Assembly: GCF_025446935.1 (NCBI RefSeq)
Contig: NZ_JAOEGN010000001.1
Location: 1 to 64,000 of the forward strand
Direction of reading: 5' to 3'
Source of the DNA: Paracholeplasma vituli
GTDB taxonomy: Bacteria; Bacillota_I; Bacilli_A; Acholeplasmatales; UBA5453
Length of the DNA: 64,000 nt
Under the pieces are notes generated by a model. The model saw nothing but the letters and a program-made list of their open reading frames with translations, had not been told where the DNA came from and ran no database searches. Below are positions 1 to 64,000 of this stretch, piece after piece. The translations under genes and the position numbers were made by a program. The number at the start of each line of letters is the position of its first letter. Position 1 is the first letter of the stretch.

Positions 1-93
<93 letters not shown>

Positions 94-230
94 TTGAATT
101 GTAAGAATTAGCTCTTATCTTTTTTTTCTAAGCTTTCATTAGAATTGCTTTTGTTTATTCTTTATACACTCATCATCATTCAGTTTTCAAAGACCTATTT
201 TTTTGCTTCACACGGATTTCGTGCTCATTC

Positions 231-259
231 ATTTTAACACTCTAAAACAGGGTTGTCAA
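231..259 (-). promoter_or_regulatory. rRNA operon promoter
   Basis: On the minus strand there is TTGACA (254-259), a 17-base spacer and TAAAAT (231-236). This is close to the sigma-A consensus and lies about 140 bases before the 16S gene, the usual place for a pre-rRNA leader. The leader (94-230) is rich in A and T and holds no ORF. Match by eye, not by a scoring matrix. Confidence 0.8.
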
Positions 260-306
260 GTATTTGTTTAACTTTTTTTAACCCTCGTTTTAAGGCTGTT
301 GAAAAG

Positions 307-391
307 TGGTGGAGGGGGACGGTTTCGAACCGCCGAACCCTTAGGGAGCAGATTTACAGTCTGCCGCGTTTAGCCTCTTCGCTACCCCTCC
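307..391 (-). tRNA. tRNA-Tyr (anticodon GTA)
   Basis: An 85-base class II tRNA with a long variable arm. The acceptor stem starts GGAGGGG and closes with CCCCTCC, then A and an encoded CCA (307-309). The anticodon loop reads CTGTAAA, so the anticodon is GTA (Tyr). The T arm contains GGTTCGAAACC. It lies upstream of the rRNA promoter on the same strand but has its own promoter at 412-440. Confidence 0.97.
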
Positions 392-411
392 GGTTTGCCG
401 TGTGCTTTTTT

Positions 412-440
412 ATTCTAACCTAACCAATAAAAAAATGCAA
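412..440 (-). promoter_or_regulatory. Promoter of tRNA-Tyr
   Basis: On the minus strand TTGCAT (435-440), a 17-base spacer and TAGAAT (412-417) end about 20 bases before the first base of the tRNA. The spacing and position fit a sigma-A promoter. Confidence 0.7.
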
Positions 441-472
441 CCCTTATTGTTACATTTTTTTCATTTTCTTTT

Positions 473-655
473 TTATGGCTGTTTTTCGGCCTTTATTTTC
501 TTATCTAACTCAAATTTTGGGATCATTACTTCGCGTGCGCACCCGTTACACTTTATTTTAATGTCTGCGCCTGTGCGTATGACAGTCCAGGCGTTACTCC
601 CGCATACGTGAGGCTTCTTAGTTTGGATTTGCATCCCGACTTCATAAGTGGTCAT
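473..655 (-). CDS. DUF951 family small zinc-finger-like protein
   Basis: A 60-residue protein of the DUF951 (YyzM-like) family, recognised from its pattern: a KKPHVCGSNAW segment near residues 13-23, an RTGADIKIKC segment near 27-36 and CNGC at 36-39. The three cysteines (18, 36, 39) could bind a metal. The family is common in Firmicutes next to parB and rsmG-type genes; its function is not known. The start ATG overlaps the parB stop (ATGA, 4 bases), so the two are probably translationally coupled. It is the last gene of the mnmG-rsmG-parA-parB run. No clear hairpin terminator is seen after it. Confidence 0.85.
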   Translation of the reverse strand: MTTYEVGMQIQTKKPHVCGSNAWTVIRTGADIKIKCNGCAREVMIPKFELDKKIKAEKQP

Positions 656-1488
656 TGTAGTAGTTTTTCTACCAGTTGTTTCAATTCAGCTTCCGATTTC
701 ACTTTAATCGTGAGTTTGTTCGCTGTGACAACGGTCTTTAATCCAAACTTTTGATTGAGACTTTGCTCGTAGACGACAAAGGTCTTTGGTTTTGGCTCAC
801 GTTTTTGCTTATTAGTCTTTTCTTCTTTTTCAGCTAATGCTTCGATTTGACGCACAGAGAGTTGTTCACTGACAATCTTTTTTGCTAAGGTCTTTATACG
901 AAGTGGATCATCTAGTTTAGATAATACGCGTGCGTGCGCCATAGAGATTTCATTTGTAAGTAACATGCTTTGAACTTCATCTGGTAAGTTTAACAAACCG
1001 ATGATATTGGTTACGTAACTTCTAGATTTCCCAATTCTTTCTGCAAGTGTCTTTTGAGTAATCTCCATTGTACGCATGATATTGGCGTACGCTTCGGCTT
1101 CTTCAATTGGACTTAAATTTTCACGTTGAAGGTTTTCAACCAATGAAATTTCTGCTACTTTAGCAGGATCGTAAGAACGAATGATGGAAGGGATGGTCTT
1201 TAATCCGACTTGTTTGGCCGCTCTAAAACGACGTTCACCGGATACAATCATATACCCATCTTTGACTTGTTTAACGATGATAGGTTGGAATATCCCATGT
1301 TCGCTGATGGATGCGGCTAAATCATTGATTTTTTCTGGATCAAAAATACGTCTAGGTTGGAAGGGGTTCGGGGTGACTTCCGATAGTGGAATTTCAACAA
1401 TCTTTTCCCCTTCTTGAATTTCATCGATGGTGTTTTCAACGAGTAAATCTCTTAATCCGCGCCCTAATACTTTAGTGTTTGTTTTCAT
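652..1488 (-). CDS. parB: Chromosome partitioning protein ParB (Spo0J)
   Basis: A CTP-dependent DNA clamp that loads at parS sites near the origin and works with ParA in chromosome segregation. The 278-residue length is typical. Residues 28-120 form the ParB/Srx domain, with VSGERRFRAA and the ENLQRENLSPIEEA motif that binds CTP and DNA. A helix-turn-helix follows (TQKTLAERIGKSRSYVTN, about 145-165), and the C-terminus is a lysine-rich dimerisation region. The start lies inside the end of parA (17-base overlap). I read the window for the parS palindrome TGTTTCACGTGAAACA and did not find it, so the sites must lie elsewhere. Confidence 0.95.
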   Translation of the reverse strand: MKTNTKVLGRGLRDLLVENTIDEIQEGEKIVEIPLSEVTPNPFQPRRIFDPEKINDLAASISEHGIFQPIIVKQVKDGYMIVSGERRFRAAKQVGLKTIPSIIRSYDPAKVAEISLVENLQRENLSPIEEAEAYANIMRTMEITQKTLAERIGKSRSYVTNIIGLLNLPDEVQSMLLTNEISMAHARVLSKLDDPLRIKTLAKKIVSEQLSVRQIEALAEKEEKTNKQKREPKPKTFVVYEQSLNQKFGLKTVVTANKLTIKVKSEAELKQLVEKLLQ

Positions 1489-2263
1489 TATTCTCGATTA
1501 ACTCCTTTGCCAATGACTTATATAGCGAAGCCGCACTCGACTTCGGTGCGTACGTTAAAATGGGTACGCCATACGTCGGTGCAACCTGAGCTGCCACATT
1601 GCTGGTAATAAACGTTTTAAATACGCCTTCTTGAAAATACTCTTTAACTTCGTTTACGATTGCCCATCCTGCTTTGGTGCGCTTATCCAACATCGTTAGT
1701 AAGACACCTTCAATGGTGAGTTCGCGGTGGTTAATCTTTAAATTCTTTTGGACGACTCTAACGGTATTCAACAATTGAGTTAAACCGTCAATTGCGAGAA
1801 ACTGACATTGAATCGGGATTAAAACCGAGTCTGATGCATATAAAGCATTCAATGTCGAGATGCCAAGTGCTGGTGCACAATCGATCAATACATAATCATA
1901 ACTGTCTTTAACTTTTCGAATGAGTTTATCTAGGATGTATACGTGGTCATCTAAACCGATTAATTTCATATCAATCCCAGCTAAATCGATGGTAGCGGGT
2001 ACCATGTGCATATGATACTTATCTAATACAGGAATACTTAACATGACTTCTTCGAGGTTCTTATCCCCCATCAGTGCGTCATATAGGTTTCCTTTTAATT
2101 GGCTGCGGTTAATCCCTAAACTGGTCGTTGCGGAGCCTTGTGCGTCAAAATCAATCAACAATACACGCTTATTGTAAAAAGCGAGTGAAGCTGCGAGATT
2201 GACGGATGTAGTTGTTTTTCCCACGCCACCTTTTTGGTTGGCGATCGAAATGACTTTTCCCAT
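1472..2263 (-). CDS. parA: Chromosome partitioning ATPase ParA (Soj)
   Basis: A MinD/ParA-type ATPase that forms DNA-bound dimers and is recycled by ParB. The deviant Walker A motif KGGVGKTT is at residues 11-18, and a Walker A' region (VLLIDFDAQGSATT) follows. The 263 residues match chromosomal Soj. A good ribosome site (AAGGAG) precedes the ATG. It sits 9 bases after rsmG and overlaps parB. The order mnmG-rsmG-parA-parB is the classical origin-proximal order of Firmicutes, so this end of the window is probably near oriC, although dnaA is not in view. Confidence 0.96.
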   Translation of the reverse strand: MGKVISIANQKGGVGKTTTSVNLAASLAFYNKRVLLIDFDAQGSATTSLGINRSQLKGNLYDALMGDKNLEEVMLSIPVLDKYHMHMVPATIDLAGIDMKLIGLDDHVYILDKLIRKVKDSYDYVLIDCAPALGISTLNALYASDSVLIPIQCQFLAIDGLTQLLNTVRVVQKNLKINHRELTIEGVLLTMLDKRTKAGWAIVNEVKEYFQEGVFKTFITSNVAAQVAPTYGVPILTYAPKSSAASLYKSLAKELIENNENKH

Positions 2264-2272
2264 GTGAGCTCC

Positions 2273-2959
2273 TTATAATGGTTTATTCTTTATATCTTTA
2301 AATGGCCTTGGATAGGCGTTATTTTCTTTAACCTTTTTAATCTTTAGTAAATGGCGTTCGCCTAAATCATTGGGTAGTTCTAACGAAATGATGTCTTCGA
2401 CTACACCACCCAAAATGGTGATGCCTTTGTTTGCTTTTTCAAGTTCTGCTTGAAAATTTTGAGCTTTCATCGCGATTAAGTACCCGCCTACTTTAACTAA
2501 AGGCAGTGCGAGTTCGTCCAATATATCAATTGGAGCAACGGCTCTAGCAGTGACCAAATCAAAGTAATTACGCTTTTTGAGGGCGTAAACTTCGGCACGA
2601 TCACAGATCAATTCAACCCCTTCGATATCAAGTGCCTTTAAAAGGCGACCCAAAAAGAGAATGCGTTTGTTGAGTGAGTCCACGATGGTTAAACGGATGT
2701 GCGGATAAACAATCTTTAAAACAATACCTGGAAAACCAGCCCCAGAACCAATATCTAATAGTGTGGATACCTGGTTAAGGTCAATGGCTTTAGAAAGCGT
2801 TAATGAATCGTAAAAGTGTTTATAATAAACCCCTTCTAGGTCAGTAATCGCGGTCAAATTCATAACGGCGTTTTCTTTGACCAAAAATTCATAATATGTG
2901 TTGAGTTTTTTAAGTTGAGCCTCACTAAGTGTGAGCCCAAGGGGTTTAAATATATCCAT
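2273..2959 (-). CDS. rsmG: 16S rRNA (guanine-527-N7)-methyltransferase RsmG (GidB)
   Basis: Methylates G527 (E. coli numbering) of 16S rRNA using S-adenosylmethionine. The SAM-binding loop LLDIGSGAGFPGIVL is at about residues 67-81, preceded by the family motif MNLTAITD and followed by LVTARAVAPI. Length (228) is normal. Its ribosome site (GAGGTAAT) lies in the stop region of mnmG, which ends one base before it, so translation is probably coupled. Second gene of the mnmG operon. Confidence 0.96.
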   Translation of the reverse strand: MDIFKPLGLTLSEAQLKKLNTYYEFLVKENAVMNLTAITDLEGVYYKHFYDSLTLSKAIDLNQVSTLLDIGSGAGFPGIVLKIVYPHIRLTIVDSLNKRILFLGRLLKALDIEGVELICDRAEVYALKKRNYFDLVTARAVAPIDILDELALPLVKVGGYLIAMKAQNFQAELEKANKGITILGGVVEDIISLELPNDLGERHLLKIKKVKENNAYPRPFKDIKNKPL

Positions 2960-2960
2960 A

Positions 2961-4808
2961 TTACCTCAAGGATTCTAAGTAGACCAATAAAATCGAAATG
3001 TCAGCTGGATTGACTCCACTGATGCGTGAGGCTTGTCCGAGTGTAGTTGGTCTGATTTTTTTAAGTTTGACACGTGCTTCGTTTGCGAGATTCTTGATTA
3101 AGTCATAGTTGATATCGTTTGGGATTGGTTTTTCATCGACTTTTATCATTTTATCGGCTTCTTTAGCTGCTTTATCGATATACCCAGCATACTTTACCTG
3201 AATTTCAACTTGTTCAAGGACGGCTTCAGCATAGTCATTCTTATAAAACTCGTTGATTATATTATACCGAATTTCTGGTCGTTTGAGTAGTTCATATAAT
3301 GAAGTACGGTCGCTAATTCTTGATGAGCCTGTACTGCGGATAATTTGGTTGTTTGATTCACTTGGCATAATGTATACGGTTTTGATTTCTTCAATGAGTT
3401 TGGCGATATCCGCTTTCTTTTGTAAAAAGCGTTGATAACGTTGTTCATCCACCAAGCCATATTGATACCCATAATCGCGTAAACGGAGGTCCGCATTATC
3501 GTGTCTGAGTAATAGTCTGTGTTCAGCTCTTGATGTTAATAAGCGATAGGGTTCTTTGGTACCTTTCGTAATTAAGTCATCAATCAAAACACCAATGTAA
3601 GCCTCGTTACGTTTAAGTACAAAAGGGGCTTTACCGCGTACTTTTAGTACAGCATTAATCCCTGCCATAATGCCTTGTCCGGCAGCTTCTTCATAGCCAC
3701 TTGTACCATTGATTTGGCCGGCACAAAAGAGGTTTTCGACTAACCGTGTTTCTAAGGATTGATAGAGTTGTGTCGGATTGATAGCGTCGTACTCAATCGC
3801 ATAGGCATGTTTCACGATAACCGCGTCTTCAAGCCCTTTTATAGAGTGTACGATACGTTCTTGAACATCCCGTGGCATCGAGGATGAGAGCCCTTGAACA
3901 TAGATTTCATCTAGGCTCATGCTTTCAGGTTCAAGGAAGATTTGATGGCGTTCTTTATCACTAAAACGAACGACTTTATCTTCAATTGAAGGACAGTATC
4001 TTGGACCGACCCCTTCGACGATACCCCCATACATGGCGGAATCACCTAAATGCATATTGATAATGCCATGGGTGATTAAGTTTGTGTGGGTTAAATAACA
4101 TGGTTCTTGATGTCCCATGGTCGTAATTTCTGGATCATAGGAGAAGGTTTGGAATTTGTCATCCGCGTATTGAGGTGTGGTAAGTTCATAGTGAATTGAA
4201 TTCTTCAAAATACGGGGTGGTGTCCCTGTTTTTAGTCTGACGATTTCAAATCCCAATGCTGCTAGTTGTGCACTGATGCCTTTGGTTGTTGGTTGATTAT
4301 CTGGTCCACTTTCTTTAGTTTGGTGACCAATGAGAATACGGGAGTGTAAATAGGTCCCGGTGGTAATAATAACCGTCTTGGATTCAATTTTTTCACCGGA
4401 TTCTAAAATAATTCCTTTAGCTACATTGTTTTCAACATGAAGACAATCCACTAAAGCTTCTAATAAGGTTAAATTAGGGGTGTTTTGTAGTACCTCTAAC
4501 ATGATTTTTGGGTATTCTAATTTATCAATTTGAGCTCTTAAAGCCCAAACAGCTGGACCCTTGGAAAGGTTCAGCATTTTCATTTGAATTTGTCCTTTAT
4601 CAGCGCTTCGTGCCATTTGACCTCCTAAAGCGTCAATTTCACGAACGACGATACCTTTGGCTGGTCCCCCAATTGAAGGGTTACAACTCATGGTCCCTAC
4701 TCTATCAAGTTTACCTGTGACAAGAAGGGTTTTCGCGCCCATACGAGCCGCTGCGAGGGCTGCTTCGATTCCGGCATGACCGCCGCCAACCACGATTACA
4801 TCTAACAT
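2961..4808 (-). CDS. mnmG: tRNA uridine-5-carboxymethylaminomethyl modification enzyme MnmG (GidA)
   Basis: FAD protein that, with MnmE, modifies U34 of several tRNAs. The N-terminal dinucleotide-binding motif [20 protein letters not shown], the conserved SCNPSIGG segment with its cysteine, and the C-terminal [16 protein letters not shown] region are all present. The full-length form is about 615 residues, as expected. I take the ATG at 4808 as the start, because it has GGAAGTGAT at good distance; the GTG three codons earlier would overlap that site. mnmE is not its neighbour here; transketolase is. First gene of the operon, with a promoter at 4831-4859. Confidence 0.97.
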
Positions 4809-4830
4809 AAATATCACTTCCCGATGTATT

Positions 4831-4859
4831 ATTCTACCAAGAACCCCTTATGTTTACAA
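4831..4859 (-). promoter_or_regulatory. Promoter of the mnmG-rsmG-parAB operon
   Basis: Minus strand TTGTAA (854-859 of the 4 kb block), 17-base spacer, TAGAAT (4831-4836), about 23 bases before the mnmG ATG. It lies between the tkt terminator and mnmG, so the origin-type operon is transcribed independently of tkt. Confidence 0.65.
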
Positions 4860-4871
4860 CATAAAACGCTC

Positions 4872-4902
4872 TAAAGAAATAAGAAGCGATTGCTCGCCTC
4901 TT
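4872..4902 (-). terminator. Rho-independent terminator of tkt
   Basis: A 9-bp stem AAGAGGCGA/TCGCTTCTT with one G-T pair and a GCAA tetraloop, followed by ATTTCTTT on the minus strand. The stem begins within the tkt stop codon region (4901-4903). Confidence 0.75.
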
Positions 4903-6856
4903 AGATGTTTTGATAAGCTTGTACGACTTTCTCTTTGGTAAATCCAAACGCTTTGATGACCACTTCAAGTGGGGCGGATAACCCATAACGGTCAATACCA
5001 TAAACGTGTGGGGTATATTTATACCAAGATTGTGAGGAACCCATTTCGATGGCTAAAGTCTTAACACCTTTAGGTAAGACTTCTAACTTGTAGGCTACAG
5101 ATTGTCTTTCAAATAAGTAATGTGAAGGCATCGATACGACGCGAACAAATGTATTATGACTTTCTAGAAGTTGTTGCGCTTCGATGGCTAATCCAACTTC
5201 AGAACCTGCAGCTAATAATACACCATCAAGAGGACCTTTTTCAGGAGATACCACATAAGCACCCTTTTCAAAGACATCCATAGAAACTGCTGGTAAAGTC
5301 TTCACGTTTTGTCTCGTTAAGATGATTGCGGATGGGGTCTTGTGTTGCTTAACTGCCCAATACCAAGCCGCTTTGGTTTCATTCGCATCTGCTGGTCTCA
5401 TCACGTTTAATCCCGGAATAACACGTAAACCGGCTAATTGCTCGATCGGTTCATGGGTCGGACCATCTTCACCGACTGCAATTGAGTCGTGAGAGAAAAC
5501 GAAAATCGATGGGATTTGCATAAGTGCAGCCAAACGAATGGATGGTTTCATGTAATCTGAGAAGACGAAGAAAGCACCTGAAAAAGCCTTTAATCCGCCA
5601 TGTAACTGCATACCGTTCGTAATCGCACCCATGGCGTGTTCACGAACACCAAAGTTGATGTTACGTCCTAGACGGTTTTCTTTTGAGAAGTGTCCATCGG
5701 CGCCTTTCGCTTTAGTTGAAGCGGTAAGGTCAGCGGATCCACCGATGATATTAGGCATGAGTTTAGATAATTCATCTAAGACTTTACCGGAAGCAGCGCG
5801 CGTCGCGATTTGTGATCCTACTTCAAACTTCGGTAGGTCTTTAAAATCAACTTCACGGCTTTCGACGATAAAGGATTTGAGTAATGCAGCTTCAACAGGG
5901 TACTTTTCTTGATACTCCGTAATCATTTGAATCCATTTACGGTAATAACGAGATCCTCTATTGTAAACTTTGGTCTTGTAGTATTTATAGACATCTTGTG
6001 GGACTTCAAATGGTTTGTAATCCCAACCTAAATTTTTTCTGAGCTCTTCTGCTTTTTCTAATCCGATTGGTGAACCATGGACGTTTGAAGTACCCGCTAA
6101 GGAAGTACCATAACCGATGATGGTCTTAACTTCAATGACACTTGGTTTATCGGATTCTTTTTGTGCTTTTTTAATCGCTTTGGTGATTGCATTTAAGTCA
6201 TTACCATCCGAAACCTTTTGATAATGCCAGTTCATGGATTCGAACTTTTTCTTGTGGTCATCGGAGAAAGCCAATGACGTTTTACCATCTAATTGGATAT
6301 CGTTAGAGTCGAAAAGAACAATGAGTTTACCTAATCCAAGGTGTCCTGCTAAGGACAACGCTTCTAAAGCAACGCCTTCTTGAAGGTCACCATCACCACA
6401 AAGTACATAGGTATAGTGGTCAATGATAGGATAATTTTCTTTATTGAATTTCGCAGCAAGATGAGATTCCGCTAACGCCATCCCCACCCCATTAGAAATC
6501 CCTTGGCCAAGTGGACCGGAAGTCGTTTCAACGCCATCTGTATGACCATATTCAGGGTGACCTGGGGTCTTGCCAATTTGTCTAAAGTTTTTTAGATCAT
6601 CCATGGTTAGTTGATAACCAGATAGGTGGTTTAGTCCATATAACAACATGGACCCATGACCTGCGGATAAAATGAATCGGTCACGGTTAAACCAGTTTGA
6701 TTTTTTAGGGAATGCTTTTAAAAAACGAGTATAAAGCACGTGTGCCATAGGAGCAGCACCCAATACAATACCTGGGTGTCCTGAGTTCGCTTGATTAATC
6801 GCGTCAACACCAAGGAAACGTAATGTTTGAATACTTAAATGATCCATCTTTTCCAT
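4901..6856 (-). CDS. tkt: Transketolase
   Basis: Thiamine-diphosphate enzyme that moves two-carbon units between sugar phosphates in the non-oxidative pentose phosphate pathway. At 651 residues it has normal length and domain order: the TPP-binding domain (GHGSMLLYGLNHL near 68-80 and GDGDLQEGVALEA near 151-163), the pyrimidine domain with SADLTAS and HDSIAVGEDGPTHEP, and the C-terminal domain. In an organism without a full TCA cycle it would supply ribose phosphate and erythrose phosphate from glycolysis. The ATG follows GAGAGGT at a normal distance. The gene sits 11 bases behind the small membrane-protein gene and is probably cotranscribed with it. Confidence 0.97.
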   Translation of the reverse strand: MEKMDHLSIQTLRFLGVDAINQANSGHPGIVLGAAPMAHVLYTRFLKAFPKKSNWFNRDRFILSAGHGSMLLYGLNHLSGYQLTMDDLKNFRQIGKTPGHPEYGHTDGVETTSGPLGQGISNGVGMALAESHLAAKFNKENYPIIDHYTYVLCGDGDLQEGVALEALSLAGHLGLGKLIVLFDSNDIQLDGKTSLAFSDDHKKKFESMNWHYQKVSDGNDLNAITKAIKKAQKESDKPSVIEVKTIIGYGTSLAGTSNVHGSPIGLEKAEELRKNLGWDYKPFEVPQDVYKYYKTKVYNRGSRYYRKWIQMITEYQEKYPVEAALLKSFIVESREVDFKDLPKFEVGSQIATRAASGKVLDELSKLMPNIIGGSADLTASTKAKGADGHFSKENRLGRNINFGVREHAMGAITNGMQLHGGLKAFSGAFFVFSDYMKPSIRLAALMQIPSIFVFSHDSIAVGEDGPTHEPIEQLAGLRVIPGLNVMRPADANETKAAWYWAVKQHKTPSAIILTRQNVKTLPAVSMDVFEKGAYVVSPEKGPLDGVLLAAGSEVGLAIEAQQLLESHNTFVRVVSMPSHYLFERQSVAYKLEVLPKGVKTLAIEMGSSQSWYKYTPHVYGIDRYGLSAPLEVVIKAFGFTKEKVVQAYQNI

Positions 6857-6867
6857 AATTTACCTCT

Positions 6868-7497
6868 CTATTTTGATTTTGGATTTTCTTCTTCAGCTTT
6901 TGGTTCTTCGCTAACTTCGACTGCAGGTTCTACTTTTTCTTCAAACTTGAAATAGTCTTCGTAGTATTTACCTTGTTTTTCGAGTAAATCATTGAATTTA
7001 TTTTCACCAATAATCATTTGAATATCTTTAACTGCGGTTGTTCTCGCTTCTTCAACCTTCTTACGCATAATGGTGGTTTGTAACATATTAGTTACCAAAA
7101 CAACACCTAAGATACCGATTAACGCGAAGTTTTGATAATCTCTCAACGCTTCAAGGGTTGAGAATAAAATCGCTAATACCATAGATACCGCAATCATTGG
7201 GAATACCATTTTATACATTAATCCAAAACGAACTTTATCCGCTTTTTCATAGAATGTAATCCAAACTTGATTCACGCGTTTGGAATACAGGTCTTTCATG
7301 ACTTGATAGTAACCGTCTTCGATTAATAATTTATAGCTCTTAGAGTCGCTTGTCCAAACGGCGAATTGGCCTTTACCAGCGAATCGAGATAAGAATTTGG
7401 TATCATTCATAGAGTGAATCTCGACGGTTTTACCTTCGAGTTGGTAAGTTTCTTTAGGATTATTGAGTTGTTTAAAAATGCCGTATTGTAGTTTCAT
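6868..7497 (-). CDS. Unknown membrane protein with two transmembrane segments
   Basis: I do not recognise the family. The start is taken as the ATG at 7497, which follows GGAGGAATTATTCT; a longer frame runs further upstream but has no ribosome site and would cross the -10 TATAAT at 7519-7524. The 209-residue product has a soluble N-terminal part (1-100), two hydrophobic segments at about 105-125 and 133-152, a lysine- and glutamate-rich helical stretch and a very acidic tail (EEPKAEEENPKSK). It probably forms an operon with tkt. It occupies the place downstream of tadA-SRP RNA where many Firmicutes have dnaX, but it is not DnaX. Confidence 0.7.
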   Translation of the reverse strand: MKLQYGIFKQLNNPKETYQLEGKTVEIHSMNDTKFLSRFAGKGQFAVWTSDSKSYKLLIEDGYYQVMKDLYSKRVNQVWITFYEKADKVRFGLMYKMVFPMIAVSMVLAILFSTLEALRDYQNFALIGILGVVLVTNMLQTTIMRKKVEEARTTAVKDIQMIIGENKFNDLLEKQGKYYEDYFKFEEKVEPAVEVSEEPKAEEENPKSK

Positions 7498-7646
7498 AGA
7501 ATAATTCCTCCGATAATAATTATACCACATATATTTATATATAAGAGATAAAAATCGCCTTAATAAACCGTTAAGCACATCAATAAAAATACTACAAATG
7601 GAACAAAAACTAGAAAAACCTCTAATGCCAGTTTAAAAAATAAAAA

Positions 7647-7758
7647 AGTATCCCTATCAGGCACCGCCACCCACATCCTACCCATGCTTATGGCTGCTTC
7701 GATCAAGACCTGACCAGGTTCACACGATAGCATTGGATGACGGTGCCTCATAGGGATA

Positions 7759-7760
<2 letters not shown>
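7647..7760 (-). ncRNA. ffs: SRP RNA (4.5S type, small bacterial form)
   Basis: RNA of the signal recognition particle, which binds Ffh and targets membrane proteins. On the minus strand the apical domain is clear: ACCTGGTCAGGTCTTGATCG, then AAGCAGCCATAAGCATGGGT, matching the asymmetric loop and the loop-flanking sequences of bacterial SRP RNA. The ends pair: AGTATCCCTA (7647-7656) with TAGGGATACT (7751-7760). The closing helix followed by TTTTTTATTTTTT (7633-7646) can itself act as terminator. At about 114 bases this is the short form. Its 5' end touches the stop codon of tadA, an arrangement known in Firmicutes (tadA-SRP RNA-dnaX). Confidence 0.95.
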
Positions 7761-8803
<1,043 letters not shown>

Positions 8804-8822
8804 AGTATCACTCCCTACAACT

Positions 8823-8851
8823 AGTATACGGATTTACAACAACCGATTCAA
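8823..8851 (-). promoter_or_regulatory. Promoter of tdk-tadA
   Basis: Minus strand TTGAAT (8846-8851), 17-base spacer, TATACT (8823-8828), about 20 bases before the tdk ATG. Good sigma-A match by eye. Confidence 0.7.
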
Positions 8852-8883
8852 CCCCCAAAAAGATGAAAGTCACTTACATCTTA

Positions 8884-8919
8884 ATTAAGAAAAATCACGA
8901 CTAAAAAAGTCGTGATTAT
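8884..8919 (-). terminator. Terminator of the carotenoid/isoprenoid operon
   Basis: Minus strand AATCACGACT / AGTCGTGATT, a perfect 10-bp stem with a TTTTT-containing loop, followed by TTTCTTAATT. It closes the crtI-crtB-kinase operon and separates it from tdk. Confidence 0.8.
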
Positions 8920-8933
8920 TGCTTAAAAAGTTA

Positions 8934-9725
8934 TTAGAAAACGAGTACTAACATGGAAACCGCTGTGGAGACAAAACCGCTAATGAAGTTCACAGCGTCG
9001 TTTGTAATCCATGCTAGCCCACTGGTCAAAATCGCTTTTTCATTTTCCAAAAATGGTTTTTCAGTATACTTTCCAGATTTTTCCCCGCGGTATTTGGCTT
9101 GTAATAAAATCCCCATGTAGGAATCCACTAAACAACCCACAAAACCGCCAAACGAAACAACACTGAAGTATAAGAACAGTTTATTTGGGTTATAAATCGG
9201 TGAGAACGCATATAAGCCCATAAATGAGAATCCAATAAATAGTGCACCCCCAACAGATGCTAGAGTACCCAATCGTGAAACCCCACCTGACACACCTCTT
9301 GTCACTTCTTTAAAGGTTAAGATAGAATAGGTTTTCCCTTTAGATAACACTCCAAGTTCACTTGCCCAGGTGTCTGAATTGCAGGATGCAATTGAAATAA
9401 CGGCTGCAACCATAAATAATTCATTTTTTGTAAAATAGTAGAAAATCGAAAATAGGGTCGCGATAAAACTATTCGATAATACTTGAATGTAGTTACGTCC
9501 TTCAGAATGATGCTTAATTTTCTTCTCACCAAATTTGGTAATCAACGAAGATGAAATGAAAAATAGAATCAACGAACCCCATACGATATATGTCCCAAAA
9601 CCATAGATGAGTGTACCCGATAGCGTTGCTGCAATAAGTCCTGATTGATTTAATGAGTGTTTTTTATAAGCTGCAAACCCGACGATAAAACTGAATATGA
9701 AGCCTAAAAGAAATTGAATCGCCAT
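8934..9725 (-). CDS. DUF92 integral membrane protein (VTE6-like, possible prenyl-phosphate kinase)
   Basis: Member of the DUF92 family. In plants and cyanobacteria this family includes VTE6, which phosphorylates phytyl phosphate to phytyl diphosphate. Family marks seen: SLNQSGLIAATLSGTLIYGFG (about 26-46, shown here by key residues SL..G..AA...GT), FFISSSLITKFG, NSDTWASELG (about 116-125) and the SGGVSRLGT segment. There are about six to seven hydrophobic segments. The ATG at 9725 follows AGGAGG at five bases, so the GTG two codons earlier is not used. It lies 15 bases behind a phytol-kinase-like gene, as expected if the two act in sequence. The substrate is an inference. Confidence 0.75.
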   Translation of the reverse strand: MAIQFLLGFIFSFIVGFAAYKKHSLNQSGLIAATLSGTLIYGFGTYIVWGSLILFFISSSLITKFGEKKIKHHSEGRNYIQVLSNSFIATLFSIFYYFTKNELFMVAAVISIASCNSDTWASELGVLSKGKTYSILTFKEVTRGVSGGVSRLGTLASVGGALFIGFSFMGLYAFSPIYNPNKLFLYFSVVSFGGFVGCLVDSYMGILLQAKYRGEKSGKYTEKPFLENEKAILTSGLAWITNDAVNFISGFVSTAVSMLVLVF

Positions 9726-9740
9726 AGGCACCTCCTAGAT

Positions 9741-10403
9741 TTAGAGTAGTAATAATAAATAGACGAGTAAACTAGATAATAGCGGAACCGTGAGATTATC
9801 TAGTCCTTTTGGTGTATATAATTCAATCACAGTAGATATAATCGAAACGACCACTGCGACCCACAATGCTGTTATAATGTTATAACCAGAAAAGCTCAAG
9901 ATTAGGGTGACCACAACGAAGCTAACAACCACCATGGTTAGAGAGCCTTCTAAGGATTTATTATCTACCAATTTGTGTTTGCCAAATGCTTTTCCGACAA
10001 CGGCTGCGAGTCCATCCCCATAACCTAAGACGAGAATCCCAACTGCACCAACTTCTGGTTTGTTGATAACACCGAAGGTTAAGATAACCAATATCAGTAA
10101 TGAAATTGGAAAATAAACAGTACCAAGATTACCATTACCGCTACGTTCCATCGACTTAATCAAATTGGTTTTATATGAATAATAGTTTAATAAAATGAAG
10201 GTGATCGGGGGAACAATCGCGAACCAAATCGCCATTTCACCTTCGAAGACAATCATCGCCAAGATCCACCAATTGGATACCCCAATGTGGATAAACTTAC
10301 GCGCACCCTCATCGCCTACCAGTTTAGCTTTTTGTAAAACGGTTGAAATCCCGATAATCAAGAATACTAAAACATAAGACAATACTAAACCCCAATAGTT
10401 CAT
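9741..10403 (-). CDS. Phytol/dolichol kinase-like membrane protein (VTE5 family)
   Basis: A 220-residue polytopic protein of the CDP-alcohol/dolichol kinase superfamily, most like VTE5 phytol kinase. Seen: EGARKFIHIGVSNWW (about 33-47), the GNGNLGTVYFP segment, the nucleotide-binding region LGYGDGLAAVVGKAFGKHK (about 126-144), the NKSLEGS motif (about 148-154) and DNLTVPLLSS near the C-terminus. These enzymes use CTP to phosphorylate prenyl alcohols. It lies between crtB and the DUF92 gene in one operon, which points to phosphorylation of a C15 or C20 prenol. A farnesol, geranylgeraniol or undecaprenol substrate cannot be told apart from sequence. Confidence 0.78.
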   Translation of the reverse strand: MNYWGLVLSYVLVFLIIGISTVLQKAKLVGDEGARKFIHIGVSNWWILAMIVFEGEMAIWFAIVPPITFILLNYYSYKTNLIKSMERSGNGNLGTVYFPISLLILVILTFGVINKPEVGAVGILVLGYGDGLAAVVGKAFGKHKLVDNKSLEGSLTMVVVSFVVVTLILSFSGYNIITALWVAVVVSIISTVIELYTPKGLDNLTVPLLSSLLVYLLLLL

Positions 10404-10446
10404 ATAGAATCTCCTTTTGTAATATTTGATTTTTAACGGAAAACGT

Positions 10447-11385
10447 CTATGACAGTTTCTTTAAAAATTCCTTCATGATATGTTCTTTCTTTTCATTCGA
10501 TACCACTGCACGTTTTTTAAATACGTCATACCCGTTATCTCTAATCGCGTCCAATATAGCACGGTAGAATACTATCGATAAACCGAGTGGTTTCATGGTA
10601 TCTTTTGGGTAAATTGGTAAGTCTTTGAGGGCTTGGTCAAAATAGTTCTCAGCTACTTTAGAAAGTGTCTCAATAACGAGAACCAATTCATTGTTGATTT
10701 TACCATTTTCTAATTCAGATAGTGAGTAGTTTGCTTCTCTAAGAATGGCTTTTGGTAAATAGATACGGCCTTGCTTATAATCTTCACCAATGTCTCTTAA
10801 AATGTTGGTGATTTGCATGGCGTGACCCAAATGTACTGCAAAGGAGTATAGTTTTTCATCGTCTTCAGGGGCTAGGATAGGGTTCAACATCAAACCAACC
10901 GTTCCCGCAACATGATAACAATACTTCAATAAATCATCTAAGGTCTCGTAACCAATAAAATGCAGGTCCATTCTTTGACCCTCAATCATATCGTAAAATG
11001 CTTTAAAGTGATGATCTTTGTAGATACCCTTTGTATGTCGTTTGAGTGCTCGCCAAATAAAGTTCGGTGTACGACCTTTTTCAATGTATATAGTGAGTTC
11101 TTTTTCAAGTCGATTGAGTCTATTTTCGTCTTGATATTCATCGACTAAATCGTCTGCGTATCGACAAAATGCATACACTGCATAAATGGCTTTACGCTTC
11201 TTCTTATCACCAATTTTCGAAAATGCTTTATAAAATGTTAATGAGTTTTTTTGAATAATTTTTTTACATTTACGGTCATCAAAGTAGGGTCTAGTCGCTT
11301 GTAATAAAATCAAGAGAATTACGATACCTATATAAATGTAAACCAAATACATATTTTCTGATAGAAACGAAATCACATTATTCAT
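10447..11385 (-). CDS. crtB: Phytoene/diapophytoene synthase with N-terminal membrane segment
   Basis: Joins two prenyl diphosphates head to head, giving phytoene (C40) or diapophytoene (C30). Both metal-binding motifs are present: YADDLVDEY (about 92-100) and NILRDIGEDYKQGRIYLP (about 194-211). Unlike most CrtB or CrtM proteins it starts with an extra hydrophobic segment of about 20 residues (10-30), which would anchor it to the membrane, before the usual start near residue 45. The first codons overlap the end of crtI by 8 bases. Chain length preference (C30 or C40) cannot be decided here; early biochemical work reported carotenoids in pigmented acholeplasmas. Confidence 0.9.
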   Translation of the reverse strand: MNNVISFLSENMYLVYIYIGIVILLILLQATRPYFDDRKCKKIIQKNSLTFYKAFSKIGDKKKRKAIYAVYAFCRYADDLVDEYQDENRLNRLEKELTIYIEKGRTPNFIWRALKRHTKGIYKDHHFKAFYDMIEGQRMDLHFIGYETLDDLLKYCYHVAGTVGLMLNPILAPEDDEKLYSFAVHLGHAMQITNILRDIGEDYKQGRIYLPKAILREANYSLSELENGKINNELVLVIETLSKVAENYFDQALKDLPIYPKDTMKPLGLSIVFYRAILDAIRDNGYDVFKKRAVVSNEKKEHIMKEFLKKLS

Positions 11386-12871
11386 GGGTTGTGTGGTCCT
11401 TTAATATTTCATTTACAGCCAGTTTAGCACCAGCCATCACAATAGGCACCCCTGCACCAGGGTGGGTCGATGAGCCTGTGAAATACAGGTTTTCAATCGT
11501 CTTAAATTTAGGTTGAGGTCTAAAATAGACACTTTGTAATAAAGTTGGTTTCAATCCGAAGGTTGCACCATGTTCAAGATTAAACTTGTAGCCATAGGTC
11601 TTTGGTGTGTATATTTTAAGTACTTCGATGTTTGCTTTTATATCTTCAAAGCCTGGTATCTTTTCGATTAGATCGATAATTTTATCTTTATAAGATTCTG
11701 TCATCCCGAAATCCCATTCAAACTGACCACTTTTCATGTTTGGAACTGGTACAAGTACGTAGATCAACTCTTTATTATCCGGTGCGACACTTGAATCAAT
11801 TTGAGACGGGCTATACATATAGAAGGATGGGTCATCAGGGAGAATATCCTTGTCAAGTTCATCAATATTCTGTTTGAAGTTTTTCGCGAAGCGTATCGCA
11901 TGAACCGACGTTTTGTACTTTTTCTTAAGACCTAGATAAATGACAAACGATGAGGCTGCATAGTCCATTTTATCCAGTTTTTTAGGTACATATTTACCCT
12001 TGATATTATCGTCTTTAATGAGATTATTTAAAGCCCACGGAAAGTCTGCGTTACATAATACGATGTCCGAATAAATTGGTTTATTGTTCACCAATACTCC
12101 AGTTACCTTGCCAGAAAGTGTCAAAATTTCATCAACAGGCGAATTCAATCGGATTTTTCCACCCATTTCAATGAAACGACGTTCCATGGCTTTCGCCATT
12201 TGATACATCCCACCTTGAATGTACCATACACCATATAAGAGTTCAATCATAGGGATGATGGTATAAATTGAAGGTCCTGAAAAAGGGGAAACACCAATAT
12301 ATAGGGTTTGGAAGGATAGAATTTGTCTTAATTTTTCATCTTTAACAAACTTGGATATGGATGAGTAGGCACTATTTAATGTTCTGAGTTTTAATACAGA
12401 GTGAAGTGTCTTTGGATTAAAGAACTCACGAGGTTTTCGATAACTTTTATCTAAAAAAGTTTCTTTAACGATTGCGTAACGTTCATAAACATCTGCAAGG
12501 TACGCTAAGTATCCATCGGTTTCTTTCATACCAAATTGTTCGAGTTCAGACATCAACTTAGGTAAATTTGAGGACACTCTGACTGAGGTTCCATCCTGAA
12601 AGTGGATGACGTTTAAAGGATCTACTTGAACCATTTTAATATAGTCGTCTGGATTAACCCCTGAGAAAGAGAACACTTCTTTATAAAAGTCAGGCATCAT
12701 GACGATAGTCGGGCCAACATCAAACTTGAACCCGCGTTCTTCAATAGAGAACATTCGACCGCCAACCTTTTCATTTTTTTCATATATTTCAACATCAAAC
12801 CCTAAGGTTTTCAATCGAATGGCTGCGGATAAACCGGCTACGCCGGCCCCGATGATAATCACTTTTTTCAT
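11378..12871 (-). CDS. crtI: Phytoene/diapophytoene desaturase (CrtI type)
   Basis: FAD-dependent desaturase and isomerase that adds conjugated double bonds to the colourless carotene made by CrtB. The Rossmann motif VIIIGAGVAGLSAAIRL is at residues 3-19, followed by the GGRMFS segment and the family FKFDVGPTIVMMPDF. The C-terminal signature TGSSTHPGAGVPIVMAGA is complete. The product is 497 residues. The ATG at 12871 has AGAGG eight bases before it; a GTG three codons upstream overlaps that site. First gene of the four-gene operon; the 123-base divergent region to the tocopherol-cyclase-like gene must hold its promoter. Confidence 0.92.
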   Translation of the reverse strand: MKKVIIIGAGVAGLSAAIRLKTLGFDVEIYEKNEKVGGRMFSIEERGFKFDVGPTIVMMPDFYKEVFSFSGVNPDDYIKMVQVDPLNVIHFQDGTSVRVSSNLPKLMSELEQFGMKETDGYLAYLADVYERYAIVKETFLDKSYRKPREFFNPKTLHSVLKLRTLNSAYSSISKFVKDEKLRQILSFQTLYIGVSPFSGPSIYTIIPMIELLYGVWYIQGGMYQMAKAMERRFIEMGGKIRLNSPVDEILTLSGKVTGVLVNNKPIYSDIVLCNADFPWALNNLIKDDNIKGKYVPKKLDKMDYAASSFVIYLGLKKKYKTSVHAIRFAKNFKQNIDELDKDILPDDPSFYMYSPSQIDSSVAPDNKELIYVLVPVPNMKSGQFEWDFGMTESYKDKIIDLIEKIPGFEDIKANIEVLKIYTPKTYGYKFNLEHGATFGLKPTLLQSVYFRPQPKFKTIENLYFTGSSTHPGAGVPIVMAGAKLAVNEILKDHTTHE

Positions 12872-12994
12872 AAGTAACACCTCTTTTTTATTGTAACATT
12901 TTTAACACTTTTAACCTAGCATCAAAATGTGATATCTTGTTACTTAATGATATAATAAGAATCATTACACTGATTTTAAATGGAGGTCTCAACG

Positions 12995-13957
12995 ATGGGC
13001 TTGAAACATATTTTAAATCCTGTATTATTCCAAGGTTATAAGAAGAAAAATCGCTATTTTGAAGGTTGGTATTACAAGATGGTCTCTAAAGATGAGCAAG
13101 TGAAAATCGCGTTCATTCCTGGTATCAGTATGGCTGGTGATCAATCCCATACATTTGTACAAGTTTTCCTCTCAAAGAAAAAACCTTCACCAACATTAAA
13201 AACATTCTATTTTAGATATGATTCGAAAGACTTTAGTTTTGAGAATACACCGTTTGAAGTTCATATTGGAAACAATATTTTCAGTGAATCCTCGATAAAT
13301 GTTTCTTTAAAAGATGCTTACCTATCTGTGACTGGCAACATCACGATTAATGGGCTTGTTCCTCTAGAAAAAAGTCTATGGCAACCCAACATCATGGGTC
13401 CGTTTGGCTATCTAAACTTTATGGAATGTTACCATGGCGTTATTACAATGACCTCATCGTTATCAGGTAGTTTAGAGATTGATGGTGAAACCATATCCTT
13501 TGAGGGTGGTAAGGGTTATATTGAAAAAGACTGGGGTAAAAGTTTTCCTAGGGCTTATGTCTGGACGCAAACCAATCACTTTAAAGACAATAACACGAGT
13601 TTGATGTTCTCATACGCAGATATTCCTTTCTTAGGTTTCTATTTTAAAGGACTAATTTGTACCCTTTACTACAACAAAAAAGAATATCGTTTCGCAACCT
13701 ATAACTTCACTAAAGTAAAAAAGGAAGAGATTAGTCCAAAACGGGCTTTCTATCAATTGAAAAAAGGTCGATATATGCTCGAGATGGAAGCGATTCAAGA
13801 AGATCAAATTGAACTCCCCTCCCCAATTAACGGCGCGATGATTCACACCATTAAGGAAGGCTTGTCCGGTAGAGTCAATGTAAAGTTATACTACAAGAAT
13901 CAATTGATATATGAAGATACTGGTCTAGAAGCCGGAATTGAAATCATGAAAAAATAA
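12995..13957 (+). CDS. Tocopherol cyclase family (VTE1-like) protein
   Basis: A soluble 320-residue protein of the PF14249 family, whose founder VTE1 closes the chromanol ring of tocopherol. Strong marks: RYFEGWYYKMVS (about 17-28), FIPGIS, the block WQPNIMGPFGYLNFMECYHG (about 132-151), GGKGYIEKDWGKSFP (about 173-187) and a FATYNF segment. No signal peptide or membrane segment is seen. Start at 12995 follows GGAGGT at seven bases. A -10 TATAAT is at 12952-12957. Homologues in Firmicutes have no proven function, and no tocopherol pathway is seen here, so the true substrate may be a carotenoid, a prenyl quinone or another lipid. Confidence 0.82.
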   Translation: MGLKHILNPVLFQGYKKKNRYFEGWYYKMVSKDEQVKIAFIPGISMAGDQSHTFVQVFLSKKKPSPTLKTFYFRYDSKDFSFENTPFEVHIGNNIFSESSINVSLKDAYLSVTGNITINGLVPLEKSLWQPNIMGPFGYLNFMECYHGVITMTSSLSGSLEIDGETISFEGGKGYIEKDWGKSFPRAYVWTQTNHFKDNNTSLMFSYADIPFLGFYFKGLICTLYYNKKEYRFATYNFTKVKKEEISPKRAFYQLKKGRYMLEMEAIQEDQIELPSPINGAMIHTIKEGLSGRVNVKLYYKNQLIYEDTGLEAGIEIMKK

Positions 13958-13977
13958 AAGCCCCTGTGGGCTTTTTT
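13956..13977 (+). terminator. Terminator of the VTE1-like gene
   Basis: AAAAGCCC / GGGCTTTT with loop CTGT, then the rest of a T run; it starts in the stop codon. Confidence 0.8.
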
Positions 13978-13986
13978 GCTTATACA

Positions 13987-14013
13987 AAGAAAAAACACGG
14001 TTTCCCGTGTTTG
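13987..14013 (-). terminator. Terminator of rpmE
   Basis: Minus strand AAACACGG / CCGTGTTT with GAAA loop, followed by TTTCTTTG. It lies just 10 bases from the convergent terminator of the VTE1-like gene. Confidence 0.8.
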
Positions 14014-14022
14014 GTTTCTCTA

Positions 14023-14238
14023 TTATTTTGAGTTTTTTTCAACACCATAGCGCTTATTGAATCTTTCAACACGGCCTGCTGCCTGACTGAATGTTTCAAC
14101 GCCAGTGTAAAATGGGTGGCAATTTGAACAAGTATCCACACGAATTTCTTTCGCAGTAGTTCCAACTTCAAATTCGTTACCACAGGTTACACAGTGAACT
14201 TTAGCCACTTGGTATTTTGGATGAATTTTAGCTTTCAT
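14023..14238 (-). CDS. rpmE: 50S ribosomal protein bL31
   Basis: Zinc-binding (C+) form of ribosomal protein bL31: two CxxC pairs, CVTC (16-19) and CSNC (37-40), followed by HPFYTG typical of the family. I place the start at the second ATG (14238, 71 residues), because AAGGAG lies seven bases before it and only one base before the first ATG. Monocistronic, with its own promoter at 14290-14318 and terminator at 13987-14013. Confidence 0.96.
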
Positions 14239-14289
14239 TTCCATTCTCCTTCCGCCATAGACATACGTCCATAGTAAGTTTGCGTAGGT

Positions 14290-14318
14290 ATTATAACATA
14301 GTTAAATCAAATATACAA
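14290..14318 (-). promoter_or_regulatory. Promoter of rpmE
   Basis: Minus strand TTGTAT (14313-14318), 17-base spacer, TATAAT (14290-14295). The leader to the rpmE start is about 45 bases. Confidence 0.7.
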
Positions 14319-14389
14319 ACACTTTCTTCAAATCTTCTTTAGAGACGATCCGCAATGCATTTATTTGTGGCTTTATACAAATAATTCAG

Positions 14390-14426
14390 AGAAAAACCAC
14401 CACTTTGAGTCAAAATGTGGTGGTAT
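14390..14426 (-). terminator. Terminator of the endonuclease I lipoprotein gene
   Basis: Minus strand ACCACCAC / GTGGTGGT stem with a 13-base loop, followed by TTTTTCTC. It begins 7 bases after the stop codon. Confidence 0.8.
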
Positions 14427-14431
14427 TAGAC

Positions 14432-17032
14432 TTATTGTAATAGCGTTTCGAATCTCTTAATTTCTGTAATTAAAGCTAAATCATTTTCAACTAACAGCTC
14501 GATTGTATGGGATACCATTGTAATCGATACTTGAAGTTTTTGAGCTCCACCACCATAGTAAGCATTGACTAGTTCTGGGTGGTCAATGAATGGATTTCGG
14601 TTATTTTGAATACCAAAAATCTTATCATTACGATTGATTTCAAACTCATTGACGGGGTCCATTTGATGCCATTGTAAGAACATTTGGAGATCACCTACGA
14701 GTTTAAGATCTAAGTTGAAACGAATGGCGACAAATAGTACGATTCTCGCAACATCACCGATGTGTTCATCCCCTGGGTACCATCCGCCAGAGAATTTACC
14801 ATAAGGTTGGCTACCTGTGAAAGTCTTGCCATCTTCAACAAACGGCATATTACCGCGACTTGAATTCGTACCAGAGTTCGCTGCTCTTAAATTGTGTAAG
14901 TCATACTTAACCGAACCTAATTTGGAATCTGGCCAAACGTGTTCACGGTTTCCATAGGAACCCATACCATCGTAAATTAGATAGTAAGAACTTCCGACTT
15001 TGTCTACCGATTGAACTTCCCCTGTGGAACCGGTTGAACGGCCTGTATTTACGATTAATGCTTTAATTGCGTTAACTAGGCTTGAACCACTTAAATTACT
15101 TAGGCTTGCATAATAACCTTCATAGACACCGACTTCAATTTCTTTTCTAACAAATAATGTGTAGGTCGTATAAACATCTGAATGACCTGTTAGATAAACT
15201 GTAATCTCATAGTCGCCGGCTTTACTTAAATCTAAATTTGGAGCATCATATGCTAATTGAGATGTAAAGTCTACATTATAGCCATTCTTAGCCGTGATAC
15301 CTTCTAATAGATTTGGTGTTGGGTCCCCGATAATAAAGTTTCTATTGCCTGCACCATAAATACTAATAATTTCTGGATTCTTTGGTCTAGCAACAACAGT
15401 ACTTCTACTTGAGAATAGTAATTGGGCTTTACTGTTATATTGTCCGACAGTCACATTAAATAAGTCGACAATTTCACCCACGTTAATATTGGTGAAGGGG
15501 TTTGTCGCGTTTACACGTGTATCTAGTCTTACAAAAGTGGTTTCACCAGAAGCATTCTTTAAATATAATTCCGTTGCGTTGCTTGGTGTGGTTTTCGATG
15601 TAACCTCTAAACCTTTATATGTAATCACGTGTGCTTCATAAGCGAGTACGTCTTCAAAATCAAGTGAATACCCTGTTAAATCGATACCTTCACTTAGAGT
15701 AACGGTTCCTTTAGTTTCGATAATTTTTGGTGCTGAAATTTGAATTAAGCCATTAAAGGCACCTAGTGTACCTTCAATAATATATTCTGTACCAACTTTA
15801 AGACCTGTGTTGTTATTCATATAAACAGGAATAGCGCCGGTTGAATCTTGAATGGTGAAGTTACCATTGGTCATTAAACTGGTGATAACCCCTTGTACAG
15901 TGACCTTTGTAGCTTGTGCCATTTGTCTCACATCAGCAATCGACATGTATCCGCTAACTGGGAAATCTGTGATTTGTAGTACAGTTACTGAGAATGACTT
16001 CGTGATGGTTGATTCGTCTTTGATTGAGGCGATTAACGTAACCACAATGTCTTTATTTTGTCTGGTTACGATACCCGTATTCGAGATAGCTGCATTATTG
16101 CTTTCCCATACAATTTCAACCTCATCAACCACACTTGGTAATGTTAAATTAACTGAAGTCACAGATGGAATCGTTATTTTGTTTAAAATAGCTTGGTAAT
16201 CTGGTTTAACAACGTCTTCTTTTAAGACAACTACATCAAATTTTACTTGATGAACTTGACCGTTGACAGTGACGCTGGCACTGAGTTCGACGGTTGTATC
16301 TACTGATTGTCTTGTGATTAAACCTTGATTACTTAAGACATTCACCAATGATGAGGACCAAGTAATGGTATTGCCTTCATAGGATACCGGTAAAGTAAGG
16401 TCTACTTCAGTCGAGCTTGGAATATTTAAAAAGGATCTAAATGCATTAAGATCAAAGGATTCTGGTGAAAGAATCGTAATTTGGAATGTATGTGTTCTTT
16501 TTGCGTTATCAGCCTTGATGGTTGCTGATAGGGATACATTTTGATTTGTACTACCTGGGGTGACAACACCTGTAGAGGTTAAGAAAGCTTCATTTGAACT
16601 TTCCCATACGATATCATAGGTATTGATACTTGCAGGTAAAAAGATAGATGTGCTGGTCTCTAGTGGAACACTTATTGCATTGAAAAGACTATTAAAGTCA
16701 AAAGTAGACTTTGAAATTGTGATTTCAAATGCTTTTTCATGGGTTTTGTCGCCCACTTTAAATGAAGCGGTAAGGGTTGCTTTAACGTCAGAATCTTGAC
16801 GGTTAATAACCACTCTTGAACCTTCGATTTTTGCGAATTCGCTATCACTTTCCCACGTGATTGCTAAATCGTTCACTAAACTAGGGAGAATGATGTCACT
16901 GGTAACTGCGTTTTGAGTGCTGTTACTGGTGTATTGAAGCAGAATATCATCTTTGATTTTTGGGATGTCTGACTCGGTACATCCGGCCAAGATCAAGATG
17001 AAGAGTAAAACTAAAATCTTTGAAAACTTCAT
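14432..17032 (-). CDS. Modular surface lipoprotein with endonuclease I domain
   Basis: An 866-residue protein that starts with a lipoprotein signal (lipobox LAGC, cysteine 18), so it should be anchored on the outer face of the membrane. Residues about 25-350 hold four related bacterial Ig-like modules of roughly 80-90 residues, each ending in a VTRQ or VTPG turn. Residues about 360-560 hold OB-like modules (key residues VQGVI..L..NGNFTIQD.TG). The C-terminal region (about 620-800) is an EndoI/NucM-type nuclease with GNREHVWPDSKLG (histidine near 694) and DLHNLRAANSGTNSSRGN. It probably degrades DNA outside the cell and feeds nucleotide salvage such as tdk. The start at 17032 follows AGAAGG; a longer frame upstream lacks a ribosome site. 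Confidence 0.88.
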   Translation of the reverse strand: MKFSKILVLLFILILAGCTESDIPKIKDDILLQYTSNSTQNAVTSDIILPSLVNDLAITWESDSEFAKIEGSRVVINRQDSDVKATLTASFKVGDKTHEKAFEITISKSTFDFNSLFNAISVPLETSTSIFLPASINTYDIVWESSNEAFLTSTGVVTPGSTNQNVSLSATIKADNAKRTHTFQITILSPESFDLNAFRSFLNIPSSTEVDLTLPVSYEGNTITWSSSLVNVLSNQGLITRQSVDTTVELSASVTVNGQVHQVKFDVVVLKEDVVKPDYQAILNKITIPSVTSVNLTLPSVVDEVEIVWESNNAAISNTGIVTRQNKDIVVTLIASIKDESTITKSFSVTVLQITDFPVSGYMSIADVRQMAQATKVTVQGVITSLMTNGNFTIQDSTGAIPVYMNNNTGLKVGTEYIIEGTLGAFNGLIQISAPKIIETKGTVTLSEGIDLTGYSLDFEDVLAYEAHVITYKGLEVTSKTTPSNATELYLKNASGETTFVRLDTRVNATNPFTNINVGEIVDLFNVTVGQYNSKAQLLFSSRSTVVARPKNPEIISIYGAGNRNFIIGDPTPNLLEGITAKNGYNVDFTSQLAYDAPNLDLSKAGDYEITVYLTGHSDVYTTYTLFVRKEIEVGVYEGYYASLSNLSGSSLVNAIKALIVNTGRSTGSTGEVQSVDKVGSSYYLIYDGMGSYGNREHVWPDSKLGSVKYDLHNLRAANSGTNSSRGNMPFVEDGKTFTGSQPYGKFSGGWYPGDEHIGDVARIVLFVAIRFNLDLKLVGDLQMFLQWHQMDPVNEFEINRNDKIFGIQNNRNPFIDHPELVNAYYGGGAQKLQVSITMVSHTIELLVENDLALITEIKRFETLLQ

Positions 17033-17146
17033 TAAAAAATACCTTCTTCCGATTTTTTTGCGTATGCTCATTATAGCATAGATATTTTGCATATAAAAGC
17101 ATATTTTACACAGAATATGGAAAGGCTTACACTTTTTTTTGAAACG

Positions 17147-17205
17147 ATTTAGAAAAAAAAGGACTTTATCGCTTTATGACGATATAATCCCGTTTTGTCC
17201 TATTT
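17147..17205 (-). terminator. Possible terminator of the apbE-NusG2-Gx operon
   Basis: Minus strand AGGAC (17197-17201) can pair with GTCCT (17160-17164), which runs into TTTTTTTT; an inner imperfect helix TTATATCG / CGATAA shortens the loop. Downstream, a TATAAT at about 17067-17072 probably serves the endonuclease I lipoprotein gene. Confidence 0.5.
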
Positions 17206-17206
17206 A

Positions 17207-17716
17207 TTAAAATTTTTTCTCGATAAATAAATCTTTCGTACCATCTAAGAATCGTTTAGCAAGTAAGCCTGTCAAAATGCCTGCTGGTACCGATAAAAAT
17301 AACATAATAGGTGCGTAGAACAGTGCCGTTTCAGCAATAATATACATCGCCGCTACAATTTGGCCGATGACATGCATGACCGATGAGACGGATGAAACAG
17401 CAAGGATACCTAAAATATTAACTTTCTTTAGAATAATCAGAGTTAAAAGCGAGAATATTGCTCCAGATATTGAAAGCGTAAAGGTAACACCATTGAATGT
17501 GCCAGGCGCGAACAATGCAGTTACAACCAATCTTAATAAAACAACCATAACTGCTTCTTTGGGTCCGTATACGTATAATATGATCAAGGTCACAATGTTC
17601 GAAAACCCAATTTTAAAGGCTGTCCCTGGAACCAATTGTACATACGATTCTAGAATATTAATGATGGATGCGACACCGGTGAAAATAGCGATCATCGCCA
17701 TTTTTTTTACAGTCAT
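17207..17716 (-). CDS. Gx transporter family membrane protein (heptaprenyl diphosphate synthase component I-like)
   Basis: A 169-residue protein with about five hydrophobic helices, of the family annotated Gx transporter or Hpre_diP_synt_I. Seen: the start MTVKKMAMIAIFTGVASIINI, VQLVPGTAFKIGFSNIVTL (about 26-44) and the RLVVTALFAPGTF segment. The fold resembles ECF-type substrate-binding subunits. It commonly occurs next to NusG-II domain proteins, ApbE and Rnf genes, as here, and may take part in flavin or quinone-linked transport; the substrate is not known. Its ATG shares a base with the stop of the preceding gene (TAATG), so the two are coupled. Confidence 0.8.
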   Translation of the reverse strand: MTVKKMAMIAIFTGVASIINILESYVQLVPGTAFKIGFSNIVTLIILYVYGPKEAVMVVLLRLVVTALFAPGTFNGVTFTLSISGAIFSLLTLIILKKVNILGILAVSSVSSVMHVIGQIVAAMYIIAETALFYAPIMLFLSVPAGILTGLLAKRFLDGTKDLFIEKKF

Positions 17717-18201
17717 TAGATAATCACATCCAATCCTAAGTCACGAAATTCTATCGTAACAAAATTCGGTAAGCAGATGATAGGTTGCACATCTGAAAAG
17801 CCTACTCTACTACAAATGTTATATGGGCTGGTTTCTTCCTTAACACGCACTTTATGATTACTGTATTCAATCCAGATGAATCCCAAATTCCCTAAAATGA
17901 AATAATGATCTTCGTATTTAACAATCCCTTTACCCAAGTCAAGATTGGTAAATGGTGTCCCATCGATTACGAGTTCATCTCCTTTAATATCCGGTAAGCT
18001 GTCAACTTCATAAACGGTTTGGCTTTCTGCTTTTGTAAAGCGGCCATTTTCAAGATTAATCGTAAATAGTATTTCATTCTTAAACTTCACAAACGCCTGT
18101 TCGCCCGCTTTGCGAGTCGCCATCGTTATGATTAAAATGGCTCCAAACAAAATAAGTAAGATGCCTATCACAAGGATATCCGATTTAGACTTGGTCTGCA
18201 C
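17716..18201 (-). CDS. NusG domain II-containing membrane-anchored protein
   Basis: About 161 residues with one N-terminal membrane helix (DILVIGILLILFGAILIIT) and an extracytoplasmic NusG-II-like domain; the segment SRVGFSDVQPIICLPNFVTIEF near the end is the family signature (key residues C..G......CLP). I prefer the GTG at 18201, because GGGGG lies six bases before it; the ATG two codons earlier directly touches the G run. It overlaps the end of apbE. This family often accompanies ApbE and Gx transporters in flavin-linked redox loci; its job is not known. Confidence 0.78.
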   Translation of the reverse strand: MQTKSKSDILVIGILLILFGAILIITMATRKAGEQAFVKFKNEILFTINLENGRFTKAESQTVYEVDSLPDIKGDELVIDGTPFTNLDLGKGIVKYEDHYFILGNLGFIWIEYSNHKVRVKEETSPYNICSRVGFSDVQPIICLPNFVTIEFRDLGLDVII

Positions 18202-19390
18202 GGTCATCCCCCTTTTTACGTTTGTCATATATGGATAAGCCAAGGATAATAGCTCCACCGACTATGACAACGCCACCTAAGATATAATAAAGACCTTTTG
18301 AATCTTTTGGTTTATCATCCACAATGAGGTTATGGGTTAAATTCGCCGTTTCAATTGAGCCATCATTCATATAGAAAATAGCTTCAATACCGAGTTCATC
18401 TACCATCGCTTTCGCTTCATTTAGAGGCATCGAGAATATCGCTGTTGACATCGCATCTAATAAGGATGAATCATCCCCAATAATCGTAATGACGGTATAG
18501 TATTGTTTAGGTACGAAATCAAATGGGCTGATGATGTGGTGATAGACTTTACCTTTATAAGTCACATATTGAAGATAATTCCCCGAAGTAACGACCGCTT
18601 TATTACGGACTTCTAAAATACCAAAATAGCCAGAATCGGATTTTCTAAGTGGGTCTTCTAATCCTACACGGAAAGGTCTATCAAAAGTTTCACTATCATC
18701 TGGATGTGTACCTAAGATTAAGCTTGAGTTACCTGTGTTGATTTTAAACTTCGTAATATTTTTACTTTGAAGATACTCATAAATGCGTTGGTTCGCGTAG
18801 CCTTTCGCAACCGCACCTAAGTCTATTTTTAAATTTTCATTGGTAATAAATACAGAGTGCTCTTCATCATTAAAGACGATGTCATTCGGATCCACATCCT
18901 CAGAGATTAATGCGAGTTCATTTGTGACTCTTTGGAATTCAGAGTCTGGTATTTCATCGTACATATAATCGCTAAATATCGCACTTTTCCATATGTCAAT
19001 AGCATTTCCAATCGCTGGATTAAAGTACCCATTAGATTGTTCATAATATGTAATCGATTGTTTCAATAAATCGTAAAGTCTCTCATCTACAACCACGGCA
19101 TTTTGTCCTCTAGCTTCATTGATTGAAACGACATTCGGTTGGTGATAAAGTGTATCTTCATGGTCTAAATCAGGTCCTTTATAGTTATCAGCTAAATGAC
19201 TATAGGTTTTTAAGATATCTTCAATCGCATCCATATCTTCTTGTGTTCCTTCATATAGGGTTACCAATATATCTGTATTCATGTAGTTGAAGACCTGTTC
19301 TAAAACGAACGTTTCCGCTTTTAATGATAAGTTTGAGTTGTATAAAACGACAGTGCTTAAGATGCACAATAGTCCTAGTATTTTTTTCAT
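18185..19390 (-). CDS. apbE: FAD:protein FMN transferase ApbE
   Basis: Attaches FMN through a phosphoester bond to Ser or Thr of target proteins such as RnfG, RnfD and NqrC. It has an N-terminal signal-type hydrophobic segment without a lipobox cysteine, the FAD-binding KIDLGAVAKGYANQRI motif, the TGNSSLILG turn, HHIISPFDF and the metal-binding LLDAMSTAIF. A second hydrophobic helix near the C-terminus followed by DKRKKGDD anchors it; that end is unusual for ApbE, which is normally tethered by the N-terminus only. Start at 19390 follows AAAGGACG. It lies directly downstream of the Rnf operon, whose RnfG proteins and RnfD are its obvious substrates. Confidence 0.92.
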   Translation of the reverse strand: MKKILGLLCILSTVVLYNSNLSLKAETFVLEQVFNYMNTDILVTLYEGTQEDMDAIEDILKTYSHLADNYKGPDLDHEDTLYHQPNVVSINEARGQNAVVVDERLYDLLKQSITYYEQSNGYFNPAIGNAIDIWKSAIFSDYMYDEIPDSEFQRVTNELALISEDVDPNDIVFNDEEHSVFITNENLKIDLGAVAKGYANQRIYEYLQSKNITKFKINTGNSSLILGTHPDDSETFDRPFRVGLEDPLRKSDSGYFGILEVRNKAVVTSGNYLQYVTYKGKVYHHIISPFDFVPKQYYTVITIIGDDSSLLDAMSTAIFSMPLNEAKAMVDELGIEAIFYMNDGSIETANLTHNLIVDDKPKDSKGLYYILGGVVIVGGAIILGLSIYDKRKKGDDRADQV

Positions 19391-19414
19391 ATGTAATCGT
19401 CCTTTTTCCACGTT

Positions 19415-19420
19415 ATTATA
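19415..19420 (-). promoter_or_regulatory. -10 element before apbE
   Basis: Minus strand TATAAT at 25 bases before the apbE ATG; no convincing -35 is seen. With the Rnf terminator at 19530-19566 it suggests that apbE is transcribed separately from the Rnf genes. Confidence 0.45.
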
Positions 19421-19529
19421 ACATGCTTTGGGTTAAGAAAAAAGTATTTTTAAGTGGAGGGTCTTATGGTAAGAGGTTATCTATGAAGTAAGTGTTTTCA
19501 AATAGATCAATTGTGGGAAAAAAAACGCA

Positions 19530-19566
19530 AAAAAAAAACACGAACCGGACAGGCTCGTGTTTTAGA
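19530..19566 (-). terminator. Terminator of the Rnf operon
   Basis: Minus strand AACACGAGCC / GGTTCGTGTT (10 bp with one G-T pair), loop TGTCC, followed by a run of eight T. It begins 2 bases after the rnfB stop codon, so no further rnfB domain can follow. Confidence 0.85.
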
Positions 19567-19567
19567 A

Positions 19568-19879
19568 TTATAACTTGATGTTTACAGGTGTTCCATCTGG
19601 ATTTGGATGGTCTTTGAGGTACTGAAGAATTGGGTTGAAGTTCTTATCTGGTTTACCAGGTTTGCAACGAGAGACATTTCCGGCTCTACCAGAAACAATT
19701 TCAGTTGCGAAAGCATGGCAGCCAGGCGTTCCACAAGCACCACAGTTGTAGTTTGGTAACATTTTTTCAACTGCGGCAATACGTTCATCTTCAAATACTT
19801 CAAGATATTTAGCAGCGACAGCTAAGCCGACGCCTAAAAGTAATCCAAGGCCACCTAATACGAGAATTGCTTGTATCAT
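19568..19879 (-). CDS. rnfB: RnfB, short form lacking the ferredoxin domains
   Basis: RnfB is the subunit of the Rnf complex (ferredoxin:NAD oxidoreductase coupled to ion transport) that takes electrons from ferredoxin. Here only 103 residues exist: one N-terminal membrane helix (2-23) and the [4Fe-4S] domain with cysteines 46, 49, 54 and 72 (NCGACGTPGC motif). The C-terminal part with two or more ferredoxin-type clusters, normally another 150 or more residues, is absent. A strong terminator follows at once, so this is not a sequencing frameshift. The start overlaps the preceding gene by four bases (ATGA). Last gene of the operon. Confidence 0.9.
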   Translation of the reverse strand: MIQAILVLGGLGLLLGVGLAVAAKYLEVFEDERIAAVEKMLPNYNCGACGTPGCHAFATEIVSGRAGNVSRCKPGKPDKNFNPILQYLKDHPNPDGTPVNIKL

Positions 19880-20079
19880 TTTTTAGTAGTCTCCTTCATA
19901 ATTTCGATCGCTTCTTTAAATGAGCATCCACCACTTAATGCACAGGTTTCGCAACTTTGTGCTTCCATATAGGCGTGTTGGCAACTTTCTGGGATTGGTG
20001 TCTTCTTGTTTAATACAGAGATGACCACAAATACAGCCATGAAGGCCAACGAGAACGCTAATCCAATCAATAAATTCAT
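19876..20079 (-). CDS. Small four-cysteine membrane protein in the Rnf operon (NqrM-like)
   Basis: A 67-residue protein with one N-terminal membrane helix (3-23) followed by a short cytosolic part with cysteines at 33, 43, 46 and 52 (C-x9-C-x2-C-x5-C). The layout is that of NqrM, a helper that delivers iron to the membrane-embedded cluster between NqrD and NqrE; RnfA and RnfE are the homologues of those two subunits. It is encoded between rnfA and rnfB with a 1-base overlap and a 4-base overlap, so it is surely expressed with them. The family assignment is an inference from layout; a FeoB-associated cysteine-rich protein is the alternative. Confidence 0.7.
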   Translation of the reverse strand: MNLLIGLAFSLAFMAVFVVISVLNKKTPIPESCQHAYMEAQSCETCALSGGCSFKEAIEIMKETTKK

Positions 20080-20660
20080 TAGATTAACCCGGATAAACCT
20101 AAGAATGCAAGTGACATTAAACCTGCAGTGACTAACGCGATTGGCATACCTTTGAATGCTTTTGGTACGTTAGCTGAATCTAAACGAATACGGATTGCAG
20201 AGAATGCAACGATGACTAGGGTATAACCTAAAACCGTACCGAATGTAATGGTTAATGCGTCTGCGTAGTTTTTAGCTTCAGTAATATTGGTTTGTGCAAC
20301 CCCTAATACAGCACAGTTTGTGGTGATCAGTGGTAGGTAAACCCCTAAACCACGATATAAGCTTTCGACATATTTCTTGAGTAACATTTCAACCAATTGA
20401 ACAACGGCTGCGATGACTAAGATGAAGGCGATGGTATCGATGTAACCAACCCCTAGTGGGTCAAGTACATAATAGTATAGAGGGTAAGTAATCCCAGTGG
20501 AGACCATCATGACGAACATGACTGCGGCACTCATACCCCATACGTTGGACATCTCCTTAGAAACCCCTAAGAATGAACAAATCCCTAAGAACTTAATAAC
20601 GATGATGTTATTGATCAGCATGGAGCTAATCAATGAGACGAAAAATACTTCTAATGTCAT
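20079..20660 (-). CDS. rnfA: RnfA, membrane subunit of the Rnf complex
   Basis: A 193-residue protein with six hydrophobic helices, homologous to NqrE. The two cluster-binding cysteines lie in the inverted-topology motifs FLGICSFLGV (about 24-33) and TTNCAVLGVA (about 113-122). With RnfE it holds a [2Fe-2S] centre inside the membrane and helps form the ion path. It overlaps rnfE by four bases and the small four-cysteine gene by one base. Confidence 0.95.
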   Translation of the reverse strand: MTLEVFFVSLISSMLINNIIVIKFLGICSFLGVSKEMSNVWGMSAAVMFVMMVSTGITYPLYYYVLDPLGVGYIDTIAFILVIAAVVQLVEMLLKKYVESLYRGLGVYLPLITTNCAVLGVAQTNITEAKNYADALTITFGTVLGYTLVIVAFSAIRIRLDSANVPKAFKGMPIALVTAGLMSLAFLGLSGLI

Positions 20661-21322
20661 TTTTTAGCCACCACTTTCTTTTTAGGTTTCGCATTACCAA
20701 CGGCAGCGAATAATGCTAATAACAATCCAATTACCAAGAATGCACCAGGAGGTGAGACAAGCACACCTAATGCGAAATCATTTGGGAAAATGTTGAGTGT
20801 AGTTTTGAACGGTAATGGTAATAAAACACCTAATGATAGTGAACCTTTTCCAAGTACTTCACGGATTAAACCGATTAAGGAAATCGATAAGGTGAATCCT
20901 GTTGCAGAACCTAAACCATCAATAAATGAATTTAATACTGAGTTTTTCGCAGCAAACGCTTCTGCACGTCCTAAAACGATACAGTTAACCGCGATTAAGG
21001 GGATGAAAACCCCTAATGAATTTGCTAATTCACCCGCAAATGCGTTAACAAACATGGATAATGCTGTAACGACAGAGGCGATGATGACAATGAAGGCTGG
21101 AATACGCACATCGTTCGGTATTAAATTTCTAAGTGCCGAGATGATTGCGTTGGTTAGTCCTAAAACTAATATAACCATTAAACCCATCCCAAATGCGGAT
21201 TCGAAGGAACCTGTAACAGCAAGTGCTGGACACATCCCTAACATCATTTTGAATGTTGCATTTTCTTTAATGACACCCGTCATGAAAATGTCTTTTTTCT
21301 TTAATACGACAGCTTCGTTCAT
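20657..21322 (-). CDS. rnfE: RnfE, membrane subunit of the Rnf complex
   Basis: A 221-residue paralogue of RnfA, homologous to NqrD, with six hydrophobic helices. Cysteine motifs: MMLGMCPALAVT (about 26-37) and AVNCIVLGRAEAFA (about 109-122). The C-terminal tail is lysine-rich (KPKKKVVAKK). The start follows a short lysine-rich leader and overlaps the previous gene by four bases. Confidence 0.95.
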   Translation of the reverse strand: MNEAVVLKKKDIFMTGVIKENATFKMMLGMCPALAVTGSFESAFGMGLMVILVLGLTNAIISALRNLIPNDVRIPAFIVIIASVVTALSMFVNAFAGELANSLGVFIPLIAVNCIVLGRAEAFAAKNSVLNSFIDGLGSATGFTLSISLIGLIREVLGKGSLSLGVLLPLPFKTTLNIFPNDFALGVLVSPPGAFLVIGLLLALFAAVGNAKPKKKVVAKK

Positions 21323-21700
21323 GCGAGTACCCCCTTTAACGCGTCTAATAATTCATTAATGTGTGCTTTTGAGAAGCTTGCACCTGTAACAGTATCCACA
21401 GGGAATGTTTTGGCATCTAAGCCTTCTATGGATGTGAAATATGTTTGGTGATTGTTATAGAAACTAGATGTGTGATCAGATTCTACAGTATATACACTGA
21501 CAATCTTACCATCTAAGTCAACACCAACCATCAAGGTTAGTTTCCAGTTTTCATCCTCGTGATGATCAACATTTGAGCCTGTGTTACGTGTTGAACTTAA
21601 AGTGTATGCATAACCAATGACCACATCGGATGCATTTTTTACAATTTCTTTCTTAATGACTTTATCGGTTGCTACAAAGGTTGTATCTACTGTAGCTGTA
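21319..21700 (-). repeat. Direct repeat, copy in rnfG2 (C-terminal FMN domain)
   Basis: The last 130 codons of this gene match the last 130 codons of the neighbouring rnfG1 (22284-22665) over their whole length, with conserved blocks such as ACTTTATCGGT and the CATTAATGTGTG region near the 3' end. The repeat unit includes the stop codon region, so it looks like a tandem duplication in the operon followed by divergence. Confidence 0.8.
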
Positions 21701-22281
21701 CCATATTCACCAAAGATTTCTTCAATTGGATCCACAGTGACCGCAGGATTTGGATTCGCACCTGTTAAGTCTCTAGAAACGGCTGCTAAGATGTTATGAA
21801 CGATCGGCATGGAGAATGCAGAAGCTCCCCCAGCTAAATCGATACTTAAGTAGTCTTGGATTTGTACATTCTTGATCAATGCTAAGTCTGGTTTCAAATT
21901 ATCATTGATATAGCTTTCTGTATGTTCTGAATACTTAACAGAAACATTGATCACTTGTTTGTCACTTCTGACAAATACTTGAATGACCAATTTCTTTGGT
22001 GTGGTTGGGTCCATTGGTGTGATGATGGCAGTGCCTTCACCTTCATAATAATACCCAATAGTGGTTGACCCTTGTTTAACTAACCATTTTGAGGTTAATT
22101 CGGTTTGATTTTCTTTCACGACTTCATAACCGTTTGCGGCTGTGAAGACTGTTTTTAACATACTAACATTTTGATTCTTAGTTTGTAAATCCATTACGGC
22201 ATTGTATCCAAATAGGAATACAACCCCAAATAGGATAGCCGATAGGGCATTAATAATGAGATTACGATTTTCGCGTGTCAT
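21319..22281 (-). CDS. rnfG: RnfG-like protein 2 with two FMN-binding domains
   Basis: RnfG carries covalent FMN outside the membrane and passes electrons within the complex. This 320-residue copy has one N-terminal membrane helix (about 8-27) and two FMN_bind-like domains. The second ends in DTVTGASFSKAH, an ApbE target motif with Ser as acceptor. The first ends in a degenerate DLAGGASAFSMP, where the acceptor position is Phe, so it may bind no covalent flavin. A single-domain RnfG is normally about 200 residues. The second domain is about three-quarters identical to that of the gene before it. Confidence 0.88.
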   Translation of the reverse strand: MTRENRNLIINALSAILFGVVFLFGYNAVMDLQTKNQNVSMLKTVFTAANGYEVVKENQTELTSKWLVKQGSTTIGYYYEGEGTAIITPMDPTTPKKLVIQVFVRSDKQVINVSVKYSEHTESYINDNLKPDLALIKNVQIQDYLSIDLAGGASAFSMPIVHNILAAVSRDLTGANPNPAVTVDPIEEIFGEYGTATVDTTFVATDKVIKKEIVKNASDVVIGYAYTLSSTRNTGSNVDHHEDENWKLTLMVGVDLDGKIVSVYTVESDHTSSFYNNHQTYFTSIEGLDAKTFPVDTVTGASFSKAHINELLDALKGVLA

Positions 22282-22283
22282 GA

Positions 22284-22665
22284 TTACAATACCCCTTTCA
22301 ATGCGTCTAACAATTCGTTAATGTGTGATCTTGAGAAACTTGCACCCGTAACTGCATCCACAGGGAATGTTTTGGAATCGACACCTTTTAACGATGTGAA
22401 GTAAGCTAAGTGGTTGCTATAGAAGTTGTTCGTATGATCTGATTCAACAGTTTCAACACCAACAATCTTATTACTCATATCGATACCGACGAGTAAGGTT
22501 AATTTCCAGTCTTCACTTTCATGATAATCTACACTTGAACCTGTGTTCTTTATTGAACTTAATGTATAAGCATAACCGATGACTTCATCAGAAGCATTCT
22601 TAATGATTTCTTTTTTAATGACTTTATCGGTAGCTGTGAATGTGGTATCTAAAGTGTTAGTGACA
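22284..22665 (-). repeat. Direct repeat, copy in rnfG1 (C-terminal FMN domain)
   Basis: Partner of the repeat at 21319-21700. By eye about three residues in four are identical, for instance ATDKVIKKEI, IGYAYTLSS, VESDHT and HINELLDALKGVL in both. Confidence 0.8.
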
Positions 22666-23258
22666 TCTGGTCCAAAAATCTTACTATACGGTGTGGATAC
22701 GACAGGAGGTGTATTTTCGTTAAATAATAAAATGGCATCTCTAACGATGGTTCTCATGGATTGTGATCCGTAAGAAGCCCCTGCAGCTGTATCGTAAATG
22801 TTACTTGCATTCTGTAACACAATCAATTTCTCTAAATCGATTTCAGAGACGTTTTTGCCTTTGAATACTTTCGCATTGTCAATAACAACGTTACTATGTG
22901 CTGCGGTAGTTTGGACTAACGCAAGTAATTCAACCCCTGCGAATGTACCATCTACATTGATACCTACTAATGCTTCAACGGATGAACTGTAGGAATTGTT
23001 ATGGAAGCCTTTGTAAACATAACCAACGACTGTGCCATTTTCGACAATTTCAAACGCTTCAAAGATTGAACCTTGAGTTAAGTCCTCAATCTTATTCGCT
23101 TCATCTAAATCCGGATACAAGGATGAGAATGCCTTTAACTCTTTTTTTCTAAGGTTTTCTTGAATGATTGGGTCTGTGATTTGATGGGATAACCCGATCA
23201 AAATACCACAGACAATACCAATTAGGGTTAGTACTAAGGCTGTTTTAAATATTTTCAT
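22284..23258 (-). CDS. rnfG: RnfG-like protein 1 with two FMN-binding domains
   Basis: A 324-residue RnfG with one N-terminal membrane helix (about 5-25), a first FMN_bind-like domain ending in DTAAGASYGSQS (acceptor position Gly) and a second domain ending in DAVTGASFSRSH (acceptor Ser). The first domain resembles canonical RnfG most, including the early QITDP.I segment. The protein is followed two bases later by a paralogue of the same layout. ApbE, which would add FMN, is encoded downstream. Confidence 0.9.
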   Translation of the reverse strand: MKIFKTALVLTLIGIVCGILIGLSHQITDPIIQENLRKKELKAFSSLYPDLDEANKIEDLTQGSIFEAFEIVENGTVVGYVYKGFHNNSYSSSVEALVGINVDGTFAGVELLALVQTTAAHSNVVIDNAKVFKGKNVSEIDLEKLIVLQNASNIYDTAAGASYGSQSMRTIVRDAILLFNENTPPVVSTPYSKIFGPDVTNTLDTTFTATDKVIKKEIIKNASDEVIGYAYTLSSIKNTGSSVDYHESEDWKLTLLVGIDMSNKIVGVETVESDHTNNFYSNHLAYFTSLKGVDSKTFPVDAVTGASFSRSHINELLDALKGVL

Positions 23259-24334
23259 TAGTTAAGCCCTCCTAAACCAATTAATACGATGAATCCTAAA
23301 ATCGCTAATACGACAATGTAGCCAACGACAAATTTAACTGAGTAGCGAACTTTAGCCCATTTATAGTAATCCATTAATGGCACAAAGATGTTACCTAATA
23401 AAATCGCGAAAGCCATGCCTTCTGGGTAAGAACCGAATAAGCGAATGAGAGCTACAATTGAACCGACCACTAAACCATAAATCCAACGACCAGGTTTGGT
23501 TACCGGTGAAGTGACTGGGTCTGTGACCATGAAGATGGCACCAAATAGTAAACCGCCAGATAATAATTGATACGTTACGATATCCCAAACTGCGTTTGGT
23601 TTAACTGCAAGTCCTGCAATAAACATAAATACAGTAAAGGTTAATAGTGTGGATACGATCACTCTGAAATCAGCGGCACGTCTCACAATTAAGTAAATAC
23701 CACCGATGATGATTAGGATTGCTGAGATTTCACCCATGGAGCCAGGAATATTACCAAAGAATAAATCGAGAACAGAGTAGTCTTTTAATACTACTGGAAT
23801 GTTCACTAAAGCATCTTTGATTGCACCTAGTGGAGTCGCACCTACATTCGCATCAATACCCGTATAGTTGAACTGACTAGTGAAAGATAAGCCAATGAAG
23901 ATACGGCCAGCAGCCGCTGGGTTGAAGATGTTTGATCCAAGTCCACCAAAGGCTGCTTTCGCTACTAAGATTCCAAATAAGGCACCAATAGCGGTTGCGT
24001 AAAGTGGTAATGTGCTTGGAATAATCATCGCGAAGATGACAGCAGAAACAAGCGGTGCTGTGAAGTTGTTGACAGTTAGTGTTTTATAGCGTACTTTGAA
24101 ACGTTCTTTCTTGTCTTTAATGGATGGATGTGGTTTAGTGCGGAAAAGTGTTGTGACAACTTCCCCTAAAACAAACACAATCGCTGAAACCAAAAGACGC
24201 GCTATTGCATCAAAACCAAATTGATAAATAGCGAACACAACAACGGGTGTAAGGGCGATGAGGACATCGACCATCATGCGTTTTGTGCTTGCTTCCTTGC
24301 GCACATAAGGTGCGGTTTGTTTTGCGTAGTTCAT
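23258..24334 (-). CDS. rnfD: RnfD, membrane subunit of the Rnf complex
   Basis: A 358-residue homologue of NqrB with eight or nine hydrophobic helices. The covalent FMN site is in the conserved NVGATPLGAIKD segment (Thr near 170), a variant of the usual SGATPL. Other family marks are FGGLGSNIFNPAAAGR and MVTDPVTSPVTKPGRW. It carries riboflavin and FMN and is part of the ion-translocating core. It lies between rnfC (8-base gap) and rnfG1 (1-base overlap). Confidence 0.95.
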   Translation of the reverse strand: MNYAKQTAPYVRKEASTKRMMVDVLIALTPVVVFAIYQFGFDAIARLLVSAIVFVLGEVVTTLFRTKPHPSIKDKKERFKVRYKTLTVNNFTAPLVSAVIFAMIIPSTLPLYATAIGALFGILVAKAAFGGLGSNIFNPAAAGRIFIGLSFTSQFNYTGIDANVGATPLGAIKDALVNIPVVLKDYSVLDLFFGNIPGSMGEISAILIIIGGIYLIVRRAADFRVIVSTLLTFTVFMFIAGLAVKPNAVWDIVTYQLLSGGLLFGAIFMVTDPVTSPVTKPGRWIYGLVVGSIVALIRLFGSYPEGMAFAILLGNIFVPLMDYYKWAKVRYSVKFVVGYIVVLAILGFIVLIGLGGLN

Positions 24335-24342
24335 ATGGTCAC

Positions 24343-25644
24343 CTATTTTCTGATAAAGCGCTTAGCTTGTCTCATGGTTTCAGTTAAATGAATCTTGGAT
24401 GGGCAAGTGAATGAACATAAGCCACATTCGATACATTTGTTAACATTGAGCGCTGCAATGGCGTCTTTATCTCTATCTTTATAAGCATTCATGATTTGAA
24501 CAGGTTGAATTTCAACTGGGCAAGAGTAAACGCAGGATGCGCAGTGAATACAAGGTTCAGTTTGAATGGGTTCTTCATCTAATACGATGAGTGAGGTAAC
24601 AGTCTTCGTAATGACTAAATCATCATTTTGAAGGTTTGTTCCCATCATAGGTCCACCACAAATCACGACTTTATTCTTACCGTTTTCGTTGTAGCCACCA
24701 CACATTTCGATTAAGTCTCTCATTGGGGTACCAATACGAACGGAGAAATTACGTTCGGTCTTAATACCGTTACCGGAGATGGTCACGAAGCGTTCTGTGA
24801 TTGGCATTCTACGTTTTACTGCACGGTAGAATCCGTAAAGGGTTGCGACGTTGAAAACCGTAACACCGTATTCAGCAGGTAATTTACCAATTGGTACATT
24901 GATGCCGGTAGCGTGTTTAATGGTGTCCAATTCCCAACCTTGTGGGTAGTGGTTGCCAACACGTTTGATTTCGATGTCGAATTCAGTGAAGCTGTGTCTA
25001 GCATTTTCTAAGACTTCATACAGTTCAGGATATTTTTTCTTAACTGCGATGATCCCTTTTTTCGCACCAGTTGCTCTCATAGCGTAGGTTAAGCCTTCGA
25101 TGATGCGGTGTGATCTTTCAAGAATTAACTTGTAGTCAGAAATCAAGTGTGGTTCGCACTCAACACCATTCCCTACGACCACGTCGATTGGGTGTTTGGT
25201 TTCAAGTTTGATGTAGGTTGGGAATCCAGACCCACCTAAACCAGATAATCCTGAATCTTTAATGATTTGAACATAATCTGCTTTAGTTAATGCAGCAATC
25301 TCCTCATCTGTTCTAGAAACACAGGATTCGTGTAATACATACTTCTTATCGTTTTTAACGATGAGGCAGTCGACAGTTTGACCTGACGAGTGCACTTTCT
25401 TTTCAAATCCGACCACGTAACCACTCACTGTTGAATGGATCGGTTGATCGAAAAATCCACCGTGTCTCGTACCAATAAGTTCGCCTACTTTAACATATTG
25501 TCCATCGATTACACAGGACTCGCCAGCTGGGCAGCGTAAGTCTGTGGTCGGGAAATATAAGTATTCTGCTTCTAGGTAGTGATTGACTGGTTGATTCTTG
25601 CGTTCTTTTTTCCCATCGGGAATGTGTCTTGTTTTCTCAATCAT
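24343..25644 (-). CDS. rnfC: RnfC, NADH-side subunit of the Rnf complex
   Basis: Peripheral subunit where NAD(H) reacts with FMN. At 433 residues it has the N-terminal RnfC barrel (HGGFFDQPIHSTVSGYV near 60-76), the Complex1_51K-like nucleotide region (GLSGLGGSGFPTYIKL near 149-164) and two C-terminal [4Fe-4S] motifs: CIHCASCVYSCP and CIECGLCSFTCP. Because RnfB is truncated here, these two clusters and the RnfB cluster are the only iron-sulphur centres on the cytosolic side besides the membrane one. It follows glyA by only 16 bases, so the Rnf genes are probably read from the glyA promoter. Confidence 0.95.
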   Translation of the reverse strand: MIEKTRHIPDGKKERKNQPVNHYLEAEYLYFPTTDLRCPAGESCVIDGQYVKVGELIGTRHGGFFDQPIHSTVSGYVVGFEKKVHSSGQTVDCLIVKNDKKYVLHESCVSRTDEEIAALTKADYVQIIKDSGLSGLGGSGFPTYIKLETKHPIDVVVGNGVECEPHLISDYKLILERSHRIIEGLTYAMRATGAKKGIIAVKKKYPELYEVLENARHSFTEFDIEIKRVGNHYPQGWELDTIKHATGINVPIGKLPAEYGVTVFNVATLYGFYRAVKRRMPITERFVTISGNGIKTERNFSVRIGTPMRDLIEMCGGYNENGKNKVVICGGPMMGTNLQNDDLVITKTVTSLIVLDEEPIQTEPCIHCASCVYSCPVEIQPVQIMNAYKDRDKDAIAALNVNKCIECGLCSFTCPSKIHLTETMRQAKRFIRK

Positions 25645-25660
25645 TTAGTTCACCCCTTCA

Positions 25661-26896
25661 TTATAATGACTGATAAATCGGAAACCGACTCATCAATGAA
25701 ATGACAGATTCTTTGACTTCATTCAATACATTTGAATCTTGATAGTTGCGTAAGGCTTTATCGATCAATATCGCAACCAATTCGATGTCTGCTTCCTTTA
25801 ACCCTCGAGTAGTTACTGCAGGCGTACCTAAGCGAATGCCTGAGGTAACCATCGGTTTTTCTGGGTCAAATGGAATGTTGTTTTTATTACATGTGATGTT
25901 TACTGAACTTAATATATCTGCAGCTTGTTTACCAGTTAAACCTATGGATGCTTTGACATCAATGAGCATCAAGTGGGTATCGGTACCGCCGGAAACGATA
26001 CGGTAGCCTAAACTTTGAAGTTTATTCGCCATCGTAATTGCGTTTTTTACGACTTGCTGTTGATACGTGATGAAACTTGGATCTAGTGCTTCATAGAATG
26101 CAGTTGCTTTAGCAGCAATTACATGCATGAGTGGTCCACCTTGAATGCCTGGGAAGACTTCTTTATCAATCTTCTTAGCAAGTTCAGGGTCATTGGTTAA
26201 GATGAGTCCACCACGTGGTCCCCTTAATGTTTTGTGTGTCGTTGAGGTTACAGCATGGGCGTAAGGCATTGGATTTGGATGAACCCTCGCAGCGATTAAA
26301 CCTGCGATGTGTGCCATATCGACTAAGAGTTTCGCACCTACTGCATCGGCGATTTCTCTAAATCTTTTGAAATCGAGGGTGCGAGGATACGCGCTCGCTC
26401 CAGCAATGATTAAGGCTGGTTGTTCTTTTTTAGCAATCTCCAAGACTTGATCGTAATCGAGGGTTTCTGTTTTAGGGTCTACCCCATAAGTAACACCGAC
26501 GTAATCAATCCCTGAGAAAGAAAGTTTATACCCATGGGTAAGGTGTCCGCCATCGGCGAGGCCTAACCCTAAAATCTTTTCTCCTGGTTTGATGAGCGCT
26601 CGAATCGCAGCCATATTGGCCTGTGAACCGGAGTGTGGTTGAACATTCGCGAATTTAGCCCCAAATAACTGTTTAACGCGTTCAATAGCGAGTGTCTCAA
26701 CGATATCGACATATTCACAACCAGAGTAATATCTTTTACCTGGATAACCCTCAGCATACTTGTTGGTTAAGACAGATCCTTGTAAAAGGAGAATCGCTTC
26801 AGAGACAAAATTTTCTGAGGCGATGAGTTCGATGTGTTCTTCTTGTCTTTGTTTTTCAAGACGAATGGCTTCTAATACAGCAGTATCTTTTAGCAT
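25661..26896 (-). CDS. glyA: Serine hydroxymethyltransferase
   Basis: PLP enzyme that converts serine and tetrahydrofolate to glycine and methylene-tetrahydrofolate. The 411 residues carry the usual marks, including the PLP-lysine segment [14 protein letters not shown] (about 218-231), YSGCEYVD and [10 protein letters not shown]. It feeds the one-carbon genes folD and fhs found at 32-35 kb. A TATAAT at 26921-26926 lies 25 bases before the start, in the 49-base gap behind pyrR. The tight link to rnfC is unusual. Confidence 0.97.
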
Positions 26897-26945
26897 AACG
26901 TTCCTCTCATAAGCACGGCTATTATATCATAATAAGGCATCAATT

Positions 26946-27446
26946 CTACCCCTTATTTTTGATGTATACTTTGAGTGCTTGGGTATCAAAGTAGATTATT
27001 TCATCTAAGGCTGTAGGTAAGTTCTTACCCACATAATCGGCACGGATTGGCAATTCTCGATGACCGCGGTCAATCAAGACGGCGAGTTCAATACGGGACG
27101 CTCTTCCAATATCTAAGACTGCATCTAAAGCGGCTCTCGCGCTTCTTCCTGTAAATAGAACGTCATCCACTAGGATCACTTCTTTTTGTTCAGCTTCGGC
27201 GTGTAATCTGTCAGATGCTTGTTTTTTATCGTCATCACGATAAGCCGTGATGTCGATTTCATAGATAGGTACTGCTTTGCCGGTAAACTCTTCGATATAA
27301 GCTCCAATCATTTTCGCAATCGGTGTACCTTTGGTTTTTATACCCATCAATACAACACGGTCAAGTGAACTATGTCGCTCAATGATTTCATGCGAGATTC
27401 TTTTAAGCGTCTTGGATACTTGGATTGAATCCATTAATTCTTTCAC
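26946..27446 (-). CDS. pyrR: PyrR, pyrimidine regulator/uracil phosphoribosyltransferase
   Basis: A 166-residue type I phosphoribosyltransferase-fold protein. The PRPP loop VILVDDVLFTGRSARAALDA is at about 90-109. PyrR binds UMP-loaded RNA hairpins in pyr leaders and has weak UPRT activity. No pyr biosynthesis genes lie nearby, so here it may control distant genes or act mainly as an enzyme. It starts at GTG, with AGGTG five bases before. A TATAAT (about 27461-27466) and a TTGACA nearby are close to the start, but their mutual spacing is too short for a joint promoter. Confidence 0.92.
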   Translation of the reverse strand: MKELMDSIQVSKTLKRISHEIIERHSSLDRVVLMGIKTKGTPIAKMIGAYIEEFTGKAVPIYEIDITAYRDDDKKQASDRLHAEAEQKEVILVDDVLFTGRSARAALDAVLDIGRASRIELAVLIDRGHRELPIRADYVGKNLPTALDEIIYFDTQALKVYIKNKG

Positions 27447-27587
27447 ATTATCACCTTGTAATATTATATATTAGGTCTGTCAAATAATCTACCTAAACCA
27501 TGATTTTTTCATTTAAAACCACTACCTTTTTATAATTTTTCTCATATTTTGGTGCATTTTACTTTACATTAGGAAAAAAAGATATCT

Positions 27588-27620
27588 AAAAGAAAAAGCA
27601 CACCGCTAGGGTGTGCAAGT
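27588..27620 (-). terminator. Terminator of ppa-yebC
   Basis: Minus strand GCACACC / GGTGTGC with loop CTAGC, followed by TTTTTCTTTT. It lies 14 bases after the yebC stop. The rest of 27447-27587 is AT-rich with no ORF. Confidence 0.82.
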
Positions 27621-27630
27621 TTTCATAACC

Positions 27631-28335
27631 TTATTTAACGTTGTGATAAACGTCTTGAACATCATCAAGTTCGTCTAACATATCGAGCAATCTTTGGAAT
27701 TGTTCGGATTCTTTCTCATCGGTAAGTTCAGTAGCTGCTAGTGGCAACCATTTAACGCCGTCTTCTTCAAACTCTAAATCTGGCATCGCATTCTTTAATG
27801 CGTTTCTAACTTCACTATAGGAAGTAGGTTCTGCATAAAGGGTGATGTATTCTTCATCAATTTCATAGTTTGAGACATCCACGCCTGCATCTAATAAGAT
27901 CATCAAGACCTCATCTTCTGTGCCTTTAAATGTAAATACCGATTTGGATTCAAACATATGTAATACAGACCCCAGTTTACCGCCTGTTTTATTGAAACAG
28001 GTTCTAACTTCAGAAACTGTACGGTTTACGTTGTCTGTTAGACATTCTACAACCAATTGTGAAGTACCTGGTCCAAAGCCTTCGTAACGAACAGCGATAT
28101 AGTTATCGTCCGATCCGCCCTTCGCTTTTTCAATCGCTCTATGAATGACATCGGCAGAGACTTGGTCTTTCTTCGCTCTTTCGATGACGCGTTTTAAAAC
28201 TTGGTTCATTTCCGGGTCAGGTACACCTGCTTTCGCTGCCATGTAGATTTCTCTACCGTACTTTGCGTATACCTTACTTCTCGCAGCCGCGGTTTTCGCC
28301 ATGGATGCTTTTCTTACTTCAAATGCTCTTCCCAT
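27631..28335 (-). CDS. YebC/PmpR/TACO1 family protein
   Basis: A 234-residue member of the YebC family. Its start MGRAFEVRKASMAKTAAARS and the later AVRYEGFGPGTSQLVVECLTDNVNRT are the family signatures. Members are reported as transcription regulators or, more recently, as translation factors that help at proline-rich stretches; I cannot tell which role applies. It is 18 bases downstream of ppa and shares its terminator at 27588-27620. Confidence 0.93.
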   Translation of the reverse strand: MGRAFEVRKASMAKTAAARSKVYAKYGREIYMAAKAGVPDPEMNQVLKRVIERAKKDQVSADVIHRAIEKAKGGSDDNYIAVRYEGFGPGTSQLVVECLTDNVNRTVSEVRTCFNKTGGKLGSVLHMFESKSVFTFKGTEDEVLMILLDAGVDVSNYEIDEEYITLYAEPTSYSEVRNALKNAMPDLEFEEDGVKWLPLAATELTDEKESEQFQRLLDMLDELDDVQDVYHNVK

Positions 28336-28353
28336 TGTATTAAATCCCTTCTA

Positions 28354-28884
28354 TTATTTTTTAAAAATTTCGTCGTAACGTTTCATGGAATCTTGAATAA
28401 TTTCTTCAGCAACAGATTTGTCGCCTATATCTAATATGTATGTCTTTTTGCCTTCGAGTGACTTGTAAATTTCAAAAAAGTGTCCCATTTCATTGAGTAA
28501 ATGGGCCGGTAGTTCTGAAATATCTTTATATTGGGTCAGCGATGGGTCTCCAATCGCGATGGCGATAATCTTCTCGTCAACTTGATCTGAGTCAATCATC
28601 TTGATGACACCAATCGCGTAACAGTTCACTAAGCTTAATGGTTCAATATCTTCTTGGCATAAAACGAGGACATCTAAGGGGTCGTTATCCCCTGCGTAGG
28701 TTCTCGGTATGAATCCATAGTTTGCGGGGTAGTGAGCGGAGGTGTAGAGAACTCTATCTAGAATAATCATACCCGTCTCTTTATCGAGTTCGTATTTTTT
28801 CTTACTACCTTTAGATATTTCGATACATGCAACAAAGCGTTCTTTTGAAATTCGTTTTTCGTCAATATCGTGCCAAATATTCAT
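28354..28884 (-). CDS. ppa: Inorganic pyrophosphatase (family I)
   Basis: Hydrolyses pyrophosphate. The 176-residue product has the conserved YELDKETG, the active-site block AHYPANYGFIPRTYAGDNDPLDVLVL (its DNDPLDV core carries the metal-binding aspartates) and the KKTY segment near the C-terminus. The ATG at 28884 follows AAGGAGGGCG; an upstream in-frame start has no ribosome site. Cotranscribed with yebC. Confidence 0.96.
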   Translation of the reverse strand: MNIWHDIDEKRISKERFVACIEISKGSKKKYELDKETGMIILDRVLYTSAHYPANYGFIPRTYAGDNDPLDVLVLCQEDIEPLSLVNCYAIGVIKMIDSDQVDEKIIAIAIGDPSLTQYKDISELPAHLLNEMGHFFEIYKSLEGKKTYILDIGDKSVAEEIIQDSMKRYDEIFKK

Positions 28885-28921
28885 AAACGCCCTCCTTGTC
28901 ATTAGATATTTTATCATTATT

Positions 28922-28957
28922 ATCTAAAAAAAACACCCATTATCGATAGGTGTTTTC
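28922..28957 (-). terminator. Terminator of the purine permease gene
   Basis: Minus strand AAACACC / GGGTGTTT with loop region TATCGATAAT, then TTTTT. It lies about 45 bases after the permease stop. Confidence 0.75.
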
Positions 28958-29001
28958 TATAATTATATAATTTACGCTGAAAATATGAATATTTATTCAG
29001 A

Positions 29002-30375
29002 TTATAGGATATTCGCTGCATTAAATGCAGTTAAAATGAAATAGATGGCGAATAGACCGGTTGCGCCCCATAGAATTGGATGAATGTCTTTCGCTTTACC
29101 TTTAGCTAATTTAACAATCACATAAGCGATAAAACCAAATGCGATACCATAAGAAATGTTATAAGCAACGGTCATGACCATGACTGTAAAGAACGCTGGA
29201 ATGGATTCTTCTAAATCCTGCCAGTTGATTTCTCCAAAACTTGAAACCATCATGATTCCGACGATGACTAAAGCCGGTGAGGTTGCAGCTGCTGGAACAA
29301 TCCCCACAAGAGGTGAAACTAAAATCATTAATAAGAATAATACTGCAACAACAACTGAAGTTAGACCGGTTCTACCGCCTTCTTCTATACCTGAAGCACT
29401 TTCTACATAGGTTGTTGTGTTTGAGGTACCCAGTAAGGCACCCATCGAGGTTGCGATGGCGTCTGCGAATAAGGCTTTTTCCATTTTGGATTTGAACCCT
29501 TTTGAAACTTGTAATGTGGATAAATCTTCATCTGTGAAGATGCCAGAACGTCTACCTGTACCAACGAATGTACCAATGGTATCGAAAGTATCGGAAAGTG
29601 AGAATGCGAAGATTGCGAGTAATGCAAGTGGCAATCTGCTGATGTCTGAGAACAGTGTGCCCATGCCTTTAAATGCAGCGAACACAGTAGTACTTAAATC
29701 ATTGAATGGTGCACCGATTGCACTGAAGCTGATGTTGATCCCTTCAAGGTTTGTTACTCCCATAGGAATACCGATGATGGTGGTTGCGATGATCCCAATA
29801 AGAATCGCACCTTTGACCTTCATGAGTAACAATATAATGGTCATAACAATCCCGATTAAAGTTAAAGCTGCTGGTAAATTATTGAAAGTTGTTAAATCAG
29901 GTACACTACCAAATGTAATGAAGCCAACATTGTTCAATCCGATGTATGCGATGAATAGACCGATACCACCGGAAATGGCATTTTGAAGCGATTTTGGAAT
30001 AGACACAATGATAGACTTACGCACTTTAGTCACAGTAATTACAATGTTGATAATACCACAGATGAAGACGATGGCGAGGGCTTCTTGCCAAGTGAATCCG
30101 AATGTACCAACGACAGTAAAAGTGAATAGAGCATTAAGTCCCATCCCAGGTGCTAATGCGTATGGGACATTAGCAAATAATCCCATAACAAGCGTACCAA
30201 TTGCAGTTGCGAAAATGGTTGCTAAGAATACACCACCCCATGGCATGCCTGCTATTTCGAGCATGGATGGGTTGACGAAAATAATATATACCATCGCGAA
30301 GAATGTAGTTAGACCAGCTAACACTTCTGTCGAAATGGATGTATTATTCCCTTTCAAATTGAAAAACTTTTCCAT
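29002..30375 (-). CDS. NCS2 family purine permease (PbuG/AzgA-like)
   Basis: A 457-residue transporter with about 12 to 13 hydrophobic helices, of the AzgA-like branch of NCS2. Marks: TFFAMVYIIFVNPSML (about 24-39), PGMGLNALF, ESASGIEEGGRTGLTS (about 322-337) and FSLSDTFDTIGTFVGTG. These carriers import hypoxanthine, guanine or adenine with protons. The guanine-type riboswitch in its leader (30502-30570) points to guanine or hypoxanthine as substrate. For an organism lacking purine synthesis it would be a key import route, and purB, which handles salvaged purines, is nearby. Confidence 0.93.
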   Translation of the reverse strand: MEKFFNLKGNNTSISTEVLAGLTTFFAMVYIIFVNPSMLEIAGMPWGGVFLATIFATAIGTLVMGLFANVPYALAPGMGLNALFTFTVVGTFGFTWQEALAIVFICGIINIVITVTKVRKSIIVSIPKSLQNAISGGIGLFIAYIGLNNVGFITFGSVPDLTTFNNLPAALTLIGIVMTIILLLMKVKGAILIGIIATTIIGIPMGVTNLEGINISFSAIGAPFNDLSTTVFAAFKGMGTLFSDISRLPLALLAIFAFSLSDTFDTIGTFVGTGRRSGIFTDEDLSTLQVSKGFKSKMEKALFADAIATSMGALLGTSNTTTYVESASGIEEGGRTGLTSVVVAVLFLLMILVSPLVGIVPAAATSPALVIVGIMMVSSFGEINWQDLEESIPAFFTVMVMTVAYNISYGIAFGFIAYVIVKLAKGKAKDIHPILWGATGLFAIYFILTAFNAANIL

Positions 30376-30429
30376 TTTTGTTCTCCTTTTCTCCTCTTAA
30401 ATGGATGTATTCATATCATCGAACGGTAT

Positions 30430-30462
30430 ATATAAAAAGCCACCTCTATTGCTAAAGGTGGC
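30430..30462 (-). terminator. Riboswitch expression-platform terminator
   Basis: Minus strand GCCACCTTT / AGAGGTGGC, 9 pairs (one G-T), loop AGCAAT, followed by TTTTTATAT. It stands between the guanine aptamer and the permease gene. The 5' arm GCCACC can also pair with GGTGGC in helix P2 of the aptamer (about 30542-30547), a possible antiterminator. Confidence 0.8.
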
Positions 30463-30501
30463 ATTTCTACATATGAAAACAAAAATAAAAAACGAGTTTT
30501 C

Positions 30502-30570
30502 ATACCGTAGTCGAAAGAGTAGGTCTTTCGGTAGAAACTTGGCCACCATATTAGGCCGATTATACGATAT
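30502..30570 (-). promoter_or_regulatory. Purine riboswitch, guanine type
   Basis: A 69-base aptamer. P1 pairs ATATCGTA (30563-30570) with TACGGTAT (30502-30509). J1/2 is TAATC; P2 is GGCC/GGCC with loop TAATATGGT; J2/3 contains the invariant GTTTCTACC; P3 is GAAAGA/TCTTTC with loop CCTAC-like; J3/1 is GACTACG with C at the position (C74 of xpt) that pairs with guanine. A U there would mean adenine. Ligand binding should favour the terminator at 30430-30462 and switch off the permease. The 3' P1 strand runs into TATGAAAAC, which can pair with GTTTTCATA further on. Confidence 0.93.
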
Positions 30571-30587
30571 CTATTGAATACATCCCT

Positions 30588-30615
30588 ATTATATCAATAC
30601 ATAATCGGTTGTAAA
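30588..30615 (-). promoter_or_regulatory. Promoter of the riboswitch-permease unit
   Basis: Minus strand TTTACA (30610-30615), 16-base spacer, TATAAT (30588-30593), about 18 bases before the aptamer. Confidence 0.75.
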
Positions 30616-30685
30616 CCCCTAAAACGCTTTCAGTGAATGTAAAGTCAATCATCTTAAGAATTGGTTAACTTTACGTTTACACCGA

Positions 30686-30714
30686 CAAAAAAAGAACACC
30701 CTAAGGTGTTCAAT
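30686..30714 (-). terminator. Terminator of the flavodoxin gene
   Basis: Minus strand GAACACC / GGTGTTC with TTAG loop, followed by seven T. It begins 6 bases after the stop codon. Confidence 0.85.
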
Positions 30715-30719
30715 TTGAA

Positions 30720-31133
30720 TTAGAATTTTGCGAAACGTTGACCGAATGCGACACAAGCTTCTTCATCATCAGAACTTGGTGCTTCGTTTGCCATTAATGG
30801 TTGTTCGAATAGAATTGAGGTGGTTTGGCTTACTCTTTCAGACCAGTCTTCCATCCATTCCCCAGATCCCCAACCGAAAGAACCGAAAATTGCAATTTTC
30901 TTGCCTTCTAGGCCTGGTTCAACTTGAAGATACCATTCTAGGAATTCTTCTGCTTCTTCAAATGTGTCTCCCATTGCAGGGCATCCGAATGCAATTTTTT
31001 CATATTTAAGTGCATCTTCAGGTGCAATTTCACTAATTTCTTTTAAATCTGCGTTAGCGCCTTCAGCAACCTTAACAGCCATAGCTTGTGTGTTGCCTGT
31101 TGCAGTCCAATATACTACTAATACATTACTCAT
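30720..31133 (-). CDS. Flavodoxin
   Basis: A 137-residue FMN electron carrier that can replace ferredoxin. The phosphate-binding loop YWTATGNTQAMA is at residues 8-19, and the flavin-stacking loops GCPAMGDTFEEAEE and GSFGWGSGEWMEDW are clear. Acidic as expected. It has its own promoter and terminator. Possible partners in this window are the flavodoxin/ferredoxin-NADP reductase at 45287-46234, the PFL-activating enzyme, which needs a one-electron donor, and the Rnf complex. Confidence 0.95.
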   Translation of the reverse strand: MSNVLVVYWTATGNTQAMAVKVAEGANADLKEISEIAPEDALKYEKIAFGCPAMGDTFEEAEEFLEWYLQVEPGLEGKKIAIFGSFGWGSGEWMEDWSERVSQTTSILFEQPLMANEAPSSDDEEACVAFGQRFAKF

Positions 31134-31156
31134 ACGTTATTCACCTCTTCGCATAC

Positions 31157-31185
31157 ATTATATAAATTAGACTCTACATAGTCAA
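31157..31185 (-). promoter_or_regulatory. Promoter of flavodoxin
   Basis: Minus strand TTGACT (31180-31185), 17-base spacer, TATAAT (31157-31162); very close to consensus. It lies in the 60-base gap behind purB. Confidence 0.8.
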
Positions 31186-31193
31186 AAGATATG

Positions 31194-32495
31194 CTATTGG
31201 AAGACCCTTGCATAAATGGTATCCACCTGTTTTAAATAATATGGGTTGTCCATTGCAGATTCGATATCGCCTTCGGACATCGGATGAATCAATTTAAAAT
31301 CTTCATGTTTTAGTAACAAATCTTTCATATGAATATGGTGTTCAATCGCATAAGCCGCAACCCCTTGAATGAAGTCATAGGCTTCTTCACGATGGTAATG
31401 GTATTTTTCAATCAAAACATTCATAAAGCGTTGGGCATAAAGGGCACCTTGGGTAAGTTCGATATTTTGTAACATCTTTTCAGGATACACGTTTAAGTTC
31501 TTTAGCGTGTCTGCATACCGATTAAGCATATAGTCTAAAAGTGTTGTGGAATCCGCGAAAATGACCCTTTCAGCAGATGAGTGTGAGATATCTCGTTCAT
31601 GCCATAAAGCGATGTTTTCAAATGCAGGAATGGTATAGCCTCGAAGGAGTCTTGCACACCCTGAAATATTCTCAGAAGTGATTGGATTTTTTTTATGAGG
31701 CATTGCAGAAGATCCTTTTTGTTTTAAACCAAACGGTTCACGGACCTCTCCGACTTCTGTTCTGGATAAGTGTCTAATTTCGACAGCAATCTTCTCTAAA
31801 GTAGAACCGATTAAAGCGAGAACATGGATGTAGTGCGCGTGGGAATCTCTTTGTAAAACTTGGGTAGAAATCGCAGCGGATTGTAAGCCTAACGATGCAC
31901 AAACGTCATCTTGAATAAACGGCGGCACATTGGCGAAATTGCCTACTGCACCACTAATTTTACCCACTTCAATCTCCTCACAAGCAGCTTTAAATCGTTT
32001 AAGATTACGAGCCATCTCGTCGTACCACAAAGCCCATTTAAGTCCAAATGATGTTAAATCTGCATGAATGCCATGGGTTCTACCAACACAAATCGTATCT
32101 TTATATTCATAAGCTTTTTGTTTTAAAACACTCATAAAAGCTTCGATATCTTTAGTGAGGACTTCATTGACTTGTTTAAAAATAACCCCATATGCTGTAT
32201 CGACCACATCGGTTGAGGTGAGCCCATAATGGATCCACTTTTTCGCATCACTTTCCATCCGTTCGGATAGGTTTCTCGTAAACGCGATGATGTCGTGTTT
32301 GGTTTCTAATTCAAGGGCTTTTACGGCTTCTAAATCATAGGTTGCTTTTAGGATATCATGGAGTTCGCTTTGCGTAATTAATCCTAGTTTATACCAAGCT
32401 TCAGATGCTTTTTGTTCAACCAGTAATAACGCATCATAGCGCGATTTTTCACTCCATAAGTCCTTCATTATTTTACGTGAATAGCGATCAATCAT
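31194..32495 (-). CDS. purB: Adenylosuccinate lyase
   Basis: Cleaves adenylosuccinate to AMP and fumarate (and SAICAR in de novo synthesis). The signature loop GSSAMPHKKNPITSENI is at about 261-277 and the TSTDVVDT segment near 86-93. Length 433 is normal. It overlaps folD by 8 bases and is the last gene of fhs-folD-purB. Since no other de novo purine gene is seen here, the salvage role (IMP to AMP) is the safer reading. Confidence 0.96.
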   Translation of the reverse strand: MIDRYSRKIMKDLWSEKSRYDALLLVEQKASEAWYKLGLITQSELHDILKATYDLEAVKALELETKHDIIAFTRNLSERMESDAKKWIHYGLTSTDVVDTAYGVIFKQVNEVLTKDIEAFMSVLKQKAYEYKDTICVGRTHGIHADLTSFGLKWALWYDEMARNLKRFKAACEEIEVGKISGAVGNFANVPPFIQDDVCASLGLQSAAISTQVLQRDSHAHYIHVLALIGSTLEKIAVEIRHLSRTEVGEVREPFGLKQKGSSAMPHKKNPITSENISGCARLLRGYTIPAFENIALWHERDISHSSAERVIFADSTTLLDYMLNRYADTLKNLNVYPEKMLQNIELTQGALYAQRFMNVLIEKYHYHREEAYDFIQGVAAYAIEHHIHMKDLLLKHEDFKLIHPMSEGDIESAMDNPYYLKQVDTIYARVFQ

Positions 32496-33333
32496 GATAC
32501 TTTACCTCATACTGAAATAAGACATTAAATAGAAGGGCTGAGATGGTCATCGGACCCACACCACCCGGAACTGGTGTGATGTAAGAAGCGATATCCTTAA
32601 TCTCTTCAAAATCCACATCGCCAACTAGACTTTCACCGACACGGTTAATTCCAACATCAACTACAACCGAACCGGGTTTGACCATATCTTTCGTGATGAA
32701 ATTGGGTTTACCAACCGCGACACAAAGGATGTCCGCTTCTTTGGTGAATCGGGTAATATCTTCTGTTTTACGGTGAACAACCGTCACGGTTGCATCGGCA
32801 TCATTTAAGAGTTTCGCAAGCGGCATTCCGACTAGATTCGATCTACCGACAACCACTGCGTATTTTCCTTCTAGAGGGATTTGATAGTGTTTGAGTAACA
32901 TTATCACCCCGAGTGGGGTAGCAGGTACAACACCTGGCTGTTTTGTAAACAGTTTCCCAGCGTTGATGGTATGTAAACCATCGACATCTTTACTTGGCGA
33001 GACTTTGTTTAAAACAAAAGTTTCATTGATGTGCTTGGGTAGGGGTAATTGGATTAAAATCCCATCGACAGCATCATCATGGTTTAAGGATTCGATTTTA
33101 TCGATTAATACTTCTTCAGAGATATCACTAGGTAATCGGATAATTTCCCCATCAATCCCCACTCGGTCACAAGCTTTCTTCTTAGAGTTCACATACGCGA
33201 TACTCGCAGGGGATTCACCCACTAAGATAACCCGAAGACTCGGGGTAATTCCGAACTTCTTTTTTAATTCTATGACTCGATTTTTGAGGGTTATTTCATT
33301 TTGTTTGGCTAAGCCTTTTCCGTCTAAAATCAT
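32488..33333 (-). CDS. folD: Methylenetetrahydrofolate dehydrogenase/cyclohydrolase FolD
   Basis: Bifunctional: oxidises methylene-THF to methenyl-THF and hydrolyses it to formyl-THF. Seen: the catalytic YVNSKKKACDRVGI segment (lysine near 53-54), DGILIQLPLP (about 94-103), the NADP-binding GRSNLVGMPLAKLL and the C-terminal PGGVGPMT. Length 281 is typical. It lies 16 bases behind fhs. Confidence 0.96.
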   Translation of the reverse strand: MILDGKGLAKQNEITLKNRVIELKKKFGITPSLRVILVGESPASIAYVNSKKKACDRVGIDGEIIRLPSDISEEVLIDKIESLNHDDAVDGILIQLPLPKHINETFVLNKVSPSKDVDGLHTINAGKLFTKQPGVVPATPLGVIMLLKHYQIPLEGKYAVVVGRSNLVGMPLAKLLNDADATVTVVHRKTEDITRFTKEADILCVAVGKPNFITKDMVKPGSVVVDVGINRVGESLVGDVDFEEIKDIASYITPVPGGVGPMTISALLFNVLFQYEVKYHD

Positions 33334-33349
33334 GGGTAAACCCTCCTTG

Positions 33350-34978
33350 TTATAATTTGCCTGAAATATTGCCTAAATCGTCAATAAACATCTTAGTGGC
33401 GTTCGGGACTTCAGGAAGACCCGGCATTGTGATGATCCCTTTAGTGAGTACAACTACAAAACGAGCACCACGTGAAATTCTGACATCTTCAATCGCTAAA
33501 TCAAAGACATGTGGTAAACCTTTTCGTTTAGGGTCATTTGAGAAGGATAATGGCGTCTTAGCAATACAGACTGGATAGTCTTTATAAATTTCATTTAACG
33601 CTATTAACTTACGTTCTGCTTTGGGTGAATACACCACTTGAGTCGCACCATAAATGTTGGTTGCAATCTTACTTACTTTGGTAAATAAGTCATCGGATAA
33701 ATCATAAACACGATTTACTTCACGTTTAGTTTCCGCGAGTTTTACCACTTGATTCGCTAAATCTTCACCGCCTATAGAGCCTTTTAAGAATACTTCTGCA
33801 AGACTGATTGGGTGATTATTATCTTTAGCCCAATTGAGTAACCATTCGAGTTCTTCTTTGGAATCATTTTCAAACTTATTCAACGCGATGATATAAGGTA
33901 GATTGAAGTTCTTCAAGTTTTGGGTATGTTTTTCTAGGTTAGATACCCCAATTTTAAGGGCTTCTAAATCACTTAAGCCTTCCACCATTCCGTGGTATTT
34001 TAAAGCGCGAAGCGTCGCTACCACAACCACGGCACTTGGGGTTTCACCCAAATAGCGGGTTTTGATATCAATGAATTTTTCTGCACCTAAATCCGCACCG
34101 AAGCCAGCTTCTGTAACGACATAATCGGCGAGTTTAAGGGCCGTTTGTGTAGCGATGATTGAGTTACACCCATGTGCGATGTTTGCGAAAGGTCCACCAT
34201 GAATTAAAACACCATTGTGTTCTAAGGTTTGAACAAGATTCGGTTTTAACGCATCTTGTAATAGAATGATCATCGAATCGATGATGTTCAATGCTCTCGC
34301 ATGGACTTCATTACCTTCTGTATCGTACCCAATGAGAATGTCACCTAAACGTGATCTTAAATCTTTGATGTCTTTAGCCAAACATAAAATCGCCATGATT
34401 TCTGAGGCGGCCGTAATGATGAATTTGTCTTTTCTATATTCCGTTTCGATCTCACGAATGGCACGGTCATTCATATCCAGGGTTCTTGGCCATGTGATTT
34501 TCTCTAAATCGAGTTTTAGTGGGTTACCGAAGTGAATCGAGTTATCGATCGCTGCGGATAAAAAGTTATGTGTTGTGGTAATGGCGTGAATATCGCCGGT
34601 AAAGTGTAAGTTGATTTTTTCTTTCGGTAAAACTTGAGCATAACCGCCTCCGGTTGCGCCACCTTTCATCCCTAAGACTGGTCCTAAAGAAGGTTCTCTT
34701 AAAGCCCCCATTACTTTTTTCCCAATACGGGCTAGGGAATCGACTAAACCAACCGTCATGGTGGTTTTACCTTCACCAAATGGAGTCGGTGTAATCGCAG
34801 TGACTAATATGAGTTTGCCATTTGGTTTGTCTTTTAAGCGGTCATAAACGGAAGATTCAATCTTCGCAACCCATTTGCCGAAGGGTTCTAATTCGGATTC
34901 AAAGATATCATACTTTTTCGCAATCTCACGGACGTGCAGTTTTTCTGCTTCTAAAGAAATTGTTACGTCGTCTTTCAT
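33350..34978 (-). CDS. fhs: Formate-tetrahydrofolate ligase
   Basis: Joins formate to tetrahydrofolate with ATP; run backwards it yields ATP and formate. The P-loop TPFGEGKTTMTVGL is at about 64-77, and the GKGGATGGG-like stretch (here MKGGATGGGYAQVLP) and the HFTGDIHAIT segment follow. At 542 residues it is slightly shorter than the usual 555. Together with PFL, which makes formate, and glyA it closes a one-carbon loop. First gene of fhs-folD-purB; promoter at 35013-35041. Confidence 0.96.
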   Translation of the reverse strand: MKDDVTISLEAEKLHVREIAKKYDIFESELEPFGKWVAKIESSVYDRLKDKPNGKLILVTAITPTPFGEGKTTMTVGLVDSLARIGKKVMGALREPSLGPVLGMKGGATGGGYAQVLPKEKINLHFTGDIHAITTTHNFLSAAIDNSIHFGNPLKLDLEKITWPRTLDMNDRAIREIETEYRKDKFIITAASEIMAILCLAKDIKDLRSRLGDILIGYDTEGNEVHARALNIIDSMIILLQDALKPNLVQTLEHNGVLIHGGPFANIAHGCNSIIATQTALKLADYVVTEAGFGADLGAEKFIDIKTRYLGETPSAVVVVATLRALKYHGMVEGLSDLEALKIGVSNLEKHTQNLKNFNLPYIIALNKFENDSKEELEWLLNWAKDNNHPISLAEVFLKGSIGGEDLANQVVKLAETKREVNRVYDLSDDLFTKVSKIATNIYGATQVVYSPKAERKLIALNEIYKDYPVCIAKTPLSFSNDPKRKGLPHVFDLAIEDVRISRGARFVVVLTKGIITMPGLPEVPNATKMFIDDLGNISGKL

Positions 34979-35012
34979 GGTATCGCCATCCTTTTTTTAG
35001 TTTTCTAATTTA

Positions 35013-35041
35013 ATTATAACATACCGAAGGTGTGGGTTTAA
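35013..35041 (-). promoter_or_regulatory. Promoter of fhs-folD-purB
   Basis: Minus strand TTAAAC (35036-35041), 17-base spacer, TATAAT (35013-35018), about 35 bases before the fhs ATG. Confidence 0.65.
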
Positions 35042-35057
35042 TCCCTTTATGATAAAG

Positions 35058-35090
35058 CCAAAATAAAGAAGGTGCCAAGTGGCACCCCCA
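35058..35090 (-). terminator. Terminator of the giant lipoprotein gene
   Basis: Minus strand GGTGCC / GGCACC hairpin with a tight ACTT loop, followed by TTCTTTATTTT; 18 bases after the stop codon. Confidence 0.75.
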
Positions 35091-35107
35091 AAATCTAAGT
35101 TAGTTCC

Positions 35108-38100
35108 TTAAGAGATTACAGTACTGTTTATGACGACGACTTTCCAGTCAAATAAATCATAAATGTAAGTAAATCCAATCAAATAGCCTTCAATCGTCAT
35201 GGTTTGTCCAACGAGTGGATCCATATAGGCGTTAAATGTGTCGTAATCTTGACCGATCAATTGAATCGAATAAGTCGATGAATAATCATCATCGATGACT
35301 AAATCATAGGATGGATACCAACTATTTCCTGTAAAAATGACCGTACCTGTGATCGATACCGTTTGATTATAGACATCCGGTAATAAGTAATCGATGGCTA
35401 GAATATCTGCCATGGTAGTTGGTATGTATACTGGATTAACTATGTGTCCTGTGGATAATATTTGGAGATCATAAATTTCACTGATGACTGGAATATAATC
35501 TTCATAATCGTATAGATTTCTCAAACCAAGGATACGTACTTCATCACCAATCGATAAGGTTGGTAAATCACGATTGCTGTTGAGCTCAATATAGATTCTA
35601 CCTGTGTCGTCTTTGATAATCATGAATGTTGTCGGGTCAATCGCTTCGACGATACCTTCAAATACATAAGTATCTCCTGTCACACCATATAGGATTTCAA
35701 CAATCGTACTGATTTCGATTGGCTGAATGACTAGGGTAATGTCAAAACTTCTAGTTTCATCTAATTGTGTCAATGGGTTATAGATTTTCATCGTTACCGT
35801 TACATCGACACTGGTTTCTTGTTCGACCCATAGAGCCCATGAATAATAGGTTTCTAGATATATACCCGTGTCTAAAGAATTCTTTTTAGTGTAGGTAAGT
35901 TCAATATCATGAATCTCATTGTAGTGCGGCAGATCAAGCGATTCGCCTGACATATACGTTTTGCCATCGTATCGAGTCTTAATGATACTTTCAACGATAT
36001 CTAGTTCTTCTTCAATGGTCCATTCTGGTAACATAACTGCGTCTTTACCACCTAAGAAATCCATGAGAACTTGATCATATTGGGTATACATATTTGGATA
36101 GAACAATTCGATGATGATATAGTCATCCAAATACCTATGCAAGAAGTTCGTGCCATCTCGATCATCATTCTTAGTTTCATATTCGTCTTCAATATGGTGT
36201 CTGATGTAAATCATATGGCCTAAGTCATCGGTTAGTGTGAAGTAGTCTGAATAAGGGTCATAACCCAATTTACCCATTACCAAGATGGCATTTTTCCTAA
36301 TATCTTGAGTTGATAAATTGATATTAAGAATGTCTTCGATATCAAGTTGGATAACAGAGTAGTTTGGTATTTCATTATCAAATAGTGTTGAAGTTATGAC
36401 ATTGTAGCTGTAATTGGTCACACCATCTAAAGTCGATTTCTTACCATTGATAAGTACGATGGTGCCAATTTCAGAGTAGCCACCTATGTACCCATTGTAA
36501 TAGTACACATCGCCATCAATTTCATAATAAGAGAAATCAAAGCCTTCATACAAGACTGTAGCGATTAATGTGATGTCTTCAAATGGTAGAGTCGGATCGA
36601 ATAAGGCATCTAGACTGGTCGGGGTCAAGCCAATAAGCTCAATCCTAAAGATTCTCGAAACCGATTCACCATTATATGAAACAGTGAGTAATACATCAAT
36701 GATTTGATCTTCATAATCGCCCATATAAATCCAGTAAGAATCATACATATCCACTGTGGATTCTTTTGGTGCAACTACAGGTTCATATGTAATCGTCGCG
36801 TCCGGTAAAACGGTTTGATACGTCGTGAAACTGATGTATTCTCCTGGTATATACGGTTCATCGTAGCGATTACCTACCATTTGATCCGCAATCTTATCTA
36901 ATACAGTAAGGATGTCTGTTTCCGCAAGTTCGATGCTGTTTTCAGAATAGATATACGCATAATGGCTCACCGCTAAGCTGATGTTGTCACTGCCGTCTTG
37001 TGCTCTACCAATAACAAAGCCTTTTACACGTACTTTCAATCCCGTTAATGGGTATAAGAAATAATCGGTATCGTAGAAGGTTTCTAAACGAATGGTCATA
37101 CCGTCACGAGTGAGGTAATAGTACGCGTTGTCATAGGTTAAGTAGCCTTCTATTTCAGCGAACTTACCTAAATAAGTATCTAGGGTATGGTCGGTTGTGT
37201 AAAGTGTTTCTAAACTAAACCACACATCTAATGAACCAAAATCAAAGGTTTGGTAGGAAACTAACGAAGATTGAATTTCAAAGGTATAGCGGTCTTGTTC
37301 ATACCGCATAATACCTGTCGCCGTTAATTTATAGCCGATATTAGATGTACCATATAAATAGGTTCCCTTAGGGTATTTAACCAGTACATAATCTGACCCA
37401 TCAAATAGAATAGAGCCTGAATAATTAGAATCGTATGGGAAGTTTACCATCACATTACCCTCAATGGTGACCTTTTGTCCAATAGATGCTTTCGCATCCA
37501 TAATGGATAGATAGGTCGCACCCGATGTCGGTATAATCAACACAGTAACTGGATGCGTATATACCGTTTCACCTAAAGTATAGGTTGCGATAACGTGAAC
37601 TTCTGTTGGTTCATTCACTGGTTTAACAAATGAGAAATCAAAGTCGATATAGGTTTCATAGCCTTCTGCCATTTCATACGTAATGGTTGTGCTCTGTGGT
37701 TGTTTCATCGTTCTTAATTGTTGATTGCCATTTAACGGTAATGCCCACAAAGCATCGATCCATTCATTAATGAGTTGGTTCATTTCAGATTCACTGTAGT
37801 TCATGGTTTCGATATCACCCTCATTGCCTAAGTAGAGGTATTCGAAACCAGAACCATCGTGTCTTGTTGTTAATAATTTAATCGTTACATATTGATTGAG
37901 ATGTGGAATGAGTTTATTTTGTGTATACCAATCCACTGCGTAGATTGTAAGGACTTGATTACCAAAGGTTAAGTAGTATTCATCACCACTCGCGGTTAAA
38001 TAACCACTGATTTCAAAATAACGGTGGTAGACTACACCCATGTTACTACGCCAAGTCAAGATATCTTCCCAAGTCATTAGAGTAGACGTCATTTCGACAT

Positions 38101-41100
38101 TGGTTTCAGGTTCTAAACGGTACACGACTAGTGGAATATCGCGGTCTCTCGAATCGAAGTATAGTGTGGTATTCACATAATCTGGATAGGCTTTCGATAC
38201 GTTTCCATAAACAACCACACGGTCACCTTTATAGAGTGGTAGGTCGTAACCTTCAATCATGAGTAAGCCAGTTTCATCTTCAAGAAAGGCGAAACTTGGT
38301 GTTCTGTATACAACTAAACCACTCACATAATAGAATCCATAATCACTGGATTTAAAATCTTCTACTGTGGTAATTTCAGGTTTCTTTAAGTGTGTTTCGT
38401 AAGTAAACGTTGAGCTTACTGAACCGATTGTAATCTCCATAGAAATCTTAATCGTTTGATCTGTATGTGCATAGGTAAAGTATTCATGCTCATAGTCATA
38501 ATACGAACCACCTTCTAAGAATGTGTACGTAATCTCTCCGCCTAAGTATGGGTGATAAGGGGTTAATTCAAATGGTTCATACGCTTCAAATTGATGTTCT
38601 CCATAGAGATTACTAAATACGGTATAAATCATTTGAACACGTTCTTCATCGCTGTATTCAGGTATTCTAACTTCGTTTCGTTCACCTGCATAATAGATGT
38701 AATACGCGCCATCATTGGATGCTAAATAACCTCTTAAAATGACTTCAAGACCCTGATACTGGAATAAACTTTCAAAGCCAGAATAGCTTGCCGGTTGAAT
38801 GACTACCGTGTGCGTTCCATCAAATAAAGCGAACTCACCATGGAATTCAATCGGTGCTGTATTGGTCATAAAGCCTCTGAGTTCAATAAATTCACCGATT
38901 GAGGCATGATCTAATTCATCCATACCGTAGCTTTCCACTACAGGAACTGGGTTATTTTCACTTAAAATAACGAGATAGTCGTCTTCATGATAATACCCAT
39001 AAGGCATACCTTGATAGGTATCTTTTGTGAGTAATATTTCGACCGTATCGCCATAGTTCATTTGAGCATTACCTTCGATATAAAGGTAATTCGTACCATC
39101 AAAAATAACATAAATGTCGTGATCCGGTTCAGCCAGTGTGATGAGCCCTGTAACGACACCACGTCCAGATTCTTCTAAGTTGTTAAACTCTAAAATGGTA
39201 AGCGGGTCGTGTGCATGAACCGTAATCGTTTTGTTATAACTTACTGTGTTTTCGCCCATATGAATGGTGGCTTCAAGGATGATTTCAACGGATTCTGTCA
39301 ATAAATTGAATCGTTGTTCAACTGGCTCATAGTAATCTAATAAAGATGCGGTTTCCATAAATTCAATCCAGGTTAAGAACCATGGGTCGGTATCCACAAA
39401 ACTAAATTCATCTTTAGAATAGAATGGCCCTGTAAATAGAGTATCTAAATAATCGATAATCATCGTTTCAACTGTGGACTGTTCTAATGGTAATATTTCA
39501 ACGCTTGTTAACGCAATTACCCAAGTGTCTGAGTAGGCGTGTAAAATACCGGTTACTTCCACGTATTTACCAATCGCTTGTGCATAAAGTGGGTAGTTGT
39601 AGTTTCTAGAAATGATGAGTGATTGATAATTGTCTAAGTCGATTAGCATCAATCCATTTTCTGAAGCTAAGATACCGGTAGTTTGAATCACTTTACCTTC
39701 ACTTTGAATGTTTAAGGTGCTGATTTCATCAATGGTGAGAATTTCAGGGGTTAGACTATCAAATGTATCTTCTGTAAGTAAGAGGTTTTGAACTCTCGCG
39801 AGCATTCTGATACCTCTAACGGTTGTTAAAATCGCGTCAAATTCGAGCGTATCCCCCATAACCAAGGTTTCATCATAATAAAGAACAAACATCGTTATAG
39901 TACCATCTGAAATGTAGAACCCATCCACGTTTTCGGATAGTAATACAATTTCACCACGGACTTTAACTTCTGTATAATCATCTAATCCCTTAACAAGTGC
40001 AAGCGATAATTCAGATTCAACTGAAATCCATTTCGCATATATCGTCGTACCATTGAGTGGCATGACGTCAAATTCAAATTCTGTTTCAAGTAAAATATCG
40101 CTATACCAACCTAAGAAAATGTAATCTGGTTTCGTTGGGTTAGCTGGTGGGTTGATTTCACTTAAATATGGCGCAACCAAATCCGCTAACGTAGACCCGC
40201 CATTTGTGTTAAATACGAGTGTGTAATCATTTGGTGTCCACTTCGCATATACTGTGATATTACCTAAAGGCATGACCCATGTGTTATACGCAGTTTCATA
40301 AGTGGCTTCTAAATACCAACCATCAAACGTGTATCCTAATTTTGTTGGATCTGTTGGTTTAGATACACTACTTTGATATGGCGCAACAATCGATTCGATC
40401 GTTGATCCCCCTAGTGTGTTGAAATGCAAGGACATCGATTCTGGCGTCCATTTCGCATAGAGTACCTTATTTTCAGAAGGCATGGTTGAAAATGTATACG
40501 CGACAGTTAAAAAGGTATCTGTAAACCAACCATTAAATGTGTAACCCATTTTGATTGGGTCTGTTGGTTTAGAAATCACACTTTCAAATTTCGCTGTGAT
40601 CGATTCAATCGATACGGCTGCGTTCGATTCAAAAGAAATTGTGAAAGACGAACGGCTATAGTAACGTTTGAGCACCAAAGACCCATCCGCTAAACTCGTA
40701 CCACTCACGTTACGGTTGGTGTGGGTTTGGTCTTCAATGAATCCATTTAGGGTTGGATTAGACGCGTTCGTTATCGATTCGGTTAAGGCTTGATGGGTGA
40801 TTGTCTGAGCTAGTACGTATAACCCATCTAAACCTTCAGTATAGATTTCGGTTTTAACATCGACCATAGCTGGAACCCAAACCGCTTCAAGGGTAAACGC
40901 CCCTTGAACTAAGGTATCGAAATTATAGTTTGTAGATTCACCCAGCTTCTTCCAACCATTAAAGGTATAGCCTACTTTGGTTGGCGGGGTTGGTAGTGTA
41001 ACTTTTGAATTCTTATAAATCGTTTGGTTCGAGATATTTGAACCACCTTTAGAATCAAAGGTGATTGTATATTGAGGAATCGCTTCCCAAAGCGCTTTTA

Positions 41101-41758
41101 CAGTTATGTTTGAACTCCCCATCGTGGTTGGGTTCGACTCATAACCCAAAAAGGTATACCCCACTCTACTGAGAGTAGGTAGTGTGATTGTATCTTCATA
41201 TTTTACGGCTAGATCAGACACCGTATCGCCACCATTTTCATCAATGATGACACTGTATGTGTTACGTTCATAATACGCTTTTAAGGTGAGTTCACCGGTT
41301 GTCGGGATGACACCAGAACTCACATTTGAAGCGTTTCCTGTTTGATACGTAAAGCCTGTATAGTTCTTCGTTTCAATCGAAACCGAAGCCCCTACGACGG
41401 TATCTTTGTCTTCAGTTTCAAATAAAACGAAGGATCCTGTAAGTGATTCGTGATAGTGTTCAATGTGATAGATGGCATCGTTAGGTGTCCATTTCGCATA
41501 AATGGTAAATACCCAGTTCGTTCGATTCGTAAGTGGATCGAATGCTTGAGTCAATGTTTCATCTGTATACCAACCAGCAAATTCGTAACCGGATTTGGTG
41601 GTGGTAGGCATACCCTCTCTTAGTTGTGTGATTGAGGTAACAGCTTTAATGGTCGACCCACTATTGGTTTCAAAGGTGACTTCGACTTTTTGATTTGGCT
41701 GACAACCTACTAACACGAAAAAAATCATCAATACTACAAAATACAATGATTTTCTCAC
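35108..41758 (-). CDS. Giant modular surface lipoprotein (2216 residues) with InlB-type repeats and OB-like modules
   Basis: Lipoprotein signal with lipobox LVGC (cysteine 19), so anchored outside the cell. Residues 25-580 hold six InlB B-repeats (Flg_new type; each has a GYxFxGW core and ends YAKW or AVW), at about 25-91, 168-224, 230-295, 371-437, 442-508 and 511-577. Two MucBP-like modules (about 97-167 and 301-370) are inserted among them. The remaining 1600 residues are a chain of OB-like modules (key residues VxGxI, DGT or DDTG, VxVxG) alternating with Ig-like spacers; the repeats differ strongly. No enzyme domain or sortase signal is seen. Start is GTG with AGAAGG eight bases before; TATAAT at 41812-41817. 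Adhesion or surface-layer function is an inference. Confidence 0.88.
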   Translation of the reverse strand: MRKSLYFVVLMIFFVLVGCQPNQKVEVTFETNSGSTIKAVTSITQLREGMPTTTKSGYEFAGWYTDETLTQAFDPLTNRTNWVFTIYAKWTPNDAIYHIEHYHESLTGSFVLFETEDKDTVVGASVSIETKNYTGFTYQTGNASNVSSGVIPTTGELTLKAYYERNTYSVIIDENGGDTVSDLAVKYEDTITLPTLSRVGYTFLGYESNPTTMGSSNITVKALWEAIPQYTITFDSKGGSNISNQTIYKNSKVTLPTPPTKVGYTFNGWKKLGESTNYNFDTLVQGAFTLEAVWVPAMVDVKTEIYTEGLDGLYVLAQTITHQALTESITNASNPTLNGFIEDQTHTNRNVSGTSLADGSLVLKRYYSRSSFTISFESNAAVSIESITAKFESVISKPTDPIKMGYTFNGWFTDTFLTVAYTFSTMPSENKVLYAKWTPESMSLHFNTLGGSTIESIVAPYQSSVSKPTDPTKLGYTFDGWYLEATYETAYNTWVMPLGNITVYAKWTPNDYTLVFNTNGGSTLADLVAPYLSEINPPANPTKPDYIFLGWYSDILLETEFEFDVMPLNGTTIYAKWISVESELSLALVKGLDDYTEVKVRGEIVLLSENVDGFYISDGTITMFVLYYDETLVMGDTLEFDAILTTVRGIRMLARVQNLLLTEDTFDSLTPEILTIDEISTLNIQSEGKVIQTTGILASENGLMLIDLDNYQSLIISRNYNYPLYAQAIGKYVEVTGILHAYSDTWVIALTSVEILPLEQSTVETMIIDYLDTLFTGPFYSKDEFSFVDTDPWFLTWIEFMETASLLDYYEPVEQRFNLLTESVEIILEATIHMGENTVSYNKTITVHAHDPLTILEFNNLEESGRGVVTGLITLAEPDHDIYVIFDGTNYLYIEGNAQMNYGDTVEILLTKDTYQGMPYGYYHEDDYLVILSENNPVPVVESYGMDELDHASIGEFIELRGFMTNTAPIEFHGEFALFDGTHTVVIQPASYSGFESLFQYQGLEVILRGYLASNDGAYYIYYAGERNEVRIPEYSDEERVQMIYTVFSNLYGEHQFEAYEPFELTPYHPYLGGEITYTFLEGGSYYDYEHEYFTYAHTDQTIKISMEITIGSVSSTFTYETHLKKPEITTVEDFKSSDYGFYYVSGLVVYRTPSFAFLEDETGLLMIEGYDLPLYKGDRVVVYGNVSKAYPDYVNTTLYFDSRDRDIPLVVYRLEPETNVEMTSTLMTWEDILTWRSNMGVVYHRYFEISGYLTASGDEYYLTFGNQVLTIYAVDWYTQNKLIPHLNQYVTIKLLTTRHDGSGFEYLYLGNEGDIETMNYSESEMNQLINEWIDALWALPLNGNQQLRTMKQPQSTTITYEMAEGYETYIDFDFSFVKPVNEPTEVHVIATYTLGETVYTHPVTVLIIPTSGATYLSIMDAKASIGQKVTIEGNVMVNFPYDSNYSGSILFDGSDYVLVKYPKGTYLYGTSNIGYKLTATGIMRYEQDRYTFEIQSSLVSYQTFDFGSLDVWFSLETLYTTDHTLDTYLGKFAEIEGYLTYDNAYYYLTRDGMTIRLETFYDTDYFLYPLTGLKVRVKGFVIGRAQDGSDNISLAVSHYAYIYSENSIELAETDILTVLDKIADQMVGNRYDEPYIPGEYISFTTYQTVLPDATITYEPVVAPKESTVDMYDSYWIYMGDYEDQIIDVLLTVSYNGESVSRIFRIELIGLTPTSLDALFDPTLPFEDITLIATVLYEGFDFSYYEIDGDVYYYNGYIGGYSEIGTIVLINGKKSTLDGVTNYSYNVITSTLFDNEIPNYSVIQLDIEDILNINLSTQDIRKNAILVMGKLGYDPYSDYFTLTDDLGHMIYIRHHIEDEYETKNDDRDGTNFLHRYLDDYIIIELFYPNMYTQYDQVLMDFLGGKDAVMLPEWTIEEELDIVESIIKTRYDGKTYMSGESLDLPHYNEIHDIELTYTKKNSLDTGIYLETYYSWALWVEQETSVDVTVTMKIYNPLTQLDETRSFDITLVIQPIEISTIVEILYGVTGDTYVFEGIVEAIDPTTFMIIKDDTGRIYIELNSNRDLPTLSIGDEVRILGLRNLYDYEDYIPVISEIYDLQILSTGHIVNPVYIPTTMADILAIDYLLPDVYNQTVSITGTVIFTGNSWYPSYDLVIDDDYSSTYSIQLIGQDYDTFNAYMDPLVGQTMTIEGYLIGFTYIYDLFDWKVVVINSTVIS

Positions 41759-41970
41759 TGGATTGCCTTCTTTCTCCCTATTCGATTGTAAGGAATGGTG
41801 TTTTCACCTTCATTATATCATCGTTCATTTTAAGTAAACCCTTTAGGAGGAACATTTTTCCTATTTATAACAAAATGAAGGGATTTTTGTCAATTATTGA
41901 TATAAACAGGCCAGTTTTCAATATAAATAACATCAGTTTTGGTTTCGATGGTCCATATTCAGTTCGATTT

Positions 41971-42010
41971 GTGAAAAAAACGATACTGGATTAGTCCAAT
42001 ATCGTTTGTA
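41971..42010 (-). terminator. Terminator of pflB-pflA
   Basis: Minus strand AAACGATA..TTGGA / TCCAG..TATCGTTT, about 13 pairs with CTAA loop and one mismatch, followed by TTTTTTT. The 212 bases between it and the giant lipoprotein gene hold only that gene's promoter region; the open frame on the plus strand there is not a convincing gene. Confidence 0.82.
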
Positions 42011-42016
42011 AGTTAA

Positions 42017-42757
42017 TTATTTCTTGTAAATGTACGCAGTCTTTAGAATATCATGTGCTTCATAGATTTCTTCTTTAGACGGTTCTTTCAAATCTTTGAG
42101 TTCATAGTCAAACCCAAGGGTTTTCCATTTCGATATCCCTTTGGTGTGGTAAGGTAGTATATCAATTTGTTTAACATTTGAAAGGGTATCTAAGAATTCC
42201 CTTAGAGCGAATAATTGTTTTTGTGTACCTGTAATCCCAGGTAATAAGACATGTCTGATATAGACTGTTTTATCAATCGCATTCAAATACTTCGCGAAAG
42301 CTAAAATATTTTTATTAGAAGCACCGACTAAGGTTTGGTGAGCCGATTCATCCATGTGTTTGATATCTAAAAGCACTAAGTCTGTATACTGCATGAGGAT
42401 ATCCATTTTCTCCGTGTTATTTGGATTAAATGTCCCCCCCGCAGTATCGATTGCGGTATGGATATTATGGGATTTGAATAATTTAAACAGTTCAATCAAT
42501 ACGTCAATTTGTAAGAGGGGTTCACCACCGGAAACGGTGATTCCACCATGCTTATAAAAGGACTTGTATCGATTGAAATCAGCAAATATTTCTTCAGGCG
42601 TTTTGATTTTGTTGATTGCTGTATCCCAGGTATCTCGGTTATGACAAAATTGGCATTTAAATGGACAACCTTGAAGAAACAAAACATAACGAATGCCAGG
42701 ACCATCAAAAGCGCCCATGGTTTCAATCGAATGAACGTTTAAATTAGATGGTTTCAT
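42017..42757 (-). CDS. pflA: Pyruvate formate-lyase activating enzyme
   Basis: Radical SAM enzyme that makes the glycyl radical on PFL. The cluster motif is [10 protein letters not shown] (about 31-40), followed by the family [13 protein letters not shown]. At 246 residues the length is typical. The ATG at 42757 gives the family start [12 protein letters not shown]; it overlaps the end of pflB by 14 bases, and no strong ribosome site is present, so coupling to pflB is likely. Its electron donor could be the flavodoxin at 30720. Confidence 0.95.
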
Positions 42758-45002
42758 GGAACGTTCTCGCAATAACGTCGAGTTTTTGTTCCTTCGTGAG
42801 TAAGCTGAAGTTTACAGCATATCCAGATACACGAATGGTTAGGTTCGGATATAAAGCTGGATTATTCATCGCTTCAATCAGCTTTTCTCTGAGTAGAACG
42901 TTGACATTTAAATGGTATCCACCGGATAGGAAGTATCCATCTAGAATGGAAACTAAGTTTTCACTCTTGATATCGGTTCTCATGACGTTTTCGAAGTCAT
43001 AGGATTCTTCTTTTCCGAGGGCTTGTGGGACAATCGTAAAGGTGTTAGAAATCCCATCAGCACAAGACTCACATGGAATCTTAGCCACACTCATTAAGGA
43101 TTTTAACGCGCCTGATTTATCTCTACCATGCATTGGGTTCGCACCTGGAGCGAACGGTGTACCTTTTCTTCTACCATCTGGGGTGTTACCGGTCTTTTTA
43201 CCATAAACAACGTTTGAGGTAATGGTTAATACAGACATTGTAGGAACACTCTTACGGTATGTAGGGTGTTTTCTGATTTTATTCATGAAGTTATGGACAA
43301 GTTCAACAGCGATGTCATCGACACGGTCGTCGTTGTTGCCATACATTGGGAAGTCGCCTTCGGTTTCGAAATCGACGATTAAGCCATTGGTTTCATCGTA
43401 GATTGGTTTAACTTTCGCATACTTAATAGCAGATAAGGAGTCAGCTACAACAGATAATCCAGCCATACCGGTTGCGAAATTACGAACAACATCTCTGTCA
43501 TGTAATGCCATTTCGAACGCTTCATAAGCATATTTATCGTGCATGTAGTGAATGATATTTAATGTATTCACATAGACTTCTGCTAACCAGTCTAAAGTCT
43601 TGTCGTATTGTGCCATAACAGTATCGTAATCGAGGACTTCACCTTGATATACTGGAGTCTTAGGCGCTACTTGTTTACCTGAGATTTCGTCTTTACCACC
43701 ATTTAAGGAGTATAATAAGGCTTTCGCAACGTTCGCACGCGCACCGAAGAATTGCATTTCTTTACCAATGGTCATAGGCGATACGCAGCACGCAATCGCG
43801 TAGTCATCGGTATGTTCCGGACGCATGATTTCATCGTTTTCATATTGAATCGAGGACGTATCAATGGATACTTTCGCAGCGAATTTTTTGAAGTTTTCAG
43901 GGAGTCTATCAGACCATAATACCGTTAAGTTCGGTTCTGCAGACGTACCTAGGTTATATAAAGTTTGTAAGTATCTAAATGTGGTTTTGGTTACGAAGCT
44001 TCTGCCGTCATCGCACATACCGGCTAAAACTTCAGTTACCCAGGTTGGGTCTCCTGTGAATAATTCGTTGTATTCTGGAGTTCTTGCGAAACGAACCATT
44101 CTGAGTTTTAAGATGAAATGATCCACTAATTCTTGGGCTTCGACTTCAGTTAATACACCGTTCTTAATATCTCTTTCAATGTAGATGTCTAAGAAGGTTG
44201 CGGTTCTACCTAAGGACATCGCCGCACCATTTTGTTCTTTAACCGCACCAAGGTATCCAAAGTATAACCATTGGATTGCTTCTTGAGCGGTTTCTGCTGG
44301 ACGGGATAAATCGAATCCGTAGATTTCGCCTAATTTTTTAAGTCTTTCTAATGCGTTGATTTGTTCTGTGGTTTCTTCAATGGCACGAATGGTTTCTTCG
44401 GTCATTGGATAAACCCAAGTTTTCTTTTCTTTTTGTTTTTCTTCAATGAGGAAATCTATCCCGTATAAAGCAACTCTTCTGTAATCACCGATGATACGGC
44501 CACGACCGTAAGCATCTGGTAACCCCGTAACAACACCAGATGAGCGGACAGCACGGATTTCGTCGTTATAAACGTCGAAAACGCCTTGGTTATGTGTCTT
44601 ACGGTATTCATTAAAGATGTGAACTAATTCTGGATTGATATGGAAACCGTACGATTCCGCAGCTTTAGCTGCTACTTGAATCCCACCATAAGGGAAGAAT
44701 GCACGTTTTAAAGGTTTGTCTGTTTGTAAACCGACAATCTTTTCTAAGCTCTTATCAATATAGCCAGGACCATGAGATACAATGCTTGATACCACATCGG
44801 TATCACACTCTAATACCCCACCATTTTCTTTTTCTTGTCTCAATAAATCAATGAACATGTTATTGAGTTTGGTGGATGCTTCTGTAGGACCTACTAAAAA
44901 TGATTCATCCCCTAAATACTCGTCGAAATTTTCGACGATAAAGTCACGGACATTGACGCTTTCTGCCCAATTACCGAGTTTAAAACCTTCCCATTTCTTC
45001 AT
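42744..45002 (-). CDS. pflB: Formate C-acetyltransferase (pyruvate formate-lyase)
   Basis: Splits pyruvate with CoA to acetyl-CoA and formate under anaerobic conditions. The active cysteine pair is in IACCVSPM, and the radical glycine lies in RVSGYAVNF close to the C-terminus. Length 752 is typical. The start at 45002 follows AGGAGG; the longer upstream frame is not used. Upstream are a -10 TATAAT (45054-45059) with a poor -35 and two CcpA-box-like sites, which suggests that a regulator helps the polymerase. Confidence 0.97.
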
Positions 45003-45053
45003 GAGATTCCTCCTATAAAAGTATTCTTTTTTATTATCGTTTGCGACAAGGCC

Positions 45054-45059
45054 ATTATA
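45054..45059 (-). promoter_or_regulatory. -10 element of pflB
   Basis: Minus strand TATAAT, 51 bases before the pflB ATG. No good -35 hexamer is seen at 16-18 bases, as often found at activated promoters. Confidence 0.55.
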
Positions 45060-45094
45060 TCGAGATTTCAACTGAAATGCATTCGTTTCTATAA

Positions 45095-45108
45095 TGAAAA
45101 CGTTTTTG
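45095..45108. promoter_or_regulatory. CcpA-box-like site 1 (cre) before pflB
   Basis: TGAAAACGTTTTTG, 12 of 14 positions palindromic to TGAAAACGTTTTCA. Centre is about 55 bases upstream of the expected pflB transcription start. Confidence 0.55.
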
Positions 45109-45125
45109 AGAAAAAGGCTTAGTTA

Positions 45126-45139
45126 TGATAACGTTATCA
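45126..45139. promoter_or_regulatory. CcpA-box-like site 2 (cre) before pflB
   Basis: TGATAACGTTATCA is a perfect 14-base palindrome and fits the cre pattern TGWNANCGNTNWCA at every position. It is centred 31 bases (about three helical turns) from site 1. It could also serve the divergent reductase gene at 45287. Confidence 0.65.
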
Positions 45140-45286
45140 CTCTTGTTGTAGTTTGAAAATACTCTAAATAAGATTACCGATTTATTAAATGTACACGATG
45201 AAAACAATTACTTTGATATTCAATACATTCACCTATTCTCTTATTGAATATTTGGTGTTATACTAATCCGTATGTGAGGTCTTATT

Positions 45287-46234
45287 ATGTTAGATACTAT
45301 TATTATTGGTGCCGGTCCAGCTGGATTATACGCAGCTACCTTGGCGGGCATGCACAAATTGAATGCTTGTTTGATTGAATCCGCTTTTGAATATGGTGGT
45401 ACTTTAAACCTCTATAAACAAAAGATGGTTTACGATATGCCGGGATACAGTAAAATATCTGCTGGTGAACTCATTCAAAACCTTTACAATCAATACAGTG
45501 AGTACCAAGAATCTGTACCACTATATCTTAATACCAAAGCCATTTCAATTGATTATGTAGATGATCATTATGTTCTAGAAACAACGCGTGGGATTTTCAA
45601 AACCAAAACCATTTTACTCGCAAACGGTGGGGGTACATTTGAACCCCGTTTATTAGAAGTACCTAATGCAGATTCTATGAGCAATATTTACTATAATGTC
45701 AAAAATATTTCAGACTTTAAGGACCAAGAACTGATTGTCCTAGGTGGTGGAGATTCCGCTGTCGATTGGTCTCTAACCCTTGCTGAGGTTGCGAAAAAAG
45801 TAACCCTCATTCATAGACGTAATGACTTTAGAGCTCACGAATACAGTGTTGAGAAAATGAAGTCTATTGGGTCTATATTGACACCTTACATACCTGTTGG
45901 TTTTTTAGGGTATGATCGTGTTGAGTATTTAACCATTAAACATGTTGAAAACGAGTCTATTATGGATGTGAAATGTGACGCATTATTCGTATTTTATGGA
46001 TCCAGTCCAGCCAAACACAATCTATCAGAATGGGGATTTGAATTAGACAAAGGATTAATCAAAGTGTCATCTAATATGGAAACCACTAGAAAAGGGATTT
46101 TCGCAGTAGGAAACAGTGTCATTTATCATGGTAAGAAAAAGATGATTTCGACTGGCTTAGGTGAAGCTGCTACGGCAATATCAACCATTGGAGCATTACT
46201 ATTTCCAGAGAAAACCCAAGGTTATAAACACTAA
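45287..46234 (+). CDS. Ferredoxin/flavodoxin-NADP reductase, thioredoxin-reductase-like type
   Basis: A 315-residue FAD/NADP protein. FAD motif IIGAGPAGLYAATLAG is at residues 5-20, the NADP motif VLGGGDSAVDWSL near 149-161, and the C-terminal FAVGNS segment is present. The CxxC redox pair of thioredoxin reductase is missing, which places it with the YumC-type (FNR2) reductases. It would exchange electrons between NADPH and ferredoxin or flavodoxin. It is divergent from pflB, with 284 bases between that hold the two cre-like sites. A TATACT lies 17 bases before the start. Confidence 0.9.
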   Translation: MLDTIIIGAGPAGLYAATLAGMHKLNACLIESAFEYGGTLNLYKQKMVYDMPGYSKISAGELIQNLYNQYSEYQESVPLYLNTKAISIDYVDDHYVLETTRGIFKTKTILLANGGGTFEPRLLEVPNADSMSNIYYNVKNISDFKDQELIVLGGGDSAVDWSLTLAEVAKKVTLIHRRNDFRAHEYSVEKMKSIGSILTPYIPVGFLGYDRVEYLTIKHVENESIMDVKCDALFVFYGSSPAKHNLSEWGFELDKGLIKVSSNMETTRKGIFAVGNSVIYHGKKKMISTGLGEAATAISTIGALLFPEKTQGYKH

Positions 46235-46299
46235 ACTATTTCGATTAATAAAAAAGTCATTATGGTCTATTTGTGATATGATGTTAATAGGTGATGAGG

Positions 46300-47079
46300 A
46301 TGATTGTAACAACTGGATTCTTAACCAAAATAAGAACATTTCTCAAGCAAATTGATTACCCCTATGGGGATCGTTATTATCCAGATATAATTGACAGGTT
46401 AGTAACTGAACTTCTACCCAATGGATCAGATATCGAAATGATTGCTGATTTATTGTCTGGTTATCGATATGTGAAGAACCGAGAGAAGAAAATATTAAAG
46501 GTATACAATACCCCAAAGTACTTATCTCGTTTGCTCTCTATCGAACCTTCTTCATTTTCTCCAACATTTACCAAGTACACCAAAAATTATGACCAAGTTG
46601 TGGTTACCAATGCATTATCAGGTGCATTTAGAATCCTCAAAACCTTCCAAGTATATTCAACTCAAGATGATCGCGTAACCAGTATTAATAAAGATAAAGC
46701 CTACTTCACACAAGATTTTAATTCTTATAAACTTAAAACCTTTGTTAGACAAGTTGAACTTTACCGATATGACGAAAAAATCATGAAGTTTAGTTTGGAT
46801 TATTTCATGAAAAAATATCGTTATAAACCGATAGAAATGACCAACAACTATTCACTTGAACAGGATGGTAGTGTCTTTAAAGCTTATACCATTAATCTTG
46901 AACAAGAAAAAATCCTGATTGGTACATTTGAGTTTAAGGTGCTTAAAACAACCTATGTCCATGGCTTATCCTTAATAAAAATCATGGATGAACAGTACCA
47001 TGACATGCTTGTGATGCTTGGTTTAGGTATGTTATATTCCATTATGTATTCAGAAAACTCTAGACGTTCTAGTAACTAA
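46300..47079 (+). CDS. Protein of unknown function
   Basis: I do not recognise this 259-residue protein. It is soluble in appearance, tyrosine- and lysine-rich, with a possible weak hydrophobic helix near the C-terminus (about 236-250). Residues 100-240 look like a beta-rich domain. It begins at the ATG at 46300, which has AGGTG six bases upstream; earlier GTG and ATG codons overlap that site. It follows the reductase gene by 65 bases on the same strand and shares the two-way terminator at 47090-47130. Confidence 0.6.
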   Translation: MIVTTGFLTKIRTFLKQIDYPYGDRYYPDIIDRLVTELLPNGSDIEMIADLLSGYRYVKNREKKILKVYNTPKYLSRLLSIEPSSFSPTFTKYTKNYDQVVVTNALSGAFRILKTFQVYSTQDDRVTSINKDKAYFTQDFNSYKLKTFVRQVELYRYDEKIMKFSLDYFMKKYRYKPIEMTNNYSLEQDGSVFKAYTINLEQEKILIGTFEFKVLKTTYVHGLSLIKIMDEQYHDMLVMLGLGMLYSIMYSENSRRSSN

Positions 47080-47089
47080 ATTTATCCAA

Positions 47090-47130
47090 AAGAAAAGTCG
47101 TTTGCTTTTACAGCTTACGACTTGTTTTTT
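47090..47130. terminator. Bidirectional terminator
   Basis: AAGTCGT / ACGACTT stem with inner GC pairs. On the plus strand it is followed by GTTTTTTT (ends the unknown gene at 46300), and on the minus strand by TTCTTTT (ends the zinc-ribbon gene, whose stop codon lies inside the stem). Confidence 0.8.
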
Positions 47131-47465
47131 TGTGTTTTATTAATGTATACTACTTCATTACAATGACTACAAGTATAGGTATACTCATATTTATATAAGA
47201 ATACAAACTGACGATTTCTGATTTCTTCTTCTTGACTCAATAACATCTTATCCGTACAATCCATGTGCTTCTTACATTTCTTACAAACGGGTTGTTCTGT
47301 TTTTTGAAAATATGTGACCATGAATGAAGTGATTACTCCGATGATTACCAATAACCCTAGTAAAACGAATATGGGAAACTCCAATAGAATATGGAGTACT
47401 CCGAGGAGTAAAATCGCTATCGTTCCAGCGATAATGGTATTTGTAGATTTATTATTAAGTCTCAT
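47115..47465 (-). CDS. Small membrane protein with zinc-ribbon-like tail
   Basis: A 116-residue protein with two hydrophobic helices (about 11-30 and 33-52) and a cytosolic tail with CKKCKKHMDC and a later CSHC, so two cysteine pairs that may bind zinc. The segment KMLLSQEEEIRNRQFVFLYKYEYTYTC (key residues LLSQ..E.R...FVF.YKYE..Y.C) is shared with the protein at 58940-59281, so they are paralogues. Family not recognised. Promoter: TTGATT (47525-47530), 16-base spacer, TATAAT (47503-47508). Confidence 0.75.
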   Translation of the reverse strand: MRLNNKSTNTIIAGTIAILLLGVLHILLEFPIFVLLGLLVIIGVITSFMVTYFQKTEQPVCKKCKKHMDCTDKMLLSQEEEIRNRQFVFLYKYEYTYTCSHCNEVVYINKTQKNKS

Positions 47466-47652
47466 AGGAAAAACCTCTTTCTTACTTTTTACGACATTTT
47501 AAATTATATCACGCCAAATTAAATAATCAACCCTGAAGTCTATCTATGTAATACTATGGGATTTTGGTAAATTATGATTGATTTTAGCGTCATTATTTAG
47601 TCCAATTGGCACTCACCCAATATACGTATAATTGATTGGCTTTATTGGCAGT

Positions 47653-48831
47653 TTAATTGAAGTATGAGAAACTTTCGACATAGAGGTCTTCTTTTTCTTC
47701 TTTTGGTAATTCTGTAAATCGTCTTAAGTAGAATTGATACCCGATATAATTGAAGAGGAATGCTCCTAGTATTGCGAGTCCAATTTGTACTACATAAACA
47801 CTGTAATTAAATAGTGCGTGGTATAACGATATGAATAGGAAAACCACGATGAATGTCGGATGTAATACCTTTTGGAAGTCAATTTGATTGGTTTTAGATA
47901 AACCGACGAGTGAAGGGAAAATAATCCCTGTCCAAAAGTGATGTCCTACCCCAAGTGCGAATAAAGAGCGTGTAATCAAGGTCATGGTACCTGTTTCTGC
48001 TACCCCTGTTGTTAGAATCGCATTGATGCCATAGTCCATGGTTTCGAAGACATCAAAGCCAGCACCTACTGCGAATCCAAAAACAAATGCTGTGTAAACA
48101 TTTCTAAACTTAACTTTTCGGACTAGAAACATACACGTAAGAAGTTTGGCAGTCTCTTCTACAAATCCTGTCACGATGTCTCCAACCATTCCAGTTGGAT
48201 AACCCGTGATATCTCGTATAAAGAAAGTGACACCGATGGATAGGATGCCACCAGCAACAAACAAGAATAAGATATCCTTAAGATTCAATTGGTCATGTTG
48301 ATCAAGTTCATAAACCAGTAATAACAGTGTAAACGGTACTGAAAAACTGAGTAAGACATTATCAATCACAACCATTTGTGCTAACAATAAGTTTGTGATA
48401 AAGACCAATAATACACCAATGAAAAAGTACTTATACATAAAAGGAATGGTGTACCCAAAGTTAAGTTCGAATAAATGATTCTTCAAAGTTTCTTCACGAT
48501 AGTGTTTAGTTGTTCTTTGACGCATGTTATAGAGCAATTTCTTAAATGCACTGATTGGTTTGTTTTGATTAGAATCCTGTGGTCTCAACAAGTCCATCGG
48601 AGATTGAAGTGGTTTTTCTAGTTTTGGTTCAATATATCCTAATGCATACTTATTTAGATCTAATGCAGCTAGAAAACTCAAATACTTCATATCATCAAAA
48701 TAGGGTTTTCCAGAAACGTATTGATTAAGCTCATCTTTAGAAATCCCAAGCATGTTCATAAACTCATTGGGTGTTAGAGTTTGTTGTAAGAGACGTTCTT
48801 TAATTAAGGCTTGTCGTTCTCTTTGTGTCAT
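47653..48831 (-). CDS. PrsW-type intramembrane protease with N-terminal HTH-like domain
   Basis: A 392-residue protein with eight or nine hydrophobic helices. The glutamic-type intramembrane protease motifs are present: FVEETAKLL (EExxK), GAGFDVFETMDY (FE), LGVGHHFWTG and SLYHALFN (conserved histidines). B. subtilis PrsW cuts the anti-sigma factor RsiW on stress from antimicrobial peptides. Residues 1-65 form a separate soluble part that looks like a helix-turn-helix (TPNEFMNMLGISKDELNQYVSG). No anti-sigma factor or sigma factor gene is seen nearby, so the substrate is unknown. The 187-base gap 47466-47652 holds the neighbouring promoter and nothing else clear. Confidence 0.85.
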   Translation of the reverse strand: MTQRERQALIKERLLQQTLTPNEFMNMLGISKDELNQYVSGKPYFDDMKYLSFLAALDLNKYALGYIEPKLEKPLQSPMDLLRPQDSNQNKPISAFKKLLYNMRQRTTKHYREETLKNHLFELNFGYTIPFMYKYFFIGVLLVFITNLLLAQMVVIDNVLLSFSVPFTLLLLVYELDQHDQLNLKDILFLFVAGGILSIGVTFFIRDITGYPTGMVGDIVTGFVEETAKLLTCMFLVRKVKFRNVYTAFVFGFAVGAGFDVFETMDYGINAILTTGVAETGTMTLITRSLFALGVGHHFWTGIIFPSLVGLSKTNQIDFQKVLHPTFIVVFLFISLYHALFNYSVYVVQIGLAILGAFLFNYIGYQFYLRRFTELPKEEKEDLYVESFSYFN

Positions 48832-48947
48832 AATTTCACCTACAATCGTAATTTAATTATACTTGATTAGCATCTTATCTAAAGAAATTTCTAGATTATC
48901 TATTTTTTAAGATAATTTGGCTGAATAACCATCCTTTTATGTTTAAT

Positions 48948-48982
48948 CGAAAACAAAGCCAAAATCCGCAGATTTTGGCTTA
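48948..48982 (-). terminator. Terminator of the VanZ-like gene
   Basis: Minus strand AAGCCAAAATC / GATTTTGGCTT, a perfect 11-bp stem with TGCG loop, followed by TGTTTTC. Confidence 0.75.
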
Positions 48983-48991
48983 TCTATTACT

Positions 48992-49438
48992 TTATATCAA
49001 AACTTCTTTTCTTCTTATTTTTTGTATTAATAATATAAGGATCACAGCGGTAAGTACGCCTAATGTATCAATTAAGACATCTCTAAGTTCGCCGCTTCGG
49101 TTCGGTGTGAATCGTTGTATAGTCTCATCTAGGGTGGCTGCTAAAACGCCGTGAATAACAACAATCCAAGGTAGGAATTTATTCAAATTGAATAGCGTGT
49201 AGATATAGTACCAAAGTAATCCTAGAATAGCGTACTCTGTGAAATGTGCGAGTTTTCTTATGAGTAATGAAAAGTTATCCACATCGATTGGAATTCCGAT
49301 ATTATGTACAAAGGGATAAAGGATATCCACGATAAACCCACTTTGATTGGATGAAATCTCACCCGTTAACATCGATTGGGTAAAGATAAAGATTTGCCAT
49401 AGGATGCCTAGGACTAAAACAACTGTTCTTCTTTTCAT
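48992..49438 (-). CDS. VanZ family membrane protein
   Basis: A 148-residue protein with four hydrophobic helices. VanZ marks: LIRKLAHFTEYAILGLLW (about 60-77) and DETIQRFTPNRSGELRDVLIDTLG (key residues DE..Q.F.P.R.....D...D..G, about 103-126). VanZ itself gives teicoplanin resistance by an unclear mechanism; since this organism type has no wall, drug resistance is unlikely and a membrane role is more probable. Start at 49438 follows GAGGT at five bases. Confidence 0.88.
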   Translation of the reverse strand: MKRRTVVLVLGILWQIFIFTQSMLTGEISSNQSGFIVDILYPFVHNIGIPIDVDNFSLLIRKLAHFTEYAILGLLWYYIYTLFNLNKFLPWIVVIHGVLAATLDETIQRFTPNRSGELRDVLIDTLGVLTAVILILLIQKIRRKEVLI

Positions 49439-49495
49439 ATAGACCTCGCACGGATATATTTGTGAAAAAAGCAAGGATATGTGCTTTTATACTAA

Positions 49496-50485
49496 TTATA
49501 AGTTCTTTTCAAAATTCCAAGCATCTCTAACCATATCTAAGATGGATAGTTTCGCTTCCCAGTTAAGTAGTCTTTTCGCTTTGGTTGTGTCAGCGAAAGA
49601 GGTTGCAATATCACCAGGTCTTCGGTCTACGATTTCATATGGAATGCGGATATTATTTGCATGTTCAAAGGCTTGAATGATTTCTAATACTGAAGTCCCT
49701 TTACCGGTACCTAAGTTGATTGCTTCAACCCCTACTATTTTCGCCTCAAGTGCTGCAACATGACCTTTCGCCAAATCGACTACGTGAATATAATCTCTGA
49801 CACCTGTACCGTCTATTGTGTCGTAGTCATTACCAAACACAAAGAGTTTTTCGCGAATGCCTTTCGCAACTTGCGTAACATAAGGCATTAAGTTATTTGG
49901 GGTACCATTAGGTACTTCTCCAATTAAACCAGATGGGTGTGCACCGATTGGATTAAAGTATCTCAATAAAACAACATTAAAGTTTGGATTAGCTTTGACT
50001 GTATCTGTTAGAATGCGCTCACTCATGGCTTTGGTTTCACCATAAGGGTTCGTACGTTCTAACAATTCCATGGTTTCATTAAACGGAGATACCCCATCTC
50101 CATAAACGGTTGCAGATGAACTGAAGATGAATTTCGGAACTTTATTTTCTATTGCTAGACGGGCTAAATTCATGGTTGAAACTAAATTATTGAAATAATA
50201 GTCTAACGGTTTTTTAACCGATTCGCCAACAGCTTTATACCCGGCGAAGTGAATGATACCATCAAAATCATAACGTTGAAATACATTTTCCAATGTTTCT
50301 AAATTAGTTGCGTCCACTTCGTAGAAAGCTGGCTTTTTTCCAGTGATGCGTTCAATTTTATATAAAGTACTGAGTTGACTATTATAGAAATTATCGATAA
50401 TGACCACTTCGTGGTGGTGATTAATAAGTTCAACTACGGTGTGTGAACCGATGAAACCAAGTCCACCAGATACTAAAATTCTCAT
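49496..50485 (-). CDS. galE: UDP-glucose 4-epimerase
   Basis: Short-chain dehydrogenase-type enzyme that interconverts UDP-glucose and UDP-galactose. NAD motif VSGGLGFIGSHTVVEL (about 4-19), SSSATVYGD and the catalytic tyrosine-lysine pair in NPYGETKAMSE (about 143-153) are present. The product has 329 residues from the ATG at 50485, which follows GAGAGG. In acholeplasmas UDP-sugars serve glycolipid synthesis. A TATAAT is at 50520-50525. Confidence 0.96.
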   Translation of the reverse strand: MRILVSGGLGFIGSHTVVELINHHHEVVIIDNFYNSQLSTLYKIERITGKKPAFYEVDATNLETLENVFQRYDFDGIIHFAGYKAVGESVKKPLDYYFNNLVSTMNLARLAIENKVPKFIFSSSATVYGDGVSPFNETMELLERTNPYGETKAMSERILTDTVKANPNFNVVLLRYFNPIGAHPSGLIGEVPNGTPNNLMPYVTQVAKGIREKLFVFGNDYDTIDGTGVRDYIHVVDLAKGHVAALEAKIVGVEAINLGTGKGTSVLEIIQAFEHANNIRIPYEIVDRRPGDIATSFADTTKAKRLLNWEAKLSILDMVRDAWNFEKNL

Positions 50486-50541
50486 ATGATTTAACCTCTC
50501 TATATTTTTTATCATACTATTATTATACACAATCTTTGTTC

Positions 50542-51657
50542 TTATATCGAACGGTTTTCAAATGAGAATACAAAATCGAGTTTTAATTGATCTCTGACTT
50601 GTTTAAACTCTTTTTGAAGGTCATCACCAATGGGGACACCCTTATCTTTACGCTCTAGCCAAGTAAGGTATTCTTTTTCACCTGCGGTATAAATTTTATC
50701 ATGGTTCGGAGCCTTTTTTGAAGCCCTCAGTTGTCTTAGTATTTCACCCGTGGTGTGTTTTAAGTTTTCTAAACCCATGAAGAAATCTGGGTTGATGGCG
50801 AGAAAGAAATGACCTACTGGAATTGGCTTATTTGAGCCATCTTCAGCAACACCACTGAGCTGATGAAGAAATGACCCTGCCTGTAATGCACTCGATAATA
50901 TTTCAACCACGGTTGCGTAACCATAGCCTTTATAACCAGCGAGTTCCTCACCTATACCACCAAGGGGCGTAAGAGCAGCTTTCCCACTAACTAAGTCAGT
51001 TAGAATCTGCTTACTATGCGTTTGAGGGGTACCATCACGGCCAATGACTAAACCTGCTGGGGTTTCTTGGTTATTTCGTGCATAATATTCAATTCGACCG
51101 CGTTGTGTGATGGAGGTTGCGGCATCCAAAACAAAAGGAAAGTCTTCATCTGTTGGAATAGCGAAAGTCAGTGGGTTTGTCCCTAGCATGTTTTCTACAC
51201 CAAAGGTTGGTGCGATGGATGGTCTCGCGTTGGTTCCTGTCATCCCAATCAAACCGTGCTCTGTTGCCATAGTTGCGTAGTAACCTGCTATCCCAAAATG
51301 GGTACTGTTTCTGACAACGACCATGCCTAAACCCAATTGTTTCGCTTTGGTGATCGCCATTTTCATTGCGGTATGCGCGATGACCATCCCCATACCATTA
51401 TGGCCATCAATGACGGCTGTGGTTGGGGTATCTTTGAGTATTTCAATCTGAGTGATGGGTTCTTGAATGTGTTTTATTATACGGTCAATATAAAAAGGTT
51501 TAAACCGATTGATACCGTGCGATTCTATCCCGCGACGATCACTTTCAAGTAGGACATCTACACAAATCGCTGCGTCTTTTTCAGGTACACCGACTTTCAT
51601 AAAGGCGGCCATCATGAATGCTTTCGCTTCGTTCCAAGACATATAAGGTCGTTCCAT
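50542..51657 (-). CDS. Malate/L-lactate dehydrogenase family oxidoreductase (Ldh2 type)
   Basis: A 371-residue NAD(P)-dependent 2-hydroxyacid dehydrogenase of the Ldh_2 family (malate, L-lactate, ureidoglycolate and sulfolactate dehydrogenases). Seen: SDRRGIESHGINRF (about 45-58, with the conserved histidine), VVRNSTHFGIAGYYA (about 114-128), GTNPLTFAIPT and GYKGYGYATVVEILSSAL. Start at 51657 follows GGAGGT; the ATG four codons earlier overlaps that site. The true substrate cannot be read from the sequence. Confidence 0.9.
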   Translation of the reverse strand: MERPYMSWNEAKAFMMAAFMKVGVPEKDAAICVDVLLESDRRGIESHGINRFKPFYIDRIIKHIQEPITQIEILKDTPTTAVIDGHNGMGMVIAHTAMKMAITKAKQLGLGMVVVRNSTHFGIAGYYATMATEHGLIGMTGTNARPSIAPTFGVENMLGTNPLTFAIPTDEDFPFVLDAATSITQRGRIEYYARNNQETPAGLVIGRDGTPQTHSKQILTDLVSGKAALTPLGGIGEELAGYKGYGYATVVEILSSALQAGSFLHQLSGVAEDGSNKPIPVGHFFLAINPDFFMGLENLKHTTGEILRQLRASKKAPNHDKIYTAGEKEYLTWLERKDKGVPIGDDLQKEFKQVRDQLKLDFVFSFENRSI

Positions 51658-51765
51658 ACTTACCTCCATTAGAATTGCTTATCTACTCTTATTGTAAACG
51701 ATTTAGGACACTTAGGATGTCAGAAAATGATGAAAATAAGGAATTATGAAGTTTCTAGACTACAG

Positions 51766-51790
51766 AAAGAAAAAGAACCGGAGTTCTTTA
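51766..51790 (-). terminator. Terminator of the IMPase-like gene
   Basis: Minus strand AAAGAAC / GTTCTTT with TCCG loop, followed by TTCTTTC. Its first bases lie in the stop codon. Confidence 0.7.
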
Positions 51791-52558
51791 TCCTTGAATG
51801 GCTTTTAATAAAGCCTTCTTTTCAGATTCAGTTTTTGAAACAAATAAGTGGTTATCGCCGATTTGATAGGGTGCCCCTGTTTCATTAAACAATAGGGCGC
51901 CTGCTTCTTTACAAAGCAAGATACCCGGACCTAGGTCCCATAAGTTTTTAACGGAGGTATAAAACATCCCAAAGATCCCTTCAGCGGTTAACGAGAGTTC
52001 TAATCCAATACTGCCCATAATCCGCATTTTAATCTGCTTATCAAAAACAAACTTAATGAGTTTATCATAATAGGATTTATCGGTATTTTTATTCGTATAA
52101 CCCACGATAGACATCATTGAGTTTGAAGGTTTTTTGTTATCAAGTACATGGATGCGCTTGTCGTTTAAATAAGCCCCTTGACCTTTAATCGCGTAATGGA
52201 TCTTTTGGTTCGTTGGGTTATATATGAACGCTAAAGCGAGATCATCTTGATCGTATAACGCGATTTGAACAACGAATAAGTCAAGATTCACAGCGTAATT
52301 ACTGGTACCATCAATTGGGTCTATCAACCAAGCACGATTGACTAGCTTGCCATCTTTATGAAATTCTTCACTTAAAAAAGTGTCTGTTGGAAAGTGTGCT
52401 TTAATGACTTTAATGAGTTCTGATTCAATGTGTAAATCGGTGGTCGTAACAATTTCATCTCCAGATTTAAAGGAGACTTCTTTTAAGTTTGAATCGATTT
52501 CGCGGTAAATTCTAGGTACGTGGGTTTTGAGGAGTTCTAATTCTTTTGAATAGTTCAT
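51788..52558 (-). CDS. Inositol monophosphatase family protein
   Basis: A 256-residue metal-dependent phosphatase. Metal ligands are seen in FLSEEF (about 59-64), the DPIDGTSNYA signature (about 78-87) and the WDLGPGILLCKEAGA segment (about 205-219). Members act on inositol phosphate, PAP, NADP or sugar phosphates, and the family name alone does not settle which. It follows the DUF2975 gene by 20 bases and is probably cotranscribed. Confidence 0.9.
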   Translation of the reverse strand: MNYSKELELLKTHVPRIYREIDSNLKEVSFKSGDEIVTTTDLHIESELIKVIKAHFPTDTFLSEEFHKDGKLVNRAWLIDPIDGTSNYAVNLDLFVVQIALYDQDDLALAFIYNPTNQKIHYAIKGQGAYLNDKRIHVLDNKKPSNSMMSIVGYTNKNTDKSYYDKLIKFVFDKQIKMRIMGSIGLELSLTAEGIFGMFYTSVKNLWDLGPGILLCKEAGALLFNETGAPYQIGDNHLFVSKTESEKKALLKAIQG

Positions 52559-52578
52559 GGGTTTCTTCTTTCTACAAA

Positions 52579-53022
52579 TTATATTTTAGTCTGTAAGTCT
52601 TTTAATAGGTTCGCGAATATCGCAATCGCATACGAAAATAAAGCTAAGAATCCGAATATTATTATAATACCTGGTGCATCACTATAATCCCCATACCCAA
52701 AGATGAATGGCAAATCAAACAATAAAATCGTTCCGATAACATATCCAGAGGTACCAATATGACTCAGGTAGGTCTTAGATTGATCACTGTAGTATTTATT
52801 CTCATCTATTAACATCAATAGTCTAAACGTTAAATACAGGCTATAAACATAAGGTATCAGTATGATATATATGCTAAAGATGACAATGAGTAGATAAGTT
52901 TTAATGTTGCCAATTTCAATCCAAGCGTCCATCATCGACACAGGTAAAATGAAAAATGCTGCCAGAATCGCTGGTATTAAGCCTAAACATGTCATTATCT
53001 TAAGATAAGTTGTCTTTTTCAT
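52579..53022 (-). CDS. DUF2975 family membrane protein
   Basis: A 147-residue protein with four hydrophobic helices at about 8-28, 40-65, 92-110 and 118-138. The pattern LRLLxxIdENKYYSDQSKTYLSHIG (here FRLLMLIDENKYYSD) in the middle loop is typical of DUF2975 (YoaS-like) proteins. Its function is not known. Such proteins usually sit beside a small YozG-type HTH gene, but none is adjacent here. Confidence 0.75.
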   Translation of the reverse strand: MKKTTYLKIMTCLGLIPAILAAFFILPVSMMDAWIEIGNIKTYLLIVIFSIYIILIPYVYSLYLTFRLLMLIDENKYYSDQSKTYLSHIGTSGYVIGTILLFDLPFIFGYGDYSDAPGIIIIFGFLALFSYAIAIFANLLKDLQTKI

Positions 53023-53051
53023 CCGATCACCTACTTTCTATTATACGTTAT

Positions 53052-53092
53052 TAAGATAATAAAATCCCCACATTTGGGGGAATGTGGGGATA
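53052..53092 (-). terminator. Terminator of the peptide-98 aa operon
   Basis: Minus strand ATCCCCACATT / AATGTGGGGAT, a perfect 11-bp stem with CCCCCA loop, followed by TTTATTATCTT. A second small hairpin (AAGAC / GTCTT) lies at 53101-53119. Confidence 0.8.
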
Positions 53093-53121
53093 ATTTCATA
53101 AGACCTGTGGGGAAGTCTTAC

Positions 53122-53418
53122 TTACGATAGTGCGTTCGCGATTAACTTTGAAGATTCATTCTTGAGTTCTACCAATAACGCGAAAGTTTTCTTGTGATTC
53201 TCCTTGTCATAAACAAATTGATCACACAATATGTCATTTAGGTGACTTTGGTACCAATCTACCATCTTATTTGAGGTTAGATTGACAAGCTTTATCTCTT
53301 GATCGTAGATTGAATTTTTAAGGATTTCCATGTATCCTATAATATAGGGATCCTTAGTGATGTTTTCCACTGTTTTGGTCATGCCTGTTAATTCAATTTG
53401 GTATTTTGTCCAATCCAT
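53122..53418 (-). CDS. Small protein of unknown function downstream of the signal-peptide-like gene
   Basis: A 98-residue, mostly helical, soluble protein without a signal or membrane helix. It has one cysteine (near residue 65) and a tryptophan-tyrosine pair near 55. Family not recognised. It begins 28 bases after the stop of the 48-codon peptide gene, with no terminator between, so both probably form one operon that ends at 53052-53092. The ribosome site (AAGGAAGG) is 12 bases from the ATG, rather far. It could be the output of the regulator encoded divergently; this is an inference from position. Confidence 0.6.
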   Translation of the reverse strand: MDWTKYQIELTGMTKTVENITKDPYIIGYMEILKNSIYDQEIKLVNLTSNKMVDWYQSHLNDILCDQFVYDKENHKKTFALLVELKNESSKLIANALS

Positions 53419-53445
53419 AGAGATTATTAGCCTTCCTTTGTTTTT

Positions 53446-53592
53446 CTAGCCACCGACTTTAAATATTGGATCGCCTTCATCAAACTCTAAGACGATCTCA
53501 GGGGTATTTTTTACAGGTTTTGATACAAGGTGTATTAAATAACCTGTCATCAATACGCCCATTAAAACGACGCTGATGATTTTCTTTTTCAT
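53446..53592 (-). CDS. Exported peptide, candidate pheromone precursor (SHP/Phr-like)
   Basis: A 48-codon gene, ATG at 53592 and TAG at 53446-53448, with GGGAGAAG before the start. The product begins MKKK, has a hydrophobic export-type stretch at 5-23 (IISVVLMGVLMTGYLIHLV), then a polar part rich in E and D, and ends DPIFKVGG. That C-terminus resembles the active octapeptides of streptococcal SHP pheromones (such as DIIIIVGG and DILIIVGG). The gene is divergent from an HTH+TPR regulator of Rgg/PlcR type 83 bases away, the usual layout of such pairs. It is longer than typical SHP genes (about 22-35 codons), closer to Phr precursors. No consensus -35 is found. Confidence 0.72.
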   Translation of the reverse strand: MKKKIISVVLMGVLMTGYLIHLVSKPVKNTPEIVLEFDEGDPIFKVGG

Positions 53593-53646
53593 GTCTTCTC
53601 CCTCGACATGCAAAGTTTACAAGGATTATTAAGGGGTACGTGAGTG

Positions 53647-53654
53647 CACATGTG
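53647..53654. promoter_or_regulatory. Possible operator in the peptide/regulator divergent region
   Basis: CACATGTG palindrome, 29 bases before the regulator ATG. On the minus strand it overlaps the place where a -35 would be for the best -10 candidate of the peptide gene (TTAATA at 53627-53632). An activator bound here could stand in for the missing -35. Weak evidence: only 8 bases long. Confidence 0.35.
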
Positions 53655-53675
53655 ACACTTTCGGAGGTGAACTCA

Positions 53676-54590
53676 ATGATTTCTCGGGAAATGTGTGTTT
53701 TATTAGATGATTTTAGACAAAAGAAAAAACTCTCGATGATTAAATTCACCGATGAGATTGTTTCGTTAAGACAATATAAACGCTACTTATATGGTACCTC
53801 TGAGATGCCTTTTAAAATGTTTGTTGAGCTATGTGCGAGAATTCATATCGACCCGCAGTACTTAATCTTCGAACTAGAACGCAAGCGCATCGAACAGCTT
53901 ACCACTTTAGATGATCTAAATCGAGCAGTAATTACCAATGATTACACTCAAGCTAACCTTTTAATCAAGCAGTTAAGAGAAGAAACACTACTCGATAAAG
54001 CAAATGAAACTTATTTCGAGCTTTTGATCCTATTGATGAGTTTTTATAAGAAAGAATTCCCTGATCACCACTATGCCAATGCTTGTGCAAAGTTAATTGG
54101 ATACCCAGAAATCTTAAACCACGACATGCTCAGTGCGGTGGAAATTGGTGGTTTATCGATGATGTTAAACTTTCTTCCTCAATCAGACCGTCGTCCTGTG
54201 ATGGATAAACTCGATGAAATCGTTACGAAAAAAGCATTTGAATTCATCAATAAAGATTTTTATACTTTAAATTTCGTAAGACTTAAACTCGCTAGAGAAT
54301 ACGGTATGTTAAGAGATTTTGATAAAGTGATTCCGATGTGCGAACAAGTTGTTCGCTCTTGTGAGAACTATAACTCTTATTACAACTTAGATTTAGCCTA
54401 CTATTACTTATCCTTAAGTTATAAACACTTAAAAGATATGGAAAAAGCCCATCACTACTTAGAAAAAATGTATTACGCGTTAAAGGTTAAACCTAATATG
54501 AGTGCCTTTGAGAAATACAATAAAATCATCGTCGGTGATTTTGGTTTCGATTTTGAAACCTTAATGACGAGTCGTAAAAAGAATTACTGA
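53676..54590 (+). CDS. HTH + TPR regulator, RRNPP (Rgg/PlcR-like) type
   Basis: A 304-residue protein. Residues 1-65 form an XRE-like helix-turn-helix (LSMIKFTDEIVSLRQYKRYLYG and the SEMPFKMFVELCARIHI helix), and residues about 70-300 are a chain of TPR-like helix pairs (LNFVRLKLAREYGMLRDFDKVIPM and DLAYYYLSLSYKHLKDMEKAHHYLEKMY are the clearest, named here by position about 200-225 and 240-267). This is the layout of Rgg, PlcR, PrgX and related receptors that bind imported peptides. Start at 53676 has GGAGGTG eight bases upstream; a GTG at 53640 is in frame but has no ribosome site. The divergent partner encodes an exported peptide. Confidence 0.82.
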   Translation: MISREMCVLLDDFRQKKKLSMIKFTDEIVSLRQYKRYLYGTSEMPFKMFVELCARIHIDPQYLIFELERKRIEQLTTLDDLNRAVITNDYTQANLLIKQLREETLLDKANETYFELLILLMSFYKKEFPDHHYANACAKLIGYPEILNHDMLSAVEIGGLSMMLNFLPQSDRRPVMDKLDEIVTKKAFEFINKDFYTLNFVRLKLAREYGMLRDFDKVIPMCEQVVRSCENYNSYYNLDLAYYYLSLSYKHLKDMEKAHHYLEKMYYALKVKPNMSAFEKYNKIIVGDFGFDFETLMTSRKKNY

Positions 54591-54596
54591 AAACAA

Positions 54597-54636
54597 AAAA
54601 TCTCTAGATAGACTGAAATGTCATTCTAGAGATTTT
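54597..54636. terminator. Bidirectional terminator between regulator and DUF2130 gene
   Basis: AAAATCTCTAGA / TCTAGAGATTTT, a perfect 12-bp stem with a 16-base loop. T runs flank it on both strands, so it serves the two convergent genes. Confidence 0.8.
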
Positions 54637-54642
54637 CATTTA

Positions 54643-55935
54643 TTATTCTTTGTCTAGTGCGTCAAACTTTGCTTTCATGGTTGGGTTGTTTTTGACTAAC
54701 TTTTTAACGGTTAGGTTATCTGCTTTATCGTTCGCAAGTCTTAAGTTATTCTCACTGGATAATAGATATTCCTTAGTCTTTTGAAGTGAACGAATGGTCT
54801 TATCAATTTCATCAATCGCGTCTGTAAACTTACGGCTCGCAAGTTCATAGTTTTTTGAGAATGCTGTTTTAAACGCGTTTAGGTCTTCTTCAAAAGTTGT
54901 GATGTCGATGTTTTGTTTACGCATCAAAGCAGCTTCTTGTTTATAGACTAATGCGTTCATCGAAGCGTTTCTGAGTAAAGTAATCATTGGGATGAAAAAT
55001 TGAGGTCTGATTACATACATTTTAGGGTATAGATGAGATACATCGACTATGCCATTGTTGTATAGTTCATTATCACTTTCAAGTAATGATACTAGGATTG
55101 CGTATTCGCATTTCTTTTCATTTCTGTCTTTATCAAGTTCCTTTAAGAACTGTTCGTTTTTCTTTTTGGTTGCGGTTTCGTCTTGTTCGTTTTTCATCTC
55201 AAACATGATCGATAAAATCTCAGTTCCTGCTTCATCAACTTCACGGTAGATATAATCGCCTTTTGAACCCGTTTGGGTGTCGTTATCTTTACCGAAGGTT
55301 GCTTTAGGGAAAGCTAAAGCTCTTAAACGGTTGAATTCGTACTCACAGTGTTGTTCAAGGGTTTCACCGACCATCTTGGTTGATAGTCTTGTTTTAAGGT
55401 CTTTGTAGAAGGCAATGGCTTCATCTTTTTGTTTGAGTTGTTCTTCGTATCTTGCTTTAATGGCGGCCTTTTCCAGTTCGGCTTGCTTTTTGTCTAGTTC
55501 GATTTTACTAGAGAGTTCAATCAGAGCTTGTTCTTTTTTCGCAAGTGCTTCTTGGGTTTCTAACTTGTTATCCTTTATTGTGCCTTCAAGCTTGGATTGT
55601 AGCTCCATAATGCGTTTTTCTTGTTGTTGAAGACGTTCTTTGAGTTTTTCTTCAGCACTCATCACAGCGATGGATTTGGCTTGTTCATTTTGATTGATTT
55701 TTTCTTTTAAAGAGAGCAGTTCTTTTTCTTTTTCAGATATTCTCAGTTGAAATACATGCTCTACTTTGGCACGTTCTAGTTCAATGTCTTTTTGACTTTG
55801 AGTTTTCAATTGTTCAAGTCTTTCATGGATTTCTGTTTGAAATTCCTTGTTTCTAACTTGGTTTAAAATCTCTGCGTAACTTGCTTCATCGATGGTAAAC
55901 TCCTTACCACAATGTGGGCATTTGATTTGGTTCAT
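54643..55935 (-). CDS. DUF2130 family protein (coiled coil with nuclease-like core)
   Basis: A 430-residue protein. The N-terminus has a CPHCGKEF zinc-finger half (residues 5-12); residues about 25-190 are a long coiled coil rich in E, K and Q; residues about 195-320 form the DUF2130 core with [15 protein letters not shown] and a PD-(D/E)xK-like pattern (GDYIYRE ... IMFEMKNE); a second coiled coil ends the protein. It may be a DNA-binding or DNA-processing protein, perhaps in defence or repair; no activity is proven as far as I know. Start follows AGGAGG. Confidence 0.88.
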
Positions 55936-56055
55936 CGAGTTTGCCTCCTGTAGTTGCTTTAAGGATATTATACATCAAAATGAGCCCTAATTACTGATTA
56001 TCTAAATTCTATTTCATTAATACCCTCACGCAACATTCTGTTTACAAAATATTGC

Positions 56056-56084
56056 GTGACAAGTTATTGATTATTCTTTAAAAT
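56056..56084 (+). promoter_or_regulatory. Promoter of the membrane HTH gene
   Basis: GTGACA (56056-56061), 17-base spacer, TAAAAT (56079-56084), 17 bases before the ATG. Confidence 0.55.
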
Positions 56085-56101
56085 TAAGTCGAGGTGATTT
56101 C

Positions 56102-57400
56102 ATGAACAAGATCCACGAAAATATCAAAAGGCTTAGAACTGAGCATAACTTAACTCAAGAAGAGGTTGCTGAAAAACTATATGTAACGCGTCAGTGTATC
56201 TCAAGATGGGAACAAGGTATCACTGTACCAGATTTAGAAAGTATGGAAAAATTAGCGAAAGTATTTGAGGTATCAATCAACGATATCTTTGAAGAAAACG
56301 CAGTTAAGGAACTCGCGATTGATAACGCTAAAGCAAACCAAATATTCAAAAAATTAATCATCGCTTTAACCAGTGTCACATTCATTGGTTTACTTACTTT
56401 AGGTATTCTTGTATTTCTAAGACCCACAAGCTCAAATGCTTCACAGTTAGATATGACACCAAGATTCATAAACGCGAAAATTGAGACTAGGGATTTAACA
56501 GAAAATACAATCACCGTTAAAGCATCTAATATAAGTACTAATGAAGACCCAATAGAGGTAACACTCGACTTTGGTCCAATTCAAAATAAGGTTTACCAAT
56601 ATGATGGTAGAAAGATCGATTCATCGAAGCTTTCTACAGGGGATATTGTGATTATTGAATACGCTGTAGAACTCAGTTCAAAATGGATTACAAAAGTTAT
56701 TTTAGTAGATGATAAAGTTGAACGTGACTTTTTAGGTGTTATCGTCGTCACCAATGGAAAGACGTATCAAAGTTACGATGATATCATTGAAAACAGAAAT
56801 GATAAAGGTATAATCTTCCATTTAAATCATGCTACATCAAACACCTTAGGATCTTCATCAAATACTATTAATAACCGTTTTGCTTCTGAGTTTTCTTATG
56901 AACTGTATGGTGATCAAGTCATTTATACCCATACAGACATGCAGTTCACTGTGTTTTATAATCAAGATTTATTAATCCATCCGATCAAAATTGGCATCGT
57001 ATATGACGATGGTATTGAATATGTGACAAAAACCTATAACAAATATGAGTATAGTGGCGAGATTGATTACGAAAATGAAAATGCCCCACTCCTATATCAT
57101 TCACATGAATTTACTTATACTCTTTACTTTGAAGAAGTGAGTTCCATAACTGAAATCGATGTTTTTGAATACGATCAAAACCATCAATTGATTGAATCCA
57201 CTAACATCAATAACATTCTCAATATGAATAACTTCAACATCAATCCTGACGCGATTTATAGCTTTGTAAAAGTGAAATCCATTAGCATCCTTGGTAATCC
57301 TGTATTTAATGTCTATGAACTTTTAGCTGGTGAGTCTGTTGAACTCAACATCGCTGATGAGTTTGGTTTAATCCGTTCTGAAAAGTTCTATTATAACTAA
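56102..57400 (+). CDS. Membrane-bound XRE-type HTH protein with extracytoplasmic domain
   Basis: A 432-residue protein in three parts: a clear XRE helix-turn-helix at 4-65 (LTQEEVAEKLYVTRQCISRWEQG), one membrane helix at about 85-107, and about 320 residues outside the cell. The outer part is beta-rich with many charged and polar residues and has no recognised family. The layout suggests a one-component sensor that passes an outside signal to DNA at the membrane. No related gene is adjacent, so its target is unknown; its own terminator is at 57431-57470. Start follows GAGGTGATTTC. Confidence 0.8.
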   Translation: MNKIHENIKRLRTEHNLTQEEVAEKLYVTRQCISRWEQGITVPDLESMEKLAKVFEVSINDIFEENAVKELAIDNAKANQIFKKLIIALTSVTFIGLLTLGILVFLRPTSSNASQLDMTPRFINAKIETRDLTENTITVKASNISTNEDPIEVTLDFGPIQNKVYQYDGRKIDSSKLSTGDIVIIEYAVELSSKWITKVILVDDKVERDFLGVIVVTNGKTYQSYDDIIENRNDKGIIFHLNHATSNTLGSSSNTINNRFASEFSYELYGDQVIYTHTDMQFTVFYNQDLLIHPIKIGIVYDDGIEYVTKTYNKYEYSGEIDYENENAPLLYHSHEFTYTLYFEEVSSITEIDVFEYDQNHQLIESTNINNILNMNNFNINPDAIYSFVKVKSISILGNPVFNVYELLAGESVELNIADEFGLIRSEKFYYN

Positions 57401-57430
57401 AAAGGACTCAGCTTTCGCTTCGTCCTTCGA

Positions 57431-57470
57431 TAGGCTGTTCAGTTTCCCCCGATCCTGAATGGCCTTTTTT
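57431..57470 (+). terminator. Terminator of the membrane HTH gene
   Basis: AGGCTGTTCAG / CTGAATGGCCT with one mismatch, 12-base loop, followed by TTTTTT. Confidence 0.7.
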
Positions 57471-57589
57471 ATTGTACTATATTTTGAATTATATTCAATA
57501 GATACGTCACTAAAAGTCATGATTGACACATATAAATAGAGATGTTTTTTCATATTATTCACTTTCTTTTAGTTTTTTTCCTTATAAAA

Positions 57590-57660
57590 CAAAAGTACCT
57601 CAAAATGAGATACTTTGTCTACAGTCTGAAAACGGACTGATATGTCCGTTTTGTTGTTTT
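57590..57660 (+). other. Two hairpins and an orphan terminator in a gene-poor stretch
   Basis: The 367 bases between the HTH gene and the lipoprotein gene (57401-57767) hold no convincing ORF. A hairpin AAAGTAcCTC / GAGaTACTTT is at about 57593-57617, followed by AAAACGGAC / GTCCGTTTT with T-rich tail (57629-57660). The second looks like a terminator but has no gene before it on the plus strand. Either a small RNA or a relic. Confidence 0.45.
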
Positions 57661-57683
57661 AGACTTCATTTTGTTTCTCTATT

Positions 57684-57726
57684 GGTACTGAACTACCCAC
57701 CGCTTAATAGAAATGGGGGCTTCCTA
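57684..57726 (+). mobile_element. Possible IS200/IS605-type right end (TnpB RNA scaffold-like relic)
   Basis: GGTACTGAACTACCCACCGC...AAATGGGGGCTTCC resembles the hairpin ends of IS605-family elements, where the TnpB guide RNA scaffold also lies (pattern AACTACCC ... GGGGGCTTC). No tnpA or tnpB gene is present. Recognised from memory of the pattern only, so this is tentative. Confidence 0.4.
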
Positions 57727-57767
57727 TCCAAATCGGTGTATCCACTATGAAGAGGATTAAATTGGAT

Positions 57768-58484
57768 TTAAGATTTGACTTCCCATTTTGCGTAAAGTGT
57801 TAGTTCGTTTACATCCAAAATGGAACCAAAATCCCACATTTCTTGGTATGAATCATCAATATACCAGCCTTTAAATGTATAACCTTCTCTTACAGGATTA
57901 ATTGGTTCATAAACTAACTGATTTATCGTTTTTGCATCAACCATATAATAACTGCCATTTGGGCTATCTTCAAAGTTATACATGTAGGATATATTGGCTT
58001 CAATAAATACAAAGCTATCTATAATATCTTTATTGAGTGTTTGGTAACCTTCAAGACTGCCTTTTGGGATATAAATCCGAGCCCCATCTTCACCCTGAAA
58101 AAGTTGATTATCCGATTCTACGACCATAAATGGTATCACACTTGAAAAAACCAACGACTTTAGATTGGGCATTCCGCTTAGTGTCGTGTATCCTTGTGTG
58201 TTGTGGGACAAATTTAAGTGTGTAACTGTGTTACTTCTTATAAAGTGATATTGACCCATTTGTGTAAATCCGAGTGCAATCACAGGTTTGCTTTTGAGTG
58301 TTAACGGAACGTAAATGGAACTTTTCTCTTTGCCTTCTTCAGATAGTTCATTAATCATAACCTTCTTCGGGTATACAGTGTATACGAAATCGCCTTCTGT
58401 TATGACCCGTGATCCGATATATTCACATGAAACCATTAGTAAATTTAAAACAATGACGATTAAGATCATAAATAATTTACGCAT
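57768..58484 (-). CDS. Lipoprotein with leucine-rich-like region and one InlB-type repeat
   Basis: A 238-residue lipoprotein (lipobox LMVSC, cysteine 20). Residues about 55-150 look like BspA-type leucine-rich repeats (VTHLNLSHNTQGYTTLSGMPNLKSLVFSS, key residues L.L.......L...PNLKSLVF), and residues about 185-236 are a single InlB B-repeat with GYTFKGWYIDD and the end LYAKW. It shares the repeat type with the giant lipoprotein at 35108-41758. Probably a surface protein. Start follows AGGTGAT. Confidence 0.8.
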   Translation of the reverse strand: MRKLFMILIVIVLNLLMVSCEYIGSRVITEGDFVYTVYPKKVMINELSEEGKEKSSIYVPLTLKSKPVIALGFTQMGQYHFIRSNTVTHLNLSHNTQGYTTLSGMPNLKSLVFSSVIPFMVVESDNQLFQGEDGARIYIPKGSLEGYQTLNKDIIDSFVFIEANISYMYNFEDSPNGSYYMVDAKTINQLVYEPINPVREGYTFKGWYIDDSYQEMWDFGSILDVNELTLYAKWEVKS

Positions 58485-58586
58485 TTAGATCACCTCCATA
58501 AGCGTGCTTCAATAATAAGACGTGTAATTGGATTGTTTTTGTCGGTAAATCATCCAAATATCGATATTTTAATAAAAAAACATTTT

Positions 58587-58790
58587 TTACCAAGTAGATT
58601 TAACTTTCAACCCTTTCTTAATCTGATTAAGTTTTTCATCGTATACGTAGCTATTCTTGCCTAAGATATGTTCTAAGTCTGCTTGATTTATATCTAAATC
58701 ATCGCATAAATCGTACAGGGTTGGGTATTCGTTTCGAAGCTTTGTGTTCAAAATTGAAATGAGTAAAATGGGGTCCATCGTTATGTTCAT
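58587..58790 (-). CDS. DUF4250 family small protein
   Basis: A 67-residue protein whose start MNITMDPILLISILNTKLR and following DLCDDLDIN segment match the DUF4250 family of Firmicutes. The family has a small HTH-like fold by appearance; its role is unknown. ATG follows GAGGT at six bases, and a TATAAT lies about 30 bases further upstream. The T-rich run at 58569-58577 may serve as a weak end; no clear hairpin is seen. Confidence 0.8.
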   Translation of the reverse strand: MNITMDPILLISILNTKLRNEYPTLYDLCDDLDINQADLEHILGKNSYVYDEKLNQIKKGLKVKSTW

Positions 58791-58884
58791 TTGTTTACCT
58801 CACAGTGTTCTAACTATATTATAAAAATATTTGATATAATTCACTAATTTTACGTCAAACTTGATTCGTACTTTTAAATCTCTA

Positions 58885-58935
58885 AAAAAATAGACCTATC
58901 GAATGGATTCATTCTGGATAGGTCTTATTGTTTTA
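58885..58935 (-). terminator. Terminator of the zinc-ribbon membrane protein gene
   Basis: Minus strand AAGACCTATC / GATAGGTCT with an inner GAATG / CATTC helix, followed by ATTTTTTT. It lies directly after the stop codon. Confidence 0.82.
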
Positions 58936-58939
58936 AGAG

Positions 58940-59281
58940 TTATTTAGTTACCACTTTATTCAGTTTCAACTGTTGGTTACACGCTTTACAATGATATTCG
59001 ATTTCGTATTTATAGTAAAAAACGAATCGACCATGTCTAACGATTTCTGTTTGTGATAAGAGTGTCTTTTGAGCAATACTTAATTTTTTACCACATTTAC
59101 AATAAGGTAATTCTGTTCTATTAATATAGGTTGAAATAAAAATTGACAATAGTAGTGTCGTAACGATGATTGGTATTAACCATAAGGTGGACCAATCTTT
59201 TAAAACAAATAAAACAATCAGTGCAATTGTCAAAACGAGGTGTACACCTTGAATTACAAGTACCTTTGGATGAATTCTCAT
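58940..59281 (-). CDS. Small membrane protein with zinc-ribbon-like tail, paralogue
   Basis: A 113-residue protein with two hydrophobic helices (about 9-27 and 31-51) and a cytosolic tail with CKCGKK and CKAC. It shares the LLSQ.E..R.GRFVFYYKYE segment with the protein at 47115-47465, so the two are paralogues about 11.8 kb apart. It has one cysteine fewer between the pairs (C-x-C start in place of C-x2-C). Function unknown. The 154 bases upstream (59282-59435) are AT-rich and show nothing but a likely promoter. Confidence 0.72.
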   Translation of the reverse strand: MRIHPKVLVIQGVHLVLTIALIVLFVLKDWSTLWLIPIIVTTLLLSIFISTYINRTELPYCKCGKKLSIAQKTLLSQTEIVRHGRFVFYYKYEIEYHCKACNQQLKLNKVVTK

Positions 59282-59435
59282 ATAATTACCTCTGTATGGT
59301 GGTTAACCAAAATGATTATACAATACAGTTGAATATTAATCAATATTTTATTTTATTTCAACCTTCCTTCATTTAAGTTGTTCATCTAAATAGAGTTCAT
59401 ATTTTTGTGTTTTCAATTCGTTTCGTTGTTAATAT

Positions 59436-60497
59436 TCACTTAACCAAATGGACCCAATCAGGGTGTACTGAACCAGTTTTCAGCTTTATCATATTGAGTG
59501 TATCATAGATTCGTTTTGAAAGCACTCCGATGTTTTCTGAGATTAGATAATGAGTACCTTTATACTCAATCATGCCAACTGGAGAGATCGTAGCGGCCGT
59601 TCCTGTACCGAACGCTTCTTGGACTGACTTATTCATAAGGTGATGAATCAATTCATCCACAGTCATATCGCGTTCGATAACGGTATAACCCCATTCTCTT
59701 AAAAGGGTAATTACAGAATCTCTTGTGACACCTGCGAGAATGGTTCCATCCAATTTAGGCGTAATAATCTCATTGTTAATGACAAACATCATATTCATCG
59801 CACCGACTTCGGTGATGATATTATGTTCTTTCCCGCCCAACCATAAGACTTGATCGAATCCTTTTTCCTTGGCTTCTTTTTGAGCTAATAACGATATGGA
59901 ATAATTAGCTGCACATTTCACATCCCCAGTACCTCCAAAGAATGATCTTGAGTATATTGGATTAATGCTGATGGAAATGGGTTTAATACCTTTTGGATAA
60001 TAGTGTCCTACTGGCGATAAAATAATAATGAACTGATAGGTCTTACTTGGATGAACACCTAATATTTCATCTTTCGCAATCATAAAGGGTCTAATATACA
60101 AAGAAGTGCCTTCTTGGGTTGGAATCCAGTCCTTATCGATTTTAACTAATGTTGAAATAGCTTTAACAAAGTCATCTTCTGGAATTGTCGGCATCGCCAT
60201 TCTTAAACACGATTTTTGGAATCTTCTCGCATTCTGATAGGGTCTAAATAAAACAACTTCATTCTGATTATTAATATAAGCTTTCAGTCCTTCAAATACG
60301 CTTTGTGCGTAATGAAAAACAGTGGTAGATGGACTCATAGCCATATCATCAAATGGGATTGTTTGAGGGTTTATCCAACCTGCTTGTTCAGTATACTCCA
60401 TGGTAAACATATGGTCTGTGAAGTACTTCCCAAAGCCTAGAATAGTGTGGTCAGGTTTTGATTTCTTTTTTTGTGCTTTCTTTATATTAATGTTCAT
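59436..60497 (-). CDS. ilvE: Branched-chain amino acid aminotransferase
   Basis: Class IV PLP aminotransferase. The 353-residue length and the FHYAQSVFEGLKAY segment (about 60-73), RMAMPTIP and the catalytic-lysine block GDVKCAANYSISLLAQKEA (lysine near 192) are those of the eukaryote-like IlvE branch. It also has the EVGAMNMMF segment (about 221-229) and GTGTAATISPVG. No other branched-chain synthesis genes are near, so it may work in degradation or supply of branched-chain keto acids for lipid synthesis. Start follows AAAGGTGAAAT. Confidence 0.95.
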   Translation of the reverse strand: MNINIKKAQKKKSKPDHTILGFGKYFTDHMFTMEYTEQAGWINPQTIPFDDMAMSPSTTVFHYAQSVFEGLKAYINNQNEVVLFRPYQNARRFQKSCLRMAMPTIPEDDFVKAISTLVKIDKDWIPTQEGTSLYIRPFMIAKDEILGVHPSKTYQFIIILSPVGHYYPKGIKPISISINPIYSRSFFGGTGDVKCAANYSISLLAQKEAKEKGFDQVLWLGGKEHNIITEVGAMNMMFVINNEIITPKLDGTILAGVTRDSVITLLREWGYTVIERDMTVDELIHHLMNKSVQEAFGTGTAATISPVGMIEYKGTHYLISENIGVLSKRIYDTLNMIKLKTGSVHPDWVHLVK

Positions 60498-60656
60498 ATT
60501 TCACCTTTATTTTAAGTTCAATTATAAAGTGAATTGCTAATATTTGTCAAAGTAAATGTTGCGAATTCATGAGTATTTTGAACAAAAGTGAGTAAACTTA
60601 TTAAGGGCGATTAACGGCGCCTTTTTCTTTTATGCTTTTAATTTTATACTGTTGTT

Positions 60657-61876
60657 ATGAACATAGAGCCCATTAAACAAAACTTCAAGTATATCTTAGC
60701 TATCGCTGCCATGACCGGTTCATCTGTTTATGAGAATGAACTTACACGTCCAGCCATCATTGATTACGTCGAGAAGATGATTAAATGCCGTAATCTTAAA
60801 TATGGTTATCTTTTCTTTGAGTGCCCAAATTGTAATAACTACCATCTCCAAGGTCTCTCATGTCATTCACGTTTCTGTCCTTCGTGTAACCAAAGGTACC
60901 GTGATGCCCGTACGCTAGCGATTCAATCTAAATTGCTAGAAGCCAATCACCGTCACTTCGTGTTCTCGATTGCGAAAGAACTTAGAAAGTATTTTTTTCA
61001 CTATCGCGGCTTGTTTGATGTCTTATTCAATACGGTCAATCAAGCCCTCCATAAAACCATTCGTCAATCTAAATTGAAACGGAAACTCAATCTTAAACTC
61101 GGTGTCATTTGTTTCCTTCATACCTATGGCCGTGATATGAAACCTAACCCTCATATCCACGCTTTAATCGCTGAGAAAACACTAGATGACCTTAATCACC
61201 TCAAAAACTTCTTTTACTTCCCTTTTGACCGTCTTCGTATGTTCTATCAATATCTACTGCTTCAGAATATGTCTGCCTATCTTAAAGTTCACGCTCCTAA
61301 AGACGTTTATCGTGAGTTCAATATTCTATGTACATTCTTGAATAACAAGTATAAGAAGGGTTTCTACACCATGGTACTCAGGTATCTAAGTCTTTTAGTT
61401 TATCTTCCGCTAAAGGGGTCTCTGACTATATCGCTAGATACGCTTCTCATCCTGCTATTAGTGAGTCTTGGATTCAAGCCTTAGATTTAGACAATCATAC
61501 CGTCACTTGGTTTTATCATCCTCATGAAGATGACGATATTGAGGATGACTCTTTAAAACAAGGACGTCAAGTCGTGACTGAACACGTCTTTACTTTCATT
61601 CAAAAACTCATCCGTCATATCCCTGACAAAGGGTTTCATCTCATTCGTTATTATGGCTTTTACGCCAATAAATCGACGTCTAAGCTTTCTTTATTTAAGA
61701 AACTACGTCAAAAATCTGCCATTAACTTCGCTAAGGCTAAACTTACGTTCCGTTCTATGATAAAATCTACTTATCATTATGACCCTTTACTTTGTCCTTA
61801 TGGTTTCGTTTTGAAACTCAATTTGGATTATTCTTATCTGCCTTCAAGAAAGTGTGGTTTACTCATAGATGCCTAA
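60657..61876 (+). pseudogene. IS91-type Y2 transposase, frameshifted
   Basis: Residues 1-238 are the first half: the N-terminal zinc-binding region with CPNC ... CHSRFCPSCNQRYRDA, HRHFVFSIAKEL, and the HUH-like motif FLHTYGRDMKPNPHIHALI (His pair in NPHIHAL). The frame is then lost near 61369-61371. The second half continues in another frame from about HGTQVSKSFS through ARYASHPAISESWI, DKGFHLIRYYGFYANK and ends at 61876. Without the one-base deletion the protein would have about 406 residues, as usual for the family. No slippery sequence is seen at the break, so it looks like a decay mutation and not programmed frameshifting. No ribosome site precedes the ATG at 60657. Confidence 0.85.
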
Positions 61877-62195
61877 GTTCTTTAATACCATTCAAATTAA
61901 AATGACGTCTGCTCAAAAACAAAATCTTTACAGAGCTTACTCAGATAACATCGATCAGGATCTCATTATGGGTCCTAAAATGTCTTATATGTCTTTCATT
62001 AATCAACCTAACCTTGAGGTTATGGTCGATATGAAATGTTTGGATTGTCAATTCGCTTTAAGAGTCAATTTCGCTCTTTATGCAGAGTATATGAAATTAG
62101 AAAAGTCTCCTTTTCCTTTAGATACTTGTCCTCACTGTAGAAAGCTTCAATTTGTGCCTTTAGACATTTATAACAAACTCATCGATTCTATATAG
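61869..62195 (+). CDS. Small cysteine-rich accessory protein of the IS91-type element
   Basis: A 108-residue protein whose ATG overlaps the transposase stop (ATGCCTAA), so it would be translated by coupling. It has two cysteine pairs, CLDC (about 57-60) and CPHC (about 87-90), as in a small zinc ribbon, and no recognised family. If the element is dead, this gene may no longer be expressed. The bases 62196-62268 are intergenic, with a weak CCTC/GAGG-TTTTTT hairpin at about 62216-62232. Confidence 0.5.
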   Translation: MPKFFNTIQIKMTSAQKQNLYRAYSDNIDQDLIMGPKMSYMSFINQPNLEVMVDMKCLDCQFALRVNFALYAEYMKLEKSPFPLDTCPHCRKLQFVPLDIYNKLIDSI

Positions 62196-62269
62196 ATAAC
62201 TCAATCCAAGCTTAGCCTCATCGAGGTTTTTTCACTTTAGTAATTTTTTGTCTTATCAATACAATTTCC

Positions 62270-62302
62270 TAATAAAAAACAAAAGTCACTACGGATAGTG
62301 AC
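62270..62302 (-). terminator. Orphan terminator at the element/host junction
   Basis: Minus strand GTCACTA / TAGTGAC with TCCG loop, followed by TTTTGTTTTTT. No minus-strand gene lies before it; the coding fragment of a plus-strand kinase starts at the very next base. It marks a rearrangement junction. Confidence 0.7.
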
Positions 62303-62914
62303 GTGGAAAACGCTCTAGCAAGCGGTTTATTTGAAGATGAGGGAATTGTTCTAATTTCTGGAACTGGGATGGTAGCATACGGTAAAAACAAGTTTAGTGA
62401 AACCCATAAAGCAGGTGGTCTTGGTTATAAAGAGGGCGATCTCGGTAGTGCTTATGATCTTGGATTAAAAGCCATCCAAGCAGCCTCTAGAGCACTCGAT
62501 AATCGATATGATATGACACCTTTTACAAAAGAGGTTATTGAAACATTGAGATTTAATATATCTAATGATGTCATAGACTTTATGGAAGTAAATCGTGAGA
62601 ATAGAACATTCATCGCATCTCTCGCACCTATCGTAACTAAGCACGGAGATTTAGGTGATGAATATGCGAAAGAGATTTGTGATAGCGCTGTCGATGAATT
62701 AGTGTTAGCTGTATGTGCAGTTCAGAGAAGACTACAGTTTGAACATCCCCAACTCGTCATTGTTGGAACACTTGGTAATGATACACATTACTTTAGGAAC
62801 ACACTGTTTTCAAAATTAATGGTTTCAATGCCTGAACTAGAGGTATTCTCACCTAAACTTGAGCCTAATCTCGCAGCTTGTAATTTATCTCTAAATAATT
62901 CGGTATTTTTTTAG
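62303..62914 (+). pseudogene. BadF/BadG/BcrA/BcrD-type kinase (GlcNAc kinase-like), 5' truncated
   Basis: Only the C-terminal two thirds of a sugar kinase of the BadF/BcrA ATPase family is present: it starts in the ENALASGL segment, then GIVLISGTGMVAYG (the second phosphate loop), AGGLGYKEGDLGSAYDLG and VIVGTLGN. The N-terminal lobe with the first phosphate loop (DGGGTKT type) is missing, and a terminator relic stands where it should be. No ribosome site. The kinase cannot be active as it stands. The 98 bases after it (62915-63012) show nothing. Confidence 0.8.
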
Positions 62915-63012
62915 TTCATTAAGCTCGACTTAGCCTTATACATTATTTTGTCTTTTAGAATAAATACAGTTGCATGAATACACCGATGATGGGTATATTC
63001 ACTTAGTTTGAT

Positions 63013-63777
63013 TTATACTAGGTGGTTCGTCTCGATGATATCGATTACATAGAGTATATGAATTGCTTTTGTAAAACCAGTTTGTTGAACTGTATACAAA
63101 TCCAGTTCATTGCCATCTTTATCATAAACTTCAGCAAAATCCAAATTACCATTGGTGATGACACCAATTACACTACCTCTAAGCTGTTTATCAAATGATA
63201 TGAGAGGACTGCCTGAAAACCCTCCAACGGCTAGAGTGTCTATCCACATATAGCTAATATCATCTTGTTCACCAAAGTGGGAAATTATACCTCTTCGTAT
63301 CACAGGGATCGGTGTGCCGTGTTTTAAATCAAATCCATAGGTGCTATTGATTGTGCCTGGATAACCAAAGAAAAGATGTTCTTCACCAACTTCTACAGAG
63401 CCATATCGATAGGAGAGGGCGGTTTCACTCATATAATCATCTGGTAATTTAATGACACAGAGATCAAGTTCGATATTTTGGTGATAAAAGATTTGACCCA
63501 TGAATGTATAAGTTTCGCCCCCGTGGGTGGATATTGAAATGCGTTTCTTTTTAACTCGATTTTTATGAATGACCACATGTGCAGCAGTAATTAAAAATAT
63601 TTTGTTTTTATACTCGAAAATAAAGCCACTGCCTGTAGCATCTTTTAAAATGATTTCCCTACAAGCTTTCATAAAATTACTGTATTGTAGGTTATAAGTG
63701 ATCGGACTGCTTGCGTTATAGATTTGATTCGGATTCTTCACTAACTTTTTGTAAGTTCTTTTGTTATATTCAGTCAT
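63013..63777 (-). CDS. Trypsin-like serine protease, probably cytosolic
   Basis: A 254-residue protein with the chymotrypsin-fold triad: histidine in FLITAAHVVIH (about 71), aspartate in IELDLCVIKLP (about 105) and serine in AVGGFSGSPLISFD (about 191). No signal peptide, membrane helix or PDZ domain is seen, so it differs from HtrA. Residues 1-45 are polar. The N-terminus MTEYNKRTYKKLVKN is basic. Its substrate and role are unknown; similar stand-alone trypsin-like domains occur in defence and stress loci. Start follows GAGGC. Confidence 0.82.
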   Translation of the reverse strand: MTEYNKRTYKKLVKNPNQIYNASSPITYNLQYSNFMKACREIILKDATGSGFIFEYKNKIFLITAAHVVIHKNRVKKKRISISTHGGETYTFMGQIFYHQNIELDLCVIKLPDDYMSETALSYRYGSVEVGEEHLFFGYPGTINSTYGFDLKHGTPIPVIRRGIISHFGEQDDISYMWIDTLAVGGFSGSPLISFDKQLRGSVIGVITNGNLDFAEVYDKDGNELDLYTVQQTGFTKAIHILYVIDIIETNHLV

Positions 63778-63967
63778 AAATAATAGCCTCTAATTAAAAT
63801 CATAACACAATATATACAAGGTTAATAGTCAATATTTAAGTTATCAAGAAAGTAAACGAGCATAAACTTTTATTAATCTATATTTTTATTGTCGAATAAA
63901 TGATATAAAATAACCAAATCAATTGGTTATTCGGGTAAAATATTATAAAATAGAGGTGGTGATTTAT
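63778..63967. other. Divergent AT-rich region
   Basis: 190 bases between the protease gene and the gene leaving the window. It must hold two divergent promoters; no other structure is visible. Confidence 0.4.
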
Positions 63968-64000
63968 ATGAAAGAAGTTTTATTTTTAAGTCCTGAATTT
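63968..64000 (+). CDS. Start of a gene running out of the window
   Basis: ATG at 63968 with GAGGTGGTG upstream; the first 11 codons read MKEVLFLSPEF. A TATAAA at about 63944-63949 lies before it. Too short to identify. Confidence 0.6.
   Translation, partial: MKEVLFLSPEF

Follow-up and report, generated by a model that had tools for sequence, protein, structure and literature searches.

Does a 48-codon open reading frame (ORF) of Paracholeplasma vituli, lying divergent from a gene for an HTH+TPR protein, encode the pheromone of a peptide-signalling system in a wall-less bacterium, and, if so, to which kind does the system belong? The sequence-only reading of this locus had proposed an SHP/Rgg-like pair, with the C-terminal octapeptide DPIFKVGG resembling streptococcal signals. 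Our analysis of the window, that is, the whole stretch of 64,000 nucleotides, supports the pair but not the label. The locus is very probably a self-contained peptide-signalling cassette of the RRNPP type, with a propeptide, a receptor, an operator and an SpbK-like output. Its features, with one flanking neighbour, are the following.

50542-51669: dehydrogenase (LDH), 375 aa, flanking neighbour
53064..53091, minus strand: intrinsic-terminator-like hairpin, 11-bp stem followed by TTTTATTAT
53122..53418, minus strand: third cassette gene, 98 aa; homolog of the SpbK N-terminal domain, no TIR domain
53446..53592, minus strand: propeptide gene, ATG start, 48 codons, MKKKIISVVLMGVLMTGYLIHLVSKPVKNTPEIVLEFDEGDPIFKVGG; ORF with ribosome site
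53449..53490, minus strand: likely pheromone region, propeptide residues 35-48, LEFDEGDPIFKVGG; aligns to the repeat unit of the family
53643..53661, no strand assigned: operator-like imperfect dyad AGTGCACATGTGACACTTT between the propeptide and receptor genes
53676..54590, plus strand: receptor gene, 304 aa; GGAGGTG 5' of the ATG

The start codons of the divergent propeptide and receptor genes are separated by 83 nt, and the ribosome-site sequence GGGAGAAGAC is found upstream of the propeptide ATG. The propeptide begins with an n-region (MKKK), followed by a hydrophobic core and an exported-looking tail of about 24 residues. The 98-aa gene, which had escaped the sequence-only reading, follows on the same strand. 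Behind it, the hairpin at 53064-53091 folds better than shuffled sequences (z -2.5) and, being terminator-like, appears to close the propeptide/98-aa transcript. The receptor is present as a single copy in the genome (1.86 Mb, 99.99% complete). No penicillin-binding transpeptidase domain was found in this genome, which fits a wall-less organism.

The locus has a syntenic counterpart in another species of the genus (G003; L002/L079). There, a 48-codon ORF with a GTG start occupies the same position and is 46% identical to the window propeptide over its full length (tblastn E 3e-10), the nucleotide changes being concentrated at third codon positions (20/15/31). A 31-nt block containing the dyad (53639-53669, CGTGAGTGCACATGTGACACTTTCGGAGGTG) is identical in L002. 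The syntenic ORF, the third-position bias, the unchanged block and the family-wide pairing described below together argue that the small ORF is not a chance occurrence, and the exported-looking gene first noticed from the sequence is real. The receptor is 53% identical in L002, the DUF2975 neighbour 54% and the 98-aa protein 82%, whereas the farther neighbours, namely DUF2130, inositol monophosphatase (IMPase), LDH and GalE, are 79-90% identical to those of G003. Receptor and peptide have therefore both changed much more rapidly than most of their neighbours. The 98-aa gene is, by its substitution pattern, under purifying selection (dN 0.07, dS 1.04; dN/dS ~0.07). The expectation that relatives keeping the receptor would keep the small gene with its C-terminus was borne out in part: the gene is kept in L002, but the octapeptide is not conserved, DPIFKVGG in the window corresponding to DPGKKIGG.

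The receptor comprises a degenerate XRE HTH (approximately residues 4-55), a linker helix (60-86) and TPR-like helices (90-303). The AlphaFold2 model (pLDDT 90.3, pTM 0.78) shows the HTH and the linker helix, together with about five pairs of helices. Foldseek ranked PlcR-PapR-DNA, ComR, a Listeria regulator and Rgg2 highest among PDB matches to this model; Rgg3 was also matched, PrgX and Rap ranked lower, and all 23 matches at E<=0.001 were regulators of the RRNPP kind or uncharacterised look-alikes. A family profile built from 61 homologs matched PlcR best (2qfc, E 2.9e-6, positions 9-257), with Rgg2 at 2.3e-5. Across these 61 members, Pfam HTH_3 was found in 34 and PF18768 RNPP_C in two (best 7.4e-5), and no Rgg family model of NCBIfam or Pfam matched any of them. 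With the window receptor alone, the Pfam scan gave a weak TPR_2 match (0.005) and no match to PF18768 RNPP_C, and the search of PDB sequences gave no significant match. As these single-sequence searches are nearly empty, we assign the receptor from its family profile together with its fold, by which it is predicted to be an RRNPP-type HTH+TPR protein. The Rgg/PlcR-type layout that had been proposed is thus upheld by the matches to PlcR, ComR, Rgg2 and PrgX. An origin from AimR or a prophage was considered and dropped, since no receptor was found in viral contigs (scanned with a single short pattern), phage records or plasmids, and viral structures gave no match to the receptor at E<=0.001.

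The receptor belongs to a sizeable family. Profile searches recovered about 100 receptors from 52 of 160 genomes of the order; homologs were present in 70 of the 395 genomes of a class-wide sample and in 28 of the 295 of a phylum-wide sample, all 28 lying inside the class. Among the small genomes (0.5-0.9 Mb) listed for genus g15, there was no receptor homolog. Most family receptors have a divergent ORF at a nearly constant distance of 80-115 nt; a ribosome site precedes it, and its product starts lysine-rich, continues with a hydrophobic segment and ends in a short polar tail. With a fixed criterion (divergent ORF, ribosome site, hydrophobic N-terminus, within 170 nt), such an ORF was found beside 93/136 receptors versus 24/224 other genes of the same loci. 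Together with the synteny in L002, this shows that small gene and regulator are kept together in relatives. Among the 43/136 receptors without a peptide by this criterion are some that stand as tandem pairs and belong to more distant subfamilies. At L004 (G001:C1:60694-64557), an intact receptor has no recognisable adjoining propeptide and is possibly an orphan. Six loci (L126/L172, L128/L176, L132/L164, L137/L163, L138/L165 and L140/L161) carry one propeptide and one SpbK-like gene between two receptors, the second of which lacks a separate peptide gene.

The propeptides themselves indicate which part is the signal. Many contain near-exact tandem copies, up to about 12, of a unit such as LDFDDSGFPEFVRI: there are six copies of DFDDSGFPEFVRI in L032, nine of DFDDRDEPEFINI in L110, ten of DFDDEDFPEFINL in L121 and about twelve of DFDDDDLPELINI in L124. 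Such repetition is difficult to account for if the unit is not itself the product. The conserved repeated element has 13-14 residues of the type LDFDDSGxPExVxL; it is hydrophilic and acidic, ends in hydrophobic residues and has no requirement for VGG. A matrix built from 57 repeat units (consensus LDFDDSGEPEWVRI) was fitted by the same-genus peptide MDYEDPDFPEFINSIGRG of L005 better than by any of 10000 shuffles (0/10000). The window tail LEFDEGDPIFKVGG fits loosely, with one residue missing, and 232/10000 shuffles (2.3%) are equally good. The L002 tail LEYEEPDPGKKIGG does not fit the repeat matrix by itself but is tied to the window peptide by propeptide homology; it also resembles L005 at YEEPD/YEDPD. 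From these alignments, the window pheromone most likely comprises all or part of the C-terminal ~14 residues, a single-copy relative of the repeat unit. If the family motif is the signal, forms longer than DPIFKVGG become candidates, i.e., LEFDEGDPIFKVGG and EFDEGDPIFKVGG. A VGG ending occurs only in the window peptide and in the same-genus paralog L007 (VVGG); L002 ends in IGG, and the other family ends differ. Given that a 13-14-residue unit is conserved across the family, the SHP-likeness of the last eight residues is a coincidence of ending, and DPIFKVGG as such is not supported as the signal.

With regard to the operator, nearly all intergenic regions of the family have a dyad just 5' of the ribosome site of the receptor gene, e.g., ACGACATATATGTCGT, AGGGCGTATACGCCCT and AGGACAATTTTGTCCT. 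At up to three mismatches, the dyad of the window occurs a single time each in the window genome (G000) and in G003. Further sites resembling it, sought as a route to a regulon, were found in neither genome beyond the cassette. The receptor, having one operator site per genome, therefore probably controls its own cassette only. Across the family, loci with similar HTH domains have similar operators even after TPR similarity is accounted for (partial r 0.27, p 0.0005). Between peptide and TPR domain, no clear relation is left after correction for relatedness (partial Mantel r 0.09, p 0.06), and this weak covariation is not counted as support. Between operator and propeptide start, seven loci with tandem-repeat propeptide genes (L117, L119, L120, L121, L124, L125 and L127) have a long, near-perfect hairpin (CTAATATATAAATATA...), and other loci have CCTAATTG...CAATTAGG in the same position. 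These hairpins possibly serve translational control or mRNA stability.

The 98-aa protein is predicted by AlphaFold2 to form a confident four-helix bundle (pLDDT 96.9). Its family profile matched SpbK (9phb, construct residues 26-114) at E 4.7e-15, and the window protein alone did so at 7e-4. The PADLOC spbK model recognised the window protein (E 2e-12) and also 26/26 homologs. By these matches, the protein is homologous to the N-terminal domain of SpbK (residues 1-94). No TIR domain is present in the 98-aa protein, as the chain ends after the bundle, and no second copy of the SpbK N-terminal domain was found elsewhere in the genome. Foldseek gave no solved match for the model because the N-terminal domain is unresolved in the SpbK filament structure. 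SpbK is an antiphage TIR NADase of ICEBs1 in Bacillus subtilis; its N-terminal four-helix domain binds the phage portal YonE at the clip domain, which leads to clustering of the TIR domains and destruction of NAD (PMC12847820, PMC11984713). F69 and F71 of SpbK were mutated together to test portal binding (PMC12847820). In almost all homologs, F69 aligns to an aromatic residue (F in the window protein), and F71 aligns mostly to Y, F, I or V (Y in the window protein). This conservation in the alignment could reflect a portal contact or a structural role. Stand-alone homologs adjoin a receptor in 24/25 informative loci: the 30 loci examined divide into 24 with a receptor nearby, four at contig ends, L189 without a receptor, and L190, which encodes a full NTD-TIR protein. 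The latter (955-2082, 375 aa, SpbK-type N-terminal domain plus TIR) belongs to another genome and is unlinked to a receptor.

These elements suggest the following circuit. The 48-residue propeptide would be exported by Sec; signal peptidase, together with other proteases, would release a peptide drawn from the C-terminal 14 residues or so, which an oligopeptide permease would take back up. In the cytoplasm, the mature peptide would bind the TPR domain of the 304-residue receptor, which is expected to occupy the dyad operator beside the presumed propeptide promoter. Peptide binding would then switch this promoter, most likely in positive feedback, and the output would be the 98-residue SpbK-N-terminal-like protein, co-transcribed downstream of the propeptide. 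Candidate machinery for these steps is encoded in the genome: signal peptidase I, an M50 site-2 protease and an SBP_bac_5 oligopeptide-binding protein with adjacent permease genes, from which we infer export, processing and Opp re-import.

Since the known job of the SpbK N-terminal domain is portal recognition, we hypothesise by analogy an antiphage role for the output, and its tight link to the receptors suggests antiphage defence under density control. The TIR-less protein could block the portal, recruit a partner or act inside the circuit. It is conceivable, and we propose it only tentatively, that a secreted private peptide, which many relatives encode in a tandem, polyprotein-like precursor, switches on this TIR-less, SpbK-type portal binder at high density, so that sensing or blocking of the phage portal is quorum-controlled. 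Alternatively, signalling may be real with the 98-aa protein acting as a regulator inside the circuit, for instance as an anti-activator that binds the receptor, and with the targets elsewhere. The strict linkage to receptors (24/25 informative loci) would suit such a regulator, as would the different genes found in its place in other subfamilies (sigma-like factors, NUDIX, membrane proteins), and the phage protein paratox, a small inhibitor of ComR, provides a precedent (PMC8383118). We nevertheless regard it as rather unlikely: the operator occurs once per genome, no other promoter with a similar site was found, the terminator-like hairpin lies directly behind the 98-aa gene, and the closest relative whose function is known has phage portals rather than regulators as binding partners (PMC12847820, PMC11984713).

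The signalling reading as a whole has two competitors. A small hydrophobic ORF adjoining a repressor with one private operator could also be an autoregulated, toxin-like cassette, in which an ordinary XRE/TPR repressor is paired with a membrane peptide such as a small toxin or stress peptide. We consider this improbable, as a signal sequence followed by up to ~12 near-exact acidic 13-14-mers suits an excised peptide, unlike a membrane toxin, the cargo genes behind the peptides vary, and the receptor folds as pheromone receptors do. A genuine SHP/Rgg system of the streptococcal type, in which DPIFKVGG would leave through a PptAB-type transporter and an Rgg would sense it, is slightly more improbable still. 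The VGG ending shared with SHPs and with the paralog L007 (VVGG), as well as Rgg2 and Rgg3 among the fold matches, speak for it. Against it stand DPGKKIGG in syntenic L002, a family motif that lacks VGG and has a hydrophobic end, the failure of every Rgg model (NCBIfam, Pfam) to match any of 61 members, the better match of PlcR in both sequence and fold, and a precursor whose length (48) and signal type are PapR/Phr-like. The SHP/Rgg label is accordingly not supported; PlcR is the nearest solved receptor.

By fold and gene pairing, the cassette would be a member of the RRNPP group rather than an Rgg/SHP system, and we infer by analogy that it works like PlcR-PapR or ComRS. PlcR-PapR of the Bacillus cereus group shares the HTH+TPR receptor of about 300 aa, which is the best profile and fold match, and the Sec-type precursor of about 48 aa; a private operator and autoregulation are expected in both. 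The PapR precursor carries its signal at the C-terminus, as is predicted for the window propeptide. In contrast to PlcR-PapR, where the peptide gene lies downstream, the propeptide gene here is divergent, the unit is longer, acidic and often in tandem, the cargo differs, the hosts are wall-less, and RNPP_C matches only 2/61 members of the new family. The streptococcal systems Rgg2/3-SHP and ComR-ComS share the receptor fold and a small adjoining peptide gene with an operator between; the precursors here are longer (48 residues in the window, PapR/Phr-like, versus 20-30 in SHPs) and of Sec type, whereas SHPs are exported by PptAB (PMC9765709), no Rgg model matches and the motif is not SHP-like. 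Rap-Phr systems such as Phr105 and Phr3T also have more than one pheromone copy per secreted propeptide (PMC11343458), but these are two copies or pseudo-repeats with a Rap phosphatase, in contrast to up to ~12 copies with a DNA-binding receptor; precursors with as many copies as this were not found in the literature on duplicated Phr peptides (PMC11343458). In AloR-AloP of Paenibacillus polymyxa, the intracellular receptors likewise form an expanded family, are paired with short secreted peptides and directly control a neighbouring gene, but the peptide gene is downstream of the receptor and the cargo Spo0E-like (PMC7425212). With SpbK, the 98-aa protein shares the N-terminal four-helix domain together with its loop for contact with the phage portal YonE; it differs in lacking the TIR/NADase domain and in being a stand-alone gene of a pheromone cassette.

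Behind the propeptides of other subfamilies, we observed genes for sigma-70 region 4 proteins, NUDIX proteins, small membrane proteins and a C39 ABC transporter. The sigma-70 region 4 protein lies downstream of the propeptide in four loci, L007 (propeptide at 1230-1397; sigma-70 region 4 match at E 7e-10), L044, L045 and L065, a layout reminiscent of ComRS and recalling the link of ComR to its sigma factor.

Mollicutes are not mentioned in the published RRNPP surveys consulted (PMC9765709, PMC10075063, PMC12700828), and the literature on Acholeplasma with RRNPP or quorum sensing yielded no such system, in agreement with what the sequence-only reading had presumed for mollicutes. The family in acholeplasmas and their relatives is thus apparently undescribed. 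If our interpretation is right, acholeplasmas and allied wall-less or small-genome Bacilli join the bacteria with intracellular peptide quorum sensing. A single window has led to a family with considerably more than a hundred receptors, for most of which there is a candidate peptide. Candidate pheromones can be read directly off the sequence of the tandem-repeat precursors, ready for synthesis and testing in culturable acholeplasmas.

Several precursors depart from the simple pattern. In L055, L028 and L033, diverged extra units stand beside identical ones, and, judging from these repeats, each precursor may yield more than one signal. At L078 (G001:C1:179000-196000, positions 5800-7065), three identical exported propeptides of 52 aa ending in RGYIEDVGLPDGPGR alternate with four leaderless ORFs of 50-57 aa ending in the near-copy RGYLNDVGLPEGFSI; the leaderless ORFs could be cytosolic antagonists or self-activators.
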